From positions 1-64,000 of the forward strand of contig JAFIGH010000006.1 of assembly GCA_020831525.1 (NCBI GenBank): DNA of 64,000 bases, written 5' to 3'. This document shows, one piece after another, positions 1 through 64,000 of this stretch (the stretch's first letter is position 1; each line of letters opens with the position of its first letter). Source of the DNA: Opitutales bacterium. GTDB lineage: Bacteria; Verrucomicrobiota; Verrucomicrobiia; Opitutales; Oceanipulchritudinaceae. The position numbers and the translations under genes were made by a program. Under the pieces are notes generated by a model. It did not search any database. It was not told the DNA's origin and saw only the letters and a program-made list of their open reading frames with translations.

Positions 1-22
1 AAACCGCCGGACCCGGCCGGCG

Positions 23-133
23 TTACGGATTCCGGGTTTTTGGGACAGGCTCTAGGTACCCGTAGCCCACGCCGTCATCGCGCAGGGTGGTGCAGAAACT
101 CCAGACTTTGGAAATGATGGTGTCGGTGGTCAT
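23..133 (-). pseudogene. hsdM: Truncated 5' end of type I restriction methylase hsdM
   Basis: Reading from the ATG at 133 down to a TAA at 23-25 gives 36 residues. The first 25 match the usual start of one HsdM subclass (MTTD.I..KVWSF, then LRDDGVGYG). After Tyr-Leu-Glu the homology stops and the frame runs into PVPKTRNP and a stop, whereas intact HsdM continues for about 480 residues. The break falls at a sequence reading GAGCCTGTCCCAAAAACCC on the minus strand, which looks like the terminal repeat of an insertion sequence. I therefore call it a gene start disrupted by an insertion. The family assignment is from recognition of the N-terminus; the IS identity is a guess. Confidence 0.65.
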
Positions 134-170
134 TTGGGAGAGGCAGAATGATGAGGGTAGATGGTCGAGA

Positions 171-208
171 TATTAACCACGGATTTCAGGGATGGGCACA
201 GACAGGAG
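171..208. repeat. Interspersed repeat of the 'ACCACGGATTTCA.GGATGG' type
   Basis: The stretch TTAACCACGGATTTCAGGGA followed by TGGGCACAGACAGG resembles an intergenic repeat that I recall from many Verrucomicrobia and Planctomycetes genomes, where spurious ORFs reading N-H-G-.-.-G-W come from it. Only one copy is visible here, so the assignment rests on memory, not on a second copy in the window. Confidence 0.35.
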
Positions 209-224
209 GAGGCGGAAGTATCCG

Positions 225-743
225 TCAAAACCGCCACTTCTCGCGGCGCATGAGTCCAAGTAGATTGATACAGGGGAGCCCGATCTCCCGGCAAACATCG
301 GGGATGAAGAACTCCCGCTTGGGTTTGCGCTTCTCCGCCGCCGGTGTCTCCGAGGTCACCACGATGCCATCCTGTTGCCGGGCGAGTGCGATCACATAGG
401 CGTCGGCCTCTTCGAATTCAGCCTTTGGATCGAGTAGGCCGGGAAATTGACTCTGTATGGCGACTGCGCCTTCGACGATGGCCGTATCGGGGATCCAGAC
501 GGCTTCCCTTGCCTGCGCCCAGGCAGTCAATTGATTGGTCCCGACAGCATCCAATTCCTCCCGGACCAATCGGGGGGCGATCAAGCGTCCTTGCTGGATC
601 AGGTCATCGATTTTCTCCACCAGCGAAACGAACACATCGGGTGGATAAAAGCGCGCCTGCCAATCCATGAAAATATTCGTGTCCACCACATAGGGCGGCT
701 TCACCGGTCCGTCCGAAGGCTGGGGCACACCTTCTTCAGTCAT
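225..743 (-). CDS. DUF4411-type PIN-domain protein (likely RNase toxin)
   Basis: A 172-residue protein with a PIN-like start: the strand-end motif YVVDTNIFMDW puts the first acidic residue at Asp21, a second acidic patch EEADAYVIALA lies near residue 113, and a VVTSE strand near 130, the order expected for metal-dependent PIN ribonucleases. The size and the downstream block KREFFIPDVCREIG fit the DUF4411 family. Its start overlaps the end of the upstream Xre/ImmA gene by 8 bases, so the two are translationally coupled. DUF4411 with an HTH-ImmA partner is a recurrent toxin-antitoxin-like or defence-island pair. Activity and target are inferred. Confidence 0.75.
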   Translation of the reverse strand: MTEEGVPQPSDGPVKPPYVVDTNIFMDWQARFYPPDVFVSLVEKIDDLIQQGRLIAPRLVREELDAVGTNQLTAWAQAREAVWIPDTAIVEGAVAIQSQFPGLLDPKAEFEEADAYVIALARQQDGIVVTSETPAAEKRKPKREFFIPDVCREIGLPCINLLGLMRREKWRF

Positions 744-1932
744 TCGAGCCTCCGGTTCCCGGTTGGACGATCAGCGCGTTCCTGAGTTTTTCGAAGTGTT
801 CGTATTTCAAGCCCAGATAGCGCGCGGCGGCATCGGGACCAATCCGGTTCGTTGAGAGCGCTTCCAGCACCGTGCGGGTGAAGGGACGACCGGCGCGGCC
901 CAAGGCCTTGTCGACGGGAGTAGCGAAACCCCCGGATTTCGGCTTGAGGGATTGGGTATAGGCTTCCCAACCGGCTTTCCAGGAGAGATACGCCGACCAA
1001 GAAAGGAAACCGGAGCTTCGCAAACGCGTTGCCACGGCCAACGGAGAAATCCGGAAAGTCTTGGCCAATTTCCGCACGTCGCCGATGTCCCAGTCATTGC
1101 GCGGCAATCCGTGCCCTTGAATCGCCGCATGCAGTGCCTCTTCAGGCACCAGCGCATGGCTGGAGGCTTGTTCCGCGAATCGCTCCACGTCCAACCAGTC
1201 CTCGCCTTGGCGCTGTTCACGTGCGGCGACCTGCTCCTCCGAACCATTTGCCAACATGAGGTGCACCACTTCGTGCAGCAGTGTGAAGCTCCGCGCTTCC
1301 GGGCTGCTTTCCTTCGGATTGACGGCGGCAACCGGTAACGGATGCCGGAGCAACGAGAGCCCCCGGGCCTCTTCCAGCGGAACCGAGGGAAATTGGAATA
1401 CGAGCACGCCAAGGTTTTCGACCGCCCGCCGCCAAAACGCCCAAGCTTGCCACGAGGACCCCCACGCCTGCTGCGTTTCCAGCCCGACCTCCAGTGCCTC
1501 GCGCAGACGCTTCCCAGCCCGCTCCGGTCCCTCATTGATGTGGGCCTCCAAGGCAAAGCGGGGAACGGTTCCGCCGAGTTCTTCGAGCAGTTCCAGCATG
1601 GTTTCGCGGCGGTTGGACATCTGCCGGATGGCCAAACGCAGTTCCGGTGATTCCCCGCCGGGGCTTACGCCCGGCAAGCGGCGATATTCCGCCGCCAAAG
1701 GAGGCAATGCCGGAGGTGTCGCACGGAAGAACAATCCGGTGGGCCGATGATAGAAACGGGCCAGATTCTGCAACTGCCGCAGGGTCGGAACAACCTCGCC
1801 GTTCTCCCAGGCCGCCAGACGCTCCGGCTTCACGGCGAGCCGCTTGGCCACACGCTCCAGCGGGTAGCCGCTCTCCCGCCGCGCCCAAGAGAGCACAGCC
1901 GGGTTCGGCTTAACTGGAGCGAGCGTTGCCAT
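736..1932 (-). CDS. Xre-family HTH / ImmA-IrrE metallopeptidase
   Basis: 398 residues. An N-terminal Cro/C1-type helix-turn-helix lies around residues 25-65 (VAKRLAVKPERLAAWENG). The C-terminal half is an ImmA/IrrE zinc peptidase: FTLLHEVVHLML gives HEVVH with His220, Glu221 and His224, and the further glutamate sits in VERFAEQASSHALVPE, where the family has its third ligand. Such proteins bind their own promoter and are proposed to cut a repressor or control a toxin. It overlaps the following PIN gene, so it most likely regulates or neutralises it. The start is the ATG at 1932. Nothing in the sequence shows which role dominates. Confidence 0.8.
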   Translation of the reverse strand: MATLAPVKPNPAVLSWARRESGYPLERVAKRLAVKPERLAAWENGEVVPTLRQLQNLARFYHRPTGLFFRATPPALPPLAAEYRRLPGVSPGGESPELRLAIRQMSNRRETMLELLEELGGTVPRFALEAHINEGPERAGKRLREALEVGLETQQAWGSSWQAWAFWRRAVENLGVLVFQFPSVPLEEARGLSLLRHPLPVAAVNPKESSPEARSFTLLHEVVHLMLANGSEEQVAAREQRQGEDWLDVERFAEQASSHALVPEEALHAAIQGHGLPRNDWDIGDVRKLAKTFRISPLAVATRLRSSGFLSWSAYLSWKAGWEAYTQSLKPKSGGFATPVDKALGRAGRPFTRTVLEALSTNRIGPDAAARYLGLKYEHFEKLRNALIVQPGTGGSND

Positions 1933-2158
1933 TCGAACATCCTAAGGGAAGCCAAGTAGCCGGTCGGGTCAATGGTTCAAGATTAGCAGATAATCTGTCA
2001 CTCTGTCTCGGTCGGTCTTCGCTGTGCCCGTGGCGGTTGCCAAAAATGCACCAATAAACCGGACTCTGCCGGACTGGACCGGTCTACCTCGAAAAGGGGG
2101 GTTAAGTTCGATTCGCTCCCGAAACCGCTGTTTATCAGCCTTTTACGCTTCCAAAGAG

Positions 2159-2234
2159 TGGAGCCAGCCATCGGACTCGAACCGACGACCTGCTCATTAC
2201 GAATGAGCTGCTCTACCAACTGAGCTAGGCTGGC
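2159..2234 (-). tRNA. tRNA-Thr (anticodon CGT)
   Basis: On the minus strand a full cloverleaf of 76 bases is present: acceptor GCCAGCC pairs with GGCTGGC, D-arm GCTC/GAGC, anticodon stem GCTCA/TGAGC around loop TTCGTAA, a T-arm with TTCGAGT, discriminator T and an encoded CCA end. The anticodon CGT reads ACG (Thr). The 3' end points towards lower coordinates, where the restriction/ImmA/PIN accessory genes lie, the usual geometry of an island integrated at a tRNA 3' end. Confidence 0.95.
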
Positions 2235-2353
2235 GGCTCCAAAGGGGAGGGAAGGTGTGTGCCCGGCGGTGGGTTTGGCAAGCCAAAACGCCTCGTGAAT
2301 TCCTTTGTGCGGATGCGCTTGTCGGCGGGACGGTTTGCGGGAATGTTGGCGGC

Positions 2354-2974
2354 ATGAAGGAGCGGTATGTTTGGTTGTGGGTCGCGGTGCTTGCGCCGTG
2401 CGGATGGGCCTCGGTGATGAGCGCGGAGGAGGCGGAGCGGGTCTACCTGCGTTCGGTGGAGCGCCTCATGCAAGGCGACACGGACGTCGACTACACGGCG
2501 CTGCGCGAGGCCTACGCGGTGACGCGTCCCTACGAGGCGGAATTGCTGGCGCGGTTGAAGGCGCGGGCGGATTTGTTTTTCCGCATGGAGGAGTGGGGTG
2601 AGGCGAGCCGCCTCGGCATCGAGATGATCGAGCGCAATCCTGTCTTTGCCGAGGCGCATATGTTGCTGCGCGGCGTCTATCAGGCCGTGGACGAACCGGA
2701 GGAAGCCGCCTTTCACGGCGAAATCGCGCGCGGGCTCATTGACTCGGTGCTGGCGAGCGGGGACGGGCGCTCCGAGCGCACGGCCTTTGCCGTGGTGGAC
2801 GATTCCGAGGTGCGCATGCTGTCCCGCATACACGGATGGGTGGAGAGCGGGCGGTCGAACTATATCCGCGACGGGCGCGCATGGCTGACGCTCGACCTCA
2901 TCCATCCCGAGAAGCGCACGGTGTACTTCCGCGTCCTGCGTCCACTCCCGCCCGAGGATGACGACGACGATTGA
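2354..2974 (+). CDS. DUF4919 family secreted protein
   Basis: The ATG at 2354 gives 206 residues starting with a signal peptide (MKERYVWLWVAVLAPCGWASVMSA). The rest matches DUF4919: VDYTALREAYA near the N-terminus, a helical-repeat stretch, then NPVFAEAHMLLRGVYQA, SVLASGDGRSERTAFAVV and a final strand region. The longer frame from 2255 would place this signal peptide internally and crosses the tRNA-proximal spacer, so the shorter start is preferred. The C-terminus ends in an Asp-rich run (EDDDDD). Function of the family is unknown; it is likely periplasmic. It lies alone between the tRNA and the RND efflux genes. Confidence 0.75.
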   Translation: MKERYVWLWVAVLAPCGWASVMSAEEAERVYLRSVERLMQGDTDVDYTALREAYAVTRPYEAELLARLKARADLFFRMEEWGEASRLGIEMIERNPVFAEAHMLLRGVYQAVDEPEEAAFHGEIARGLIDSVLASGDGRSERTAFAVVDDSEVRMLSRIHGWVESGRSNYIRDGRAWLTLDLIHPEKRTVYFRVLRPLPPEDDDDD

Positions 2975-3060
2975 GACGGTTTGCGCCGCACGCGTGCCCG
3001 TGCGCCCTTGCATTCCGGTGTTTGCCATATTCTTTGCGGGCGGCTTGATATCGCGGACGG

Positions 3061-4152
3061 ATGGAACAGTCTGAAAGGGTGCGTCGTGTTCTCGTTATTC
3101 TTATTGCGGTTTTGGTTCTCGCCGGAGCCGGGTGGTATTTCTTCTTTGCCCGGGAGGGGGGAGAAGGCTCTTCTGCATCCGCTGGACCGGGTCCGGGGCG
3201 TGGCGGAGCGCCCTCGGAGGTTGTGGTAAGGACGGAGATCGTGGAGCCGCAGCGTTTTGAGCGCAGTTTGCGGCTGAACGGCACGCTGCTCGCGCGGGAG
3301 GGCATTGAGGTGCGGCCGGAGATCAGCGGAGTGGTGCGCGAAGTTGGTTTCCGCGAGGGAGGTTTTGTCGAGGAGGGCACGCCGCTCCTGCGCCTCGACG
3401 ACCGCGAGTTGCAGGCGGAGCTGCGCTCGGTGCAGGCCGAGTTGGCGCTGGCGGAGCGCAACGAGGAGCGCCTCGACGACTTGCGCGCGCGGGGAGCGAC
3501 ATCGCAGCGCGACTACGACGAGGCCCTCAGCCGTTTGAATGTATTGAGGGCACGGGTGGAATTGCTGGAGACGCGGATTTCGAAGAGCGCGGTGCGCGCC
3601 CCCTTCTCCGGTGTGGTCGGGTTGCGGCGGGTTAGTCCGGGCGATTTTGTGACGCCCCAGGAGGTCATCACCGTGCTCAACGCCATCGATGAGCTGAAGG
3701 TGGATTTTTCCGTGCCGGAGCGTCATCAGGGCGACTTGCGCGAGGGGCTCTCGATCCGGGTGAGTGCGGGCGGCTTGACGGAACCGCGCGAAGGGACGAT
3801 CCAAGCGATCGAACCGCAGGTCGACCCCGCGACGCGCACGCTCACTGCCCGCGCTGTCGTGAACAACGACGACGCCCGTCTTCTGCCCGGAAATTTTGCG
3901 GTCATTGAGCTGGTTTTTGCCGTCAACGACGACGCCGTGCTCGTTCCGGCGACGGCGCTGCGCCCAGGCCTGCGGGAGACGCGGCTGTTTGTCGTGAAGG
4001 ACGACAAGGCGGAGGAGCGCGTCGTACGCATCGGCGCGCGGATGGAGCGGCACGTCGAGATTATCGAGGGCGTGGAGATGGGTGACGAGGTGGTCGTGCG
4101 CGGGGCCGAAGCCTTACGTTCCGGCCAGTCGGTTCGGCGGCAGGAATCCTGA
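3061..4152 (+). CDS. RND efflux periplasmic adaptor (membrane fusion protein)
   Basis: 363 residues. An N-terminal membrane anchor (VLVILIAVLVLAGAGWYFFF) is followed by a biotinyl-lipoyl-like half (GIEVRPEISGVVREVGF), an alpha-helical hairpin (ELRSVQAELALAERNEERL), the second lipoyl half (VRAPFSGVVGLRRVSPGDFV) and a beta-barrel/MP domain with IEPQVDPATRTLTARA. This is the classic order of MdtA/AcrA-like adaptors that connect an RND pump to an outer-membrane channel. The pump gene follows after 11 bases. No TolC-like outer-membrane gene is next to it, so the channel must come from elsewhere. The ribosome binding site before the ATG is weak. The substrate cannot be read from the sequence. Confidence 0.9.
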   Translation: MEQSERVRRVLVILIAVLVLAGAGWYFFFAREGGEGSSASAGPGPGRGGAPSEVVVRTEIVEPQRFERSLRLNGTLLAREGIEVRPEISGVVREVGFREGGFVEEGTPLLRLDDRELQAELRSVQAELALAERNEERLDDLRARGATSQRDYDEALSRLNVLRARVELLETRISKSAVRAPFSGVVGLRRVSPGDFVTPQEVITVLNAIDELKVDFSVPERHQGDLREGLSIRVSAGGLTEPREGTIQAIEPQVDPATRTLTARAVVNNDDARLLPGNFAVIELVFAVNDDAVLVPATALRPGLRETRLFVVKDDKAEERVVRIGARMERHVEIIEGVEMGDEVVVRGAEALRSGQSVRRQES

Positions 4153-4163
4153 AGGGCACAACT

Positions 4164-7100
4164 ATGAAAATTTCATCGGTCTTCATCTACCGTCCCGTTT
4201 TCACTACGGTCATCGCGATCACCATCGTCATCTTCGGAGTGGCGGGCTATCAGTTCCTCGGGGTGCGGGAATATCCGGTGGCGGAGCGTCCGGTCATCAC
4301 CGTGTCTGCGAATTATCCCGGTGCGAATGCCTTTGTCATCGAGAGCCAGATAACCGAACCGCTGGAGGAGGAAATCAACACGGTGTCGGGCGTGCGCACG
4401 CTCACTTCGGTGAGCCGGGAGGGCCGGAGCACGCTTTTCGTCGAGTTCGGGTTGAATGACGACCTCGACCGAGCAGCCAATGATGTGCGCGACCGAGTCG
4501 CCTCGGCACAGCGCCGCCTGCCGCCCGATGCCGACCCACCCACGGTGCAAAAAGCCGACGGCGACGAGGACCCGATTATCTTTCTGAACATCCGCAGCGA
4601 CCGGCGCGACCTCCTCGAGTTGACGGACATTGCGCGCAACCTTTTTGCCGCGCGGCTTCAGACAATCGATGGGGTGGCGAGGGCCGATATCTGGGGGCGC
4701 AAGGACTATTCGATGCGCTTGTGGATGGACCCCGCTCGGCTCGCGGCGTACCAGCTTTCGCCCACGGATATCCGCAGCGCGCTGGCGCGGGCGAACGTGG
4801 AGTTACCGTCCGGACAGATCGAGGGCGACGAGGTGGAGTTGTCGGTGCGCACGCTGAGCCGCCTCGGCGACGATCCCGAAGCCTTCAACAACCTTGTCGT
4901 CAAGCGCGAGGGCGACCGTGTGGTCCGCTTTAGTGACGTCGGCTACGCGGAGATCGGACCGCTCAACCAGCGGACGATCCTCAAGCGCGACGGCATTCCC
5001 ATGGTGGGTGTCGTGTTGCGCCCGCAGACCGGGGCCAACCAGATCGAGATCGTAGATGAGTTCTACAGCCGGCTCGACGGGCTCATGAGCGACCTGCCGT
5101 CTGACATTGAGCTGGGTATCGGCTTCGATACGAGTGAATACATCCGCGAGTCCGTCGCCGAGGTGCAGCAGACCATCTTCATCGCGATGGCTCTCGTCTG
5201 TCTGACGATCTTTGTCTTTCTGCGTGAGGCGCGGGCTTCGTTTATTCCGCTCATCACCATTCCGGTGGCGCTCGTGGGGACCTTCTTCGTCATGTTCCTC
5301 GCGGGATTTTCCATCAACGTGCTGACGATGCTGGGCCTCGTCCTCGCTATCGGCCTTGTCGTGGACGACGCCATTGTTGTCCTGGAAAATATATACAGGC
5401 GCATTGAGAGCGGGGAGCGTCCGTTCCGTGCGGGGCGCGAAGGCGTGCGGGAGATCTTTCTCGCAGTGGTGGCGACGACACTGTCGCTGATCTCCGTGTT
5501 TATCCCGATCATCTTCCTCGGGGGTCTGACAGGGGTGCTTTTCAAAGAGTTCGGCGTGACGCTGGCGAGCGCGGTGGCGATTTCGTCGGTTGTGGCGCTG
5601 ACGCTCACGCCGATGCTGTGTACCCGGATTCTGAAGCGGCACACGAAGCGCCGCCCCTTTTACGACGCGACGGAGCCTTTCTTCCGCGGCATGGGGAATC
5701 TGTATTCGCGCGCGCTCGCCGGTTTTCTGCGTCACCGCTGGGCAGCGGTTCCGCTTTTCGTGGGGTGTATCGTGGGAATCGCCTACCTGTGGTCGCTGCT
5801 TCCGGAGGAGTTGGCACCGATGGAAGACCGGGGTATCATGATCATCACCGCCTCCGGGCCGGAGGGTGTGACGTATGAATACATGACGGAGATCGTCGAG
5901 GACATCGAGCGGATCGTTCTTGATGAGTTTCCCGAGATCAACGCCCTCATCACCGTGACCTCGCCGGGCTTCAGCGCGAGTGCGACGGTGAATTCCGCCT
6001 TTGCCCGCGTGCGCCTGACGCATCCTTCCGAGCGGGATCGTAGTCAGAATGAAATTGCCCGCGCTCTCGGGCAGCGGTTACGGACCATTCCCGGCGCCGA
6101 AATTTTTGTGCGGCAACCGCCGACCATCAGCACGGGCGGGCGCGGCCTGCCGGTGCAATATGTGGTTCAGAATCCCGACTTCTCGAAGCTGGAGGACGTC
6201 CTGCCGCGCTTTCTGGACGCGGCGCGGGAGCGCGAGGAGTTCGCCTTTGTCGATGTGAACCTGCGCTTCAACCGTCCAGAGCTGGTCGTGGACATCGACC
6301 GTTTGCGCGCGGAAGCACTCGGTGTTTCCGTGGCGGAGATCGCGGAGACGATTCAGGCGGCGCTCAGCGGCCAGCGCTTCGGGTTTTTCCTGCGCGACGG
6401 GCAGCAATATGAGATCATCGGCCAGTTGCAGCGGCGCGACCGCAACAGCCCGGTCGATCTTTCCGCGATTACCGTGCGCACGGACACGGGAGAGGCGATC
6501 TCTCTCGATAACCTTGTCACTCTGGAAGAGTCCACCGCGCCGGCTGTGCTTCACCGCTACAACCGCTTTTCTTCGGCGACTTTCTCCGCCAATCTCGCGG
6601 GCGATTACACCATCGCTGACGGGATTGCCGCCATGCGCGAAGTGGGGGGCGAACTCCTCGACGATAGTTTCACGACCGAGCTTGCGGGGGAGTCGCGGGA
6701 GTTTGCGGAGGCGGGCCAGAGTCTCATCTGGGTATTCATTTTCGCCCTCATTCTCGTGTATCTGGTGCTCTCGGCGCAGTTCGAGAGCTTCCGGGATCCC
6801 TTTGTCATTATGCTCACCGTTCCGCTCGCCCTTGTGGGCGGGCTCTTCGCGCTTTTCATGTTCGGGCAAACGCTCAACATTTTCTCGCAGATCGGGCTGA
6901 TCATGTTGATCGGGCTGGTGACAAAAAACGGTATCCTGCTCGTCGAGTTCGCCAACCAGCGGAGGCGGGCGGGGCTCGAGCTATTCGACGCCATCACGGA
7001 CGCGGCGGCCAAGCGTTTCCGCCCGATTCTCATGACGGCGATCTCCACGGTCTTCGGCGTGCTGCCGATCGCCCTCGCCCTCGGGGCCGGCGCGCAGAGC

Positions 7101-7277
7101 CGGATGCCGCTGGGTATTGCCGTGATCGGGGGGTTGATCGCGGGGACGTTCCTCACGCTTTTCATCGTGCCTGCCGCCTACCTCACCTTTGCGTCGCGCG
7201 AAACCGCTGAAAACCGCTACCGCCGCGAAGAGGAAGAGGAACAGGCGGAAATGACGGAGACTGCGGGCGCGCGGTGA
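4164..7277 (+). CDS. RND multidrug/solute efflux permease
   Basis: 1037 residues, normal for an AcrB/MdtB-type proton-driven inner-membrane pump. It begins with the first transmembrane segment (FIYRPVFTTVIAITIVIFG), then the porter loop with GVREYPVAERPVITVSANYP, and the TM4 motif IGLVVDDAIVVLENI around residue 400 carrying the paired Asp residues of the proton relay. The second half repeats the fold (LSAQFESFRDPFVIMLTVPL, then IGLVTKNGILLVEFANQRR). It forms a bicistron with the adaptor upstream. Sequence alone does not separate drug export from lipid or signal export. The tail is highly charged (RREEEEEQAEM). Confidence 0.92.
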   Translation: MKISSVFIYRPVFTTVIAITIVIFGVAGYQFLGVREYPVAERPVITVSANYPGANAFVIESQITEPLEEEINTVSGVRTLTSVSREGRSTLFVEFGLNDDLDRAANDVRDRVASAQRRLPPDADPPTVQKADGDEDPIIFLNIRSDRRDLLELTDIARNLFAARLQTIDGVARADIWGRKDYSMRLWMDPARLAAYQLSPTDIRSALARANVELPSGQIEGDEVELSVRTLSRLGDDPEAFNNLVVKREGDRVVRFSDVGYAEIGPLNQRTILKRDGIPMVGVVLRPQTGANQIEIVDEFYSRLDGLMSDLPSDIELGIGFDTSEYIRESVAEVQQTIFIAMALVCLTIFVFLREARASFIPLITIPVALVGTFFVMFLAGFSINVLTMLGLVLAIGLVVDDAIVVLENIYRRIESGERPFRAGREGVREIFLAVVATTLSLISVFIPIIFLGGLTGVLFKEFGVTLASAVAISSVVALTLTPMLCTRILKRHTKRRPFYDATEPFFRGMGNLYSRALAGFLRHRWAAVPLFVGCIVGIAYLWSLLPEELAPMEDRGIMIITASGPEGVTYEYMTEIVEDIERIVLDEFPEINALITVTSPGFSASATVNSAFARVRLTHPSERDRSQNEIARALGQRLRTIPGAEIFVRQPPTISTGGRGLPVQYVVQNPDFSKLEDVLPRFLDAAREREEFAFVDVNLRFNRPELVVDIDRLRAEALGVSVAEIAETIQAALSGQRFGFFLRDGQQYEIIGQLQRRDRNSPVDLSAITVRTDTGEAISLDNLVTLEESTAPAVLHRYNRFSSATFSANLAGDYTIADGIAAMREVGGELLDDSFTTELAGESREFAEAGQSLIWVFIFALILVYLVLSAQFESFRDPFVIMLTVPLALVGGLFALFMFGQTLNIFSQIGLIMLIGLVTKNGILLVEFANQRRRAGLELFDAITDAAAKRFRPILMTAISTVFGVLPIALALGAGAQSRMPLGIAVIGGLIAGTFLTLFIVPAAYLTFASRETAENRYRREEEEEQAEMTETAGAR

Positions 7278-7498
7278 GGCGGGGGTGTTGTATTCAACAG
7301 GTGGATAGTTCGGAGCGCGGCGCGTACCGCCGCTTCGTGCGGTGGGGCGGGAAGTTTCTCGCGCTCGTTCGCCGGTAATCGCCGCATTCGGTTAAAGTGC
7401 ATCGGTTGCGGCAAAGAGGGGCGGCGGATGCTTGTGTGCGTCGGCGGGCCGGTGTGTTTTTCCCTTTATGCGGAAAGCGGCGGGGGTAGGGTGGCGAA

Positions 7499-8437
7499 AT
7501 GGTGGTTGCGTTGGAGACGATCTTGCCGGTGATCCTGCTGCTTGCGGCGGGGGCCGGGTTGGTGCGCTGGGGTTTCTTCGGGCCGGGGTTCACGGACGAA
7601 CTGAACAAACTTGTGTATTGGGTGGCGCTGCCTGCGCTGATCATTGTGCGGGTCAGTGCGGCGGAGGTGGAAGGCGGGGCGCTCCCGCGGTTGTGCGGGG
7701 CGTTTTTTCTGGCGACGCTGTGCGCGGTGGGGGTGGCGTATGCGACGGCACACGTGGCGCGGCTGCCGGAGCGCGACGGCGGGACGTTTGTGCAGGCATC
7801 ATTCCGCGGGAATCTGGCCTTTGTGGGAATCCCGATACTCGTGTATGCGTTTTCCGGTTACCCCGAGGCGGAGCAGGCGGAGTTTGTGGCCCTTGCAGTC
7901 CTTGTCTTCGGGCCGACGATGCTTATCTATAATCTGCTTTCCGTGGCGGCCTTACAGCTGACCGGCGGGGGAAGCGTGGCGGCGGGGGGCAAGCTGCTCT
8001 TCCGCCGTCTGGTGACGAACCCGCTCATTCTTGCGAGCATCGTCGCAATCCTCCTCTATTTGACGGCCGGCCCGCTGCCGGCGGTGCCCGCGCGTACGCT
8101 CGAGGCCCTCGCGGCGCTGGCCGTGCCCGGCGCGCTGCTTTGCATCGGCGGCGGACTTGTGACGGCGCGGCTGCGCGGGAATGTGCGCGGGATTGTCCTC
8201 GCTTCGGTCATCAAGGCGGGGGTGTTGCCCTTGCTGGCATACGGAACGGCGCGAATCTTCGGCCTGGAGGGGGCTCATGTGGTGATTGTGCTGGTGCTGG
8301 CGGCATCGCCCACGGCGGCAGCGTCTTATGTCCTCGCGACGCAGATGGGCGGCAATGCGGGGCTTGCGTCCGGAGCGATCGCCTTGAGCACGGTGTTGAG
8401 CCCGCTCTCGTTTTTTGTGATTCTGTTGTTGGTCTGA
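7499..8437 (+). CDS. AEC-family transporter (auxin efflux carrier type)
   Basis: 312 residues, almost wholly hydrophobic, with about ten predicted membrane segments in two bundles of five separated by a short polar linker near residue 160, as in AEC permeases. Family hallmarks include the N-terminal LVYWVALPALII segment, a central SFRGNLAFVGIPIL segment and the C-terminal ASPTAAASYVLATQMGGNAGLASGAI stretch (shown in part: ASPTAAASYVLATQMGGN). In bacteria this family exports or imports small organic acids such as malate or malonate. It stands alone, 221 bases after the RND operon; that spacer holds no gene that I can see. Substrate unknown. Confidence 0.85.
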   Translation: MVVALETILPVILLLAAGAGLVRWGFFGPGFTDELNKLVYWVALPALIIVRVSAAEVEGGALPRLCGAFFLATLCAVGVAYATAHVARLPERDGGTFVQASFRGNLAFVGIPILVYAFSGYPEAEQAEFVALAVLVFGPTMLIYNLLSVAALQLTGGGSVAAGGKLLFRRLVTNPLILASIVAILLYLTAGPLPAVPARTLEALAALAVPGALLCIGGGLVTARLRGNVRGIVLASVIKAGVLPLLAYGTARIFGLEGAHVVIVLVLAASPTAAASYVLATQMGGNAGLASGAIALSTVLSPLSFFVILLLV

Positions 8438-8445
8438 GGTTCCCG

Positions 8446-8603
8446 CAACCCTTTCAGGGTTGGATTGGTGGGTCGGCGGATCCCATGGTAGGCCTGCGGT
8501 CGACCATGGGCTGTCACCGGCAACCGCGTTGCGGTTGGGGGGCGTTCGGTTTGTTTGGGGCGAGTCGGTTGGGAAGAAGAGAGCGGCAACCGTGTTGCGG
8601 TTG
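8446..8603 (+). repeat. Palindromic intergenic repeat element (copy 1)
   Basis: Non-coding block built of hairpins: CAACCCTTTCAGGGTTG at 8446-8462, CCCATGGT at 8482-8489 with its complement ACCATGGG at 8503-8510, CTGTCACC directly after, then CAACCGCGTTGCGGTTG at 8521-8537 and a near-copy CAACCGTGTTGCGGTTG at 8587-8603. The same order (hairpin, CCCATGGT/ACCATGGG, CTGTCACC, hairpin) recurs at 28224-28308 and 28431-28512. Confidence 0.8.
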
Positions 8604-8652
8604 ACGGAGGCGTGATTGGGCACAAAGGCGCGCGGTGAAGCCGTTGTTGCGG

Positions 8653-10017
8653 TCATTTTGGGGCACGCACGTTGAGACGGCAGCCGGATTGGTGGATGGT
8701 GTCGATGCCCTCCGCGCTGGCGGTGAGGAAGGGGGCGTCGATGAGACCGGGGTCGACGTTGCGCCCCCAGAAACCGGCCATGGGTGCGGCGACGGCGGCG
8801 GGATCCTCCGGCCAGCGGGTGACGATGTTGTCGAGGACAAGTCCGTTGACATTGTCGGCGACGACGGCGGCGCGGGCGACGCGGGCCTCCGGACTGAAGT
8901 TGGAGAGCTGCGAACTGGTGTCGCGCGGGACCGTTTCGGCGGGATCCTCGACTTCCGGGTAGTCGAGGGTGATGTCGCGCAGGGTGATGTTTTCGAGGCG
9001 GGCACCGTCCTGCGCGGTGAGGAGGACGCGCCCGCGGGTGCGGCAGACGATGTTGCTCACGACGATGTTGCGCATTTTACCGAGGGCCGGGGCCTCGCCA
9101 AGGTGCTCTTGGATGTCGAAGTGGATGGCGCGGTCGGTGCCGCGGCGGGTCATGGCCGTGCCGGTGATGTTGGTGAAGACGCAGTCTTCCACGACGCCGC
9201 CGTCCCACATGATGATCTGGATCATGCGGATGGCATTGATGACCGTGCAGTTGCTCACGGCGACGTGGCGGATGGAGGATGCGGTCTCCGCGCCGATGCC
9301 GATGGCGGCGCACAAACTTTCGAGGACGCAATTGGTGATGACAATATGTTCGCAGGGACGGGCGTCGACCGTGGCCTTGAGAATGATGTTGTCATCGCAT
9401 CCGTGGATGCGGCAGTTGGCGATGAAGACGTGGCGGCAGCCGTTGATGTCGAGCCCGTCGGTGTTCGGCCCGGTGGGGTGGTTTTCGATGACGATGCCTT
9501 CGATGTGCACGTGGTCGCAGCAGAAGGCGTGGACCGTCCATCCCGGACTGCTGAGGATGCGGATCTTTTCGATGCGCACATTGCGGCAGCGGCGGATTTC
9601 GACAAGCGGGCTGATGCGCGCCTTCTTCGCCTTGTGGAAGTAGTCGTTGGGCGGGGGATGGAAGCCCTCCCAGAACAGCTCGCCGCATCCGTCGATGGTG
9701 CCGGTGCCAGTGATGACGATGTTTTCAACTTCGTCGGCGACGAGGAGGTGGTAGGGCTGGCGGTCTTTGTTGTGGCCGTGGCCGAGGTCCGGATACTGCG
9801 AGAGATCGGGATCGGGCTGTAGAACCGCCCCCGCCTCAAGGTGAAGGGTGACATTGGAGCGCAGAAAAACGGTGCGCACCGTCCACTTTCCGGGAGCGAC
9901 GGCAACGGTGGTGTCGGTGCCTTTGGCGGCTTCGTCGAGAGCGCGCTGGAGCGCGGCAGTGGTGTCGACCGGGGTGGGGGGCTCTCCGGCGGGTAGGTAT
10001 TCGGTGAAATGAATCAT
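8653..10017 (-). CDS. Glycoside hydrolase family 28-like (polygalacturonase-type) beta-helix enzyme
   Basis: From the ATG at 10017 the protein has 454 residues; a TTG 36 bases upstream is possible but less likely. The N-terminus has the usual nucleotide-free start of GH28-like proteins (FTEYLPAGEP..PVDTTAALQRALDEA), followed by right-handed parallel beta-helix coils. Catalytic blocks visible are NTDGLDINGCRHV and GCDDNIILK, supplying the three aspartates, then AIGIGAE in place of the GHG block of true polygalacturonases, as in many bacterial relatives. No signal peptide is seen, so it may act inside the cell on imported oligosaccharides. Exact substrate is unknown. It lies downstream of the polyamine genes on the same strand. 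Confidence 0.75.
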   Translation of the reverse strand: MIHFTEYLPAGEPPTPVDTTAALQRALDEAAKGTDTTVAVAPGKWTVRTVFLRSNVTLHLEAGAVLQPDPDLSQYPDLGHGHNKDRQPYHLLVADEVENIVITGTGTIDGCGELFWEGFHPPPNDYFHKAKKARISPLVEIRRCRNVRIEKIRILSSPGWTVHAFCCDHVHIEGIVIENHPTGPNTDGLDINGCRHVFIANCRIHGCDDNIILKATVDARPCEHIVITNCVLESLCAAIGIGAETASSIRHVAVSNCTVINAIRMIQIIMWDGGVVEDCVFTNITGTAMTRRGTDRAIHFDIQEHLGEAPALGKMRNIVVSNIVCRTRGRVLLTAQDGARLENITLRDITLDYPEVEDPAETVPRDTSSQLSNFSPEARVARAAVVADNVNGLVLDNIVTRWPEDPAAVAAPMAGFWGRNVDPGLIDAPFLTASAEGIDTIHQSGCRLNVRAPK

Positions 10018-10071
10018 CTCCGCTGGGTCTAGGAATTTTTCGGCAAGGCACAAGGGAAAGGTGCCGCACTC

Positions 10072-11243
10072 TCACGACAACCGCATGCGGTAATCTTCGT
10101 AGCCGAAGCGGCGGACGACTTCGGGTTGGCCGTCGGCTTCGCGCAGGATGACGATGGCGGGGAGGCGGATGCCGTTGAAGGTGGTGTTTTTCACCATCGT
10201 GTAGTGGGCCATGTCGGTGAAGACGAGGCGGTCGCCGGGGCGCAGGGGCTTGTCGAAGCTCCAGTCGCCGATGACATCGCCGGCGAGGCAAGTCTGGCCG
10301 GCGAGGCGGTAGGTGTGCGCCTTTTCGCCGGGGAGCGCGCCGCCGAGGAGGGTGGGGCGGTAGGGCATTTCCAATACATCCGGCATGTGGGCGGTGGCCG
10401 AGGTGTCGAGGATGGCGATGGACATGTCGTTGTGCACGATGTCGACGACTTCGCAGACGAGGAATCCCGTGTGGAGGGCGATGGCTTCGCCGGGTTCGAG
10501 GTAGACCTCGAGGCCGTAGCGTGTCTTCACGCGTTCGATACAGGCGCAGAGGCGGTCGATATCGTAGTCGGGCCGGGTGATGTGGTGGCCGCCGCCCATG
10601 TTGAGCCACCGCACGCGGGGCAGCCAGTCGGACCACTGCTCTTCGACGGCGGCGAGGGTGCGGTCGAGGGCGTCGCTGTTTTGTTCGCAGAGGGTGTGGA
10701 AGTGCAGGCCGGAGAGGCCGTCGGGGGATTCGCCGTCGAAGGCCGGGCGCGGGATGCCGAGGCGGCTGCCCGGCGCGCAGGGATCGTAGATCGGGGTGGC
10801 GCCCTCGGAGTGGCGGGGATTGAGGCGCAGGCCGCAGTGGACTTCGCGCGGCGCGCTCTCGACGAGGGAGCGGTATTCACGCCACTGCGCGAAGGAGTTG
10901 AAGACGAGGTGGTCCGTCAGCTCCAGCAGCTCGCGCACTTCCGCTTCCTTGTAGGCGGGGGCGAAGGTATGCACGGTGCCGCCGAGTTCTTCGCGCCCGA
11001 GCCGCGCCTCGTCGATCCCGCTCGCGCAGGCACCCTGCAGGTATTCGCGCACCAGCGGAAAGGTGCGGAACATGGCGAAGCCCTTGAGGGCGAGAAGGAT
11101 GTTCGCCCCGGTGCGCGCGCGGACCCCGGCGAGGGTTTCGAGGTTGCGGCGCAGGCGCGCCTCATCGACGACGTAGCACGGGCTGGGGACGGCCGCGACG
11201 ACGTCGTCCGGCAGGCCCTCGGGAAACGGCGCGGGCGCGGCCA

Positions 11244-11244
<1 letters not shown>
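10072..11244 (-). CDS. nspC: Carboxynorspermidine decarboxylase
   Basis: 390 residues from the ATG at 11244, which shares one base with the upstream stop (TGATG), giving tight coupling to carboxynorspermidine dehydrogenase. It is an alanine-racemase-fold PLP decarboxylase: SPCYVVDEARLRRNLE at the start, the PLP lysine in NILLALKGFAMF, HCGLRLNPRHSEG in the barrel, then WLNMGGGHHITRPDYD (the HHITR block is typical of NspC) and LEPGEAIALHTGF. The reaction converts carboxy(nor)spermidine to (nor)spermidine or spermidine with loss of CO2. The in-frame upstream extension lies inside the neighbouring gene and is not used. Confidence 0.92.
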
Positions 11245-12425
<1,181 letters not shown>

Positions 12426-12810
12426 GATTGCGGCGGGGGAGCAAAGAGGCGTTTCCCGCCGCGATCAACCACGGATTGGACGGCTTTTGCCCGCCATGCT
12501 GCAATAGTGTCAGACTCCGCCTTCCGCCCCCGCCGATGGAAGCGCGCGAAAAGATAGATGAACGCCTCCGGTCCGCCGGTCTGATGGCGCAGCGCACATG
12601 ATTTCATTTCACAGTCAGGAAAACACAGAATATCAATTCTGATAAAAATAAACACACAAAGAAAGGCCGGATAAATAATTATTGACACATGCGGGCGGGT
12701 TGGGAAATCTGAAGTTGATCCGAGGCGTGTGGGCGGTGTGGGATAGAGTCCCATTCTGCCGCAGGCCGAACCCGCGGCCCGGCTGTCCACAAACGACCCT
12801 TCCGTCAATT
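12426..12810. other. Divergent promoter region, partly AT-rich
   Basis: No gene is seen in these 385 bases between the polyamine operon (leftward) and the cytochrome/PQQ gene (rightward). An AT-rich core (about 12600-12690) contains an inverted repeat CAGAAT-ATCA-ATTCTG at 12626-12641 and a TTGACA hexamer at 12682-12687. With a 17-base spacer the matching -10 position (AAATCT) is poor, so the rightward promoter is only a candidate. Confidence 0.4.
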
Positions 12811-14265
12811 ATGCGCCACTTCACCCTTCTGGTTCTCCTCGCCGCGTCCGCAGCGGTCCCGTCTACCGCCTCCGCCGGGGACGATGCCCTCCGGCACGGG
12901 CGCAACCTTCACCTGCAATACTGTGTGCATTGCCACGGCGACAATTCCGAGGGCGGCTGGGCGAGTAGCCTTTTCGACGGGAGCTGGGCGTTCGGCGACA
13001 CCCGCCGCTACATCCGGCGGAACATCGAGGACGGCATATCCGAACGCGGAATGCCAGGATACAAGCGGGTGCTGGACTCCGAAGACATCGACCGGCTCAT
13101 GGAATACATCACGCACCGCGAGGCGCAGGAGACCTCTGAAGGAGATCGGAGGGAAGGCCCGGACGGCGGTCCGCGTGCCGTACCCGGCGAGCTTGGTACT
13201 CTGGAGTATACGTTCGCGGCGGAAGTCTTTGCCGAAGGACTGGAAATTCCGTGGGGGATTGCCTTTCCCGATGCGGACACCGCTCTCATCACGGAGCGGC
13301 CCGGCCCGTTGCGCGTCGTGCGCGGGGGCGGGCTGCTGCCGGATCCGGTGGAGGGTACGCCGGAGGTCCTGCATCAGGGCCAGGGTGGTATGATGGAGGT
13401 CGCTGTGGATCCTGACTACGCGGACAATGGCTGGATCTACCTCGGCTATACCCATGCCATCGACGGCGAAGGGCGTCCCCTCGCCATGACCCGTATTATG
13501 CGTGGTCGCATTGAGGAGCACCGCTGGGTTGACGAGGAACTTGTTTACGAAGCTCCGCGCGAGACGTATCTGCCCACCCGCCACCACTACGGAGTGCGGA
13601 TTGTCTTCGATCATGACGGCTATCTCTATTTTGCCATCGGCGACCGCGGCATCATGGAGCACGCGCAGGACCTGGGCCGCCCCAACGGCAAGATCCACCG
13701 CGTCCACCGCGACGGCCGGATTCCGGAGGACAATCCCTTTGTCGCCATGGAGGGTGCGCTCCCCACAATCTACAGTTATGGGCACCGCAATCCCCAGGGC
13801 CTCGCCGTGCATCCGGAGACCGGACGCCTCTGGTCCGCCGAACACGGACCGCGCGGGGGCGACGCCCTGCACTTGATCTCCGCCGGGAGAAACTACGGAT
13901 GGCCGGTCATCAGCTACGGCATCAATTACGACGGCTCCGTTATAACGCACCGGACGTCCCATCCCGGCATGGAGCAGCCGATCTATTACTGGACGCCTTC
14001 CATCGCCGTGTGCGGGCTGGACTTCTACCGTGGCGACCTCTTCCCGCGCTGGCGCAACCGCCTCCTCGCCTCCGCCCTGCGCTTCGAGGAGGTCCAGCTC
14101 CTCAACGTCTACGAAGAGCGCGTCATGCACGCCGAAGTCATCCTCAAAGGATACGGGCGCGTGCGCACCGCCGTCACCGGGCCCGACGGTGCCGTTTACG
14201 TTGTTCAGAACTCCCCCGGCCGCGTCCTGCGCCTCACGCCCAAGGCCTCGCCGTTTGCAGAATGA
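12811..14265 (+). CDS. Periplasmic cytochrome c - PQQ-dependent sugar dehydrogenase fusion
   Basis: 484 residues from the ATG at 12811. A signal peptide (LLVLLAASAAVPSTASA) leads into a small cytochrome c domain with CVHCH at residues 38-42 and the axial Met in SERGMPGY at residue 81. After a linker comes a glucose/sorbosone dehydrogenase beta-propeller: IPWGIAFPDADTALITERPG, HHYGVRIVFDHDGYLYFAIGDRG, HRNPQGLAVHPETG, and AEHGPRGGDALHL, the blocks that hold the active-site His and PQQ-binding residues in soluble aldose dehydrogenases. The fused heme probably takes electrons from PQQH2. No PQQ biosynthesis gene lies nearby. The longer frame from 12682 would lack a signal peptide. Confidence 0.85.
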   Translation: MRHFTLLVLLAASAAVPSTASAGDDALRHGRNLHLQYCVHCHGDNSEGGWASSLFDGSWAFGDTRRYIRRNIEDGISERGMPGYKRVLDSEDIDRLMEYITHREAQETSEGDRREGPDGGPRAVPGELGTLEYTFAAEVFAEGLEIPWGIAFPDADTALITERPGPLRVVRGGGLLPDPVEGTPEVLHQGQGGMMEVAVDPDYADNGWIYLGYTHAIDGEGRPLAMTRIMRGRIEEHRWVDEELVYEAPRETYLPTRHHYGVRIVFDHDGYLYFAIGDRGIMEHAQDLGRPNGKIHRVHRDGRIPEDNPFVAMEGALPTIYSYGHRNPQGLAVHPETGRLWSAEHGPRGGDALHLISAGRNYGWPVISYGINYDGSVITHRTSHPGMEQPIYYWTPSIAVCGLDFYRGDLFPRWRNRLLASALRFEEVQLLNVYEERVMHAEVILKGYGRVRTAVTGPDGAVYVVQNSPGRVLRLTPKASPFAE

Positions 14266-14354
14266 GCGGGTCGGCAATCCGTCAATTCCCGAACGCCCGC
14301 CACGTGTGTCGGCCGCCTTCGGTGCCGGAAATCAGCCACTGTTTGCCGACCCGC
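14266..14354. other. 11-bp perfect inverted repeat between convergent genes
   Basis: GCGGGTCGGCA at 14266-14276, starting right after a stop codon, is perfectly complementary to TGCCGACCCGC at 14344-14354, with a 67-base interior. It sits between the converging cytochrome/PQQ and ABC-ATPase genes. No T-run follows either arm, so a simple intrinsic terminator is not supported. The remaining bases up to 14486 show nothing recognisable. Confidence 0.4.
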
Positions 14355-14486
14355 GCCTTACGGCACACGAAACAAACGCTGCGCTCGTTGCGACGGAACC
14401 GTGCCACCGTTGACCGATGATGAAGCGGCCTTCCGGAGCATTGGGACGAAAGTGACCGGTAAGCACCGGCGGGGTTACAGTTGTTG

Positions 14487-16226
14487 CTACGGCAAAAGGC
14501 GCAGCGAGCGAAGGCGGTTGAGGGCGGCGGCGAGTTCGAGGGTGCGGAAGGCGACCCAGTCGCCGGACGGGTGCGGGACGTCGAGCACGCTGAGGCCTTC
14601 GCGGTCGATGAGGGCGGCGACATCCCGGACGAGGCGGGGGATGCGGAGGTCGTCTTCGTCACGGGCATCTTCGGCGAAATCGCGGAGGAGGAGAAGGGCA
14701 TCGCCAATCGCGCGGGCTTGGCCGGGATCGACAATCTGGCTGACGGCGGAGAGGTCGATCTCTGCGTGCCCAAACTCAATGGCGCGCGTGGCGCGGGCCC
14801 GTACCCGCACGTCGCGTCGTCCCTTGGAGGGGTCGAGGGAGCGGGCGTCGACGCGGCGCGTGGGCGGATTCTGCGGCCACGGGGCGGCGTCGCCGCCGGA
14901 GCGGGCGGTGGGCAGAGCACGTACGATGTCGCGGGCTTCCTCCGTGGCGTCGGCACAGTGGTAGTTGTCCATACGCAGGACGAGGTCGGCGATTTCAAGG
15001 TAGTCGCCGCATCCGCCGGAGACAAGGACGCTGCTGATACCTTGGGCGTCGGCGAGGTGGCGGGCACGCTCGATAAAGGGGGTGATAGGTTCGGCCCGGC
15101 CGCGCACGAGGGCCTGCATGCGCGCGTCGCGGATCATGAGGTTGGTTGCGCAGGTGTCCTCGTCGAGGAGGAGAACGCGCGCGCCCGCCTCGATGCCCTC
15201 GAGGATGTTTGCGGCCTGGCTTGTGCTGCCGCTTGCGTTTTCGGTAGAGAAGGCGCGTGTGGTCCGACCGCCGGGCAGGTCGCCGATAAAGGGGCGCAGG
15301 TCGACGCCGCGGACGGCCCGACCGTCTTCGGCGCGGATTTTGAGGGCGGCGGCGTCGGTCACGACCAACTCGCGTCCGTCGCCGGGGATGTGGTTGTAGA
15401 TGCCGTGTTCGAGTGCGGCGAGGAGGGTACTTTTGCCGTGGAATCCGCCCCCCGCAATGACAGTGATGCCCTGTGGCAGGCCCATGCCGTTGATACGGCC
15501 GGCGTGCGGGAGATCGATGGACACCCGCAGGCTGCCGGGGCTCGCGAAGGGTACGGCTCCTTCGTCGAGGGCGCGCGGGTCCACCCCGGATCGCCGCGGG
15601 AGGACAGCCCCGTCGGCGACAAAGGCGACGAGTCCGCGCTTGGCGAGGACTTCGCGGAGGACGTCGGCGTCTTCGCTGGTGTCGAGGTGGAGGCGGAGGG
15701 CTTCGCGGTCGAGCGCGGAGAGGAAGAGCGAGTGGTCGACAACGCTTGGGATGGATTCGGTGAGCAGCGCGTCAGCCTCGCGTGCGAGGATGCGGCGGCC
15801 TGCCGCGGGCAGTCCCGCGACAAAGCGCGCCTCGACGAAGTCGTCGCCGAGGACGACAGACGAGCGCTCAAGGATTTCTTGTCCGGGGCGGGCCATTTCC
15901 ACGAGGCCGCTCGTTCCCGACCCGCGCCGTCCGCTGGTGTCCGCGCAAGCCTCCGCGAAACGGCGCGCAAGGAAGTCGCGCAGGGCCACGCGGCGGCTGC
16001 GGCTCTCCAAGCCTGCTTCGGCGAGACCGCTGGCGGTGAGGCCGACGCGTGCGCGCAACCGGCTGGGCGCAGCAAACGGATCGCCCTGCACATGGTCGAC
16101 GAAGAGGGCGCAGCGTTCGAGCCGGTAGCCGCCGCGCAATCCCTTGTAAGCCGGGTAGCCCCGCCCGTCCATCCGGCGCAGCCGCTCCCGCAGGGTGGCC
16201 GTACTCTCCATGCGCTCCGAATCCAT
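14487..16226 (-). CDS. ABC-class ATPase (ABC_ATPase family, PF09818 type)
   Basis: About 579 residues from the ATG at 16226 (a second ATG at 16211 is equally placed); the longer open frame runs through the divergent exchanger gene and is ignored. The N-terminus (LRRMDGRGYPAYKGLRGGY) is characteristic of this family, followed by FVDHVQGDPFA. The P-loop is variant but clear: ITVIAGGGFHGKSTLL. Then come FSTENASGSTSQAANI, a signature-like block, and the Walker B VLLLDEDTCATNLMIRD, then SSVLVSGGCGDYLEIAD. No membrane segments are present, so it is soluble and not a transporter. The role of the family is not established. It is transcribed divergently from a Na+/Ca2+ exchanger. Confidence 0.88.
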   Translation of the reverse strand: MDSERMESTATLRERLRRMDGRGYPAYKGLRGGYRLERCALFVDHVQGDPFAAPSRLRARVGLTASGLAEAGLESRSRRVALRDFLARRFAEACADTSGRRGSGTSGLVEMARPGQEILERSSVVLGDDFVEARFVAGLPAAGRRILAREADALLTESIPSVVDHSLFLSALDREALRLHLDTSEDADVLREVLAKRGLVAFVADGAVLPRRSGVDPRALDEGAVPFASPGSLRVSIDLPHAGRINGMGLPQGITVIAGGGFHGKSTLLAALEHGIYNHIPGDGRELVVTDAAALKIRAEDGRAVRGVDLRPFIGDLPGGRTTRAFSTENASGSTSQAANILEGIEAGARVLLLDEDTCATNLMIRDARMQALVRGRAEPITPFIERARHLADAQGISSVLVSGGCGDYLEIADLVLRMDNYHCADATEEARDIVRALPTARSGGDAAPWPQNPPTRRVDARSLDPSKGRRDVRVRARATRAIEFGHAEIDLSAVSQIVDPGQARAIGDALLLLRDFAEDARDEDDLRIPRLVRDVAALIDREGLSVLDVPHPSGDWVAFRTLELAAALNRLRSLRLLP

Positions 16227-16310
16227 GGCCGGAACGCTTTGGCGGCTCCCGGCGGAGGGCGAGACTGTTCTTCGGTTCCTTTCGGCTTGCTCGCGGACGG
16301 CGGGCGGAGC

Positions 16311-17294
16311 ATGGAGGTCAGCGTGGTATTGGACTACTCGACGTTTGCCGTCTGGGTGCTGCTGGTTGCGTTGGCCGCCGGTCTTGTCCTCCTGTATTTT
16401 GGAGGCAACTGGCTGACGGACGGGGCGGCGGCCCTCGCTCTGAAGCTGCGCATCGAGCCCGTCGTCATCGGGCTCACGGTGGTGTCGGTGTGTACTTCCG
16501 CGCCGGAGTTGGTGACTTCCTTCGTGAGCGGCGCAGCGGGCAATTCCGGACTGGCGGTGGGCAATATCCTCGGCAGCAACATCGCCAACCTCGGTCTCAT
16601 CCTCGGCATCGCCGCGCTCATCCACCCCTTTGCGGTTAAGGAGCGGCTCATCCGCGCGGAGGTGCCCATTCTTGTGGCGGTGACAGTCGTATTTTATCTT
16701 TTCGCCATCGGCGGGCTCAACCGGATCGAGGGAGCCGTCCTCTTGCTGATGACGGTCGCTTACCTCGTTTATGTCGTGAAGGCGAGCCGCCGGGTGCGCC
16801 AGCCGTTTGCGGCGGAGGTGGAGGACGAGTTGAGCGGGGCGCACTTTCCGGCGGGTTTGGCCGTTTTCCTGCTCCTCGGGGGCACGCTTGCGTTGACGGT
16901 CGGGGCCGAGCTTCTCGCCGGCGGCGGGGCAGAACTGGCCCACCGCCTCGGGGTCTCGGATTTTATCATCGGGATCACCATCGTGGCGGTGGGGACGAGC
17001 CTGCCCGAACTGGCGGCCTGCATCGTCGCCGCCCTCAAGCGGCAGATGGATCTCGTGGCGGGTAACCTTATCGGCTCCAATCTCTTCAATATGATCCTCA
17101 TCGGCGGATCGGTGCCGCTCTTTTTCCCGCTCGCCGTCGAACCCGCGTGGCTCATGCTCGAGTTTCCCGCCATGCTCGGGCTGACTCTTGTCATGTGGCG
17201 CTTCATTTGGACGGGATGCCATGTGCACCGCTGGGAGGCCGTGATTTTGCTGGCTCTCTATTTCGGGATCATTCTTGCTTCCATACTCCGCTAG
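16311..17294 (+). CDS. Calcium/sodium antiporter (CaCA superfamily, YrbG-like)
   Basis: 327 residues from the ATG at 16311, preceded by GGCGGAGC. Ten or so membrane segments contain the two inverted alpha repeats that bind the cation: [13 protein letters not shown] with [16 protein letters not shown] in the first half, and [19 protein letters not shown] with [16 protein letters not shown] in the second. The acidic residues in both PEL motifs and the GSN motifs are intact. A cytoplasmic loop with basic and acidic stretches separates the halves near residue 160. It exchanges Na+ for Ca2+ (or related cations) at the inner membrane. Confidence 0.9.
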
Positions 17295-17374
17295 GGAAGG
17301 GCGCGGCACGGCACGCCGCACCGGAATGTTTCTTCCGCCGCGTCACCGGGCGAACGCACACGATTTTTCTGACC

Positions 17375-18949
<1,575 letters not shown>

Positions 18950-18957
18950 GGGGCGGC

Positions 18958-19200
18958 GAGACCGGCCGCCAGCGTCTGCGGCGCACCGCCGCCGGCGGGC
19001 GCGGCACCCCGCGCAGCCAACGCCCGGCCTGCCAACACCAGCGCCCCTCGCCCCGACACACTGGCACCCCGCGCAGCCAACGCACCGCCCGAATACCCCC
19101 GCGCCAACGGCGCGGCACCCCTCAGCCCAGGGCAACGCCCTGGAAACAAGGGCAACGCCGCCATCCCGCGCGCCGAAGGTGCGCGACGGCTTTCCGGGGC
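18958..19200. repeat. GC-rich hairpin and direct-repeat cluster
   Basis: This gene-free block between gpmI and the Nudix gene holds a 21-base direct repeat (19003-19023 and 19063-19083, beginning GGCACCCCGCGCAGCC) with a period of exactly 60, the hairpin CGCGCCAACGGCGCG at 19100-19114, identical to one at 28224-28238, and CCAGGGCAACGCCCTGG at 19127-19143. It belongs to the same style of palindromic intergenic element as the blocks at 8.4 and 28.2 kb. Confidence 0.7.
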
Positions 19201-19206
19201 TCCTCT

Positions 19207-19773
19207 CTACCGGGGTTCGACGGTCTCCTCGACGACACAGCGGGGCGGGGCGCCCGGCGAGCAGTCCGCGCGCAGGGCGGTGAAGGCGTGGCGCTTGTTG
19301 CGGTAGAGCGGCCAGAGGATGGCGCGGTCGGTCTCCGGGATAGGCAGATCCGCGACCTCTTCCTCGCGGAAAAACCGGAATTCACCCTCGTCCATGGGCG
19401 GGGGCAGGGTGTCGAGGGTATTGCGGCAGTGAAAGAGAAACATGAGCCAATGCACGCTGCCCTCGTAATTCTTCTCCGCGATCATGGCGAAAAGATGCAG
19501 GTCGCCGTCCGCGAGTTCGAGACCGATCTCCTCGCCCGTCTCGCGCATGGCTGCTTCGTAGGGCGACTCTCCGCGTACCATCTCCAGTTTGCCGCCGATG
19601 GCGCTCCAGAGGCCTTGGTTCGGGGCCTTGCGGCGGCGGAGAAGTAAGACCTCCCCGGCGGGGTTGGTCACGTAAATGAGCGTGCTGACCTTGAACGGCA
19701 GCGCGGGGACGGCTTCGGCTTCGGCGGGCACGCGCGCACCGTCGGGCGCTCCTCGCGCCGGGTCAAGCTGCAA
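19207..19773 (-). CDS. Nudix hydrolase
   Basis: 188 residues if the TTG at 19773 is the start; an internal GTG could also serve, as no clear ribosome binding site marks either. The Nudix box is complete: GGKLEMVRGESPYEAAMRET followed by GEEIGLEL, with all glutamates present. Strands before it (VSTLIYVTNPAGEVLLLRRR) and APNQGLWSAIGG place it near the 8-oxo-dGTP/NTP pyrophosphohydrolase group, but substrate cannot be deduced. The stop at 19207 borders the GC-rich repeat block. The bases just upstream become strongly AT-rich and hold a toxin-like fossil. Confidence 0.85.
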   Translation of the reverse strand: MQLDPARGAPDGARVPAEAEAVPALPFKVSTLIYVTNPAGEVLLLRRRKAPNQGLWSAIGGKLEMVRGESPYEAAMRETGEEIGLELADGDLHLFAMIAEKNYEGSVHWLMFLFHCRNTLDTLPPPMDEGEFRFFREEEVADLPIPETDRAILWPLYRNKRHAFTALRADCSPGAPPRCVVEETVEPR

Positions 19774-19775
19774 TC

Positions 19776-19973
19776 CACATCAAGAGTACGTCGCCTATCC
19801 TTCCCAAGCAGGCCATCGATCACAAAAATGATATCATCATTAATAATATGAAATACGAAAAATGCGATCATAGGATATTTTTCGAAATTAAAAATTTCTC
19901 TGCGAACTTTTTGTTGCGCACGAATATCTCCAGAGCAGCGGTTCAGCCAATCAATGGTAAATAACCTATACAT
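19776..19973 (-). pseudogene. AT-rich ParE/RelE-like toxin fossil
   Basis: A small minus-strand reading frame encodes KVRREIFNFEKYPMIAFFVF followed by HIINDDIIFVIDGLLGKDRR. This matches the C-terminal pattern of ParE/RelE-superfamily toxins (VRR...FPY.I.Y.I.DD.I.VLAVLHGKRDP) in order and spacing, but the N-terminal helices are missing, the conserved His is Leu, and the frame runs into the Nudix region. Base composition is far more AT-rich than its neighbours, as expected for imported and decaying DNA. No antitoxin gene is visible. This is pattern recognition by eye. The rest of 19774-20124 holds no gene that I recognise. Confidence 0.4.
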
Positions 19974-20124
19974 GGGAATATTAAGTGAATGTCTACTTGT
20001 GGCCTCATACAAGGGGTTGTGTAAAATTTATTTTATCTCTGAGAATTTAGGGGACGATTGATGTGCTGCGGTTGAGATTGGCGTTGTCACTTTCGGACGC
20101 GGGGCTTTCGTTGCGCCCACAGCA

Positions 20125-20829
20125 ATGGAGAACGCGCTCATCACACTGGCGGTCGGGCTGAGTCCCGCTGAGACGGTCTCGCACCGTATTTTCGCATGCT
20201 ATGCGGAGCGGTACGGCATGGCGTTCGAAGTCTTTGACAAAGAGGTGTTCAAGCTGCGGCCCAATTGGTTCCGTAAGCGTCGTGTGGGCTACCACCTCGA
20301 AAAATTCCAGCTCCATGGCGCTTTCGAGCGCTACCGGCGTATCCTTTTCCTCGATTCGGACATTCTCCTCGCGCCCGACTGCCCGAACCTCTTCGACCTC
20401 GTGCCGGAGGACCGCTTCGGATGCGTCTACGACGACACTGGGACGGACGCATGGAAGCGCAAGGAAGAGCTGATCCGCCTCGGTGCCCGCCTTGGTCGCC
20501 TCCCGTCCGGGAATCCACGCTATTTCAACTCTGGGGTGATGGTGCTGGGCCCGCGCCACCGGGAGATTTTTGCCATGCGGCGCGCGGAGGTGTTCAGCGG
20601 TCGCTGGCCGGAGCAGACCCTGCTCAACCACCGCGTCCTCACCGGGGGCTACGCGGTGCATGAATTGCCGCCCGAGTATAATTTCATGCCCCTCTCTCCG
20701 GATTGGGAGGATGGCGAGAGGCGCCGTGAAGCGAAGATTGTGCATTACGCCGGACGGAGCACGCGCCATACGATGGCGCGGGATTTTGCGGTGTTTGCCA
20801 AGGAGTGGGGAGTGGAGGCCGAGGATTGA
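20125..20829 (+). CDS. Glycosyltransferase, GT8/glycogenin-like
   Basis: 234 residues. A GT-A fold nucleotide-sugar transferase: the metal-binding D-x-D motif is ILFLDSDILL near residue 78, preceded by LEKFQLHGAFERYRRI and followed by RYFNSGVMVLG and LPPEYNFMPLS, the order found in GT8 and related glycogenin-type enzymes. The final HYAGRSTRH resembles the HxxG block near the C-terminus of these enzymes. No membrane segment. It is followed after one base by a second glycosyltransferase, so both probably act on one glycan or surface polymer. Sugar and acceptor unknown. Confidence 0.75.
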   Translation: MENALITLAVGLSPAETVSHRIFACYAERYGMAFEVFDKEVFKLRPNWFRKRRVGYHLEKFQLHGAFERYRRILFLDSDILLAPDCPNLFDLVPEDRFGCVYDDTGTDAWKRKEELIRLGARLGRLPSGNPRYFNSGVMVLGPRHREIFAMRRAEVFSGRWPEQTLLNHRVLTGGYAVHELPPEYNFMPLSPDWEDGERRREAKIVHYAGRSTRHTMARDFAVFAKEWGVEAED

Positions 20830-20830
20830 G

Positions 20831-22006
20831 ATGGGCGGTTCTGTCCACATCCTCAAGCGTTGGCCCTGCGGCGGTGGGATGGAGGCCATCGCGCGCTGGC
20901 ATCTCGACCGCGGCGAGCCGATCTTCGCGTTTGCCGGAAAGAGTGAGTTGCTTGTCGGTGACAAAATGGACGGCGGCGACCCTGCGGTGCATCACGGTGG
21001 TGCCGTGCCGGACCGCAGGGTCGCTGCCGTCGCGCGCGAGGCGTGCGAAGTCTGGAGCAGGGCGCGTTGGACCGGCGGCATCTTCTACAATGGTTACGGT
21101 CTCGGTTGGGGGACGGAGCCGACCCCGGAGGCGCGGCGCATCCTTTATCTTCATTCAGACTATCCCGGCTTCAACCGTTGGTTGCGGGCGCTGGCACCGT
21201 ATGTGGATGGGGTTTTGTGCTACAACGCCGCCCTGCGCGACAAGACGTTGAGCACGGTGGGTGGGGGGTGTGCGGAGCGGGTCTTTTCCCTGCCTTTGCC
21301 TGTAGAGATCGACGAGGCTCCGGCGCTTGAACCCCCTCCCTCCCGCATGCCCGTCGTCATCGGTTACTCCGGACGGGTGCAGATCGCGCAAAAGCGGCTC
21401 GACCGTCTCGGGGCGTTCTTCGCCGCGCTTGGGGACGCCGGGATCGACTACCGGTTCGAGATCCTTGGGGAAGGCGACGCGCTGCCGGAGTTGCGCCGCC
21501 GCTTCGCCGGTGATCGGCGCGTTTTATTTCATGGGCACTGTTTCGGGGCCGCCTACCGTGCCGTTCTCCGCCGCTGGAAGTACCTTTTCTTCTGCAGTGA
21601 TTACGAGGGCTTGCCGGTTTCGCTCCTTGAGGGGGTCGCGGCGGGTGCCGTGCCGGTTTATCCGGACTTTCACGCCGGCAAGGACTGGCCCGCGCGGCTC
21701 GACCCCGGCTTATTGTACCCCATGGGTGACATGAAGGCCGCCGCGGAGATCATACGCCGGGCGGAAACGGCGTGGGGGCCCGCGTCGTGGTCGCTCTTCC
21801 GCAGGCGTGCGCGTGCGCTCCTCGCGGAACATACGCGGGAAAACTATTTTGCTGCGTTTGATGCCGCCGTCGAAGCCGTCGCCTTCCTGCCGCCGCGCCG
21901 CCGCCAGCGGCCCTCGCCGTGGCTGCGGTTCACCCCTCTTTGGCTGGCCCATCGTCTCGAAGCCCGCCGCCGTGGAACCCACCGTGCGAAGGGGCCTCGA
22001 TCTTGA
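20831..22006 (+). CDS. Glycosyltransferase, GT4-like (GT-B fold)
   Basis: 391 residues from the ATG at 20831, one base after the previous stop. The N-terminal domain begins VHILKRWPCGGGMEAIARWH, with the glycine-rich acceptor-side loop typical of GT-B enzymes. The C-terminal nucleotide-sugar domain has VIGYSGRVQIAQKRLDRL, FEILGEGDALPELRRRF and the E-x7-E region FCSDYEGLPVSLLEGVAAGA that defines GT4 retaining transferases. The last 40 residues are rich in Arg and Pro (PPRRRQRPSPWLRF), perhaps for membrane contact. The long upstream extension in this frame is a shadow of the first glycosyltransferase. Confidence 0.8.
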   Translation: MGGSVHILKRWPCGGGMEAIARWHLDRGEPIFAFAGKSELLVGDKMDGGDPAVHHGGAVPDRRVAAVAREACEVWSRARWTGGIFYNGYGLGWGTEPTPEARRILYLHSDYPGFNRWLRALAPYVDGVLCYNAALRDKTLSTVGGGCAERVFSLPLPVEIDEAPALEPPPSRMPVVIGYSGRVQIAQKRLDRLGAFFAALGDAGIDYRFEILGEGDALPELRRRFAGDRRVLFHGHCFGAAYRAVLRRWKYLFFCSDYEGLPVSLLEGVAAGAVPVYPDFHAGKDWPARLDPGLLYPMGDMKAAAEIIRRAETAWGPASWSLFRRRARALLAEHTRENYFAAFDAAVEAVAFLPPRRRQRPSPWLRFTPLWLAHRLEARRRGTHRAKGPRS

Positions 22007-22203
22007 TTGCCGGTGGCCTCTGGCGCGATGCGTTCACTTGCATCTTGCTTCCGCGTGTATGAGCCGTTGAACGAAACCCGACTTGCGCACTATTGCTCTG
22101 TCGACCGCGAAATCACCGATATTGAATCACTGCCGGACAGTTGGAAAGGCTTCTCCGACGAGGACTGGGTGCGCTGGCCGCGGAAGCCGCCCGCTTTTGT
22201 CGG

Positions 22204-22908
22204 TTACCCGTCCATTTGTTCCAGCGCTGCGCGTGCGGCTGCTTCCTCGGCTTCTTTTTTGGAAGCACCGCGGCCGGTGCCGCAAACCTCGCCGTTCACA
22301 CGCACGCATACGGTGAAGGCCTTGCGGTGGTCGGGGCCGGACTCCTCCGTGACCTCGTAGTGGATTGCGTCGTTGCCGAGTGCCGGTTGGAGGCGTTCCT
22401 GCAGGCGGCCCTTCGGGTTGTGCTCCTCCGCGACCTCCGACAAGTGCCGTTCGATATCTCCGTACCAGAGCGGCACGCACACGCGCGCGGCCGTGTGACC
22501 GCCGTCGAGGTAGATCGCGCCGATGACCGCTTCGAGGGCGTCTTCGAGGATGGATTGCCGCCCGCGCCCGTTGTTCGCCGCCTCCGCGTCGCTGAGCCGC
22601 AGGTGGTCCGGAAGGCCGAGGGAGCGCGCCACTTCGGCGAGACGGTCGCCCCGCGCAAGGGCGGCGCGGTGGCGGGTGAGGGTGCCTTCGCGTTCCTGTG
22701 GAAAAGTCTCCCACAGGTGTTCCGCCAGAACGAGCCCGAGGACGGCGTCGCCAAGGAATTCGAGGCGTTGGTTGTGCCCGTCGGCGTCCGGGCACTGCTG
22801 CAGGTAGGAGGGGTGGGTGAGCGCGCGCACAAGCAGCGCCGGGTTGTTGAAGCGGTAGCCAAGGCACTCCTGCAGCGCGTCCAACCCGTCCGGCGTGTCG
22901 CTCATCAT
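22204..22908 (-). CDS. rnc: Ribonuclease III
   Basis: 234 residues, standard length. The RNase III signature [15 protein letters not shown] and the second acidic block [19 protein letters not shown] supply the metal-binding Glu/Asp residues. The C-terminal 70 residues are a double-stranded RNA-binding domain ([14 protein letters not shown]...[18 protein letters not shown] in parts). Its ATG overlaps the stop of parA (ATGA), so the two are translated together. It processes rRNA precursors and structured mRNAs; the big hairpin in the pnp leader at 35.4 kb is a possible substrate. The stretch 22007-22203 after the glycosyltransferase holds nothing recognisable. Confidence 0.96.
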
Positions 22909-23693
22909 TTCATCCGCTTGAGGTCGAATCGCTTACGGCACTCCTTGGCGAGGTCCCGGTAGGCGGTCGCGCCGGGGCTCATTGCGTCGTATTCGAAAAT
23001 CGTCTGCCCGAAACTCGGGGCCTCCCCGAGCCGGATTGTGCGCGGCACGAGGCTCTTGAAGATTTTGTCCGGAAAATGCTTGCGCACCTCGTCGACGACT
23101 TGGCGGCTGAGGTTGGTGCGTATGTCGAACATCGTCATGAGAATCCCGCCCAGCTCGAGGTCGGGATTCGCGCCCGCCTCCCGCAACTGCCGCACGACGT
23201 CCATGATCTGGCCCAGCCCTTCGAGGGCGAGGTACTCGCATTGCAGGGCAATGATCAGGTAGTCGGCGGCGGCAAGTGCGTTCATCGACAGCATCCCGAG
23301 CGAGGGCGGGCAGTCCACGATGATCGCGCCGAAGTCGTTGCCCTCCCGCAGGGGATCGATCACGCCCCGCAACTGTGCGAGGTAGTCTTTGCGGCGGCTC
23401 AGCTCCGTCTCGAGGGCGGCGAGATCGACCTCCGCGGGAATGAGTGAGAGAAAGGGGCGTCCGCTGTCCAGAATGAGGTCACCCGCGTCGCCTTCGCCCG
23501 AGAGCGGGCCGTAGAGGCTCGTCCCCTCGGCCTTTTCAAAGCCCAGCCCGCTCGTCGCGTTGGCCTGCGGGTCGAGGTCGATGAGCAGCGTCGGGATCTT
23601 CAGGTCGGCGAGGGCGGCGGCGAGGTTGATGGCCGTGGTCGTCTTGCCGACCCCGCCCTTCTGGTTGGCAATGGTGAGAACCTTGGCGGACAT
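22905..23693 (-). CDS. parA: ParA/Soj-family chromosome-partitioning ATPase
   Basis: 262 residues. Deviant Walker [18 protein letters not shown] with both lysines is at the N-terminus, followed by [16 protein letters not shown], the Walker A' region [20 protein letters not shown], and a ParA-type C-terminus ([20 protein letters not shown]). It should bind DNA non-specifically as an ATP dimer and position the origin or other cargo. No parB and no parS-like 16-mer is visible nearby, so its partner lies elsewhere or it serves another cargo. It is translationally coupled to rnc, an unusual neighbour. Confidence 0.92.
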
Positions 23694-23816
23694 GCCCGCG
23701 AATCCTTCCCGCCCCCGCCCCCGGAGTCTAGCCCGAAGTTGGGGCAGGTCGGCGTCCGGTTCGCCGCGCGGGGACAGCCGCTCACGGTTGTTCCCGGCCG
23801 CGGCCCCGCAGCCGTC

Positions 23817-24308
23817 CTACGGGCAATCACCGTCCGCCGCCGCGCCGAGGACCGTGTAGCGCGCCGTGAAATGCAACACGCGGGAGCCGGTGTCTACCGA
23901 GAAGAGCGCCTCACCGTGCCTATTTGAGCCGGGGTCCGGCGTGAGACGGCATTCGATGAGGCGTTGTTCTTCCGGATGTTGTTCGCTCCACCCCTCGCCC
24001 CGGAGCTTACCGCCGGAAGCCGCGTAAGACGCGAACGATCTTTCCAAAGCCATGGACAACACGCCGTTTTCGCTTCTCGACGACCGCAGCGGAACGTCAA
24101 TGGAATAGGTGCCCTCGACCGCATCTTCGACCAAGTACAGCTCCCCCACAGTTAGGTTCACGCGCATGAAGAGCACGCGGGTCGAGGCGGGATCCAAGCG
24201 CAAGACAGCGGCGGGTGAATCGCCGTCATCGGCATGACCGGGAAGCGAGGCACAGGCACACAGCGAAACTAGACCGGCGACGCGCCGAAGGCCCCGCCAA
24301 CACGTCAT
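23817..24308 (-). CDS. Secreted protein of unknown function
   Basis: 163 residues from the ATG at 24308, which has GGAG upstream; the longer frame from 24503 adds an Arg-rich, unlikely leader. An N-terminal signal peptide (GLRRVAGLVSLCACASLPGHA, cut probably after GHA) precedes a mostly beta domain with VLRLDPASTRVLFMRVNLTV, EGTYSIDVPLRSSRSENG and a final VLHFTARYTVLG. I do not recognise the family. The fold pattern suggests a small periplasmic beta-sandwich. It is followed by parA-rnc on the same strand, 123 bases away, and likely is its own unit. Confidence 0.55.
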   Translation of the reverse strand: MTCWRGLRRVAGLVSLCACASLPGHADDGDSPAAVLRLDPASTRVLFMRVNLTVGELYLVEDAVEGTYSIDVPLRSSRSENGVLSMALERSFASYAASGGKLRGEGWSEQHPEEQRLIECRLTPDPGSNRHGEALFSVDTGSRVLHFTARYTVLGAAADGDCP

Positions 24309-24896
24309 GTTGCCGCGCTCCGCCGCTCCGCTGGAAACTGGTCGATTCACCACACCCGCAGACTCCCGCCGTTTCCCGCGGGAGGCAAGCCGGTCCGGCG
24401 GATGGGCGCGGCCCGCCGACCGCACACGCGACCGACGGCGGGACATTTCCGCAGGCAGCGTCGCTGCCGGATCTCCGGTCGGGACGTCTGTCTCGCTCTG
24501 CACATGAAATAGTGATGATATGCGTATCCTCGAGAAATACGCTTAAATTCCTCCATGGCTACAATTATCGAAAACAATTATTTTCTTTTAGCTCTGAGAT
24601 TCAATCAATTCGGCGGCGGCGAGGCACGAGCCGACAAATGGAGTGGTAAATAGTGTAGTAATCCGAAAATAATAATAATCTATTCATTCAGCGGGCTGTC
24701 TGGCAATGGCAGTAATTTAATATAACTCTGAGCATTAAGCGCGGGCGCGGTTGCCTTGCCGCTTCCATCCTATCCAACCGTCCGGTCTCCCGCCGCCTTG
24801 GGTTGACTTGGCGGTCGCGCGGGGTTCTGTTGGGCGGTTTCGGAGCGTCCTTTCGCGGGCCGCCTCCCCCCTGTAGATGAACAGACAAACTTTGGA
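24309..24896. other. Intergenic region, AT-rich in its right half
   Basis: No gene is recognised in these 588 bases, which separate a leftward gene from the rightward ketosynthase operon. About 24520-24740 is markedly AT-rich, with runs such as AATAATAATAATC and TAATTTAATATAACTC, and should contain promoters for one or both directions. Short frames here give no recognisable protein. Confidence 0.4.
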
Positions 24897-26150
24897 ATGA
24901 GCAAGGACACCGACGCACAACGGATTGTGATCACCGGCTGCGGGCTGACGTCGCCACTCGGCGACGACCTCGCGTCGATGCGCGCGGCGTTGCTGCGGGG
25001 CGAGGCGCGCATTGAGAACATCGAAATGCGGCACATGGGCACGGTGCATGCGGGGGTCTGCCACTTTGACGCGCGCCGCTGGCAGGGGCGGCGCGAACTG
25101 CGCAACGGCACGCGGGCGGGCAGCGTGGCGATTTACTGCGCGCGCGAGGCCGTGGCCGACAGCGGGATCGACTGGGACGCCGTGGAGAAGCCGCGTGTGG
25201 GTGTCTACCTCGGCATCACCGAGCACGGCAACGTGGAGACGGAGAACGAGATCCACAATATTTCGCAGTTCAACAACGACACGCGCTACTGGACGCACCA
25301 CCACAACCCGCGCACGGTGGCGAACAACCCGGCGGGCGAGGTGACGCTCAATATGGGCATCACGGGCCCGCACTACACCATCGGCGCGGCCTGCGCGGCG
25401 GGCAACGCGGGTCTCATTCAAGCGCTCTGGATGCTGCGTCTCGGCGAGGTGGACCTCGCGCTGGCGGGCGGCGTGAGCGAGTCCATCCACACCTTCGGGA
25501 TCTTCGCCGGCTTCAAGAGCCAGGGCGCGCTGGCGGTGCACAAGGACCCGAACAAGGCGAGCCGCCCGTTCGACAAGGGGCGCAACGGCATCGTCGTGAG
25601 CGAGGGCGGCGCGATCTACACCATGGAGCGGCTCACCGACGCGCGGGCGCGCGGTGCGAAGATTTACGGCGAGATCGTGGGCTACCACATCAATTCGGAT
25701 GCAGTCGACGCCGTCCTCCCCAACGCGGAGCGGCAGACCGAGTGCATGGGCGCGGCCCTCGCCAAGGCCGGGCTCACGCCCGCCGACGTAGATATCGTCA
25801 ACACCCACGCCACGTCCACGCCCCAGGGCGACATCCAGGAGTGCAAGGCGGTGCGCGCGGTGTTTCCGGCGGAGGCCTGCCCGCGCACCCGCGTGAACAA
25901 CACCAAGAGCTACATCGGCCATGCCATGGGCGCGGCCGGGGCGCTTGAACTGGCGGGCAACCTGCCTTCTTTCGACGACGGGCTCGTCCATCCCACGATC
26001 AACGTCGACGACCTCGACCCCGATTGCGACACCGGCAACCTTGTCCTCAACGAGGCCGCCGACGCGGGTGAAGTGCGCATCATCCTCAATAATTCCTTCG
26101 GCATGCTGGGGATCAATTCCAGCCTCGTCGTGAAAAAGTTTGCAGACTGA
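24897..26150 (+). CDS. Beta-ketoacyl-ACP synthase (FabF-like, stand-alone pathway)
   Basis: 417 residues, KAS I/II fold. The Cys-His-His triad is intact: Cys166 in TIGAACAAGNAG, His304 in NTHATSTPQGD, His342 in NNTKSYIGHAMGAAG with Lys337. It condenses an acyl chain with malonyl-ACP. The region after the N-terminus is unusual for housekeeping FabF: EHGNVETENEIHNISQFNND and YWTHHHNPRTVANNPAGEV replace the usual dimer-interface segment. Followed after 28 bases by an ACP and then by a CrtI-like oxidoreductase, so it probably belongs to a dedicated lipid or polyketide-like pathway, not to general fatty acid synthesis. Confidence 0.88.
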   Translation: MSKDTDAQRIVITGCGLTSPLGDDLASMRAALLRGEARIENIEMRHMGTVHAGVCHFDARRWQGRRELRNGTRAGSVAIYCAREAVADSGIDWDAVEKPRVGVYLGITEHGNVETENEIHNISQFNNDTRYWTHHHNPRTVANNPAGEVTLNMGITGPHYTIGAACAAGNAGLIQALWMLRLGEVDLALAGGVSESIHTFGIFAGFKSQGALAVHKDPNKASRPFDKGRNGIVVSEGGAIYTMERLTDARARGAKIYGEIVGYHINSDAVDAVLPNAERQTECMGAALAKAGLTPADVDIVNTHATSTPQGDIQECKAVRAVFPAEACPRTRVNNTKSYIGHAMGAAGALELAGNLPSFDDGLVHPTINVDDLDPDCDTGNLVLNEAADAGEVRIILNNSFGMLGINSSLVVKKFAD

Positions 26151-26178
26151 CCCTGATTTCCTAAACCGCAGCAGGAAT

Positions 26179-26442
26179 ATGACTAAAGAAGAGTGCAAAC
26201 AGGTGGTTCTCGAGATCATCGAGGAAATCGCCCCCGACGAAGACCTCGAGGGCCTGAGCCACGATGTCCGCCTGCGCGACCAGCTCGACCTCGACTCGAT
26301 GGACTTCCTCGACATCGTCATGGAACTGCGCAAAAAGCATGGCATCGAGGTGCCCGAGGAGGATTATCCGAAGCTCGCGTCGCTCGACAGCTGCGCGGAA
26401 TACCTCACGCCCAAGTTCAACGCCGTCAAAGCGGGGGCGTAA
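26179..26442 (+). CDS. Acyl carrier protein
   Basis: 87 residues from the ATG at 26179, preceded by CAGGAAT. Highly acidic four-helix protein; the phosphopantetheine attachment serine is Ser40 in QLDLDSMDFLDIVMEL (DSM motif). Helix I reads EECKQVVLEIIEEIAPDEDL. The motif variant DSMD and the HGIEVPEEDYPKLASL segment set it apart from housekeeping AcpP, whose motif is usually DSLD. It sits between the ketosynthase and the FAD oxidoreductase and most likely carries the intermediates that both use. Confidence 0.92.
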   Translation: MTKEECKQVVLEIIEEIAPDEDLEGLSHDVRLRDQLDLDSMDFLDIVMELRKKHGIEVPEEDYPKLASLDSCAEYLTPKFNAVKAGA

Positions 26443-26474
26443 CGGGGCCGGACCCATTTCCGGCGGGGTTTCAC

Positions 26475-27899
26475 ATGGGCGCTCGCTCGTTGAAGCCCCA
26501 CTACGACGCGGTCATCATCGGTTGCGGCATGGCCGGTCTCGCGGCCGGCATCCGCATGGCTATGTACGACCGGTCGGTCCTCATCGTCGAGAGCCACAAC
26601 GCGCCCGGCGGGCTCAACAGTTTCTATGCCCTTGAGGGGCGCAAATTCGATGTCGGCCTCCACGCCGTCACCAACTACGTCCCGCCCGGGGCGAAGGGCA
26701 CGCCGCTCGTCAAGCTGTTGCGCCAGCTGCGCCTCCGCCGCGAGGACCTTGACCTTTGCCCCCAGCGCGGCAGCCGGATCGCCTTTCCCGGGATCGATCT
26801 CGCCTTCGACAACGGCTTCGCGCGCCTCGGCGAATCCGTCGCGGAGGCCTTTCCCGCGGAGATCGACGGATTCCGCGCCCTGCGCGCCCATGTGGCGGCG
26901 TTCGACCCCTTCGACGACACCGCGCCGGTCGTCTCCGCACGCGAGGTCATGGGCCGCTACCTCCGCTCGCCCGTCCTCACCGACATGCTCCTCTGCCCGA
27001 TCCTCTACTACGGCAGCGCACGGGAAAACGACATCGACTTCGACCAGTTTGTCATCCTCTGGCGTTCGCTCTTCGAAGAGGGCTTTGCGCGTCCCCACGA
27101 GGGGGTGCGTGTCGTCATTCGCGCGCTCCTCAAGCGCTTCCGCGAGGCCGGCGGCGAACGGAAGATGAAATGCGGCGTGCGCCGCCTCCATACCGACGGC
27201 GCGCGCGTCACCGCTGTCGAGCTGGAGGACGGATTGACGGTCACGGCCGATGCCGTCCTTTCCACCGCGGGCGCGCGCGAGACTGAGGCCCTCTGGTCTG
27301 CGACCGACCAACCCGCCGCGCCCGAGCCGGGACGCCGCCTCAGCTTTGTCGAGACAATCACCGTCCTCGACGCGCAGCCGGCGGATCTCGGGGCGGAAGA
27401 GACGATCATTTTCTTCAACGACAGCGAGCGCTTCCACTACGAGCGCCCGGCGGCCGCCGTCGATCCGCGCAGCGGCGTCATCTGCTTCCCCAACAACTAC
27501 GACTACGGGGAACGGCGGCTCGACGAAGGCTTCTTCCGCGTCACCGCCCTTGCCGACTACGACCGCTGGGCAGCCCTCAGCCCGGAGGCCTACCGCGCCG
27601 AAAAGGATGCATGGTACCCGCGCCTCCAGGAGTCCGCCCTGCGCTTCGTCCCCGGCCTCGACATGGACACCGTGCGCGCGCACACGCGTTACATCGACAT
27701 GTTCACTCCGTGCACCGTCAAGCGCTTTACCCGCCACATCGAGGGCGCCGTCTACGGCGCCCCGCGCAAACACCGCGACGGTACCACCCGCTTCGACAAC
27801 CTCTTCCTCGCTGGCACCGACCAAGGCTTCCTCGGCATCACCGGCGCCATGCTCAGCGGCATCAGCATGGCCAACCGCCATGTCCTCAGCCGGCGGTGA
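26475..27899 (+). CDS. Phytoene-desaturase-like NAD(P)/FAD-dependent oxidoreductase
   Basis: 474 residues from the ATG at 26475. The dinucleotide-binding motif DAVIIGCGMAGLAAGIRMAM leads into VLIVESHNAPGG, the start typical of CrtI/carotenoid isomerase/amine-oxidase-type flavoproteins. A substrate domain follows, and near the C-terminus NLFLAGTDQGFLGITGAM closes the FAD site. Desaturation, isomerisation or saturation of an acyl or isoprenoid chain is possible; no other carotenoid gene is present. Its position 32 bases after the ACP suggests that it acts on ACP-bound chains made by the ketosynthase. The frame upstream of 26475 overlaps the ACP gene and is a shadow. Confidence 0.8.
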   Translation: MGARSLKPHYDAVIIGCGMAGLAAGIRMAMYDRSVLIVESHNAPGGLNSFYALEGRKFDVGLHAVTNYVPPGAKGTPLVKLLRQLRLRREDLDLCPQRGSRIAFPGIDLAFDNGFARLGESVAEAFPAEIDGFRALRAHVAAFDPFDDTAPVVSAREVMGRYLRSPVLTDMLLCPILYYGSARENDIDFDQFVILWRSLFEEGFARPHEGVRVVIRALLKRFREAGGERKMKCGVRRLHTDGARVTAVELEDGLTVTADAVLSTAGARETEALWSATDQPAAPEPGRRLSFVETITVLDAQPADLGAEETIIFFNDSERFHYERPAAAVDPRSGVICFPNNYDYGERRLDEGFFRVTALADYDRWAALSPEAYRAEKDAWYPRLQESALRFVPGLDMDTVRAHTRYIDMFTPCTVKRFTRHIEGAVYGAPRKHRDGTTRFDNLFLAGTDQGFLGITGAMLSGISMANRHVLSRR

Positions 27900-27922
27900 G
27901 TGGGGCGGGACGGGTTCCGGGC

Positions 27923-28045
27923 CTACACAAGTGCGATGCGCAAGGGTTGGGGCGTGTCTTGCTCCTCGAAAGACTGATTGTAAGCGGCTACCAGATCGCG
28001 GACCGAACTGGAAAGAGAAACGCTTCGCAGAGAGCACCTTAGTGG
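27923..28045 (-). pseudogene. C-terminal fossil of a second DUF4928 restriction nuclease
   Basis: Reading the minus strand to the TAG at 27923-27925 gives SVSLSSSVRDLVAAYNQSFE then EQDTPQPLRIALV. This lines up residue for residue with the end of the complete nuclease gene at 28597-29547 (CRTSSIRDLVDTYNRIIEST then ETDHSLRIELG): RDLV..YN, a charged stretch, and LRI.L before the stop. Upstream the similarity ends and no start is present. The identity is well below that expected for a recent duplication, so it is a remnant of a diverged homologue, now separated from the intact gene by the repeat block. Confidence 0.7.
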
Positions 28046-28223
28046 AAAATGCCGTCCAGACAGTCAGTCATTGCGCGAGGAGCTTCCGCACAAACAGTGT
28101 TCGGGAAGCGCCCCTACATTCGGGAGACCGTCTCATCCGGGCACCATTCACGCGCGAGCGCGGTACAGCCGTGCGCCGGTTTGGTATCCGTAGGGGCGCG
28201 GCGGAAACCGGCCGGGATCAATC

Positions 28224-28308
28224 CGCGCCAACGGCGCGTGCGGTGACAGCCCATGGTGCCAACCATGGGTTACCGGGATCCTCCCGCGGTTGCGCCCTGA
28301 AGGGGCGC
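28224..28308 (-). repeat. Palindromic intergenic repeat element (copy 2, inverted)
   Basis: On the plus strand it reads hairpin CGCGCCAACGGCGCG (28224-28238), GGTGACAG (28242-28249), CCCATGGT (28250-28257) with ACCATGGG (28262-28269), then GCGCCCTGAAGGGGCGC (28292-28308). This is the reverse order of the element at 8446 and of copy 3, hence the opposite orientation. Confidence 0.8.
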
Positions 28309-28430
28309 CGGGGATCTGAAAACCGCCGCCTCCCGACCGGTCGTGCAACATGAACATCCCATCTTGCCTCTTCCTATCCCGACCCCGGAGTCCGTACCAG
28401 ATGCGGGGCCGCGGAGTCGCCGCGCTTCCC

Positions 28431-28512
28431 GCGCCCCTTCAGGGCGCGGAAATACGGGACCGGAACCCCATGGTTGGCACCATGGGCTGTCACCTGTCGC
28501 CCCTTCGGGGCG
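28431..28512 (+). repeat. Palindromic intergenic repeat element (copy 3)
   Basis: Hairpin GCGCCCCTTCAGGGCGC (28431-28447), CCCATGGT (28467-28474) and ACCATGGG (28479-28486), CTGTCACC (28487-28494), then hairpin CGCCCCTTCGGGGCG (28498-28512). It faces copy 2 across about 120 bases. The 13-mer TTGCGCGAGGAGC at 28071-28083 and again at 28551-28563 flanks the pair. Other bases of 27900-28596 show no gene apart from the nuclease fossil. Confidence 0.8.
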
Positions 28513-28596
28513 GAGCCGGCCGGCCGCAATGGCGTGCGAATAAGCCGTCTTTGCGCGAGGAGCGCGTCGGCCAAACAACAGCTGTTTTCCCCGTGG

Positions 28597-29547
28597 CTAT
28601 CCCAGTTCGATCCGAAGACTGTGATCCGTTTCCGTCGATTCAATAATCCGGTTGTATGTATCCACAAGATCACGTATCGAGGAAGTGCGGCAGCCGCTGC
28701 TGAAACGGCTCCATTCGTAGACGTTGGTGGTGATGAACTGCTGGATATCAAGAACTTCTACGCGCTCTTGAAGACCCTGTCCGTAATTCTCCGCGATCGC
28801 CAGTGCTCCGGAAACGCCTTTCTCTGTTGTAATAATGAGGGGGCGTAATCCATCTTGAAGATTGTCGTTGCACTTTCGGAGTAACGCTTCGGAAGGTGCG
28901 GTGGTGACGTGTATTGCGGAATCGAAGATGCGGAAGTCTCCACTTCTACCGGCGGGTGCGTCGGCGACGGAGAACCCGTTGTGTTCCACGGTTCCCGGGG
29001 GCAGAATAATCTCAAGCTTCGCACCAACAAGATGTTGCAGTACGGCACCAACAACCATGGTTCCGCCTTGATCACGCTGCCTCGCAAAGGCCGCGGCAAT
29101 CAACTCAGACACAAGCGTGCGCAAAGATTTTGATGAGTCCAACTTCAGCCGAAGTGGCATCGAATCGAAAAACCGGCGCACCTCTCCGATCCACCATTTT
29201 TCGATCTCTTCGAAATGGAGAATTCCGCGCGCATGCAGTTTGTTAAGAAAGGCAACGTAGCGCCGCATTCTGTCGATACTTCCACGGCTGGTCCGACCCC
29301 CTTCCTCGGAAAGCGTTCGGTTTATTCCGTGACCTTTGAGAATGCTCGCGACGGATGCGCCACTCAAGCCCGCGACTTGTCCTTTTCTAGGCGTCAAGAA
29401 ATCGTTCTCATCAAAAGGGGGATTCATCTGCGCGGCACGCCTTGTGAGAATCAGCGCAACTGATAATGGACCTTTTCCGCGTGTGCCCGTTTCTTTGGCG
29501 TGGGTAGCCAAGGCCTTGTGGAGTTCAAGTAGGCTGGAGTCTTCCAT
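28597..29547 (-). CDS. DUF4928 family protein (predicted type II restriction endonuclease)
   Basis: 316 residues. The sequence matches DUF4928, a family repeatedly encoded next to m5C DNA methylases and taken to be the cognate restriction endonuclease: GKGPLSVALILTRRA near the N-terminus, GQVAGLSGASVASILKGHGI (helical specificity-like part), and a C-terminal half with the E...D.R acidic region TVEHNGF / RSGDFRIFDSAIHVTTAPSE that could form a PD-(D/E)XK centre. It starts 13 bases after the methylase gene ends, so the pair is one operon. Recognition site is unknown. A fossil of a related C-terminus lies 550 bases downstream. Confidence 0.75.
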   Translation of the reverse strand: MEDSSLLELHKALATHAKETGTRGKGPLSVALILTRRAAQMNPPFDENDFLTPRKGQVAGLSGASVASILKGHGINRTLSEEGGRTSRGSIDRMRRYVAFLNKLHARGILHFEEIEKWWIGEVRRFFDSMPLRLKLDSSKSLRTLVSELIAAAFARQRDQGGTMVVGAVLQHLVGAKLEIILPPGTVEHNGFSVADAPAGRSGDFRIFDSAIHVTTAPSEALLRKCNDNLQDGLRPLIITTEKGVSGALAIAENYGQGLQERVEVLDIQQFITTNVYEWSRFSSGCRTSSIRDLVDTYNRIIESTETDHSLRIELG

Positions 29548-29560
29548 TCAGTAGGGTCGT

Positions 29561-30829
29561 TTATGCGGAAAGCTGCGTAGATACACTCTGCTCAGTAGCT
29601 TCAATTTCTCTGAAGAGAGGATTCAAGTAATTTTCTGCGATCCAAGAGATTACGGGGACGCACACAGCGTCGCCAAAGCCGAAGAGTGCCTTATTCAGGG
29701 TCGTGTTGATGCGGAAGTCGTTGGCTCCCATGAGACGGGCGCATTCCCTCGGAGTGAGGAGACGCGCATTGACTTTACCGAAACCGGCGCGGACTAGAAT
29801 TTGCCGACCGCTGCCGCCTCTCGGGGTGCGAAGACACCCTGCAATACCGTCGGTGCGCATTTCTGCCATGGACCGACCGTTGCGCACCCGGCGGAAGACG
29901 GTTCCGTATGACCACTCGCGGGCTTTTTTCATCGTTTGAAGGACTGCGCTGTGGCGGTCATTCATCTGTCCTGCAAGATACTCGGTGCGCTCGGCACTCC
30001 ACCAGTATCCGGAGTCTTCAGGCAGGTCTTCGAGAATGTCTTTGAGCACGCGCGTGCGACGGGGAAGGGCTGGCAGGCAGCGGGGAAGCCATTGAATATC
30101 CGGATGTTCGAAAATGAAACGGGCTACGGCTTTCGGACGCACGGGACATTCGAAGAACGAAGCCGTTTCCTCAACCATCTGCGCCCCATGGTAATTGGAA
30201 AGGCGGTCAGCCCGCGCGCCGACAACAAATAACCGCACACGGCTTTGCGGGACGAACCTTTCAGCGTCGATTATCACGATATCGACCGCGTATCCCAAAT
30301 CGTTCAGGGCGGTAAGGGCGGAATGAATGTCAGCCCCATTGTGGGACGTTAGAAACCCGGCTACGTTTTCAAGAAGAATGACCGGTGGTTTCCGGTCTCC
30401 CATTTCCCTTAGAATGCGGACGAAGCCCCAGAAGGCACTCGATTGTTTGCCCTCCAATCCCCGTCTAGAACCTGCGAGAGACAGGTCGTTGCAGGGAAAT
30501 GACGCTGTTGCAAGGTCCGTGGTTGGAATCGTCTGTACATCAAGCTGATGGATATCGCCTAGAGCAAAGTGATCTTGCGCATCCCTGAAATGCTCTTGGT
30601 ACATCCCCTTCTTATCTGGATCAATGTCGTTGGCGAACGCGATGTTCCAACCAACTGCCTCAAGCCCCATACGCATCAGCCCGATCCCGGCGAAGTATTC
30701 AGCGAAGGTCCGGCTGCGGTCGGGGGCTCCGTTTCGGGTGGATGCGGGATTCTCGGGCATTGGATGAGCGTGCATGGCCGACGGCCGGATTTCAATAGGG
30801 AACGCGATTTTGGCACGGCGGCCCTGCAT
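29561..30829 (-). CDS. DNA (cytosine-5-)-methyltransferase of a type II R-M system
   Basis: 422 residues from the first ATG; internal ATGs at codons 19 and 24 are also plausible because no ribosome binding site precedes the first. Conserved m5C motifs: I in TFAEYFAGIGLMRMGLEAVG, IV with the catalytic Cys in ASFPCNDLSLAG, VI in PVILLENVAGFL, VIII in FVPQSRVRLFVVG, then a variable target-recognition region and motifs IX-X with RLLTPRECARLMGAND and FGDAVCVPVISWIAENYL. It transfers methyl from SAM to C5 of cytosine and protects against the adjacent DUF4928 nuclease. Divergent from gatC. GC is slightly lower than in the neighbours, consistent with transfer. Confidence 0.9.
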   Translation of the reverse strand: MQGRRAKIAFPIEIRPSAMHAHPMPENPASTRNGAPDRSRTFAEYFAGIGLMRMGLEAVGWNIAFANDIDPDKKGMYQEHFRDAQDHFALGDIHQLDVQTIPTTDLATASFPCNDLSLAGSRRGLEGKQSSAFWGFVRILREMGDRKPPVILLENVAGFLTSHNGADIHSALTALNDLGYAVDIVIIDAERFVPQSRVRLFVVGARADRLSNYHGAQMVEETASFFECPVRPKAVARFIFEHPDIQWLPRCLPALPRRTRVLKDILEDLPEDSGYWWSAERTEYLAGQMNDRHSAVLQTMKKAREWSYGTVFRRVRNGRSMAEMRTDGIAGCLRTPRGGSGRQILVRAGFGKVNARLLTPRECARLMGANDFRINTTLNKALFGFGDAVCVPVISWIAENYLNPLFREIEATEQSVSTQLSA

Positions 30830-30978
30830 GGCAAGGAAATAAACATATGATCACTCTTTTTGCACGCTCCCGGCTTTCCTCAGGCGGCGCGGACGCGGGG
30901 AGGTTCGGTCCGCGCTTTCGGATTGAAGGCCGGGGGCGGGTGCCTGCATGATCGTCGGTTTCATTGGAATTCTCAGGC

Positions 30979-31275
30979 ATGAAGAACGACAACGCCATGG
31001 ACATCGACTACGTCGCCCGGCTCGCGCGCGTTGCCCTCTCCGATGAGGAGAAGGCCACCTTTGCGAAGCAGCTCGGCGATGTGCTCGGGTATTTCGAGAA
31101 GTTGAAAGAGGTCGACGTCGCTGGCGTTGAGCCGAGCGCACATCCCTACGAGGTGAGCAATGTATGGCGGGCAGACGAGCCGGGCGAGGCCTTCGCGGTG
31201 GACGAAGCACTCGCCAATGCCCCCGCCCGCCGCGAGGGACAGATAGTCGTACCCAAAGTCGTGGAAGACGCCTGA
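30979..31275 (+). CDS. gatC: Asp/Glu-tRNA(Asn/Gln) amidotransferase subunit C
   Basis: 98 residues from the ATG at 30979 (codon AUG at 30997, MDIDYV, is an alternative). The family pattern is clear: DIDYVARLARVALSDEEKAT, then QLGDVLGYFEKLKEVD and a C-terminal EGQIVVPKVVEDA. GatC is the small belt subunit that holds GatA and GatB together for transamidation of misacylated Glu-tRNA(Gln) and Asp-tRNA(Asn). gatA follows after three bases. gatB is not in this window. Confidence 0.95.
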   Translation: MKNDNAMDIDYVARLARVALSDEEKATFAKQLGDVLGYFEKLKEVDVAGVEPSAHPYEVSNVWRADEPGEAFAVDEALANAPARREGQIVVPKVVEDA

Positions 31276-31278
31276 GCC

Positions 31279-32727
31279 ATGTCCCGTCCCGCTCACTTTC
31301 CCGCCGTGCGCGAACTGGCCGCTTCCATGGCGTCCGGCGAATGCACCTCAGTGCAACTTGTCGAAGACTGCCTCGCCCGCGTGCGGGATGTCGACCCCGG
31401 CGTGGGCGCTTTCCTGAGCGTCGATGCGGAGAAGGCCCTTGAAGCCGCGCGCGCCTCCGACGAACGCCGCGCGCGCGGCGCGGTCCTCGGCCCCTTTGAC
31501 GGCATTCCCGTGGGCATGAAGGATGTCATCGCCGTAAAGGGCGAGCCCCTCACCTGTGCCAGCCGCATGCTCGAGAACTTCACCGTGCCCTACGACGCCC
31601 ATGTCACCGAGCGCCTGCGCGCGGGCGGGCTCATTCCCTTCGGCCGTCTCAATATGGACGAATTCGCCATGGGCTCGTCCACCGAAAACTCGGCCCTCGG
31701 CACGACGCGCAATCCGGTGAGCGCCGACCACACGCCCGGCGGTTCCTCCGGCGGGAGCGCCGCCGCCGTGGCTGCGCGCATGGTCCCGTGGGCTCTCGGA
31801 TCCGACACCGGCGGGAGTATCCGCCAGCCGGCGTCATTCTGTGGGATCGTCGGCCTCAAGCCCACCTACGGGCGCGTCTCCCGATACGGCTTGGTCGCCT
31901 ACGCTTCCTCGCTCGACCAGATCGGGCCGATGGCGAACTCCGTCGAGGACGCCGCCTGCCTGCTCGATGCCATTGCCGGGCCCGACGAGCGCGACTCCAC
32001 CTCGTGGCGCGAGGCCCCGCCCGCCTTTGCCGAAGCCGCCGCGCGCGGGCCGGAGCGTCCCCTCCGCGTGGGGCTGCCGAAGGAATACTTCGGCAAGGGC
32101 CTCGGCGCCGAAGTCGAAGCCGCCGTGCGCGGAGCCGTCGACACCCTCGCCGCACAGGGCTGCGAAGTCAGCGAAATTTCCCTGCCGCACACGGAGTATG
32201 CCGTTCCGGTCTACTACATCATCGCTACGGCGGAGGCTTCCTCCAACCTCGCCCGCTACGACGGTGTCCGTTACGGCCACCGTGCCAAGGAAGCTGCCGA
32301 CGGCATCGACCTCTACTTCCGTAGCCGCGGCGAGGGGTTCGGCTCCGAGGTCAAACGCCGGATTATTCTGGGTACATATGTTCTCAGCTCCGGTTACTAC
32401 GACGCCTATTACCTCCGCGCCCAAAAGGTGCGCACCCGCATCCGCGAGGACTTTGTGAAAGCCTTTGAATCTGTCGATGTCCTCCTTACCCCCACTGCAC
32501 CCACACCGCCCTTCCGGCGCGGGGAGAAGACCGGCGACCCGCTCTCGATGTATTTGGCGGACATATACACCATTTCCGCCAATCTCGCCGGCCTGCCCTG
32601 CATGTCCGTGCCGTGCGGCCTGACGGAGGCGGGCCTGCCCGTCGGCCTTCAGCTTATCGCCCCCCACTTCGCCGAAACCACCCTCCTGCAGGCCGCACGC
32701 CTCTACGAAGGGTCGCGGCTTTCTTAG
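31279..32727 (+). CDS. gatA: Asp/Glu-tRNA(Asn/Gln) amidotransferase subunit A
   Basis: 482 residues. Amidase-signature enzyme: catalytic Lys in [14 protein letters not shown], the Ser-cisSer-Lys region [20 protein letters not shown] with [16 protein letters not shown] and [20 protein letters not shown]. It releases ammonia from glutamine for GatB. Downstream of gatC with near-overlap, and convergent with pnp, whose terminator hairpin lies 127 bases beyond the stop. Confidence 0.97.
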
Positions 32728-32853
32728 AAGCCGGGCGCGGGTCCTGCAGGCGTTCGCTGCTTTACGCTGCATCTCGCGACGCAGGCTTCCGCGAGACACC
32801 GATCCGTCGGGAAGGATCGTGTGTGTGACTTGCAACTATGTCATGAGAAAAAA

Positions 32854-32877
32854 AAGCCCGCGCGGATGCGCGGGCTT
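32854..32877 (-). terminator. Rho-independent terminator of pnp
   Basis: On the minus strand: AAGCCCGCGC, loop ATCC, GCGCGGGCTT and then TTTTTT. The 10-bp perfect stem and U-run lie 30 bases beyond the pnp stop. The plus-strand reading has only TTTGT after the stem, so termination of gatA from the other side is weaker. Confidence 0.92.
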
Positions 32878-32907
32878 TGTGGAAGGGATTGGGTGTGGCG
32901 AAGGCGC

Positions 32908-35346
32908 TCAGCTCTCGTCGCCGGAGCTTTGGCTTTCGCTGCCTTCAGAGCCGCCTTCGCGGCGTTCACCGCCGCCTTCATCGCCTTCACGGCGGAGGCC
33001 GCGGTCGTCATCACGGCGGCGGCGGGGCCGGTCGTCGCGGTCGCCGCGGCGGCGGCCTTCACGGCGGGGGCCGCGCCGGTCGCCGCGGTCACCACGGTCT
33101 CCGCGTTCGCGGCGGTCACCCCGGTCTCCTCCGCGCCCGCGGTCGCCGCGTCCGCGTCCTCCGTCGTCGGAGCCGGCCTTTTCCTTGGCGGCGGCGACTT
33201 TCTCGCTGATGGGGTCGGCGCCGTCTTCGCGGTCGGCGAGGGCGGCGGTGCGGCTGAGGCGCACGCGGCCCTTGTCGTCGATACCGACGCACTTGACCCA
33301 CATCTGGTCGCCGAGGGAGCAGACGTCTTCGACGCGGTTGACGCGGAAGTCGGCCAGCTCGGAGACGTGGACGAGGCCTTCCTTGCCGGGGAGGCACTCG
33401 ACGAAGCAGCCGAACTCCTTGATGCCGCGCACGGTGCCGAGGTAGAGCTTTCCTTCTTCGATGTCGGCGCAGACCATATCGATTTCCTCGATGGCGCGCT
33501 GCATGGACTCGCCGCTGGTGGCGTAGACGTTGACGCGGCCGGAGTTGTCTTCGTTGATGTCAATCTGCGCGCCGGAGACTTCGCAAATGCGGCGGATGGT
33601 CTTGCCGCCTGGGCCGATGAGGGCGCCGATCTTGTCCGGCTCGATCTGCATCGTATGGATGCGCGGCGCGTAGGGACTCATCTCGGTGCGCGGCGTGTCG
33701 ATGGTCTCGCGCATGATGGTGAGGATCTCTTCGCGCAGCTCCTTGTTGCGCTGGATGGCTTCCTTGGCGATCTCGAAGGGCAGGCCGCCGATCTTGAGGT
33801 CGAGCTGGTAGCCGGTGATGCCGTTGCGCGTGCCGCAGATCTTGAAGTCCATGTCGCCGAAGTGGTCTTCGGCGCCGATGATGTCGGAGAGGACGACATG
33901 CTTGGTGATCTTGCCCTTGTCGTCGGTCTCGGTAACGAGACCGCAGGAGATGCCCGCGACCATGTCGCTGATGGGCACGCCGGCGTCCATGAGGGAGAGG
34001 CAGCCGCCGCAGACGGAGGCCATGGAGGTGGAGCCGTTGGATTCGGTGATCTCGGAGACGACCCGGATGGTGTAGGGGAATTCGTCTTCCGGCGGAAGGA
34101 CGGGCAGGATGGAGCGCTCGGCGAGCGCGCCGTGGCCGATCTCGCGTCGGCCCGGCCCCATGATGCGGCCCGTTTCGCCGACTGAGTAGTTCGGGAAGTT
34201 GTAGTGCAGGAGGAAGCTCTTTTCCTTGGGGCCGCCGGTGATGCCGTCCATGGACTGGACGTCGCCCGAGGCACCGAGGGTGGTGAGGACGATGCTCTGC
34301 GTCTCGCCGCGCTGGAAGAGGGCGGAGCCGTGCACGCGGGGGAGGATGCCCACCTGGCACTCGATGTCGCGCAGGTCGGTGGGGGAGCGCCCGTCGGCGC
34401 GCTTGCCGGTCTTGAGGATGCTCTCGCGGTAGGCGGCTTCCTGGAGCACCTCGAAGACGAGCATGACCTGATTGGCGTCGAAGTCTTCTTCGCCGTCGCG
34501 CTCGATCATCTTTTCTTTGACCTCGTCCTTGAGGACGTCGACGGCGGCCTGACGGTCGGCTTTGGTGTCAAGGGAGACGGCGTCACGCAGGCGGTCGCCT
34601 ACAATCTTGCGGGCGAACTCGAGGTTTTCGGGCGTGGGCTGGAACAGCTCGAAAGTCTTCTTCTCCTTGCTGTACGCGGCGGCCAGCTTGCGCTGCGCGG
34701 CGATGATCGGCTGGATGGCGTTTTGCGCGAACTCGAGGGCTTCGACAAACTTGTCGTCCGGCACTTCCTCGGCGGAGCCCTCGATCATGATCATTTCCGT
34801 CTCGGAGCCGACGTAGATGAGGTCCAGCTCGGAGTCGAACATCTGCTCGTGCGTCGGATTGACGACGAACTCGTCGTCGACGAGGCCCACGCGGATGGCG
34901 CCGACGGGCCCGTTCCACGGAATGTCGGAGCAGAGGAGCGCGGCGGAGGCGCCGTTGATCATGAGGATGTCCGGCTCGTTCTGCAGGTCGGTCGTGAGGA
35001 GCAGGCCCTGGACCTGGACTTCGTTCATGAAGCCCTTGGGAAAGAGCGAGCGAAGAGGACGGTCGGTGAGGCGGCAGGTGAGGATCTCCTTCTCGGAGGG
35101 ACGGCCCTCGCGCTTGAAGAAGCCCCCCGGCATGCGGCCGGCGGCGCTGAATTTCTCGCGGTAGTCGACTTGCAGCGGAAAGAAGTCCTGCCCTTCGCGG
35201 ATAGAGGCCGCGGCGGTGGCCGCGACGAGGAGCATGGTTTCGCCGAGGCAGATGGTGACGGCACCGCTCGCCTGCTTGGCGATGGAGCCCGTCTCGATGG
35301 TGATACCGTATTCTTCGACGGTGACGGAGTGCTTTTGTTTGAGCAT
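32908..35346 (-). CDS. pnp: Polyribonucleotide nucleotidyltransferase with RGG-like tail
   Basis: 812 residues from the ATG at 35346; the in-frame extension to 35475 crosses the leader hairpin. Two RNase PH-like halves are complete: [20 protein letters not shown] with [17 protein letters not shown] in the first, [20 protein letters not shown] with [15 protein letters not shown] in the second, followed by the KH domain ([19 protein letters not shown]) and an S1 domain ([20 protein letters not shown]). After about residue 720 comes an Arg/Gly/Asp-rich tail of roughly 90 residues ([19 protein letters not shown] and similar), ending in [10 protein letters not shown]. It degrades RNA phosphorolytically 3' to 5'. 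Tail probably binds RNA. Downstream of rpsO. Confidence 0.97.
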
Positions 35347-35420
35347 GTGTGTAATCCTGTGGTTTCGGGGTGCGCCGGGTGGGGGCGCAGGGTCCGTGAT
35401 GGTTCGCCGCCTCTCCGCTC

Positions 35421-35470
35421 TAGGAAGTTCGCCCGCGGAGCGGCGGGGCCCTCCGCGGGCGGACTTCCTA
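35421..35470 (-). promoter_or_regulatory. Long hairpin in the pnp leader (candidate RNase III/PNPase control site)
   Basis: TAGGAAGTTCGCCCGCGGAG at 35421-35440 pairs with CTCCGCGGGCGGACTTCCTA at 35451-35470: a 20-bp stem with one G-U position in RNA and a 10-base loop. It lies in the 240-base rpsO-pnp gap, 75 bases before the pnp start. In enteric bacteria an RNase III-cleaved stem at the same place mediates pnp autoregulation. There is no U-run after it on the minus strand, so it is not a plain terminator. Confidence 0.75.
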
Positions 35471-35586
35471 CGCAAGCGGATTGAGCGTGCGTCGAATCGC
35501 TCCTCCCCGCACGAAGGCCGGGAGGGTGGGTAAACACGGGCGCGCCGCTGGAACGAACGCCCCCGGAGAGAGGGCTCCGTCCTGCC

Positions 35587-35856
<270 letters not shown>

Positions 35857-36030
35857 GTGTTTCCAACAATCACGCGACCTTCGGAGCGCCCCGTTCGGAA
35901 CACCCGCGGGACCCGCACCGTGCCGGTCCCGCCGTCTCGGGGAGGTGCCGTTGCTGGCACTTCCCGGTCGCGGGGTCGCGGGCGTTGCAGCCCGGAACCC
36001 TTGACGCTAAACCGGTCAAAGAGAAGCAAG
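35857..36030 (-). promoter_or_regulatory. rpsO: Structured rpsO leader region
   Basis: The stretch upstream of rpsO is gene-free and rich in inverted repeats: GGGACC-GCAC/GTGC-GGTCCC around 35908-35930 and GTGCC/GGCAC around 35940-35960. An autoregulatory S15-binding structure is plausible, but no known S15 leader class can be assigned by eye. Confidence 0.35.
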
Positions 36031-36109
36031 CCGCCCGCCCGCGCAAGCAGAAAAACCGGTCGCGCGAGTGGTTTTGACAAACCGGCGTAACCCCGCCAAC
36101 GTCGTTCCT

Positions 36110-36400
36110 ATGTCCCATCCTTTGTCCGACTCCGAGATCGAGGTCGCCCTCAGCGGCCTGCCGGGGTGGTCCCGCGACGGTGACCAGCTCGCCAAAACCT
36201 ACACCTTCGGCTCCTTCCGCGAAGCCGTCAGCTTTATCACCCGCATCGCCTTCGAGGCCGAGGATATGAACCACCATCCCGACCTAGCCAACGTCTACAA
36301 CAAGGTGTCCATCGCCCTCTCCACCCACGACACGGGCGGCAAAATCACCGAAAAAGACGTCAAGCTCGCCCAGAAGATCGAAGACATCAGCTGGGTGTAG
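36110..36400 (+). CDS. 4a-hydroxytetrahydrobiopterin (pterin-4a-carbinolamine) dehydratase
   Basis: 96 residues from the ATG at 36110. The active-site block EAEDMNHHPDLANVYNKVSI has the paired histidines of PCD/PhhB/DCoH, and the central strand is FGSFREAVSFITRIA. The family dehydrates 4a-hydroxy-tetrahydropterin after aromatic amino acid hydroxylation; in bacteria without a hydroxylase gene nearby it may act in pterin or molybdopterin metabolism. It is divergent from rpsO, with a TTGACA at 36074 upstream but no good -10. Confidence 0.9.
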   Translation: MSHPLSDSEIEVALSGLPGWSRDGDQLAKTYTFGSFREAVSFITRIAFEAEDMNHHPDLANVYNKVSIALSTHDTGGKITEKDVKLAQKIEDISWV

Positions 36401-36838
36401 ACGGCGCGGCGCCCGGACAGGCCGTCGGCGGCGTAGATGTGCCGCCGGCTCTCCCGAAAACCCGGAACGCGGAGTCATGGGTGTAATCGCTCAGTGCAAC
36501 AGCTCGGAGATAATACACCTTTCCAGTGACGACTTTGATGTAATTTATGAGGAAGAAGTTGAGGGGAATTCGCAGAGAGCGGCGATATATCATATAGAGT
36601 TTGTTCTCGCCCTGCGTCCTTTTTCCCGGAGTCGTCGACGGGTCCGGCCGCTTCGCCGCTCGTATTGCCGTTTCCGGTAGTCGTTGCATCTTGCCATGAC
36701 ATCCGGCGCCCGGATTGCATTCTGTGAGAACGCGGGAGGCGTTTTTCTAGGCCGTATCCGATTGTATCTATCTGTCGTGCAACGGATTGCGACAGGGAAT
36801 TCTCAGTTGGCACGCGTCATGCAAGCGAGGGTGGCGTT
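36401..36838. other. Intergenic region with an AT-rich patch
   Basis: No intact gene is seen in these 438 bases. An AT-rich patch at about 36470-36600 contains the toxin-like fossil listed separately. Close to the next gene, TGGCACG-N4-ATGCA at 36808-36823 resembles a sigma-54 promoter (GG and GC ten bases apart), but it lies too near the start codon to leave room for the ribosome binding site. Confidence 0.4.
36456..36593 (-). pseudogene. Second AT-rich ParE/RelE-like toxin fossil
   Basis: The minus-strand frame reads IYRRSLRIPLNFFLINYIKV then VTGKVYYLRAVALSDYTHDS-AF. The order RR.L-.-P-...-FLI.Y...-GKVYYLRAVA-...-D-.-AF parallels the C-terminus of ParE toxins (RRFLL.RFPY.I.YEV.G.VVYVLAVAH..RDP.YW). 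The N-terminal two helices are absent and the usual His is lost. The patch is AT-rich compared with both flanks. No antitoxin is visible. The call is by eye and tentative. Confidence 0.35.
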
Positions 36839-37192
36839 ATGAAAAACCGAAAATACATAAAGATCCTCACAAGTTCCCTGGCGTTTGCACTCGTTGCCGT
36901 GCCGGGTTTGGCCTACAACGGTTTGCCTTCTCCGGAGCGAGCCTACCAATATGAAGAAGAGCGCGCCTCTTCGACTATCAGCGGAAAGATCGAGTCGAAG
37001 GACGACAGCAGCTTTGATGTGGACGGTGAGACCATCATTGTAAACGAAGCGACTGTTTTCCGGAAGAACGGAGAAGAGATCACGTTCGGCGATGTATCCG
37101 AAGGCGATGAAGTCGTCGTCATTACGTCCAAAACCGCTATGGGCGATCTTCGCGCCGTCAGCGTTGAGGTGTCCGCGGATCGCGACGACTGA
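36839..37192 (+). CDS. Small secreted DUF5666-like protein
   Basis: 117 residues with GAGGGTGG ahead of the ATG. A signal peptide (KILTSSLAFALVAVPGLA) is cut before YNGLP. The mature part is one small beta-barrel domain: TISGKIESKDDSSFDVDGET, IIVNEATVFRKNGEEITFGD and VSEGDEVVVITSKTAMGDLR then AVSVEV, the repeat pattern of DUF5666 (a value, a threshold-like strand, then G..V.V). Function unknown; periplasmic. A strong terminator follows at 37279, so it is a single-gene unit. Confidence 0.7.
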   Translation: MKNRKYIKILTSSLAFALVAVPGLAYNGLPSPERAYQYEEERASSTISGKIESKDDSSFDVDGETIIVNEATVFRKNGEEITFGDVSEGDEVVVITSKTAMGDLRAVSVEVSADRDD

Positions 37193-37278
37193 AAGCGTCC
37201 GGTCAGTCCGGGGGAAAACGGATGTCGGAGACGTTCGGTCCAGACCGGTTGAGCGTTTCCCCAATCATTAACCAATCG

Positions 37279-37316
37279 ACCGTCGGCGGATTTTCCGCCG
37301 ACGGTTTTGTATTTTG
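37279..37316 (+). terminator. Rho-independent terminator
   Basis: CCGTCGGCGG at 37280-37289, loop ATTTT, CCGCCGACGG at 37295-37304, followed by TTTTGTATTTTG. A 10-bp perfect GC-rich stem and T-rich tail, 87 bases after the DUF5666-like gene. Confidence 0.93.
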
Positions 37317-37387
37317 TTTCCGGGCGTTTGTACTTCGGTGCCGCGGGGCTTGCTTTGGGCGGGCGGGTTTGTTGGGTTCGCGGGTCT

Positions 37388-38605
37388 ATGCGAATTCGAG
37401 CATTCCAAGGACTGCGTCCCCAACCCGACAACGCCGCGAAGGTCGCGGCGCTGCCCTACGATGTTGTGTCGACGGAAGAGGCGCGCGCGCTGGCGGCGGA
37501 CAATCCGCTGAGCTTTCTGCACGTGACGCGCGCGGAGATCGACTTGCCGGAGGGAACGGACCCGTATTCAGAGGCGGTTTACGCGAAGGCGCGGGAAAAT
37601 TTTGCGCGCCTCCAGGCGGAGGGCGGTCTCACGCGGGAGACGGAACCGTGCGTCTACCTCTACCGCCAGTCGATGGGCGGGCACAGCCAGACGGGTCTCG
37701 TGACGGTGTGTCACATTGAGGACTACGAGAACGACCGCATCAAGAAGCACGAGAAGACGCGCAAGGCGAAGGAGGACGACCGCTCGACGCTCAACCGCAC
37801 GCTGCGGGCGCATCCGGGACCCGTCTTCCTGACCTACAAGAACGACGCGAAAATATTGGAGCTGACGGAGGCGGCGGTGTCGGGCGCACCGTTCTTCGAC
37901 TTCGAGGCCCCGGACGGTGTGCGGCACACGCTGTGGCGTGTCGCGGGCGGCAGGGCGTATGTCGACGCTTTCGCAAAGGTGCCGGCTTCGTATGTGGCGG
38001 ATGGCCATCACCGTGCCGCGAGCGCTGCGCGTGTGGGCAAGGAGATGGGTGACGCAAACCCGGAGCATACCGGCGAGGAGGATTACAATTGGTTTCTCGC
38101 GGTCCTGTTTCCGGCGGGCGAATTGAATATCCTGCCCTACAACCGCGTGGTCGCCGACCTCAACGGGCTCTCGCCTGAGGCGCTTTTGGAGAAGGTCAGC
38201 GGGCGGGCCAAGGTCACGCCGGACGCCGCTCCCTCGCCGACCCGGCCCGGTGAGGTGTCGATGTATCTGGGTGGGCGCTGGTATGGGCTGGAGTTTGCCG
38301 AGGACGCGAGCGAGGGCCCCATTGAGCGCCTCGATGTTTCGCGTCTACAGGATAAGATCCTTGCGCCGCTGCTCGGCATCGACGATCCGCGCACGAGCGA
38401 GCGCGTCGACTTTGTCGGCGGCGTGCGCGGCACGGAGGAGCTGGAACGCCGGGTCGACGCCGGCGACTGGGCGGTGGCGTTTTCGATGTATCCGGTGACG
38501 GTCGAACAGCTGATGGAGATTGCCGACGCGGGCGCGATCATGCCGCCGAAGAGCACGTGGTTCGAGCCCAAGCTGCGCAGCGGTTTGGTTGTGCACACGA
38601 TTTGA
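37388..38605 (+). CDS. DUF1015 family protein
   Basis: 405 residues from the ATG at 37388; the frame upstream crosses the terminator. DUF1015 blocks are recognisable: FQGLRPQPDNAAKVAALPYD then VVSTEEARALAADNPLSFLH, ENDRIKKHEKTRKAKEDDR, the VADGHHRAASAARVG motif, and FVGGVRGTEELERRV near the C-terminus with FSMYPVTVEQLMEIADAG. Family members often sit beside serA (phosphoglycerate dehydrogenase), which is not seen here. DUF1015 proteins have been linked to phosphoserine/serine metabolism, but the activity in this organism is unproved. Cytoplasmic. Confidence 0.9.
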   Translation: MRIRAFQGLRPQPDNAAKVAALPYDVVSTEEARALAADNPLSFLHVTRAEIDLPEGTDPYSEAVYAKARENFARLQAEGGLTRETEPCVYLYRQSMGGHSQTGLVTVCHIEDYENDRIKKHEKTRKAKEDDRSTLNRTLRAHPGPVFLTYKNDAKILELTEAAVSGAPFFDFEAPDGVRHTLWRVAGGRAYVDAFAKVPASYVADGHHRAASAARVGKEMGDANPEHTGEEDYNWFLAVLFPAGELNILPYNRVVADLNGLSPEALLEKVSGRAKVTPDAAPSPTRPGEVSMYLGGRWYGLEFAEDASEGPIERLDVSRLQDKILAPLLGIDDPRTSERVDFVGGVRGTEELERRVDAGDWAVAFSMYPVTVEQLMEIADAGAIMPPKSTWFEPKLRSGLVVHTI

Positions 38606-38676
38606 CCGGCCGGCCCGCTCCCGGCGTGTCGCCGGGTGTTGCGGTTCGTGTTTTGAAGTGCTGGACTGCTGCCCGA

Positions 38677-39498
38677 ATGCATGACTGTCGTCAGTTTTGG
38701 GTTGAGCGGGAGATGCCGGAGGGTCGCGCGGGGTTGTGGCGTCTGGGCGGCCTGAAGCTCTGGCTCACGCGCAACAACGAAGAGTGGGCGTTCTCGGTGG
38801 AACGCGGGGCGCCGCGTGACGTCTCGGAGGTGTCTTTTGTTCCGATGGATGTCGTGCCGGTCGATTTGCCGTGGCGGCGCACGGTGTTTGCGGAGGCGCC
38901 GCGCGTCTTTTCCCTCCATCCGCGCGTGCCGGACCGCCCCGTCATGATCCCGTTGCCGGGGAGACTCTCGCTCGCTCCGGGCGGACGGGTGGAGTTCACG
39001 GGGGTGGTGCCCGCTTGGATCGAAGTGCGGGCGGGGCGCGGGGCGGCGGGGATCGTACTCGGAGCGGCGGCCGCCCGCGAACCGCGCGATGCGTGGACGG
39101 GTACCCCGGAGGCGGGTCGGCTTTTGTATGCGGCCCCGGTTCCAGCGGTGCGCGCGCCGGACCAACCAGCGGCCGGGCGCGACGCCATCGCGGCGATGTT
39201 TTGTCTGCGCAACACGGGCGATACGGCAGTCGCTGCCGATCATGTCTGCCTCGATCTTCGCCGGGCGTCGCTCTACGCTGGGGCGCACTTTCTGCGGGTT
39301 TCTCCCGCGGATGTTGCGCTCGACGGGAATAGCGACCGGGCGACGGTGACGTTTGACGCCGGAGCACCGGGGCAAGAGCCGTCTCCGCGGAAACTGGCCG
39401 GCCCGACGGTGTCGGGTGCGGCGGAGGAATGGCCGCTCGCCGCGCTGTGCGAGAATGCGGGTGATTTTCAGCGGTTTGCAGGAGGGCTTTCCCAATGA
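38677..39498 (+). CDS. DUF432 family protein
   Basis: 273 residues from the ATG at 38677. The order of blocks fits DUF432: LGGLKLWLTRNNEEWAFSVE at the N-terminus, PWRRTVFAEAPRVFSLHPRV then PDRPVMIPLPGRLSLAPGG, a DAWTGTPEAGRLLYAAP segment, and CLRNTGDTAV ... RRASLYAGAHFLRVSPADV. It is a mostly beta, soluble protein with no membrane segment. In archaea and some bacteria this domain occurs fused or adjacent to MscS channels. Here it overlaps by four bases (ATGA) a gene for a small MscS-like protein, so the two probably form a complex. Confidence 0.72.
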   Translation: MHDCRQFWVEREMPEGRAGLWRLGGLKLWLTRNNEEWAFSVERGAPRDVSEVSFVPMDVVPVDLPWRRTVFAEAPRVFSLHPRVPDRPVMIPLPGRLSLAPGGRVEFTGVVPAWIEVRAGRGAAGIVLGAAAAREPRDAWTGTPEAGRLLYAAPVPAVRAPDQPAAGRDAIAAMFCLRNTGDTAVAADHVCLDLRRASLYAGAHFLRVSPADVALDGNSDRATVTFDAGAPGQEPSPRKLAGPTVSGAAEEWPLAALCENAGDFQRFAGGLSQ

Positions 39499-40064
39499 CG
39501 ATGCAATTGCTCATGGCTGTAGCCGGTTTATTGGCCGTCGTACTTCTGGTGTGCGGGTATGCCGCACGCGGGATCATCGCCGACTGGTGGAGCGGTGTGT
39601 GCCTGCGCCGCGAGGGGTTTCCCCGCACGGGTGACTTCGTGCACGTGGGCGCGCACCGCGGCACGGTCGAAGCCGTCGGCCGCCTCGCCGTGACCATGCG
39701 CACGCCGGACAACCTCTTCGTCCGCGTTCCCAATTGCGTTGTGGCCCGATCCTCGGTGGCCTGCGCCAACCGCCATGCGATCCGCCGCCTTGATTTTGAG
39801 GTGCGCGTGCGTGTCGGCGACGATATGGAACGGGTGCGGGTGCTGTTGGATGCGGCGGCGGGGGGCGACCCCAATGTGCTTGTCCGTCCGCCGGTGGTCG
39901 TGCGGCTCAATGCCGTGGAGGGCAAGTTCGCCCGCTTTGTCCTGATCGTTTGGTTTGCCTCCGAAAAGGCGGAGGTGGTCCGCGGATCGCTGCCGCAGCG
40001 GGTCTGGCAGGCGTTCAATGATGCGGAGCTGACGGTATCCGTGCGCCCGCCCGGCCCTTCCTGA
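39495..40064 (+). CDS. Minimal MscS-like mechanosensitive channel protein
   Basis: 189 residues, far shorter than MscS (about 280). One clear membrane helix (LLMAVAGLLAVVLLVCGYAA) is followed by GIIADWWSGVCLRREGFPRT and the MscS beta domain (GDFVHVGAHRGTVEAVGRLA then VTMRTPDNLFVRVPNCVV, equivalent to the GTV.EI..R.T.. and PN segments) and the alpha/beta C-terminal domain. The pore-lining glycine-alanine helix before the beta domain is reduced to a short segment, so conductance is uncertain. It may need the DUF432 partner, encoded upstream with an ATGA overlap. Confidence 0.7.
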   Translation: MTMQLLMAVAGLLAVVLLVCGYAARGIIADWWSGVCLRREGFPRTGDFVHVGAHRGTVEAVGRLAVTMRTPDNLFVRVPNCVVARSSVACANRHAIRRLDFEVRVRVGDDMERVRVLLDAAAGGDPNVLVRPPVVVRLNAVEGKFARFVLIVWFASEKAEVVRGSLPQRVWQAFNDAELTVSVRPPGPS

Positions 40065-40140
40065 AGGCCTGCCGGGCGGGCGGGGTGCTTTTTTCTCGCG
40101 GGCGGGGCAACGCCGAGGCGAAAATGAGGGTCCAACGGAT

Positions 40141-41331
40141 ATGTGTATACTCTCGGGATTCTTGATTCGCGGGCGCTGGATCGTCCTTTTCGTCCTCCTC
40201 GCGGCGGCGGGCGGGGCGGCATACTATCAATATGCCGATCCGCGCAACCGTGACGGCGGGCCGGAGTTTGCTTACGTGCAGCCCGATCGCGGCGACGTCG
40301 TGCAGGCCATCCGCGCCTCCGGACAGCTCAACCCGGTGCGCAAGGTGCAGGTGGGCAGTCAGATTTCGGGCAACATAGCGGAGCTGCACGCCGACTTCAA
40401 TTCGCGCGTGCGCAAGGGCGACCTCGTGGCCAAGCTCGACACCGCGACCTTCGATGCGAATGTCGCCCTGAAGCGGGCCGAATTGGAGAGTGCCCGTGCG
40501 GCGCTTGCCCTCGTGCGCCTCAACCGCGACCGCCTGCGTTCGCTGAAGGGCCGCGGTCTTGTGCCCGATGCCGATCTCGACGCCACCGAGGCGGAGTTCG
40601 AACAGGCGGAGTCTCTCGTGCGCATCCGCGAGAGTAGCCTGCGCATGTCGGAGATTGAACTGGAGCGTTGCTACATTCATTCGCCGACGGACGGGATTGT
40701 CATCTCGCGCAATGTGGACGTGGGGCAGACGGTGGCGGCGAGCATGAGCGCGCCTGTGCTGTTCGAGATCGCCGAAGACCTCGCCCGCATGAAGATCAAC
40801 ACCCACGTGCCCGAGGCAGACATCGGTGGCGTCGTGGTGGGGCAGCGCGTGGAGTTCCGCGTCGATGCCTACCGCGACGAACGTTTTGAAGGCGAAGTTT
40901 CGCAAATCCGCAACGCGCCGCTCATGGTGGACAACGTGGTCACCTACGACACGGTCGTCCTCGTCGACAACAGCGACCTGCGACTCAAGCCGGGGATGAC
41001 GGCGGAGGTCCATGTGATCACGGAAGAGCGCGAGGACGCTCTGCGCCTACGCAATACCGCACTGCGCGCCCGCCTGCCGGATGCGGTTGCTGTCGTGGAG
41101 CGCGAACGACCGGAGGACGGCGACTGGCGGAGGGTGTATCTACATCCCGTTGACGGGCCGTTGGAGGAACGGTGGGTGCGCATCGGCATCTCGGACGGCG
41201 TGCACTCCGAGGTCCTTGAAGGTGTCTCGGAGAACGACAAGCTTGTCACAGGGCTGGCCGTGCGTGCGACAGCCGACCGCGGGCGGGGGGACGGCCCTTC
41301 GTTCCTGCGGGGACGTCAGGCGCAGTATTGA
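40141..41331 (+). CDS. MacA-like periplasmic adaptor of an ABC exporter
   Basis: 396 residues. A short cytoplasmic start and one membrane anchor (WIVLFVLLAAAGGAAYYQYA) precede the lipoyl halves (VQPDRGDVVQAIRASGQLNP, then PTDGIVISRNVDVGQTVAAS), a long hairpin (LVRLNRDRLRSLKGRGLVPD) and beta-barrel (LRLKPGMTAEVHVITEERED). The SGQLNP and DVGQTVAASMSAPVLFEIAE blocks are typical of the MacA branch. It links the ABC core encoded next (gap of 7 bases) to an outer-membrane channel. No TolC homologue lies in this operon. Substrate could be a macrolide, peptide or envelope lipid. Confidence 0.88.
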   Translation: MCILSGFLIRGRWIVLFVLLAAAGGAAYYQYADPRNRDGGPEFAYVQPDRGDVVQAIRASGQLNPVRKVQVGSQISGNIAELHADFNSRVRKGDLVAKLDTATFDANVALKRAELESARAALALVRLNRDRLRSLKGRGLVPDADLDATEAEFEQAESLVRIRESSLRMSEIELERCYIHSPTDGIVISRNVDVGQTVAASMSAPVLFEIAEDLARMKINTHVPEADIGGVVVGQRVEFRVDAYRDERFEGEVSQIRNAPLMVDNVVTYDTVVLVDNSDLRLKPGMTAEVHVITEEREDALRLRNTALRARLPDAVAVVERERPEDGDWRRVYLHPVDGPLEERWVRIGISDGVHSEVLEGVSENDKLVTGLAVRATADRGRGDGPSFLRGRQAQY

Positions 41332-41338
41332 CAATGTC

Positions 41339-42133
41339 ATGACGGAGCGGACCGAAGAGACCGTGGTTGCGCTCGAGGGCGTCCACAAGACCTATGGATC
41401 GGGGGGCAGCCAAGTGGCCGCTCTGCGCGGGGTCGATCTGACGATCCGGCGGGGCGAAATGGTCGCGGTCATGGGACCGAGCGGTTCCGGCAAGTCCACC
41501 CTCATGAATATTCTCGGCTGCCTCGACCGTCCCGGCCCGGGGCGTTACCTCCTCGACGGCGTCGATGTCGGCCGTCTCTCGCGCGACAAACGCGCCGACC
41601 TGCGCAACCGGAAGCTGGGATTCGTCTTTCAGGACTTTCATCTACTTTCTCGCACAAGCGCGCTGGAGAATGTGGAGATGCCCATGCTCTACAATACCGA
41701 CCGGATTTCGGGCCGTGAACTGCGGCGTCGCGCGGAGGAGGCCCTGGAGAGGGTGGGGCTGGCGGACCGCGCGGGTCACCACCCCAATCAGCTTTCCGGC
41801 GGCCAGCAGCAGCGTGTGGCCATCGCGCGGGCGCTCGTGAACAAGCCGACCTTCCTTCTCGCCGACGAACCGACGGGAAATCTGGATACACGTACGTCGC
41901 TCGACATCATGAGCCTCTTTCAGCAGCTCAACGCGGACGGTCTCACCGTCATCCTCGTCACGCACGAGCCGGAGATGAGCCGCTTTTGCTCGCGCGTGGT
42001 GGTCCTGCGCGACGGCCTCGTCGAACGCGACGGCCCGATGGCCGACCGTCGGTCGGCGAAAGCCATGCGTGCTGCCTTCGACCGGGAACACCCGGCCGGG
42101 GAGAGACGCACCGAACCCGTGGAGGTATCATGA
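41339..42133 (+). CDS. MacB/LolD-type ABC transporter ATPase
   Basis: 264 residues from the ATG at 41339. Walker [22 protein letters not shown]-loop [20 protein letters not shown], signature [20 protein letters not shown], Walker [21 protein letters not shown] and H-loop [10 protein letters not shown] are all present. It drives the mechanotransmission-type permease encoded next with a four-base overlap (ATGA). The last 30 residues are charged and poorly conserved. The frame upstream of 41339 runs inside the adaptor gene. Confidence 0.95.
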
Positions 42134-43347
42134 AAATTCTTATCGTTTTCCGCATCGCGCTGCGCGCTATCGGGCGCAACATCATGCGGTCGCTCCTCAC
42201 CGCCCTGGGCATCATCATCGGTGTGAGCGCGGTCATCACAATGGTCAGCCTCGGTGAGGGGGCGCGCTCGGAGGTGGAGGAGCAGGTGAGCCGCCTCGGA
42301 CAGAACGTCGTCCTCGTCTTCCCCGGCGCGCGGCAGCTCGGCGGGGTGAGTATCGGCGGGGGCAGTGCGAACACACTAACGGTGGAAGACGCCCTCGCCA
42401 TTCAGGAGGAGATCCCCGAGGTTGTGGCGGCGAGCCCCGAGGTGCGGTCGCAGCGGCAGGTCGTCTACGGCAACCGCAATTGGCACACCCGCATCTACGG
42501 GCAGTCCGCCGATTACCTCATGATTCGGCAGTGGCCGCTGGAGGCCGGGCGCATGTTCGACGATGAGGATGTCGCCCTCGCGCGGCAGGTCTGTGTGGTG
42601 GGCCAGACCATCGTCGATGAACTCTTCGAGGGAACCGACCCTATTGGCGAAACGATCCGCGTGCGCGGGCTGCCGCTCACCGTCATCGGTGTGCTCTCAC
42701 GCAAAGGCATGTCGCTCATGGGATCGGTGCAGGACGATATCATCATCGTGCCGTATACGACGGGATTTCAGCGGATATCCGGGCGCAGCCATGCCATGGT
42801 CATCAACGTGCAGGTCTTCGACGCCGACGCCATGGATCTCGCCCGCCTCAAGATCACCGACCTTTTGCGCGAGCGGCACCGTCTCGCGCCAGACCAGGAA
42901 GACGACTTCACTGTGCAGACACAGGAGGAGATCGCCGCCATGGCGACGGAGACCTCGCGTGTGATGACCGTGCTGCTCGCCTCCATCGCGGGGGTGTCGA
43001 TGCTCGTCGGCGGCATCGGCATCATGAATATCATGCTCGTGAGTGTGACCGAACGCACTCGTGAGATCGGCATCCGCATGGCCATCGGCGCGCACGGCAA
43101 ACACATTCTCCTGCAGTTCCTTACCGAGTCAGCGCTACTCAGCATCCTCGGCGGCCTGCTGGGCATTCTCACGGGTGTGTTCGCCACCCATATCATCGCG
43201 CACTACGCGGACTGGCCCGCCTCGCTCTCGCAGCAGGCCGTTTTCTTCGCCTTTACCATCAGCGCGGCGGTGGGGATCATCTTCGGCTTCTTCCCCGCCC
43301 TCAAAGCCTCACGCCTCGACCCCATCGACGCCCTGCGGCACGAGTAG
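42130..43347 (+). CDS. MacB-type ABC permease
   Basis: 405 residues, four membrane helices: one at the N-terminus (FRIALRAIGRNIMRSLLTAL, then GIIIGVSAVITMVSLGEG) and three at the C-terminus (LASIAGVSMLVGGIGIMNIM, ILGGLLGILTGVFATHII, AVFFAFTISAAVGIIFGFFP), with a periplasmic domain between (MacB_PCD type, carrying VVGQTIVDELFEGTDPIGET). The closing PALKASRLDPIDALRHE is typical of FtsX/MacB permeases. Completes the three-gene adaptor-ATPase-permease exporter. ATGA overlap with the ATPase gene. Confidence 0.94.
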   Translation: MKILIVFRIALRAIGRNIMRSLLTALGIIIGVSAVITMVSLGEGARSEVEEQVSRLGQNVVLVFPGARQLGGVSIGGGSANTLTVEDALAIQEEIPEVVAASPEVRSQRQVVYGNRNWHTRIYGQSADYLMIRQWPLEAGRMFDDEDVALARQVCVVGQTIVDELFEGTDPIGETIRVRGLPLTVIGVLSRKGMSLMGSVQDDIIIVPYTTGFQRISGRSHAMVINVQVFDADAMDLARLKITDLLRERHRLAPDQEDDFTVQTQEEIAAMATETSRVMTVLLASIAGVSMLVGGIGIMNIMLVSVTERTREIGIRMAIGAHGKHILLQFLTESALLSILGGLLGILTGVFATHIIAHYADWPASLSQQAVFFAFTISAAVGIIFGFFPALKASRLDPIDALRHE

Positions 43348-43369
43348 CGCCAGCGGGCAGACCGACGTA

Positions 43370-44053
43370 TCACCACGGGAGGCGGGTGCGCGGCTTCACA
43401 GGGAGGCGGCCGCGCCAGTAGAGGATGAGGAGAAAGCCGAATAGCATGCCGCCAAGGTGCGCCCAGTGGGCAATGCCGGTCTGCACGCGGCTCATGCCCT
43501 GGATCAGCTCGATGGCGCCGACAACGATGACGAGGGTACGCGCCTTCATTGGAATTGGGGGGATGAGGAGCATGATCTGCCGGTGCGGGTACATCCACCC
43601 GAAGGCGAGGAGGACGCCGAAGGTGCCGCCGCTGGCGCCGATGGTGGGCACGGGCGGACCGCCCGAGGCAAAGGCGGCGGAGGCGATGATGAGCTGCAGC
43701 AGCCCGGCCCCCGCCACACAGGTGAAGTAGTAAACGGCAAACCGCGCCGATCCCCACGTCTGTTCGATCTCCCGCCCGAACATCCAGAGGATGAGCATGT
43801 TGATGCCGATGTGGAAGAAGGTGGTGGTGCTGTGGAGGAATCCGTAGGTGATGAGCTGCCACGGATAGAAGCCCGCTCCGCTGTAGTCGCCCATGGGCCA
43901 GAGGGCGAACCACCGCACCAGCATCCCGAGTTCTCTCGGCGTGTGAAAAAGCATCTGCAGCGCGAAGATCATCCCGTTCGCGATGAGTAGGTTGAGAATC
44001 ACGGGGGGAAAGGCGCCTCCGGTCTCACGATGGGAATGGTGCGAGTATGACAC
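43370..44053 (-). CDS. Rhomboid family intramembrane serine protease
   Basis: 227 residues with six membrane helices. The catalytic dyad is visible: Ser in PTIGASGGTFGVLLAFG and His in HWAHLGGMLFGFLLI. The WR-like loop is GREIEQTWGSARFAVYYFTC, and FYPWQLITYGFLHSTTTFFH provides the usual HxxxxHxxxN helix (HSTTTFFHIGINM). It cleaves helices within the inner membrane. It converges with the MacAB operon, only 22 bases apart. A TATAAT on the minus strand at 44193-44198 is a possible -10 element. Confidence 0.92.
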   Translation of the reverse strand: MSYSHHSHRETGGAFPPVILNLLIANGMIFALQMLFHTPRELGMLVRWFALWPMGDYSGAGFYPWQLITYGFLHSTTTFFHIGINMLILWMFGREIEQTWGSARFAVYYFTCVAGAGLLQLIIASAAFASGGPPVPTIGASGGTFGVLLAFGWMYPHRQIMLLIPPIPMKARTLVIVVGAIELIQGMSRVQTGIAHWAHLGGMLFGFLLILYWRGRLPVKPRTRLPW

Positions 44054-44172
44054 AACGCCGGACTATTGCCGCGATTCGCGCGAATTCAATCCCCAAGGGA
44101 ATTTCGATGCCCGCCGCTCCGCCCCCGTCGACCCGGTCTCCCGACGCCGGGCCGGTGCATCGTGCGTCGAAT

Positions 44173-44217
44173 AATTTAATTGTAGGTTATTTATTATACT
44201 AAACTCACAATTAAATT
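44173..44217. promoter_or_regulatory. AT-rich inverted repeat upstream of the rhomboid gene
   Basis: AATTTAATTGT at 44173-44183 is perfectly complementary to ACAATTAAATT at 44207-44217, with a 23-base interior that contains TATAAT on the minus strand (44193-44198), about 140 bases before the rhomboid start. An operator around a promoter is a reasonable reading. On the plus strand two TTGACA hexamers follow (near 44219 and 44253), but no rightward gene does. The rest of 44054-44284 shows nothing else. Confidence 0.4.
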
Positions 44218-44284
44218 TTTTGACAGCTTGAATCATCCCGTAGTTTATATAGTTGACAGGCCGGACGGTGGGCGGGATGGCGTT

Positions 44285-45034
44285 TCAGCGGGCTGCGCGG
44301 GGGGCGGCGGCGGTTTGGGCGAGGGCTTCTTCGAGTGTCTCGACGCTGCGGCGGACGATGCGGCGCCACGCGGCTGGTGGTCCGGCGACGTCGCGCTGGT
44401 TGAATTCGATTTCGACGCCGAGGTAACGGTCGGCGGGGAAGCGGGTGCGGAGGGCGGTGGTGAGACCGTCGTCGGAACCCTTGTACGGTTCATTGAAGAC
44501 AATGCGCGGGGGGTCGTTGCGGCGGCCCAGGGCGGCGGCCCATGCCTCGCAGAGCGCGGTCTCACGCGGGCGGGCGGGGTCGAAGAGGAGGGCGATCTCG
44601 TGGTCGCGGCGGTTGCCGTCGAGGTCGGGCGTGAGGGAGTGCACGGAGAGGTGGAGGACGCACGGGTGTTCCGCGAGGGCAGCCCGGAGGGCGTCGGCGA
44701 TCTGCGCGCGGTAGGGGCGGTAGTAGCGGCGCAGGATACGCTCTTTCTCCACCCACGTGAGCCCTCCGGTGAATTCGGACCAAAGGCGCGCGTGGTCGAG
44801 CGAGCGGTTGAGTTCGACGAGGAGGCGGGTGGCTTCGCCGGCGATGAGGGGCGCGCGGAAGCGGTCGCGGAAGGCGAGGGCGGCGTCGTAGGCGCCGGGG
44901 TCCCAGCCGCGGTGGCTGCGCAGGATGTCGTCGGCCCCGGCGAAGCGGTCGCGGTAGGCGGGAGGCACTTCGCTCGTGGCGTGTTCGCAGCTGAGGACGA
45001 GGGGGGGCGTGGTTTGGGTCGCCGGTGCGGGCAT
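44285..45034 (-). CDS. N-formylglutamate amidohydrolase family enzyme
   Basis: 249 residues from the ATG at 45034. The family start LVLSCEHATSEVPPAYRDRF and RSHRGWDPGAYDAALAFRDR provide metal-binding His/Asp residues; LLVELNRSLDHARLWSEFTG and LHLSVHSLTPDLDGNRRDHE complete the zinc site, and GVEIEFNQRDV resembles the C-terminal E block. In histidine degradation this fold frees glutamate from N-formylglutamate, but here no hut gene is present. It is the last gene of a minus-strand cluster with RimK-like and GCS2-like ligases, so hydrolysis of a glutamate-containing peptide product is more likely. Confidence 0.82.
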   Translation of the reverse strand: MPAPATQTTPPLVLSCEHATSEVPPAYRDRFAGADDILRSHRGWDPGAYDAALAFRDRFRAPLIAGEATRLLVELNRSLDHARLWSEFTGGLTWVEKERILRRYYRPYRAQIADALRAALAEHPCVLHLSVHSLTPDLDGNRRDHEIALLFDPARPRETALCEAWAAALGRRNDPPRIVFNEPYKGSDDGLTTALRTRFPADRYLGVEIEFNQRDVAGPPAAWRRIVRRSVETLEEALAQTAAAPRAAR

Positions 45035-45042
45035 GGGAGGGC

Positions 45043-46275
45043 TCAATGGTCGAAGTAGGCACCGCGCTGGAGGCAGTCGGCCAGTTCGGTGTAGACGGTG
45101 TGAAGGCGGTCTTTGTCCGGGTTCGGGCCGGCGGCGCGGCGCAGGCGGCGGGCAAGGCAGCCGCGGCGGAGGATGAACTCGATGTCGGCGCGCCACGGTG
45201 CGCCGGGAGGAGCGGTTTTTTTCAGGAGTGCCCAAAGCGCGTCGCCCGCCGTGCCGGGGCGGTCCGCCGGAAGTCCGAGGGCGTCGAGGTAGATCGGGTT
45301 TTTGACGAGGGCGTCTTCCGCTTTGGCGATGGTGCCGGAGAGGATTTCGCCGAGGTCGCCGACGACGGGGGCGCGCTGGTCCCGGAGAGAGGAATGTCTT
45401 TCCGCGACGAGGGCCCGCAGGACGGCGACAACGAACTGCAGGATGGCGAGGTCGGCACCGGGGTGCTCTTGGATGTCGAGGAGGCGGATTTCGATGGCGC
45501 CGCGCTCAAAACGGGCGATGGCCCCGCGCGCGTTGACCCACTCGGATTCAAGGATGCCGCCGGGGTTGTGGGGGGTGAGGTCGCGCTCGATGCGGGCGAG
45601 AATTTCCGCCTCGTATTCGGCGCGGGAGCGCACGCGCTCGGGGATGATGTGTCCGGTGATGGAAGGGATGCGGGCGCAGTTGTTGCGGTAGTGCTCGAGG
45701 CGCATGTCGAGCTTGGGGGCGCGGACGCCCTCTTGGAACGGAGAGCTGGCGGCGAGCGCGGGCAGCAGGGGAAGGACGAGGCGGATGGCGGTGTGGAGGC
45801 GGTTGAACTCGTCGTCGCCGCTGAAGGGCAGGTTGATGTGGGTGGACTGGACGTTGGACCATCCGTGGCCGGCGCAGCCGAAAATGCGGTCGAAGGCCTC
45901 GTAGATGGCGCGGTCGCCGTGCGGCCAGAGGTGTGTCTCGCGGGCGGGGTCCATCCACGGGTGCATGGCGGAGGGAAGAAGGCGGCAACCACTCTTGGCC
46001 AGCGTGGCGTTGAGAAAGCGCACTTCTTCCTGGAAGCCGGCGGCCAGCCCTTCGAGCGCCGGGGCGGGACCGTCGGTCTTCAGCTCGATGACGTGGAGGA
46101 CGAGTTCGTTGGACCAGCGGGTTTTGCCATGGCGGATCTCGTTCTTGCGGGCCGCGCCCACGGTCTGGATGATGCGGTCGGCGACGGGCCGCACGTCGAG
46201 CGTGGCGGCATCGACGATCATGTATTCGAGTTCCACGCCGAAGCGTTCGAAGAGCCGGAAGGAAGGTGAAGACAT
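45043..46275 (-). CDS. Glutamate-cysteine-ligase-like carboxylate-amine ligase (GCS2/YbdK type)
   Basis: 410 residues. It begins FERFGVELEYMIVDAATLDV, the GCS2-type start with ELEY for metal binding, continues ELVLHVIELKTDGPAPALEG and WSNVQSTHINLPFSGDDEFN, and ends with ERGAIEIRLLDIQEHPGADL. These match the ATP-dependent carboxylate-amine ligases of the glutamine-synthetase fold. It should join an amino group to a carboxylate, often glutamate. It stands between a RimK-like ligase gene (42-base gap) and an N-formylglutamate amidohydrolase gene (8-base gap). Product unknown. Confidence 0.85.
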   Translation of the reverse strand: MSSPSFRLFERFGVELEYMIVDAATLDVRPVADRIIQTVGAARKNEIRHGKTRWSNELVLHVIELKTDGPAPALEGLAAGFQEEVRFLNATLAKSGCRLLPSAMHPWMDPARETHLWPHGDRAIYEAFDRIFGCAGHGWSNVQSTHINLPFSGDDEFNRLHTAIRLVLPLLPALAASSPFQEGVRAPKLDMRLEHYRNNCARIPSITGHIIPERVRSRAEYEAEILARIERDLTPHNPGGILESEWVNARGAIARFERGAIEIRLLDIQEHPGADLAILQFVVAVLRALVAERHSSLRDQRAPVVGDLGEILSGTIAKAEDALVKNPIYLDALGLPADRPGTAGDALWALLKKTAPPGAPWRADIEFILRRGCLARRLRRAAGPNPDKDRLHTVYTELADCLQRGAYFDH

Positions 46276-46317
46276 ACGTGTGCGGGTGGTTCTGCGGGAA
46301 GGGGACGGACCCCGGGC

Positions 46318-47778
46318 TCAGCGCTTGGCTTCCATGCGGCGGAGGAAGACGCGCATTATTTGCTCGTAGAGCCGGTCGCGGAGGACATCGTCCTCGACGC
46401 CCGCGTCGATGCTCGGGTTATCGTTGATTTCAATGACAATGGGTTTGCCGTCGACTTCCTTGAGGTCGACGCCGTAAAGGCCGTTGCCGACGAGGGCGGC
46501 GGCGCGCAGGGCGGTATCGATGACGGCGGGCGGCGCGTCCTCGACGGCGAGGGTGTCGGCGTTGCCCGTGAAGTCGCGGCCCTTTTTCTCGTGGTTGTAG
46601 ATCTGCCAATGGCCGCGCGCCATGTAGTAGCGGCACGCATACAGGGCTTTGCCTTCGAGGATGCCCACCCGCCAGTCGTAGGGCGTGGGGAGAAACTCCT
46701 GGCCGATGACCATCTCGGAGCCTTGGAGTAGTTCCTCGATCTTCGTAAGGTAAGCGGCGCGGTCGGCGGCCTTCACGACCCCGTGTGAGAAGGCGGAGTC
46801 GGGCTGCTTGAGGATGAGCGGGAGGCCGAGGGTGTCCGGCACGCTTTCGAGGTTGTCGCGGTGGATGATGAGGGTGCGGGGCGCGGCGATGCCGTGGCGG
46901 CTGAGGATCTCCGCGAGGAAGACTTTGTTGGCGCAACGCAGGATGGACAGCGGGTCGTCGATGACGACCATGTTTTCGGCCTCGGCCTTGCGTGCGAAAC
47001 GGTAGGTTTGGTTGTTCACCGCCGTGGTCCGGCGGATGAAGAGCGCATCGAAGGCGGAGAGGCGGCCGTAGTCGTCGGCCGTGATGGTCTCCGTGGCGAT
47101 GCCGAGAGCGTCGGCGGCTTTCTCGAAATTGCGCAGGGCGCGTTCGTTCGAGGGCGGCGTGGCTTCCGCAGGGTCGACGAGGATGGCGAGGTCGAAGCGG
47201 TGGGTCTTGCGGCTCTTGCGCGCGAAGACCGGCTTGGAAAAGTAGGCTGTCGCCGCCTCGCGCACGAATTCGCGGTGGTCGGCGGGGATGTCGCTGGAGG
47301 CGATGGGCGAGATGTTGGCGAGCGCCCAGCGGCCCGCCCCGTCGCGCGCGAACTGTGCGCGCAGCAGGGGCGAGGGAAAGAGGTTGTAGAGGGCGCGGCA
47401 GAGCCGGTCGTAGCGCTTCGCGAGGTTGCGCGCGAAGTAGATGGAGAGGGTGAAGCGGTCGGATTGCAGCGGGTGCAGGGAGCGCTGGATGAGTTCGTCG
47501 ACCTCGCCGCCCACGGAGCGGATGATCGACTGCGACTTGAAGTCGAGGATGGTGGAGACGTTCGGCAGCGGGCGGTGGTCGCGGGCACCGGCGAGGAGAG
47601 ACACGTAGTATCCAACGCTCTGATACCGATAGGAGCGGCACATGTTGATGACCTTGTAGCGCCGCGGTTGCGCGTAGGCGGGGTCGGCGAGGTATTTGCG
47701 GGCGGCGACGATTTCAACGCCCGGGATTTGCAGGGGCCAGCGGTCGGGATTGTCGACGGCGAGGAGGAAGGTTGTCAT
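46318..47778 (-). CDS. RimK-like ATP-grasp ligase with N-terminal RLAN domain
   Basis: 486 residues, longer than RimK (300). The N-terminal part (PGVEIVAARKYLADPAYAQP, YKVINMCRSYRYQSVGYYVS) fits the RLAN domain found in front of some RimK-like enzymes. The ATP-grasp follows: DALFIRRTTAVNNQTYRFAR, DDPLSILRCANKVFLAEILS, PLILKQPDSAFSHGVVKAAD, and the metal-binding end YGVDLKEVDGKPIVIEINDN with NPSIDAG. Such enzymes add amino acids, often glutamate, to a peptide or protein C-terminus. Overlaps the C39-like peptidase gene upstream (ATGA) and precedes the GCS2-like ligase. Confidence 0.88.
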   Translation of the reverse strand: MTTFLLAVDNPDRWPLQIPGVEIVAARKYLADPAYAQPRRYKVINMCRSYRYQSVGYYVSLLAGARDHRPLPNVSTILDFKSQSIIRSVGGEVDELIQRSLHPLQSDRFTLSIYFARNLAKRYDRLCRALYNLFPSPLLRAQFARDGAGRWALANISPIASSDIPADHREFVREAATAYFSKPVFARKSRKTHRFDLAILVDPAEATPPSNERALRNFEKAADALGIATETITADDYGRLSAFDALFIRRTTAVNNQTYRFARKAEAENMVVIDDPLSILRCANKVFLAEILSRHGIAAPRTLIIHRDNLESVPDTLGLPLILKQPDSAFSHGVVKAADRAAYLTKIEELLQGSEMVIGQEFLPTPYDWRVGILEGKALYACRYYMARGHWQIYNHEKKGRDFTGNADTLAVEDAPPAVIDTALRAAALVGNGLYGVDLKEVDGKPIVIEINDNPSIDAGVEDDVLRDRLYEQIMRVFLRRMEAKR

Positions 47779-48476
47779 TTGGGTGGGCGGATGATGAGGA
47801 GGTTGGCGTCGTAGGTGAGCACGCCGAGCAGGATGGCGTTGATCAGCCGGTTCATCTTTACGGGGTAGCGGCGGCCGGGCGAGAACGGATTGCGGCCGTA
47901 CGGATCGGCCACGATAACCTCGCGCTTGGACCGGTCGTAACCGCAGAGGACGACAAAGTGGCCGGATGGTTCGCCGCGTATATCGTCATCTTCGTTGGAG
48001 TCGGGAAGCTCCCGCATGGTGCGGTAGAGGAAGGTGGAACTCAGACCGGTAAGGATGGGAACCCCCTTGTCGAGGTAGCGCCGGATGACGCGTCCTGTGA
48101 GGTCGCGGAAGCGTGTTTCCCCGCCCAGCTCACAGAAGCGGAGGTATGCGCGTGTCGCCGTCCTGCGCTTGCCCCCGCGCTGGTGGGCGAGCCGCTCCGC
48201 CAGTTTGCGGGCGAGCGCTTTGCGCGGTAGCTCGAACCACGTCGGGTCGAAGACACGGAGGTTGTACGAGTAGAGCTTTGCGCGCCAGCCCCGCCGCAGG
48301 GCGTGGATGCCTAGCATGACGGCGAGCGTGCCGCCGTCGTCGAGGGCGGGGATTTCTTTGATGAGCGCGTCGATGGAGAACGCGTCGCCGTGGTATTTGT
48401 AGATGGCGTGAAGGCAGGTCGGCCCGCATGAGGTGTCCGTCGGCTGGGCCGCGATTTCGAGATCTAGCTGCCGCAG
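47775..48476 (-). CDS. C39-like (papain-fold) cysteine peptidase with non-canonical start
   Basis: Catalytic residues require reading well upstream of the first ATG (48317): in-frame codons give LDLEIAAQPTDTSCGPTCLH then AIYKYHGDAF, with the nucleophile Cys17 if a CTG at 48476 is the start. That CTG has GGTGA five bases upstream; no ATG, GTG or TTG exists before the Cys up to a TAA. The His and Asp are in SGHFVVLCGYDRSKREVIVA and DPYGRNPFSPG. Length would be 233 residues. The family is a peptidase-like companion of RimK-RLAN/GCS2 ligases and is presumed to trim or transfer the ligated peptide. Start codon remains uncertain. Confidence 0.75.
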   Translation of the reverse strand: MRQLDLEIAAQPTDTSCGPTCLHAIYKYHGDAFSIDALIKEIPALDDGGTLAVMLGIHALRRGWRAKLYSYNLRVFDPTWFELPRKALARKLAERLAHQRGGKRRTATRAYLRFCELGGETRFRDLTGRVIRRYLDKGVPILTGLSSTFLYRTMRELPDSNEDDDIRGEPSGHFVVLCGYDRSKREVIVADPYGRNPFSPGRRYPVKMNRLINAILLGVLTYDANLLIIRPPK

Positions 48477-48613
48477 CGTATCACCGGGCGGGCGAGTTGG
48501 GTGTGGTTCGGTGTCTATACGCTTATCTTACCACAGTGCGCGTGCGGAAAACAAGAGGTGTACGCAACCGGCCGTCGCGGATCGCGGGAGAACGGGTCGG
48601 GCGCGCGGCCCGC

Positions 48614-49492
48614 TCAGCGGCGGGGCACAACGATACGTCGGACGGGGCGGCGGGGGGCCTCGGCGGCGGGCGGGGTTTCCGCGTCGTCGGCTGCGTCGTG
48701 CGGCTGATGAGGCTCGCCGGTTGGCTGCTGCGGCGGTTGGCCGGGAGGTTGCGGTTGCGCTTGGGTGCCGTCGGGGACTTCGGGTTCCTGCGGAGGTTGA
48801 GCCTGGGTGCCGTCGGGGAGGTCTTCTTGCGTGGCTTCAGGCGGTCCGGGGGGAGCGGTTGCTGTGTGCGGCGGCTCGTCTTGGGGTTGTCCGTCGGTCG
48901 GCTCGCCGGGAGGCTGCGCGGGCGGACTCCCCTCATCCGGTTGCGGGGTGGAGGCGGTTGCGGGTTGCTGTTGGCCGGGCGGTGTCCGGGGCGGTTGCGG
49001 CGGGGAGGGCGCGGCGGCTCCCGGTTGCGGCCGGGGCGGGTGCCTGCCCGCTGTGGCGGGAGTCTGCGGTGGCTCGGGCGGTCCGGTCTCGGAGGGGCTG
49101 CCGTCGGGGGCACCGGGGGATTCGCGCGTAGATTCGAGGACCAATTGCGACGCTTCGCCCTCATTCTCGAGAGTGACACTGTTGTCCTCTTCGGAAAAAT
49201 CCGTGACGAGGAAGTCGGCCGAGGTGTCGTTGAGGCGCACCCACCGGCCCTCGCCGGCGCTGCGGTCGTGGATGTTCACTTTGACGGTCCCGGCGAGTTC
49301 GTAGACGCCGCGGAATTCGAGGTCGCGCGGAGGCTCCGGGCGGGCAGGCCGTTCCGGCGCTTCGCTCCGTTCGCGGGGCGGTTCGAAGTCGGCGGGGATG
49401 AAGGGGGAGTTTGCGGCGAGGGCCTCCTCCGTCGCCGCGGCAGGGGCGCAGGCGCAGACGGCGGCGAATACGAAAACCGGGCGACTCATCAT
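48614..49492 (-). CDS. Secreted proline/glutamine-rich low-complexity protein
   Basis: 292 residues from the ATG at 49492. Signal peptide MMSRPVFVFAAVCACAPAAA, possibly a lipoprotein at Cys14. A short folded part has SPFIPADFEPP, RDLEFRGVYELAGTVKVNIH and FLVTDFSEEDNSVTLENEG, a layout I associate with small secreted proteins of Verrucomicrobia. From about residue 125 the protein is almost entirely Pro, Gln, Glu, Gly and Thr in irregular repeats (EVPDGTQAQP occurs twice). It ends in RRPVRRIVVPRR. Function unknown; perhaps periplasmic or envelope-spanning. A hairpin GCGCCGG/CCGGCG at 49571-49586 and TATACT (minus, 49595-49600) upstream suggest its promoter/leader. Confidence 0.65.
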   Translation of the reverse strand: MMSRPVFVFAAVCACAPAAATEEALAANSPFIPADFEPPRERSEAPERPARPEPPRDLEFRGVYELAGTVKVNIHDRSAGEGRWVRLNDTSADFLVTDFSEEDNSVTLENEGEASQLVLESTRESPGAPDGSPSETGPPEPPQTPATAGRHPPRPQPGAAAPSPPQPPRTPPGQQQPATASTPQPDEGSPPAQPPGEPTDGQPQDEPPHTATAPPGPPEATQEDLPDGTQAQPPQEPEVPDGTQAQPQPPGQPPQQPTGEPHQPHDAADDAETPPAAEAPRRPVRRIVVPRR

Positions 49493-49785
49493 TCCAAGAT
49501 TCAAAACAGCTGAGGATAGTACGCACGGCAGGCCCTTCTTCGCAAGGATCTCTGTAAGATTTGGTGTGGAGCGCCGGAAGAACCGGCGTCAACAAGTATA
49601 AGTCTGGGATAGGTTTATTCGAAAAACGACTCGGCGAAATAAACAGTTGACGCCTGCGGGGGCGGTGTGGAGGCACGCGGGGAGCGGATATCTGTGTTTT
49701 GGGCGGAAGCGTTGGCGTGGAGGCGAGCTTTCGGTTGCATGGGTGCGGTGAAGGTGCCAGCGTACATGATTTTCGGAGGGACTTT

Positions 49786-50787
49786 GTGGAATACCGGATC
49801 GAGACACGCGGCTACCGCCGTCGCCTGAGCCAGCCGCTTGACACCGCGGACGGGCCATGGACCGTCCGCGACGGGATTGTCGTGCGCCTGACAGATGCTG
49901 ACGGGCGCGTGGGCTACGGCGAGGTCGCACCGCTGCGCCGCGCGGGTTGTGAGTCAATTGTGCGTGCGCGGAAGGCGCTGCGGAATCTTGGCGAGCGGAC
50001 GACGGACGAGTTGATGGACGGGTTGCCGCGCGATCTGCCCTGCTGCCGGTTTGCGCTGATCTCAGCGCGGTGGATGATCACGGAGCCCGCGCTCGAGTAT
50101 ACCTTTGCCAACTGCGCGCTGCTGCCGGCGGCGGAACGGGCGATTCTCGGTCTGGAGCGGGCCGTGGATTCGGGCTACCGCTGCTTTAAGCTGAAGATCG
50201 GGGTGATCGACGCGGAGACGGAGCAGGCGGTGGTGGACCAGTTGCTCGACGGGTTGCCGCCGGAGGGGCGTTTGCGGCTGGACGCGAACGGATCGCTGGA
50301 TGCCGCCCGGACGCGGATGTGGCTGGAGTTTCTGAAGGGCCGGGCGGGTGTGGATTTTCTGGAGCAGCCGCTCCCCTCGGGTGAGGAGGAGACGGCGGCG
50401 GAGATCGCCAATGAGTTCCAGACGCAGCTTGCGCTGGACGAATCGGTGTCGGCCACCGGCCAGTTGGTGACGCTGGTCTCGGCCCGGATGTGGAAGGGAC
50501 CGATCATCTTCAAACCGCTGTTGATCGGCGATCCGCTCGCGCTACCGCGAATGCTCGGTCCGCTGAACAACCGCATGGTCGTGTCGTCCGTCTTTGAGAC
50601 GGGCTTCGGCATCCACAATGCGCTGCGGGTGGCGGACGCGGTGGGTGTCAACGACGCCGCGGGCTTCGGCACGCTTTCGTTTTTTGACGACGGCCTCGGC
50701 GGCTTTCCGGCTGGGCCCGAGTTGTCTTCGGAGGACATGGGCGCGGCCCGGCTCGCGGAGCTATGGGACAAATTAACGAGCCGATGA
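49786..50787 (+). CDS. menC: o-Succinylbenzoate synthase (enolase superfamily)
   Basis: 333 residues from the GTG at 49786, which has a perfect GGAGGG five bases upstream; the ATG frame from 49699 is unlikely. Muconate-lactonizing subgroup: the catalytic KxK in GYRCFKLKIGVIDA, then metal ligands in LRLDANGSLD, VDFLEQPLPSGEE and LALDESVSATGQL, and the second Lys region MWKGPIIFKPLLIGDP. It dehydrates SHCHC to o-succinylbenzoate in menaquinone synthesis; N-acylamino acid racemase activity is a known alternative in this family. The overlapping ligase gene downstream supports the menaquinone role. Confidence 0.85.
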   Translation: MEYRIETRGYRRRLSQPLDTADGPWTVRDGIVVRLTDADGRVGYGEVAPLRRAGCESIVRARKALRNLGERTTDELMDGLPRDLPCCRFALISARWMITEPALEYTFANCALLPAAERAILGLERAVDSGYRCFKLKIGVIDAETEQAVVDQLLDGLPPEGRLRLDANGSLDAARTRMWLEFLKGRAGVDFLEQPLPSGEEETAAEIANEFQTQLALDESVSATGQLVTLVSARMWKGPIIFKPLLIGDPLALPRMLGPLNNRMVVSSVFETGFGIHNALRVADAVGVNDAAGFGTLSFFDDGLGGFPAGPELSSEDMGAARLAELWDKLTSR

Positions 50788-52007
50788 GCCCCCCGGATGC
50801 TCTCGCTGCGTGGTTGCGGGAGGGAAAGGTGGCGGAGACCGGCGCGGGCGCGCCGCCCGTCGCGGTGGTGTCTGCGGCGGATGCAAGAAGGGTGTGGAAG
50901 CGGGTTGCTGCGGCAGTTGCGGAGCAGCGGCCGTTGGCGCTCACCGATCCTGTGGACGATGCGCGGCGGGCAGAGTTGGCGGCGGTATTGGCGCGGGCGG
51001 AGGCGAAGACGGCGGGCGCGGTGTGGATGGCGACGGGCGGGACAACGGGCGGCGCGCGGTTTTGCCGGCACAGCGGGCAGACACTCGGCACGGCGGCGCG
51101 GGGTTTTGCGGCGGCGTTTCCGGAGGTGCGGGAGCAATGGAGTGCGCTGCCCGCGCATCATGCGGGCGGCTTGATGCCTTTGTTGCGCGCGGCGGTGTGC
51201 GGCGGCACGGCGGTGGCGGCGGATTACCGGGTGTGGCTGGGGGGGGACTTTCCGCAAATGCCGGGGCCCGGGGCCTGCCTCTCTCTCGTGCCGACCCAGC
51301 TCGGGCGCCTCATGGCGGTGCCGGCGGCGGACGCGTTCCTGCGGGCGTTTGCCATGATTTTGACGGGGGGTGCGGCACTGCCGCCCGCGATGCAAGCGGA
51401 GGCTGTGCGGCGTTCCCTGCCCCTTGCCCCATGCTACGGTATGACGGAGACGGCGGCGATGGTGACGGTACTGCCGCCGACGGAGTTTCTGGCCGGAACG
51501 GAAGGTTGCGGGCGGGCCTTGCCGCATGCCCGAGTGGAGGCCGACGGGGACGGTTCGCTGTCGGTGGACACCGCGGCCCTTTTCGATGGGTATCTGGACC
51601 TGGGCGGGTTCCACCCGCGCTTGCCCGGTCCGTGGGCTACGCCGGACGCCGCGCATTGGTCGGCGGAAGGCAGCCTTGTTGTGGAAGGGCGCTTGGACCG
51701 CGTGATTAACACCGGCGGCAAGAAGGTCTCGGCAGAGCGGGTGGAGCGTGTGCTCTCCGGGTTGGAGGGGGTCGGCGCGGTGTTTGTCTTCGGCGCGGCC
51801 GATCCGCTCTGGGGCGAGCGGGTGATCGCCGCCGTGGAGACGGAAAACGCCGCGGCGGAGACGGTGTGGCGTGCCTTTGCCCGCGACCGGCTGGCACCCG
51901 AAGAGCGACCGAAAATGTGGCTCACACTCAAACGCCTGCCGCGCAGTTCCATGGGCAAGGTGGACATGGCGGCGCTGCGAAAGAGCTTTTCTTTACCCGG
52001 CAAGTAG
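50784..52007 (+). CDS. menE: o-Succinylbenzoate-CoA ligase-like AMP-binding enzyme
   Basis: 407 residues from the ATG at 50784 (ATGA overlap with menC); an ATG 21 bases upstream inside menC is less likely. Short for MenE (450-490) because the N-terminal 40-60 residues are reduced. Adenylation motifs: AVWMATGGTTGGARFCRHSG (P-loop A3), CYGMTETAAMVTVLPPTE (A5), and A7/A8 with LDRVINTGGKKVSAERVERV and A10 LPRSSMGKVDMAALRK (catalytic Lys). It activates o-succinylbenzoate to its CoA ester. No other men gene lies in the window. Confidence 0.82.
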   Translation: MSPPDALAAWLREGKVAETGAGAPPVAVVSAADARRVWKRVAAAVAEQRPLALTDPVDDARRAELAAVLARAEAKTAGAVWMATGGTTGGARFCRHSGQTLGTAARGFAAAFPEVREQWSALPAHHAGGLMPLLRAAVCGGTAVAADYRVWLGGDFPQMPGPGACLSLVPTQLGRLMAVPAADAFLRAFAMILTGGAALPPAMQAEAVRRSLPLAPCYGMTETAAMVTVLPPTEFLAGTEGCGRALPHARVEADGDGSLSVDTAALFDGYLDLGGFHPRLPGPWATPDAAHWSAEGSLVVEGRLDRVINTGGKKVSAERVERVLSGLEGVGAVFVFGAADPLWGERVIAAVETENAAAETVWRAFARDRLAPEERPKMWLTLKRLPRSSMGKVDMAALRKSFSLPGK

Positions 52008-52021
52008 GGAAGATTCCTCGC

Positions 52022-53137
52022 ATGGCTGTTCCGCTTTTGGATTTTCAGCGTCAGCACGCGCCGCTGCGCAACGGGCTCGATGCTGCTTACGACCGCGTCA
52101 TGAGTTCCGGGCAGTATATTTTCGGGCCGGAGGTGGAGGCGTTCGAGCGCGAGATCGCGGAGTACCTCGAGGTGCCGCATGCGGTATCGCTGAGTTCGGG
52201 AACGGACGCTCTGCTGGTCGCGATGATGGCCCTGGGCATCGGACCGGGTGACGAGGTGCTGTGCCCGGCCTTCACCTTTTTCGGAACTGCGGGCGCGGTC
52301 GTGCGCCTCGGCGCGACGCCGGTTTGGGTGGACGTCCTCCCGGACACGTTCAACATCGACCTTGCCGATGCCGCGAGGAAGGCCGGGCCCGCGACAAAGG
52401 CGATCATTCCCGTGCATCTGTTCGGCCAGCCCTGTGATATGGACTGCCTTGCCGCTCTCGCGAAGAAGTTCGGTCTTCACGTGATTGAAGATGCCGCACA
52501 GGCGGTCGGCGCGCGCTACGGCGGCCGCCGTGTCGGTTCCTTCGGTTCCTTCGGGGCCTTCAGCTTCTATCCGACGAAGAATCTTGGCGCGTTTGGCGAC
52601 GCGGGCCTCCTCGTAACGAACGACGGTTCTCTTGCCGAGCGCGCGAAGCACCTGCGCAACCATGGTATGCACCCCAAATACCACCACAACTTTGTGGGCG
52701 GAAATTTCCGCATGGATGCCCTGCAGGCGGCCCTTCTACGCGTCAAGCTGCCCCACCTTGACGCCTACCATTCGGCCCGTCGCGCCCACGCGGCCTTCTA
52801 CAACGCGGCGCTTTCCGGTGTCGAAGAACTCTCTCTGCCCATGGTCCACAGCGGCATGGAGTCGGTCTGGAATCAATATACCGTGCGGGTCGGCGGGCAC
52901 CGACGCGACGCGCTGCGCGCGTTTCTCGGCGTGGCGGGCATCGGCTCGGAGATCTACTATCCGGTGCCCCTCCATGAGCAGCCGTGCTTTGCCGGGACGG
53001 GCCGCGGCGGGGAGGACGTGCCCGTTTCATTGGAGCTGTCGCGCGGCGTCGTCAGTATTCCGGTGTTTCCGGAGCTGACAGACCGGGAGCGTGCCGAGGT
53101 CGTGGCGGCGGTCCGGCGTTTTTTTGAAGAGGGGTGA
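52022..53137 (+). CDS. DegT/DnrJ/EryC1/StrS-family sugar aminotransferase
   Basis: 371 residues from the ATG at 52022. The fold-type I PLP enzyme starts with VPLLDFQRQHAPLRNGLDAA, has SLSSGTDALLVAMMALGIGP (phosphate loop), the PLP-binding Asp in HVIEDAAQAVGARYGGRRVG and the Schiff-base Lys in FSFYPTKNLGAFGDAGLLVT. The C-terminus IPVFPELTDRERAEVVAAVR is typical. It transfers an amino group to a keto-sugar nucleotide; VPLLDFQRQ-type starts are seen in FdtB/QdtB relatives. A nucleotidyltransferase gene follows, which fits activated amino-sugar synthesis for surface glycans. Confidence 0.92.
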   Translation: MAVPLLDFQRQHAPLRNGLDAAYDRVMSSGQYIFGPEVEAFEREIAEYLEVPHAVSLSSGTDALLVAMMALGIGPGDEVLCPAFTFFGTAGAVVRLGATPVWVDVLPDTFNIDLADAARKAGPATKAIIPVHLFGQPCDMDCLAALAKKFGLHVIEDAAQAVGARYGGRRVGSFGSFGAFSFYPTKNLGAFGDAGLLVTNDGSLAERAKHLRNHGMHPKYHHNFVGGNFRMDALQAALLRVKLPHLDAYHSARRAHAAFYNAALSGVEELSLPMVHSGMESVWNQYTVRVGGHRRDALRAFLGVAGIGSEIYYPVPLHEQPCFAGTGRGGEDVPVSLELSRGVVSIPVFPELTDRERAEVVAAVRRFFEEG

Positions 53138-53285
53138 ACCGGTGTGCCCGGTGCAGGCATTCGTTTCCGCTGCGGTCACCTGCACTATTCGTTACGCCGT
53201 TTCCTAGGGAAAATCCAATATAAATATTGCGGATAACGCGTATGCGTGCTTGCTCGTTCCCGGAAAACCTCAGAGAATTCTGATA

Positions 53286-54164
53286 ATGAGCAAAGAATGG
53301 AAGGGCGTCGTCCTCGCGGGCGGCAAGGGTGAGCGGCTTTGGCCGGTGACGAAGGCGGTCAACAAACACCTCCTTGCTCTTTACGACCGCCCGTTGCTGC
53401 ATTTCCCCCTTTCGGTCCTCATCGAGGCCGGGATCCGGGAAATCGCAATTGTCTCCAGCTCCGCTGCCCTGCCCATGATCCGCGCGCTCTACAGCGACGG
53501 CACGGACTTCGGGGTGCGCTTCACCTACATCGAACAGGAGGAAGCCACCGGGCTGGGGGACGGGTTGCGCGGCGCGCGGGACTTCGCGCAGGACTCGAAC
53601 ACCGTCCTCGCACTCGGGGACAACGTGTTCCTCGGGCGGCTCTTCGGTCCCACCGTGGTGCAGCTCATCCGCCAGACGGAGGGAGCCTCCGTCTTTACCA
53701 CGCCGGTCTCGAATGCGAGCGAGTCCGGTGTCGTGGAGACGCGGGCGGACGGCCGTCCCCTGCGCGTCGTGAAGTCTCCGCGCGGCGGGGGACCGGGCCT
53801 TGCCATGCCGGGGTTGTTTCTCTTCGACGCGTCGGTCTACCGGCGTCTCGAAGAGGGCGGTCCGGGTTTCGACGTGGCCGATGCACTGCAGAGTTACCTC
53901 GACGAGGAGCGCCTGCGCATCGCGCCGCTGCCTTCCGGCACGCAATGGTTCGATGTAGGCAATGTGGGGCGTATGTTTTCCGCGACGCTCGCGGTGCGCA
54001 GCGGCGCACAGACGAGTGTGGCCGATCTCGGCGGTTGCCCGGAACTGGCCGCCTTCCGCCAAGGCTGGATCGACCGGCGGACGCTGATGGAACGCTGCGT
54101 CATGCGCGAAGGCTGCGCGTATGCCGAGCGCATCGTGCAGATCATCGAGCACACGCCGGAGTGA
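53286..54164 (+). CDS. Sugar nucleotidyltransferase (RmlA-like)
   Basis: 292 residues from the ATG at 53286. The signature GVVLAGGKGERLWPVTKAVN and KHLLALYDRPLLHFPLSVLI is that of glucose-1-phosphate thymidylyltransferases, with EQEEATGLGDGLRGARDFAQ and the metal-binding LALGDNVFLG (Asp). The NTP is unlike strict RmlA in detail: GERLWP replaces G.RL.P with an extra charge pattern. It makes an NDP-sugar from a sugar-1-phosphate. A terminal block GWIDRRTLMERCVMREG resembles the RmlA C-terminus. Follows the aminotransferase after 148 bases. Confidence 0.85.
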   Translation: MSKEWKGVVLAGGKGERLWPVTKAVNKHLLALYDRPLLHFPLSVLIEAGIREIAIVSSSAALPMIRALYSDGTDFGVRFTYIEQEEATGLGDGLRGARDFAQDSNTVLALGDNVFLGRLFGPTVVQLIRQTEGASVFTTPVSNASESGVVETRADGRPLRVVKSPRGGGPGLAMPGLFLFDASVYRRLEEGGPGFDVADALQSYLDEERLRIAPLPSGTQWFDVGNVGRMFSATLAVRSGAQTSVADLGGCPELAAFRQGWIDRRTLMERCVMREGCAYAERIVQIIEHTPE

Positions 54165-54245
54165 TCGCGCCCGCGTCGGCCGGGAAGTGCGGGGCGGCTT
54201 GATTTTCTTGCTGGCCATGTGGCAGGGCGTCGTTTCCTTGTTGGT

Positions 54246-55298
54246 ATGGCTTTATCCCGATTGGTGAAGAAACTGAAGGCGGGCGGAGATCTAACCGCCG
54301 CCGAAGCGGAGGGCGCGGCGCGCACGCTGGCCTCGGCGGAGGCGCCGCCCGCGGACAAAAAGGCTTTCCTCGTCGCCCTCAGCGAGAAGGGCGAGACCGT
54401 CGAAGAGGTCGCCGCCTTTGCGAAGACCTTCCGGGCGCTTGCCCGCGACCCCCGGCTCGACGCATGGCAGGAGCGCGCTATCGATATGGTAGGCACGGGC
54501 GGCAGCGGCTTCGGGGGCTTCAATGTCACCAGCGTGGCTTCGCTTATCGTCGCCGCGCACGGGGTGCCGGTCCTCAAACACGGCAACCGCGCCATCACAT
54601 CGAAGAGCGGATCGGCCGACTTTTTCGGCGCGCTGGGTATTCCCATGCTCACGGATCCGGCGGAGCTGCGCCGCAGCGTGGAGTCTCTCGGCTTTTGCTT
54701 TTTTTTCGCGCCCGGCTTTCACCCTGCCTTCAAGGAGATCATGCCGGTGCGAAAGGAGTTGGCCGGGGAAGGCCGCCGCACCGTTTTCAATATCCTTGGG
54801 CCGCTCATTAACCCGGCGCAGCCCGCCCGCCAGCTCCTCGGGGTATTCCATCCCCGCTGGGTGCAGCCGCTCGCCGACGTGCTTGAAGCTGTGGGCGTCA
54901 AGACGGGTATGGCCGTGTGCAGTGAATTGCCCGGCGGGCAGTGTATCGACGAACTGACGACAGCCGGCGAAAATCACATTGCGGGCTTCGGCACGCTACG
55001 CGGCATGAAACATGACTGGAGCTTCTCCGCGCTGGGCCTCGAGCCTTGCACTCCGGAGGAACTTCACGGCGGGGATGCGGAGGCCAATGTGGCGCGCCTC
55101 CGCGAGTTGATCACGGGCAAAGCGCCGCGCGGCCTCGAAGACACGGTGTGCCTCAACGCCGCGGCGGGTCTGCTCATCTCCGGCGCGGTGAATAATCCCA
55201 AAGCCGGCTTGAAGCGCGCACGCGAAATCCTCCGCAGCGGTGAACTCGCCTCGTGGCTCGCGAGGGCACGCGGCTTTTTCGCGGAGCCCGGATCATGA
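54246..55298 (+). CDS. trpD: Anthranilate phosphoribosyltransferase
   Basis: 350 residues from the ATG at 54246. PRPP-binding MVGTGGSGFGGFNVTSVASL, KHGNRAITSKSGSADFFGAL and the FFFAPGFHPAFKEIMPVRKE block with NILGPLINPAQPARQLLGVF identify the family; GTGGS replaces the more common GTGGD. It joins anthranilate to PRPP in tryptophan synthesis. It is isolated from other trp genes and overlaps glmM by four bases (ATGA), an unusual partner, so co-expression with cell-wall sugar synthesis is likely fortuitous. Confidence 0.92.
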   Translation: MALSRLVKKLKAGGDLTAAEAEGAARTLASAEAPPADKKAFLVALSEKGETVEEVAAFAKTFRALARDPRLDAWQERAIDMVGTGGSGFGGFNVTSVASLIVAAHGVPVLKHGNRAITSKSGSADFFGALGIPMLTDPAELRRSVESLGFCFFFAPGFHPAFKEIMPVRKELAGEGRRTVFNILGPLINPAQPARQLLGVFHPRWVQPLADVLEAVGVKTGMAVCSELPGGQCIDELTTAGENHIAGFGTLRGMKHDWSFSALGLEPCTPEELHGGDAEANVARLRELITGKAPRGLEDTVCLNAAAGLLISGAVNNPKAGLKRAREILRSGELASWLARARGFFAEPGS

Positions 55299-56650
55299 AA
55301 CAGCGCTACTTCGGCACCGACGGGATCCGCGACGCGGTGGACGGACCGCTCCTCGCCGAGCCTTTTGTCCGGCGCGTTGGCGCGGCTGTGGGCGCGCTTC
55401 TCACCGGGCGCCACGGCGATAAACCCCTGCACGTAGTGATCGGTCGCGACACGCGTGAGTCCGGCGCGCGCATCGCGCTGTGGCTTACCGCGGGACTCAC
55501 CGCGCGGGGCATCCATGTCTTTGACGCCGGTGTCGTGCCGACGGCCGCAGTGGCACTGTCCGTCCGCGATCTTGAGGTCGATATGGGCATCGTCGTAACG
55601 GCTTCGCACAATCCGGCGACCGACAACGGCATCAAACTCTTCGGCCGCGGCGGCTACAAACTCACCGAAGAGGAGGAACTGGTAATTGAGCGCCTCATTG
55701 ATGAGACCCCTGAACCGCCGCCCGAGACCGGGTCGCCCGCCGTCTATGCCTACGATGCGCGGCGTCACTTCAAACATTTCGCCCGCTCTCTCCTGCATGA
55801 GAACAGCCTCGTCGGCATGACCATCGTTGTCGATTGCGGGCACGGTGCGACAAGTGCCACCTCCGCCGAGGTCCTCGAAGAACTGGGGGCGGGCGTCGTC
55901 CGTCTCGGCTGCGCACCCGACGGCCTGAACATCAACTCGGGCTGTGGTTCCGAGCATCCGGAGGGGCTTGCCGCGGCCGTCCGTGAGCACGGCGCGGTCG
56001 TGGGTTTCGCGCACGATGGTGACGGCGACCGCGTGGTGGTCGTCGACGAAACGGGCGAGGTCGTCGACGGAGACCAAATTCTCGGTCTCATCGCTCTACA
56101 GTGGCAGCGCGCGGGCAAGCTCGACGGCAATACCGTTGTCGCCACCGTCATGAGCAATCAAGGCCTTGAGGCCGCCCTCGGGCGGCAGGGCATCCGTTTT
56201 GACCGCGTCCCCGTGGGTGACCGCAACGTCCTCCACCGCATGATCGAGATCGGCGCGGTGTTCGGCGGGGAATCGAGCGGGCACATCATCTGTCGCCGGC
56301 ACCTTCCGGCCGGTGACGGGCTCGTGGCCGCTATCGAGGTGCTTGCCGTCATGCTCGCCGCCCGTGCGCCGCTCTCCGCCCTGCGCGGCGAAGTCCCGCT
56401 CTTTCCCCAGCGTCTCGTCAATCTTCCCGTGTGGGACAAGCCGCCGCTTGATGATCTGCCGGGTCTGCAAGAGGAACTCACTGCCATCGCCACGGAACTG
56501 GGCAACCGCGGCCGCACCCTCGTGCGCTACTCCGGCACCGAACCGAAAGTCCGGCTTCTTGCCGAGGCGGAGACCCCCGCGCTTGTCGATTCGGTCCTCG
56601 AACGGCTGCACGCCGCCGCCGCCCGGCACTTGCCAATGCGCGATACCTGA
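55295..56650 (+). CDS. glmM: Phosphoglucosamine mutase
   Basis: 451 residues from the ATG at 55295. Start RYFGTDGIRD, the phosphoserine loop GIVVTASHNPATDNGIKLFG with Ser104, the Mg site FAHDGDGDRVVVVDETGEVV, the sugar-binding GGESSGHIICRRHLPAGDGL and the phosphate-binding RYSGTEPKVRLLAEAE are all intact. It converts glucosamine-6-phosphate to glucosamine-1-phosphate for UDP-GlcNAc. Overlaps trpD and is followed by a TPR protein gene after five bases. Confidence 0.96.
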   Translation: MKQRYFGTDGIRDAVDGPLLAEPFVRRVGAAVGALLTGRHGDKPLHVVIGRDTRESGARIALWLTAGLTARGIHVFDAGVVPTAAVALSVRDLEVDMGIVVTASHNPATDNGIKLFGRGGYKLTEEEELVIERLIDETPEPPPETGSPAVYAYDARRHFKHFARSLLHENSLVGMTIVVDCGHGATSATSAEVLEELGAGVVRLGCAPDGLNINSGCGSEHPEGLAAAVREHGAVVGFAHDGDGDRVVVVDETGEVVDGDQILGLIALQWQRAGKLDGNTVVATVMSNQGLEAALGRQGIRFDRVPVGDRNVLHRMIEIGAVFGGESSGHIICRRHLPAGDGLVAAIEVLAVMLAARAPLSALRGEVPLFPQRLVNLPVWDKPPLDDLPGLQEELTAIATELGNRGRTLVRYSGTEPKVRLLAEAETPALVDSVLERLHAAAARHLPMRDT

Positions 56651-56655
56651 CCGCC

Positions 56656-58008
56656 ATGTCCTCGAACCCTCAGGCCTCCCTCGATCCCACGCTCCGCAAG
56701 CACCTCGGGAAGGCGGCGGCGGCGGTTCGCGGCGGCGATCCATCCTACGCTATCAGCGTATGCGAAGCGATTCTCGAAAAAGAGCCTGGCTGTGTCGGAG
56801 CACGTCGAGTTCTCCGGCAGGCGCAGCGGGCCCGTGCCGCCGCCGGGTGGTTGCAAAAGCTACTCGGCGCGTTTGCCGTCGCCGCTGGCCTGCCAAAGGC
56901 CAGCGCGCGGAGGCGTAAAGATCCCTCCGGGGCGCTCGTTCTTATCGAGAAAGCTCTCACCGCCAACCCCGACAGTCCCGCCGCCCATCGTCTCCTCGGC
57001 ACCGTGGCACTCGATCTGGATCTTCCGGAGACTGCTGTATTTGCTTTTGAAGACCTGTGCCGCCTCAAGCCTGAGGAGGCTGCTGCGTTTGTCGCGCTGG
57101 GAAAGGCGCTCTCCCGTGCCGGACGCTATGCCGATGCCGTGCGCGCCGCCGAACGGGCGCTGCGGATCGCCCCCGCCGACAGCGATGCGCAGGCCCTCCT
57201 AAGAGACGCCTCCGTCGCCCAGACAATGGACGCGCAAGCCGCCGCCGATTCCTCCCCCGGTACGGAAACCACTCCGACGGCCGCGGGCGCACGGAAAGAA
57301 GCGCCGGGCGACACCGAAGCCAGCCTGCGCGACCGTATCGCCGCCGCGGAACGCGCCTTTGCCGGGAATCCCGCGGATGTCCGTCTCGCCCGGCAGATCG
57401 CCGCCGATTACGCCCGCCTCGGTGAACCCGCCGAAGCCCGGCGTTGGATTGGAAGCGCCCGCGGTACCGGCGGGGGCACCGACGATGAATCTCTAGAGCG
57501 ATTGGAATTTGAATACGGCGAGGACGCACTTGCACAGGATGTCGCGAGTGCCCGCGACGGCGGTGATCCCTCCGCCCTCGCGGCGGCCGAGGCCAAGCTC
57601 GACCAGTTTCGCCGTGAGGGGCTCGCCCGCCTCTGCCGACGCTACCCCGGCGACGGTGAGTTGCGCCTGCGCCTCGGCGAACTGCTGCTGGAGAGCGGAG
57701 ACGGTGCCCGCGCAGCGCCCGAGTTTCAAGCCGCCCTGCGCGACGCCCGCGTGCGCGCCCCCGCCCGCCTCGGCCTCGGGCGTAGCTTCTTCCTTGCGGG
57801 CAAGCCCGATCTCGCCCGAGAACAACTGGAACAAGCCCGCGAGGCGCATCCCGCTATGGATGAGCGCGGCAAATCCATCCGCTATGCCCTCGCCCAAGCT
57901 TGCGAAGCGCTTGGCGACAAAGATGCCGCCGCCGCCCACTTCAAAGCTCTCTACGCCGCCGATGTCGCCTACCGCGACGTCGCGGAGCGTGTGGCGCGAT
58001 ACTACTGA
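56656..58008 (+). CDS. Tetratricopeptide-repeat protein
   Basis: 450 residues of mostly helical Ala/Arg/Glu-rich sequence with TPR-like pairs: GDPSYAISVCEAILEKEPGC, DPSGALVLIEKALTANPDSP, AGRYADAVRAAERALRIAPA and AGKPDLAREQLEQAREAHPA. A less ordered, Thr/Ala-rich stretch lies in the middle (about residues 190-215), so two repeat groups are probable. No signal peptide; therefore cytoplasmic. Its short gap to glmM suggests joint expression. Partner protein not identifiable. Confidence 0.75.
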   Translation: MSSNPQASLDPTLRKHLGKAAAAVRGGDPSYAISVCEAILEKEPGCVGARRVLRQAQRARAAAGWLQKLLGAFAVAAGLPKASARRRKDPSGALVLIEKALTANPDSPAAHRLLGTVALDLDLPETAVFAFEDLCRLKPEEAAAFVALGKALSRAGRYADAVRAAERALRIAPADSDAQALLRDASVAQTMDAQAAADSSPGTETTPTAAGARKEAPGDTEASLRDRIAAAERAFAGNPADVRLARQIAADYARLGEPAEARRWIGSARGTGGGTDDESLERLEFEYGEDALAQDVASARDGGDPSALAAAEAKLDQFRREGLARLCRRYPGDGELRLRLGELLLESGDGARAAPEFQAALRDARVRAPARLGLGRSFFLAGKPDLAREQLEQAREAHPAMDERGKSIRYALAQACEALGDKDAAAAHFKALYAADVAYRDVAERVARYY

Positions 58009-58099
58009 CCCCGCCGCGCAAGCCCGCCCTCCGCCGCCCTTGCACCCTCTACTATGGATGGGGCGGACAAAAACATTCACAAGTGTGAGGGGTTTTGTT

Positions 58100-58128
58100 T
58101 TGACGAAAGTTTTCGCACTTGTTAAGAA
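58100..58128 (+). promoter_or_regulatory. Candidate sigma-70 promoter of the NTF2-like gene
   Basis: TTGACG at 58100-58105, a 17-base spacer and TAAGAA at 58123-58128, about 80 bases before the ATG at 58208. The -35 matches five of six, the -10 three of six. The interval 58009-58207 otherwise shows no gene. Confidence 0.4.
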
Positions 58129-58207
58129 TTTCGTCGCAGGACGGTGGATTTGGCGTCCCCGCGTCTGCGGTGGTTGCGGATCCGGGCCATCCGGCCATGA
58201 TGGAAGT

Positions 58208-58699
58208 ATGGACTTCGAAGCAATGCTTGCAAAGACGGCGGGGACGGGAGTGACGCTCGAGAGTGCGGCGGGGGCCGCCGCGCTGGAGCGTTTTGAGCGC
58301 TTTTTCTCCGACCTCACGCCGGAGCGGGTGAAGGCGGACGCCGCCTCCGTCTACGCCGCCGACGCTATTCTGCACGACACCCTCGCGACTCATGAGGGCG
58401 TCGAAGCTATCCGCGACTACCTTTTGCGCACGGCGGAGCGCGCGAGCGGCGTGAAGGTCGAAATCCTGCGCGTCCTCACGGACGGGAGCGACGCGTTTCT
58501 CGTCTGGCGCATGGACATCACATGGAGCGCCTTCCGCAAGAAGGGACAAACCACCCGCTCGCACGGCATGTCGCAGATTCGCTTCGACGCCGACGGCAAA
58601 GTCGCCCTCCACCACGACTTCTGGGACTCCGCGGGCGGCTTCTTCGAACACCTCCCCGTCGTCGGCAGCCTCATCCGCTGGATCAAGGGGCGGGTGTGA
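58208..58699 (+). CDS. NTF2-like (SnoaL/nuclear transport factor 2 fold) protein
   Basis: 163 residues from the ATG at 58208. ALERFERFFSDLTPERVKAD then AASVYAADAILHDTLATHEG and VEAIRDYLLRTAERASGVKV show the alpha+beta barrel pattern of SnoaL-like proteins, with LVWRMDITWSAFRKKGQTTR, SHGMSQIRFDADGKVALHHD and FWDSAGGFFEHLPVVGSLIR on the later strands. Members are enzymes (isomerases, hydratases) or ligand binders; no catalytic residue set is assigned. The FWD...PVVGSLIRWIK end is typical of a group that I have seen beside SDR/FAD genes in other bacteria. Confidence 0.75.
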   Translation: MDFEAMLAKTAGTGVTLESAAGAAALERFERFFSDLTPERVKADAASVYAADAILHDTLATHEGVEAIRDYLLRTAERASGVKVEILRVLTDGSDAFLVWRMDITWSAFRKKGQTTRSHGMSQIRFDADGKVALHHDFWDSAGGFFEHLPVVGSLIRWIKGRV

Positions 58700-58735
58700 G
58701 GCCAGTGGCGCGGTTGTGCGGCTGACCCGCGGGAG

Positions 58736-58754
58736 CGCGGATCTTCAGACCGCG
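58736..58754. repeat. Short intergenic inverted repeat 'GCGGATCTTCAGACCGC' type
   Basis: CGCGG at 58736-58740 and CCGCG at 58750-58754 enclose ATCTTCAGA. Similar GCGG.CTTCAG.CCGC words are common intergenic relics in Verrucomicrobia genomes as I recall them. It lies in the 107-base gap between two converging genes and could double as a weak transcription stop. Confidence 0.3.
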
Positions 58755-58806
58755 GGACACCGTTAGCCCGCTTTCCGATTCCGGCCCTGTCCGAGCGACA
58801 TTGGAG

Positions 58807-59832
58807 TCAGAGGTCGGATGGGAGCAACCTTTGGCGCAGTGGCTCCAGTTGCTGATGTTCCTGAATAATCTCCTCGAGGAGAGAGTCATAGGCGCCGACG
58901 GCCAAGCGAATGGGGATATTGCCAAGCGCGTTGAGGATGGACCTCCCTTCGACTTCGTCTTTCACCCCGCGCCAATGCCTTCCGAGAGCATCGACATCGT
59001 GCGCTTCGACATGGGTGATCGCAGCCTCGTAGATCCGTAGGATTGCGTTTCTCGTTCGGTTTGGGTGAAAGAACAGACGATTTGTGATGATGCCGCTTTG
59101 TTCCGCGGCCAAGGATTCGAGATGCGTCGCCATCGAGGCGTATTCCGCGCGCAACACACGGACCAGAGAGTCCGTCGGGTCGGGTGGGGAGTCGAGAAGT
59201 CGGGCAAAGCTCGTCCACTCAGCGTGTGCCAACGCGGGCCTTAGGCGGTCAGCCGTTGTCCAGACCCTGCGGATGGAATCGATTGCGACCATGTGGTGCA
59301 GCAGCGTCCGCACATGCGGCAGCCAATTTTGCAAGATTGCGCCCGTATCGCGGAGCAGTGGGAATTTGGAGCCTCTGCTGAAGACGGCCGCGTATTCTGC
59401 TTTGAAACAGATGAGCGCGGCAAGATTCAGAAGGCCGTTTACGTCCAGTAGATCTTCGTCTGCGGCGGACAACACAAACGCATCGCCTATCTGCGGATAC
59501 TGCGCGAGTTCGTGCAGAAGGAACAAGCGTGGTTCGAAGCGTTTCCAGTCCGCGAGAAGACTCTCTTCGATGTCGAGCAAGTGTTTTCGATGGGCTTCCG
59601 AGCCGAATTCGAGATCCTTAAGGTCGTGCTTACGGCGTTCGAGTTTAGGAGAAAGCTCAAGCCCGGAGCATAGGCTCTTTAACAGTGCGTAGGATTCCTC
59701 GCCCAGATCCGGCAGGGGCGCGAGAACATCAATATCCGGCTCGATGAGTGTTTCCCGTTCGTCGATGAGGAGAAACGCCGCAAGGAATGAAAGCGCGAGG
59801 ATCGCGCCCGCGGCTGGGATTTTCCAGATCAT
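58807..59832 (-). CDS. Membrane-anchored protein of unknown function
   Basis: 341 residues. One N-terminal hydrophobic segment (IPAAGAILALSFLAAFLLID) is a signal anchor; the remainder is helical, with clustered Leu/Arg/Glu such as LEFGSEAHRKHLLDIEESLL, DWKRFEPRLFLLHELAQYPQ and LRAEYASMATHLESLAAEQS. No motif that I know is present. The likely topology is a small cytoplasmic tip and a large periplasmic helical domain. It is transcribed alone, converging with the NTF2-like gene. Compositional codon use looks like its neighbours. Confidence 0.55.
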   Translation of the reverse strand: MIWKIPAAGAILALSFLAAFLLIDERETLIEPDIDVLAPLPDLGEESYALLKSLCSGLELSPKLERRKHDLKDLEFGSEAHRKHLLDIEESLLADWKRFEPRLFLLHELAQYPQIGDAFVLSAADEDLLDVNGLLNLAALICFKAEYAAVFSRGSKFPLLRDTGAILQNWLPHVRTLLHHMVAIDSIRRVWTTADRLRPALAHAEWTSFARLLDSPPDPTDSLVRVLRAEYASMATHLESLAAEQSGIITNRLFFHPNRTRNAILRIYEAAITHVEAHDVDALGRHWRGVKDEVEGRSILNALGNIPIRLAVGAYDSLLEEIIQEHQQLEPLRQRLLPSDL

Positions 59833-60014
59833 AGCGTGTGAAATTCGATGTTTCCGGCCCGCCCGTCAACGTCCGTCGAAGGCGTGGGTGCTGATTGCCG
59901 ACGCTTGCATTCGGCGTGGGCGCGTGATACGAGCGGCGGTTTATTTTTTCCGAACGGTGGTCCGGAGGGCGCATGCAGTGCCCGACGACTGCGGCGGTAC
60001 AATGGATTTTCTGT

Positions 60015-61550
60015 ATGGATGTGGCAATTGTGACGGGCGCCTCCTCGGTATTGGGGCTGGCGATTTCGCGGCGACTGATCGACCTCGGTTTCCGGGTCTA
60101 CGGTCTGGGCGGTAACTTCGCGGATATTCCGCTGCGCAACTCGGCCTTTGTGCCGGTGAACTGCAATCTTGCCGATCCCGGACAAGTGGAGGGCTGCGCG
60201 CGCGAGATCATCGCCAAGGAGCGGGCCGTCTGCCTCGTCGTCAACAACGCCAAGCTCTACCCGCCGGAGGACCTCACGCAGGCGACGACCGACCAGTTGG
60301 AGCGCAGCCTCACGGTGAACCTCCTCTGTCCGCTGATCCTCTTGCGCGAGGCGCTGCCGGGCCTGCAGCGCCTGCAGGGGCAGATCGTAAACATCGCCTC
60401 GGCCACGCCTGAAACCGGACGCGGGGGCCCCACGGGCGCGGCGACGGCGGGCGCGCTGCGCTGGATGGGCGAGCAGCTTTTCCAGCAGGTGCGCGAGACG
60501 GGCGTGAAGGTGACAACGATTTCGCCCGAGCCCAACCGCTGGCGTCCCGCCGACACCGCGCCCGCGCCCGGACAGCGCCCGCAGAGTGTGATCGACCCCG
60601 ATGCCGTCGCCGGGTGTGTCGCCGACCTCGTGTCCAACCGCAGCGGCAACGTCATCACGGAGATCGTCTTGCGCCCGCAGCGTATTGTGGAAAAACCGCA
60701 GGTTCCGGTGCGCGAACTGCCCTACCCGAAGCCGCAGCCAATCCCCTACACCGTGCCGCGCGCGGAAATCGAGGCGGAGGAGCAGCTCGACGATGAGCGC
60801 GAGATTGCGCAGGAACGTCGGGAAGGTGGCGGCCAAACCGGTCCGGAGGACGGCGAAGACGCACGCCGTGGGCGGCGCCGTTCCCGCCGTCGGCGCGGCA
60901 AGGGCGACCGCGGGCGCGACGAGGCGCGCGAGGGAACGCCCGGACGGAGGGAAGATGCCGGACCGCCGCCGATGGAGTCCGGAAAAGCGCAGGCGGGCAG
61001 CGACGGGCAAGATGGAGAACAAGGGAGGCGTGGTGCCGCCCCGTCCGCCGCCGCGCCGCGGGAAGAACCGAAGCAACCGACCGCGGGGGAAGGCGGCGAA
61101 GGCAGCCGGCGCAAACGTCGGCGCAAACCGCGCCCGTCATCCATGGGGGTTCGCAGCGACCGTCCGCCGTTTGCCTCCGACGCCGGCGGCCCGAAATCGC
61201 CTGCCACGCCTGCGCAAGACAAGCCGCGTCGTTCCGGCCAGCCGCGTCCTGCTGCAGATGCTCCCGACATTGCCTCCGGCAGCCGTCCGTCCGGTCCCGC
61301 GCCGCGGTCCGCTGCATCGGTTCCCGGGGAGAAAGAAGGTGCCGCGTCCACGGGCGAGAAGCCGGCACCGGCCAAAGCGGCTAAGCGAGCCGCGAAGAAG
61401 GCTGCAAAGAAAGCGGCAAAAAAGGCCGCGAAAAGAGCGGTCAAGAAGTCCGGCACAACGAAAGGCGGCGCGAAAAAGAGCCCGGCGAAGAAAGCCGCGA
61501 AAAAGGCGGCCCGGAAAGCGGCGGATAATGCCGACGCGGCACGGGACTAG
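60015..61550 (+). CDS. SDR-like pseudoenzyme fused to a histone-H1-like basic tail
   Basis: 511 residues from the ATG at 60015. Residues 1-230 form a short-chain dehydrogenase fold: MDVAIVTGASSVLGLAISRR, VVNNAKLYPPED, TVNLLCP (Asn102) and IVNIASATPETG (Ser129). At the Tyr-x3-Lys position the sequence is GAATAGALRWMG, so the catalytic Tyr and Lys are Gly141 and Ala145, and ordinary SDR chemistry should be lost. A long disordered segment follows, with RRSRRRRGKGDRGRDEAREG, then a Lys/Ala tail (AKAAKRAAKKAAKKAAKKAA and more) like eukaryotic H1 or bacterial Hc1-type tails. The tail should bind nucleic acid. Confidence 0.85.
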   Translation: MDVAIVTGASSVLGLAISRRLIDLGFRVYGLGGNFADIPLRNSAFVPVNCNLADPGQVEGCAREIIAKERAVCLVVNNAKLYPPEDLTQATTDQLERSLTVNLLCPLILLREALPGLQRLQGQIVNIASATPETGRGGPTGAATAGALRWMGEQLFQQVRETGVKVTTISPEPNRWRPADTAPAPGQRPQSVIDPDAVAGCVADLVSNRSGNVITEIVLRPQRIVEKPQVPVRELPYPKPQPIPYTVPRAEIEAEEQLDDEREIAQERREGGGQTGPEDGEDARRGRRRSRRRRGKGDRGRDEAREGTPGRREDAGPPPMESGKAQAGSDGQDGEQGRRGAAPSAAAPREEPKQPTAGEGGEGSRRKRRRKPRPSSMGVRSDRPPFASDAGGPKSPATPAQDKPRRSGQPRPAADAPDIASGSRPSGPAPRSAASVPGEKEGAASTGEKPAPAKAAKRAAKKAAKKAAKKAAKRAVKKSGTTKGGAKKSPAKKAAKKAARKAADNADAARD

Positions 61551-61586
61551 CTAACGTCCTTTCATGCTTCCAAGAAAAGAACCGTA

Positions 61587-61964
61587 ATGCACCTGAAGGT
61601 GTTGGCATCCGAGCTTGGCGTCGTCCGCTGTGATCCGGGCGCTGAAATCCCCGTCTGGGTGTGGAAGAGCCCGTTCTATTCCATCACCCGAACGGCGGAT
61701 GAGCTGTCTATTTTCTGCGAGGCGGAGGCCATTCCCGCCGCCGCCGCCGGTGCGGCGCGCGGTTGGCGCGCTCTCTGCGTCGCCGGGCAGATACCGCTCG
61801 AACTCTCCGGGGTGCTTGCCTCCCTTGTCATGCCAATGGCAAGCCGTCAAATCAGCATATTTTCCATCTCCACCCACGACACAGACTACATGCTCGTGCC
61901 GTCGGACCGGCTCGACGACGCCGTCGAGGTCCTGCGCTCGGCGGGGCACGACATCGAATTCTGA
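61587..61964 (+). CDS. ACT-domain (CASTOR/ACT_7-like) amino-acid sensor protein
   Basis: 125 residues. Two half-length ACT-like modules are visible: LKVLASELGVVRCDPGAEIP with SITRTADELSIFCEAEAIPA, and LELSGVLASLVMPMASRQIS then IFSISTHDTDYMLVPSDRLD. The ISIFSISTHDTDY(M/I)LV block is characteristic of this small stand-alone ACT family, which binds amino acids in other organisms. No enzyme domain. Probably a cytoplasmic ligand sensor; its target is not evident. It follows the SDR-tail gene after 36 bases. Confidence 0.85.
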   Translation: MHLKVLASELGVVRCDPGAEIPVWVWKSPFYSITRTADELSIFCEAEAIPAAAAGAARGWRALCVAGQIPLELSGVLASLVMPMASRQISIFSISTHDTDYMLVPSDRLDDAVEVLRSAGHDIEF

Positions 61965-62082
61965 AGAGCACCGCGTCTCCGCGTCCCTCGGCAAACCGTT
62001 GAGGCAGTCTCGCATCCAACCGGTCCCCGGCAAGTATGCAAAGGGATTGCACCGGAGGCGGGAATCAGTTTTCATCGGGCTT

Positions 62083-62559
62083 ATGAGTAATCCTTCTTCT
62101 CCTGTATCTTCGCCCGTAGTTGTCTCTACGGATCAGACGCCTCCCGTGCTGCGTGCTTTTGGGGACGAGGTCACATTGTTGCTCGGGGGCGCGCAGACCG
62201 GCGGCAAGCTTTCGCTGTGGACAGAGGTCGTGCCGCCCGGGGGCGGGCCGCCGCCGCACCGGCATCTGCGCGAAGACGAGTGGTTTATCGTGCAGGAGGG
62301 CACGTTTTCCTTTTTCGTGTCGGGCGAATGGCGCGAACTCGGGCCGGGCGGGGCGGCGTTTATGCCGCGCGAGTCCGTCCACACGTTCAAGAACACCGGC
62401 AGCACGCCCGGGAAACTGCTCATTGGGACCTCTCCGGCCGGATTCGAGACGTTCTTCGGGCGGTGTGCGGAGGAGTTTTCCCGCGAGAGCGGACCGGACA
62501 TGGGCCGCATCATGGTGATCGCGGGCGAACACGGGATTGAATTTGAGCCGACGGCCTAG
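62083..62559 (+). CDS. Cupin-domain protein
   Basis: 158 residues from the ATG at 62083. A single double-stranded beta-helix: GGKLSLWTEVVPPGGGPPPH with metal ligands His-x-His in PHRHLREDEWFIVQEGTFSF, and the second His in SVHTFKNTGSTPGKLLIGTS. The three His and one Glu (REDEWFIVQEG) fit a quercetinase-like/phosphomannose-isomerase-type monocupin. It may be a dioxygenase or a sugar/ligand binder. There is no signal peptide. It precedes a subtilisin-like gene by about 100 bases. Confidence 0.82.
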   Translation: MSNPSSPVSSPVVVSTDQTPPVLRAFGDEVTLLLGGAQTGGKLSLWTEVVPPGGGPPPHRHLREDEWFIVQEGTFSFFVSGEWRELGPGGAAFMPRESVHTFKNTGSTPGKLLIGTSPAGFETFFGRCAEEFSRESGPDMGRIMVIAGEHGIEFEPTA

Positions 62560-62658
62560 TCGGGTATGATTTGGTCCGTCGTCTGTCTTTGCGCGGCGAA
62601 GAGCCTTCCATGAGGGGTGGACTCGTTCTTTGCGCAGCGGGCGGTCTGGTTTCGCGCT

Positions 62659-64000
62659 ATGAAGCATTGGTATTTTCGGTTTCCGGGGTTGTCCCGCGCA
62701 TGGCGGGCGGTGGGCTTCACCGCCGCGGCCGGTATTTTGTTAGTGATCATCGGGCGGGACCTGCCCGATTATACGGATCGCGCCGCGTCGTTGCGGGGCG
62801 GCGCCCATGAGGAGAACGTCGACTCGTCTCAAGATTCCGGAGCGGGCGGGGTAGATGGCGATGGCTCGCAAGAGTTTTCTTTTGGTGACATAAGCCTTCC
62901 CGCGCCCCTTGCGCTAGCTGACCGGTATACGGTATTGATAGACAAACGCACAACCGTCCTCTCACCCGCTAACGATAGCGAACAGGGTGCGCTGGAGCGT
63001 GTCGCTCTCTGGGGGGATGTGGGAACGGGCGAGCGGGTGCGTTCCGTGCAATGGTTTGCGGCAGGGGCGGAAGAAGCGGTCGATCCGGAGCCAACGATGG
63101 AGGCGCTCATGGCGGCGGATTATTTCATCGTGTCGCCCGTAGCGGCGACCGGCTGGGAGGCCTTGGATGCTGTGCTGGAAGCAGGTGGATGGAGTATTTC
63201 TCGGCGGCATCCGGGCAGCCGTGTAGCGCGCGTGACCGCGCCGTTGGTGTTCGAGGGCGGACTCGACGGTCTGGAAACGGCGCTGATTGTGCTGCAGAAT
63301 AAGTTGCCGAAAGGATACCTTTCGGGCTGGACCCATTTTCTGGAACCCGCCTTGGTTCCGAACGATACTGAGTACCCGCAGCAATGGGCCCCGGGTGTGA
63401 TCGACGCACCCTCCGCTTGGACGCGTACGACTGGATCGAGTGATATCGTTGTGGCCGTGATTGATACGGGGGTGGATTACAACCACCCGGACCTCAGGCC
63501 GAACATGTGGTCGAATCCCCACGAGGCCGCGGACGGCACGGACACGAGTGGAAACGGATTTGTCGATGACATCCGCGGTTGGGATTTCGCAGGCAACACG
63601 AACGATCCGCGTGACGTCTCCTCGCACGGCACCGGCGTGGCCGGGGTCCTCGGCGCGGTGGGCAACAACGCCTTCGGAATTGCCGGTGTGGCATGGTCGG
63701 TGCGGATGATGCCGCTTGCGGTGGGCTCTTCGAATATCCCTGTGGACCGCATTGTGGATGCCATTGACTACGCGATTTGGCAGAGGGAGGAGGGCGGACA
63801 GAATGTTGTCGCCGTCAACATCTCGCTCGGCGGACGCATGCCGGACGTGGGGCGCGACGAAGAGACACCCTTGTTTCTCGCTGTGCGGCGGGCGCGTGAC
63901 GCCGGTATTCTCGGTGTCTTCGCGGCCGGGAACGACGGCTTGAACAACGACGCTCCGGTCGCCGGTCGCCCCAACCATTTCTTCCCGTCCGACATCGATC
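62659..64000 (+). CDS. Subtilisin-like (S8) serine protease, N-terminal part (cut by window end)
   Basis: An open frame from the ATG at 62659 runs off the window end (447 codons seen). It starts with a signal/anchor (AVGFTAAAGILLVIIG), then an Asp/Gly-rich spacer and a propeptide-like region with ALADRYTVLIDKRTTVLSPA. The catalytic Asp is Asp269 in VVAVIDTGVDYNHPDL, preceded by QQWAPGVIDAPSAWTRTTG, and the His is His323 in VSSHGTGVAGVLGAVGNN. AVNISLGGR and GVFAAGNDGLNN follow. The active Ser lies beyond 64000. A secreted peptidase is likely; further C-terminal domains cannot be seen. Confidence 0.93.
   Translation, partial: MKHWYFRFPGLSRAWRAVGFTAAAGILLVIIGRDLPDYTDRAASLRGGAHEENVDSSQDSGAGGVDGDGSQEFSFGDISLPAPLALADRYTVLIDKRTTVLSPANDSEQGALERVALWGDVGTGERVRSVQWFAAGAEEAVDPEPTMEALMAADYFIVSPVAATGWEALDAVLEAGGWSISRRHPGSRVARVTAPLVFEGGLDGLETALIVLQNKLPKGYLSGWTHFLEPALVPNDTEYPQQWAPGVIDAPSAWTRTTGSSDIVVAVIDTGVDYNHPDLRPNMWSNPHEAADGTDTSGNGFVDDIRGWDFAGNTNDPRDVSSHGTGVAGVLGAVGNNAFGIAGVAWSVRMMPLAVGSSNIPVDRIVDAIDYAIWQREEGGQNVVAVNISLGGRMPDVGRDEETPLFLAVRRARDAGILGVFAAGNDGLNNDAPVAGRPNHFFPSDID

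Follow-up and report, generated by a model that had tools for sequence, protein, structure and literature searches.

The window, which is the whole stretch of 64,000 nucleotides analyzed here (positions 1 to 64,000 of contig JAFIGH010000006.1, from an Opitutales bacterium), contains an open frame on the forward strand at 60015-61550, which encodes a product of 511 amino acids. An SDR domain, a conserved linker, a disordered Arg-rich region, and a Lys/Ala tail are all found in this product, which confirms the observation of an earlier, sequence-only reading, that the frame encodes an SDR-fold pseudoenzyme with a histone-H1-like tail (here, the pseudo-SDR). The start at 60015 is correct, given that every relative opens at the same position with MD[IV]AIVTGA or a similar sequence. 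A longer frame is available from 59973, but the N-termini of the relatives align at 60015 instead, and a wrong start was rejected on this basis. The G+C content of the region is 67%, and the Lys enrichment of the tail runs against it. The features of the locus, all on the forward strand, are as follows:

60015..60683 (+), SDR domain of the classical fold, residues 1-223, with Rossmann strands b1-b7 and without the catalytic Tyr and Lys
60048..60050 (+), Val12, which replaces the middle Gly of TGxxxGxG (from the sequence)
60252..60254 (+), Lys80, which changes NNAG to NNAK (joint alignment)
60318..60320 (+), Asn102, the Asn of the catalytic tetrad, kept (joint alignment)
60399..60401 (+), Ser129, the Ser of the tetrad, present in the window protein, not conserved in the family
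60435..60437 (+), Gly141, in the place of the catalytic Tyr (joint alignment)
60447..60449 (+), Ala145, in the place of the catalytic Lys (joint alignment)
60684..60785 (+), Pro-rich linker, conserved, which includes a short helix, residues 224-257, ...PYPKPQPIPYTVPRAEIEAEE
60786..61349 (+), Arg-rich stretch predicted to be disordered (pLDDT of about 30), residues 258-445, which contains the blocks RRGRRRSRRRRGKG and RRKRRRKPRP
61350..61547 (+), Lys/Ala H1-like tail, residues 446-511, KAAKRAAKKAAKKAAKKAAKRAVKK...
61587..61964 (+), small ACT-domain protein (PF13840) downstream of the pseudo-SDR, the same neighbor in six relatives of family f1

Further downstream, a frame at 62617-63999 (+), named as a subtilisin-like S8 protease from a reading of its sequence rather than from a family scan, runs off the end of the window.

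Fold of the SDR domain and loss of its active site

Matches in Pfam, NCBIfam, and the PDB were all found for residues 1-223, including adh_short (PF00106, 1.4e-19) and more than 200 solved SDR sequences (PDB SDRs from 4e-13). In the Pfam scan up to E 1, the only matches were adh_short and adh_short_C2, with none to an NmrA-like family, and the same scan, which recovered SDR families only, returned no phasin or AlgP-type N-terminal domain. The AF2 model of the domain (pLDDT 76.5) superposes on the solved SDR 3rkr with a VIA-align Z of 25.1 and an rmsd of 2.4 Å over 205 residues, which gives a classical SDR fold over residues 1-223, in a fold search whose list does not exclude the families missing from it. 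The active-site loop (residues 131-145), with a pLDDT below 50, is the least confident part of the model.

The positions of the Tyr-x3-Lys motif had been read as Gly141 and Ala145, and this was borne out by a joint alignment of 34 members of the pseudo-SDR family with 36 intact comparison SDRs. The column of the catalytic Tyr holds Gly in 16 of the 34 members and Tyr in just one (L060, YSASN), which is without the Lys. Neither the Lys nor the Tyr and Lys pair is found in any of the 34, whereas both residues are present in all 36 comparison SDRs. An intact Tyr-x3-Lys elsewhere in the domain was rejected, as none occurs in the translation, and the joint alignment agrees. Two other catalytic residues had been described as retained. 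Of these, Asn102 is indeed there, and the near relatives conserve it. Ser129 is there as well, but it stands one residue closer to the Tyr column than is usual, and the family as a whole does not conserve it.

The nucleotide-binding glycine pattern, which was also thought to be retained, stands only in part. The motif reads TGASSVLG, as against TGxxxGxG, and its first and third Gly are kept in 34/34 and 31/34 members, respectively, while the middle one is found in 12/34. The Gly of NNAG is replaced by Lys in 18 of the 34 members and kept in two, whereas it is present in 34 of the 36 other SDRs. The Gly of the PG motif is found in no member (0/34), and the Arg after beta-2, which usually holds NADP, in one (1/34, versus 28/36 of the other SDRs). 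Most members have also replaced the ribose-binding Lys, 25/34 retain the adenine-side Asp, and the more distant members have lost more of the NAD(P) site.

With the catalytic Tyr and Lys replaced, the usual SDR mechanism, as it is established, can no longer operate in the window protein, and, with most of the cofactor residues replaced as well, NAD(P) binding of the canonical kind appears doubtful. The classical SDRs (PF00106; 17-beta-HSD14 and 3rkr, for example) have the fold of residues 1-223, the first and last Gly, and Asn102 in common with the window protein, whereas they keep the Tyr-x3-Lys, NNAG, the PG motif, and the middle Gly, all of which it has lost, and a long basic tail has been added. 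An automatic label of “SDR family oxidoreductase” would be misleading for the pseudo-SDR clade.

Distribution, selection, and descent of the family

With the domain as the query, orthologues were found in the genus, family, and order of the window's genome, in records named as Opitutales, Puniceicoccaceae, Verrucomicrobia, and Opitutia MAGs. The pseudo-SDR is present in 37 of the 132 sampled genomes of the order, in nine families, a count made at a threshold of 1e-20, which, like the sample itself, may miss divergent members. No member was found in family f14 within these 132 genomes. In a sample of 289 genomes of the phylum, the matches of the A1 profile below 1e-30 were confined to the window's order, and a phylum-wide family was rejected. 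In a class sample of 188 genomes, a single match below 1e-30 came from outside the order, and was an intact generic SDR, as were the weaker out-of-order matches that were aligned. The family thus appears, in the sampled genomes, only in one order of Verrucomicrobiota. In a tree of 70 rows, all 34 pseudo-SDRs form one clade, with support of 100/99.

The SDR domain is under strong purifying selection, with a dN/dS of approximately 0.04 (0.035 against G002, of the same genus), which indicates that the gene is not decaying. In the same comparison, the linker is the most constrained piece (0.012), while the disordered region and the tail have values of 0.33 and 0.27, respectively. A pseudogene or artefact was rejected on the basis of the dN/dS and of conservation over nine families. 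The only copy that looks decayed, with two in-frame stops, is found in a genome of 1.7 Mb (L117, in G078). Despite the loss of the Tyr and the Lys, the conservation of helix aF is above average, and GAAxxGGLRWMGE is preserved. The linker pattern (LPxx...EPIPTP-like) is also found in distant families, and residues 224-257 are a possible docking motif.

In 11 genomes, the pseudo-SDR lies directly 3' of a gene of the spore-photoproduct-lyase (SPL) family, an arrangement shared by most of the relatives that have both genes, and the two genes overlap by 10 nucleotides in nine of the 11. A nucleosidase-like gene is often found upstream of this pair, and miaB (in 11 loci), a membrane protein gene, and a guanylate-kinase-like gene are often downstream. 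In the window's genome, the SPL-like gene is located on another contig (C147), and is followed, with an overlap of four nucleotides, by an active SDR (YAGAK) that has no tail. At that locus, the SPL-family radical SAM gene (L043:2886-4764, minus strand) lies between a nucleosidase-like gene and the active SDR. An active SDR likewise follows the SPL-like gene in G096.

These two SDRs (L043:2149-2889, minus strand, and that of G096) are the nearest intact SDRs by profile score (138 bits), and keep the Tyr, the Lys, the NADP-type Arg, and NAAG. Homologues with the Tyr-Lys pair and without a tail, which the sequence-only reading had considered damaging to its case, do exist, but they are active paralogues that fall outside the clade, beside the generic SDRs, and for this reason point to its ancestry rather than to a refutation. 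Given that an active SDR holds the same SPL-coupled position in the window's genome and in G096, the gene order suggests an origin of the pseudo-SDR in the SDR of an SPL-like operon, which is the direction of change that we infer. An active, tail-less SDR and a dead, basic-tailed one in the same gene position offer a natural comparison for an apparent passage from enzyme to nucleic-acid-binding scaffold.

The basic tail and the candidate roles of the protein

The description of the tail as disordered and rich in Lys and Ala proved accurate, with 24 Ala and 20 Lys in the last 66 residues, and both the Arg-rich region and most of the tail predicted to be disordered (pLDDT of about 30-45). The net charge of the window protein after residue 240 is +27, and this region is net positive in 33 of the 37 members (median +26). 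The exceptions are L049 (net charge of -5, with no KA stretch), L055 (cut by the end of its contig), and L056 and L057, which are negative overall and still have basic ends. Tail length varies greatly across the family, with weak tails in some members. The length of the disordered region also varies widely, while its Arg blocks recur.

Proteins with KA tails were counted by a single exact DNA pattern for KKAAKKAA, the reversed control of which had no matches. In the window's genome, this pattern is found on the pseudo-SDR and on three other proteins only, at the C-termini of DNA topoisomerase I, an OmpR-type response regulator, and a Fur-like regulator, which were named by reading their sequences rather than by a family scan. 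In the relatives, it is found on topoisomerase I (TopA), ribosomal protein L17, the N-terminus of Rho, and DksA/TraR-like, ribbon-helix-helix-like, and all-K/A/P proteins. Since it is on proteins such as these that the motif occurs, the KA tail appears to behave as a module of nucleic-acid-binding proteins and, in the window's genome, of DNA-binding ones. Across the order, KA stretches were recorded on TopA (L180), L17 (L185), the N-terminus of Rho (L195), and a DksA/TraR-like protein (L181). One relative encodes both a near-pure Lys/Ala/Pro protein of approximately 387 amino acids with repeats of about 102 nucleotides (L184, G047:C1 about 466313-467388), and a ribbon-helix-helix-like protein with a long KA tail (L206, G047:C1 about 575948). 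In bacteria, low-complexity regions rich in Lys are overrepresented among DNA-binding proteins, and those rich in Arg among RNA-related proteins (PMC6821194). The window protein has both.

The best explanation of these data, to which about an even chance is given, is that an inactive SDR survives as an oligomeric scaffold, the basic tails of which bridge nucleic acid. The active-site cleft would be out of use for SDR redox chemistry, whereas the fold and the core helices aE and aF, the usual SDR dimer interface, would be preserved so that two or four copies can assemble. From each assembly, two to four long, disordered tails, rich in Arg and Lys, would extend, and may bind and bridge nucleic acid irrespective of its sequence, with the DNA of the nucleoid as the most likely target. 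Precedents for this reading are PhaF and AlgP, in which an H1-like tail on an N-terminal domain tethers cargo to the nucleoid (PMC9239181), and SDR5C1/MRPP2, an SDR that acts in tRNA methylation and processing independently of its activity and its NAD site (PMC3526285). Here, we infer the oligomerization, DNA rather than RNA as the ligand, and the bridging role. The sequences suggest, then, that an old enzyme has been turned to a structural role in nucleic-acid binding. The idea that a pseudoenzyme is tethered to nucleic acid, as first put forward, is well supported by the loss of the Tyr and Lys across the clade, the purifying selection, and the presence of the tail motif on DNA-binding proteins, while its extension to the sensing of NAD(P)H was not borne out. 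Against the scaffold, the Arg-rich block is as similar to RNA-binding regions as to those that bind DNA, KA tails are also found on Rho and L17, the tail is variable in length and weak in some members (such as L049), and the conservation of aF may reflect folding rather than an interface.

A fuller version of the scaffold reading, which is held tentatively and is rather improbable as a whole, would be that of a hitherto undescribed nucleoid-organizing family of a single order, in which the SDR of the SPL-like operon lost its active site and gained an H1-like tail, to become an oligomeric, chromatin-like DNA-bridging protein, possibly with a different small ligand in the cleft. The pseudo-SDR is a candidate lineage-specific nucleoid protein in Verrucomicrobiota, and is testable as such. 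Dead SDRs and H1-like tails are each known, and a conserved, order-restricted family that joins the two appears to be new. No direct precedent was found in the open-licence literature searched, either for a pseudo-SDR with a DNA-binding tail or under CSP41.

The scaffold may be directed to RNA instead, with the Arg-rich region of the dead SDR as the part that binds RNA or an enzyme acting on RNA, either in the manner of SDR5C1/MRPP2 (HSD10) in the mitochondrial RNase P, or in condensates, as in the Arg-rich regions of Rho and RNase E. SDR5C1 keeps the active site that the pseudo-SDR has lost and is not known to have an H1-like tail, and it is its partner, TRMT10C, that binds the RNA. The disordered region does contain RRRR and RGR blocks and R/D/N repeats, a very similar Arg/Asn/Asp-rich region is found on the Rho of G101, and miaB, which encodes a tRNA-modification enzyme, is a frequent downstream neighbor. 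The precedent of an SDR in the service of a nucleic-acid complex is also favorable, given that SDR5C1/MRPP2 needs neither its activity nor its NAD site to take part in tRNA methylation and processing (PMC3526285). This reading is nevertheless unlikely, as the terminal tail is Lys/Ala rather than Arg/Gly, its motif is otherwise found on DNA-binding proteins in the window's genome, and the miaB neighborhood is not universal.

The coupling to the SPL-family gene raises the prospect of an accessory of the SPL-like radical SAM enzyme, which would hold this enzyme on DNA while the upstream nucleosidase clears the 5'-deoxyadenosine. The SPL family is one of DNA repair (PF20903, matched at 3e-23), and the overlapping gene order, together with the coupling of the SPL-like gene to an active SDR in the window's genome, is in its favor. 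The SPL-like gene is absent, however, from 23 of the 37 pseudo-SDR genomes, including the nearest relatives, and the co-occurrence of the two genes is weak and not significant (Fisher p 0.08), while the window's own SPL-like gene lies on another contig. In addition, the SPL-like protein (aligned from G046) keeps CxxxCxxC but has a Tyr at the position that we take to be that of the catalytic Cys of solved SPL, so that its identity as a photoproduct lyase is not justified. An obligate SPL partner was rejected as the sole explanation, and the accessory role is quite improbable.

Slightly less probable again is the nucleoid protein that senses NAD(P)H, in which the cleft would bind the dinucleotide and alter the binding mediated by the tail. 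The retention of the first and third Gly and of the adenine-contact Asp would allow for this, and a Lys-to-Ala SDR mutant still binds NAD in the crystal (6h0m), but the erosion of the NAD(P) site, most advanced in the distant members, weakens the idea: most members have replaced the middle, NNAG, and PG Gly, the NADP-type Arg, and the ribose-binding Lys. NmrA-type redox sensors share the idea of a non-catalytic SDR that acts as a regulator. NmrA itself belongs to the extended type of SDR and is not known to carry an H1-like tail, and the binding of the cofactor, its defining property, is doubtful in the pseudo-SDR.

A granule or cargo tether, in which the SDR domain would dock on a cargo such as polyphosphate, a storage granule, or an enzyme complex through the linker while the tail anchors it to the nucleoid, is very unlikely. 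The N-terminal domain and H1-like tail of the Pseudomonas proteins PhaF and AlgP tether cargo to the nucleoid (PMC9239181). The window protein resembles them in joining a structured N-terminal part to a Lys/Ala(/Pro) H1-like C-terminal tail, and its linker is very strongly constrained, but their N-terminal domains are phasin or helical rather than SDR, their tail repeats are of the KPAA type, and the Pfam scan found no phasin match. An enzyme with some other chemistry in the cleft, without the Tyr and Lys, is scarcely credible. In its favor, f1 and f5 each conserve loops near the cleft (RGG and PEPNRWRP), but these loops are not maintained in the clade's other families, and the active-site loop is the least confidently modeled part of the domain.
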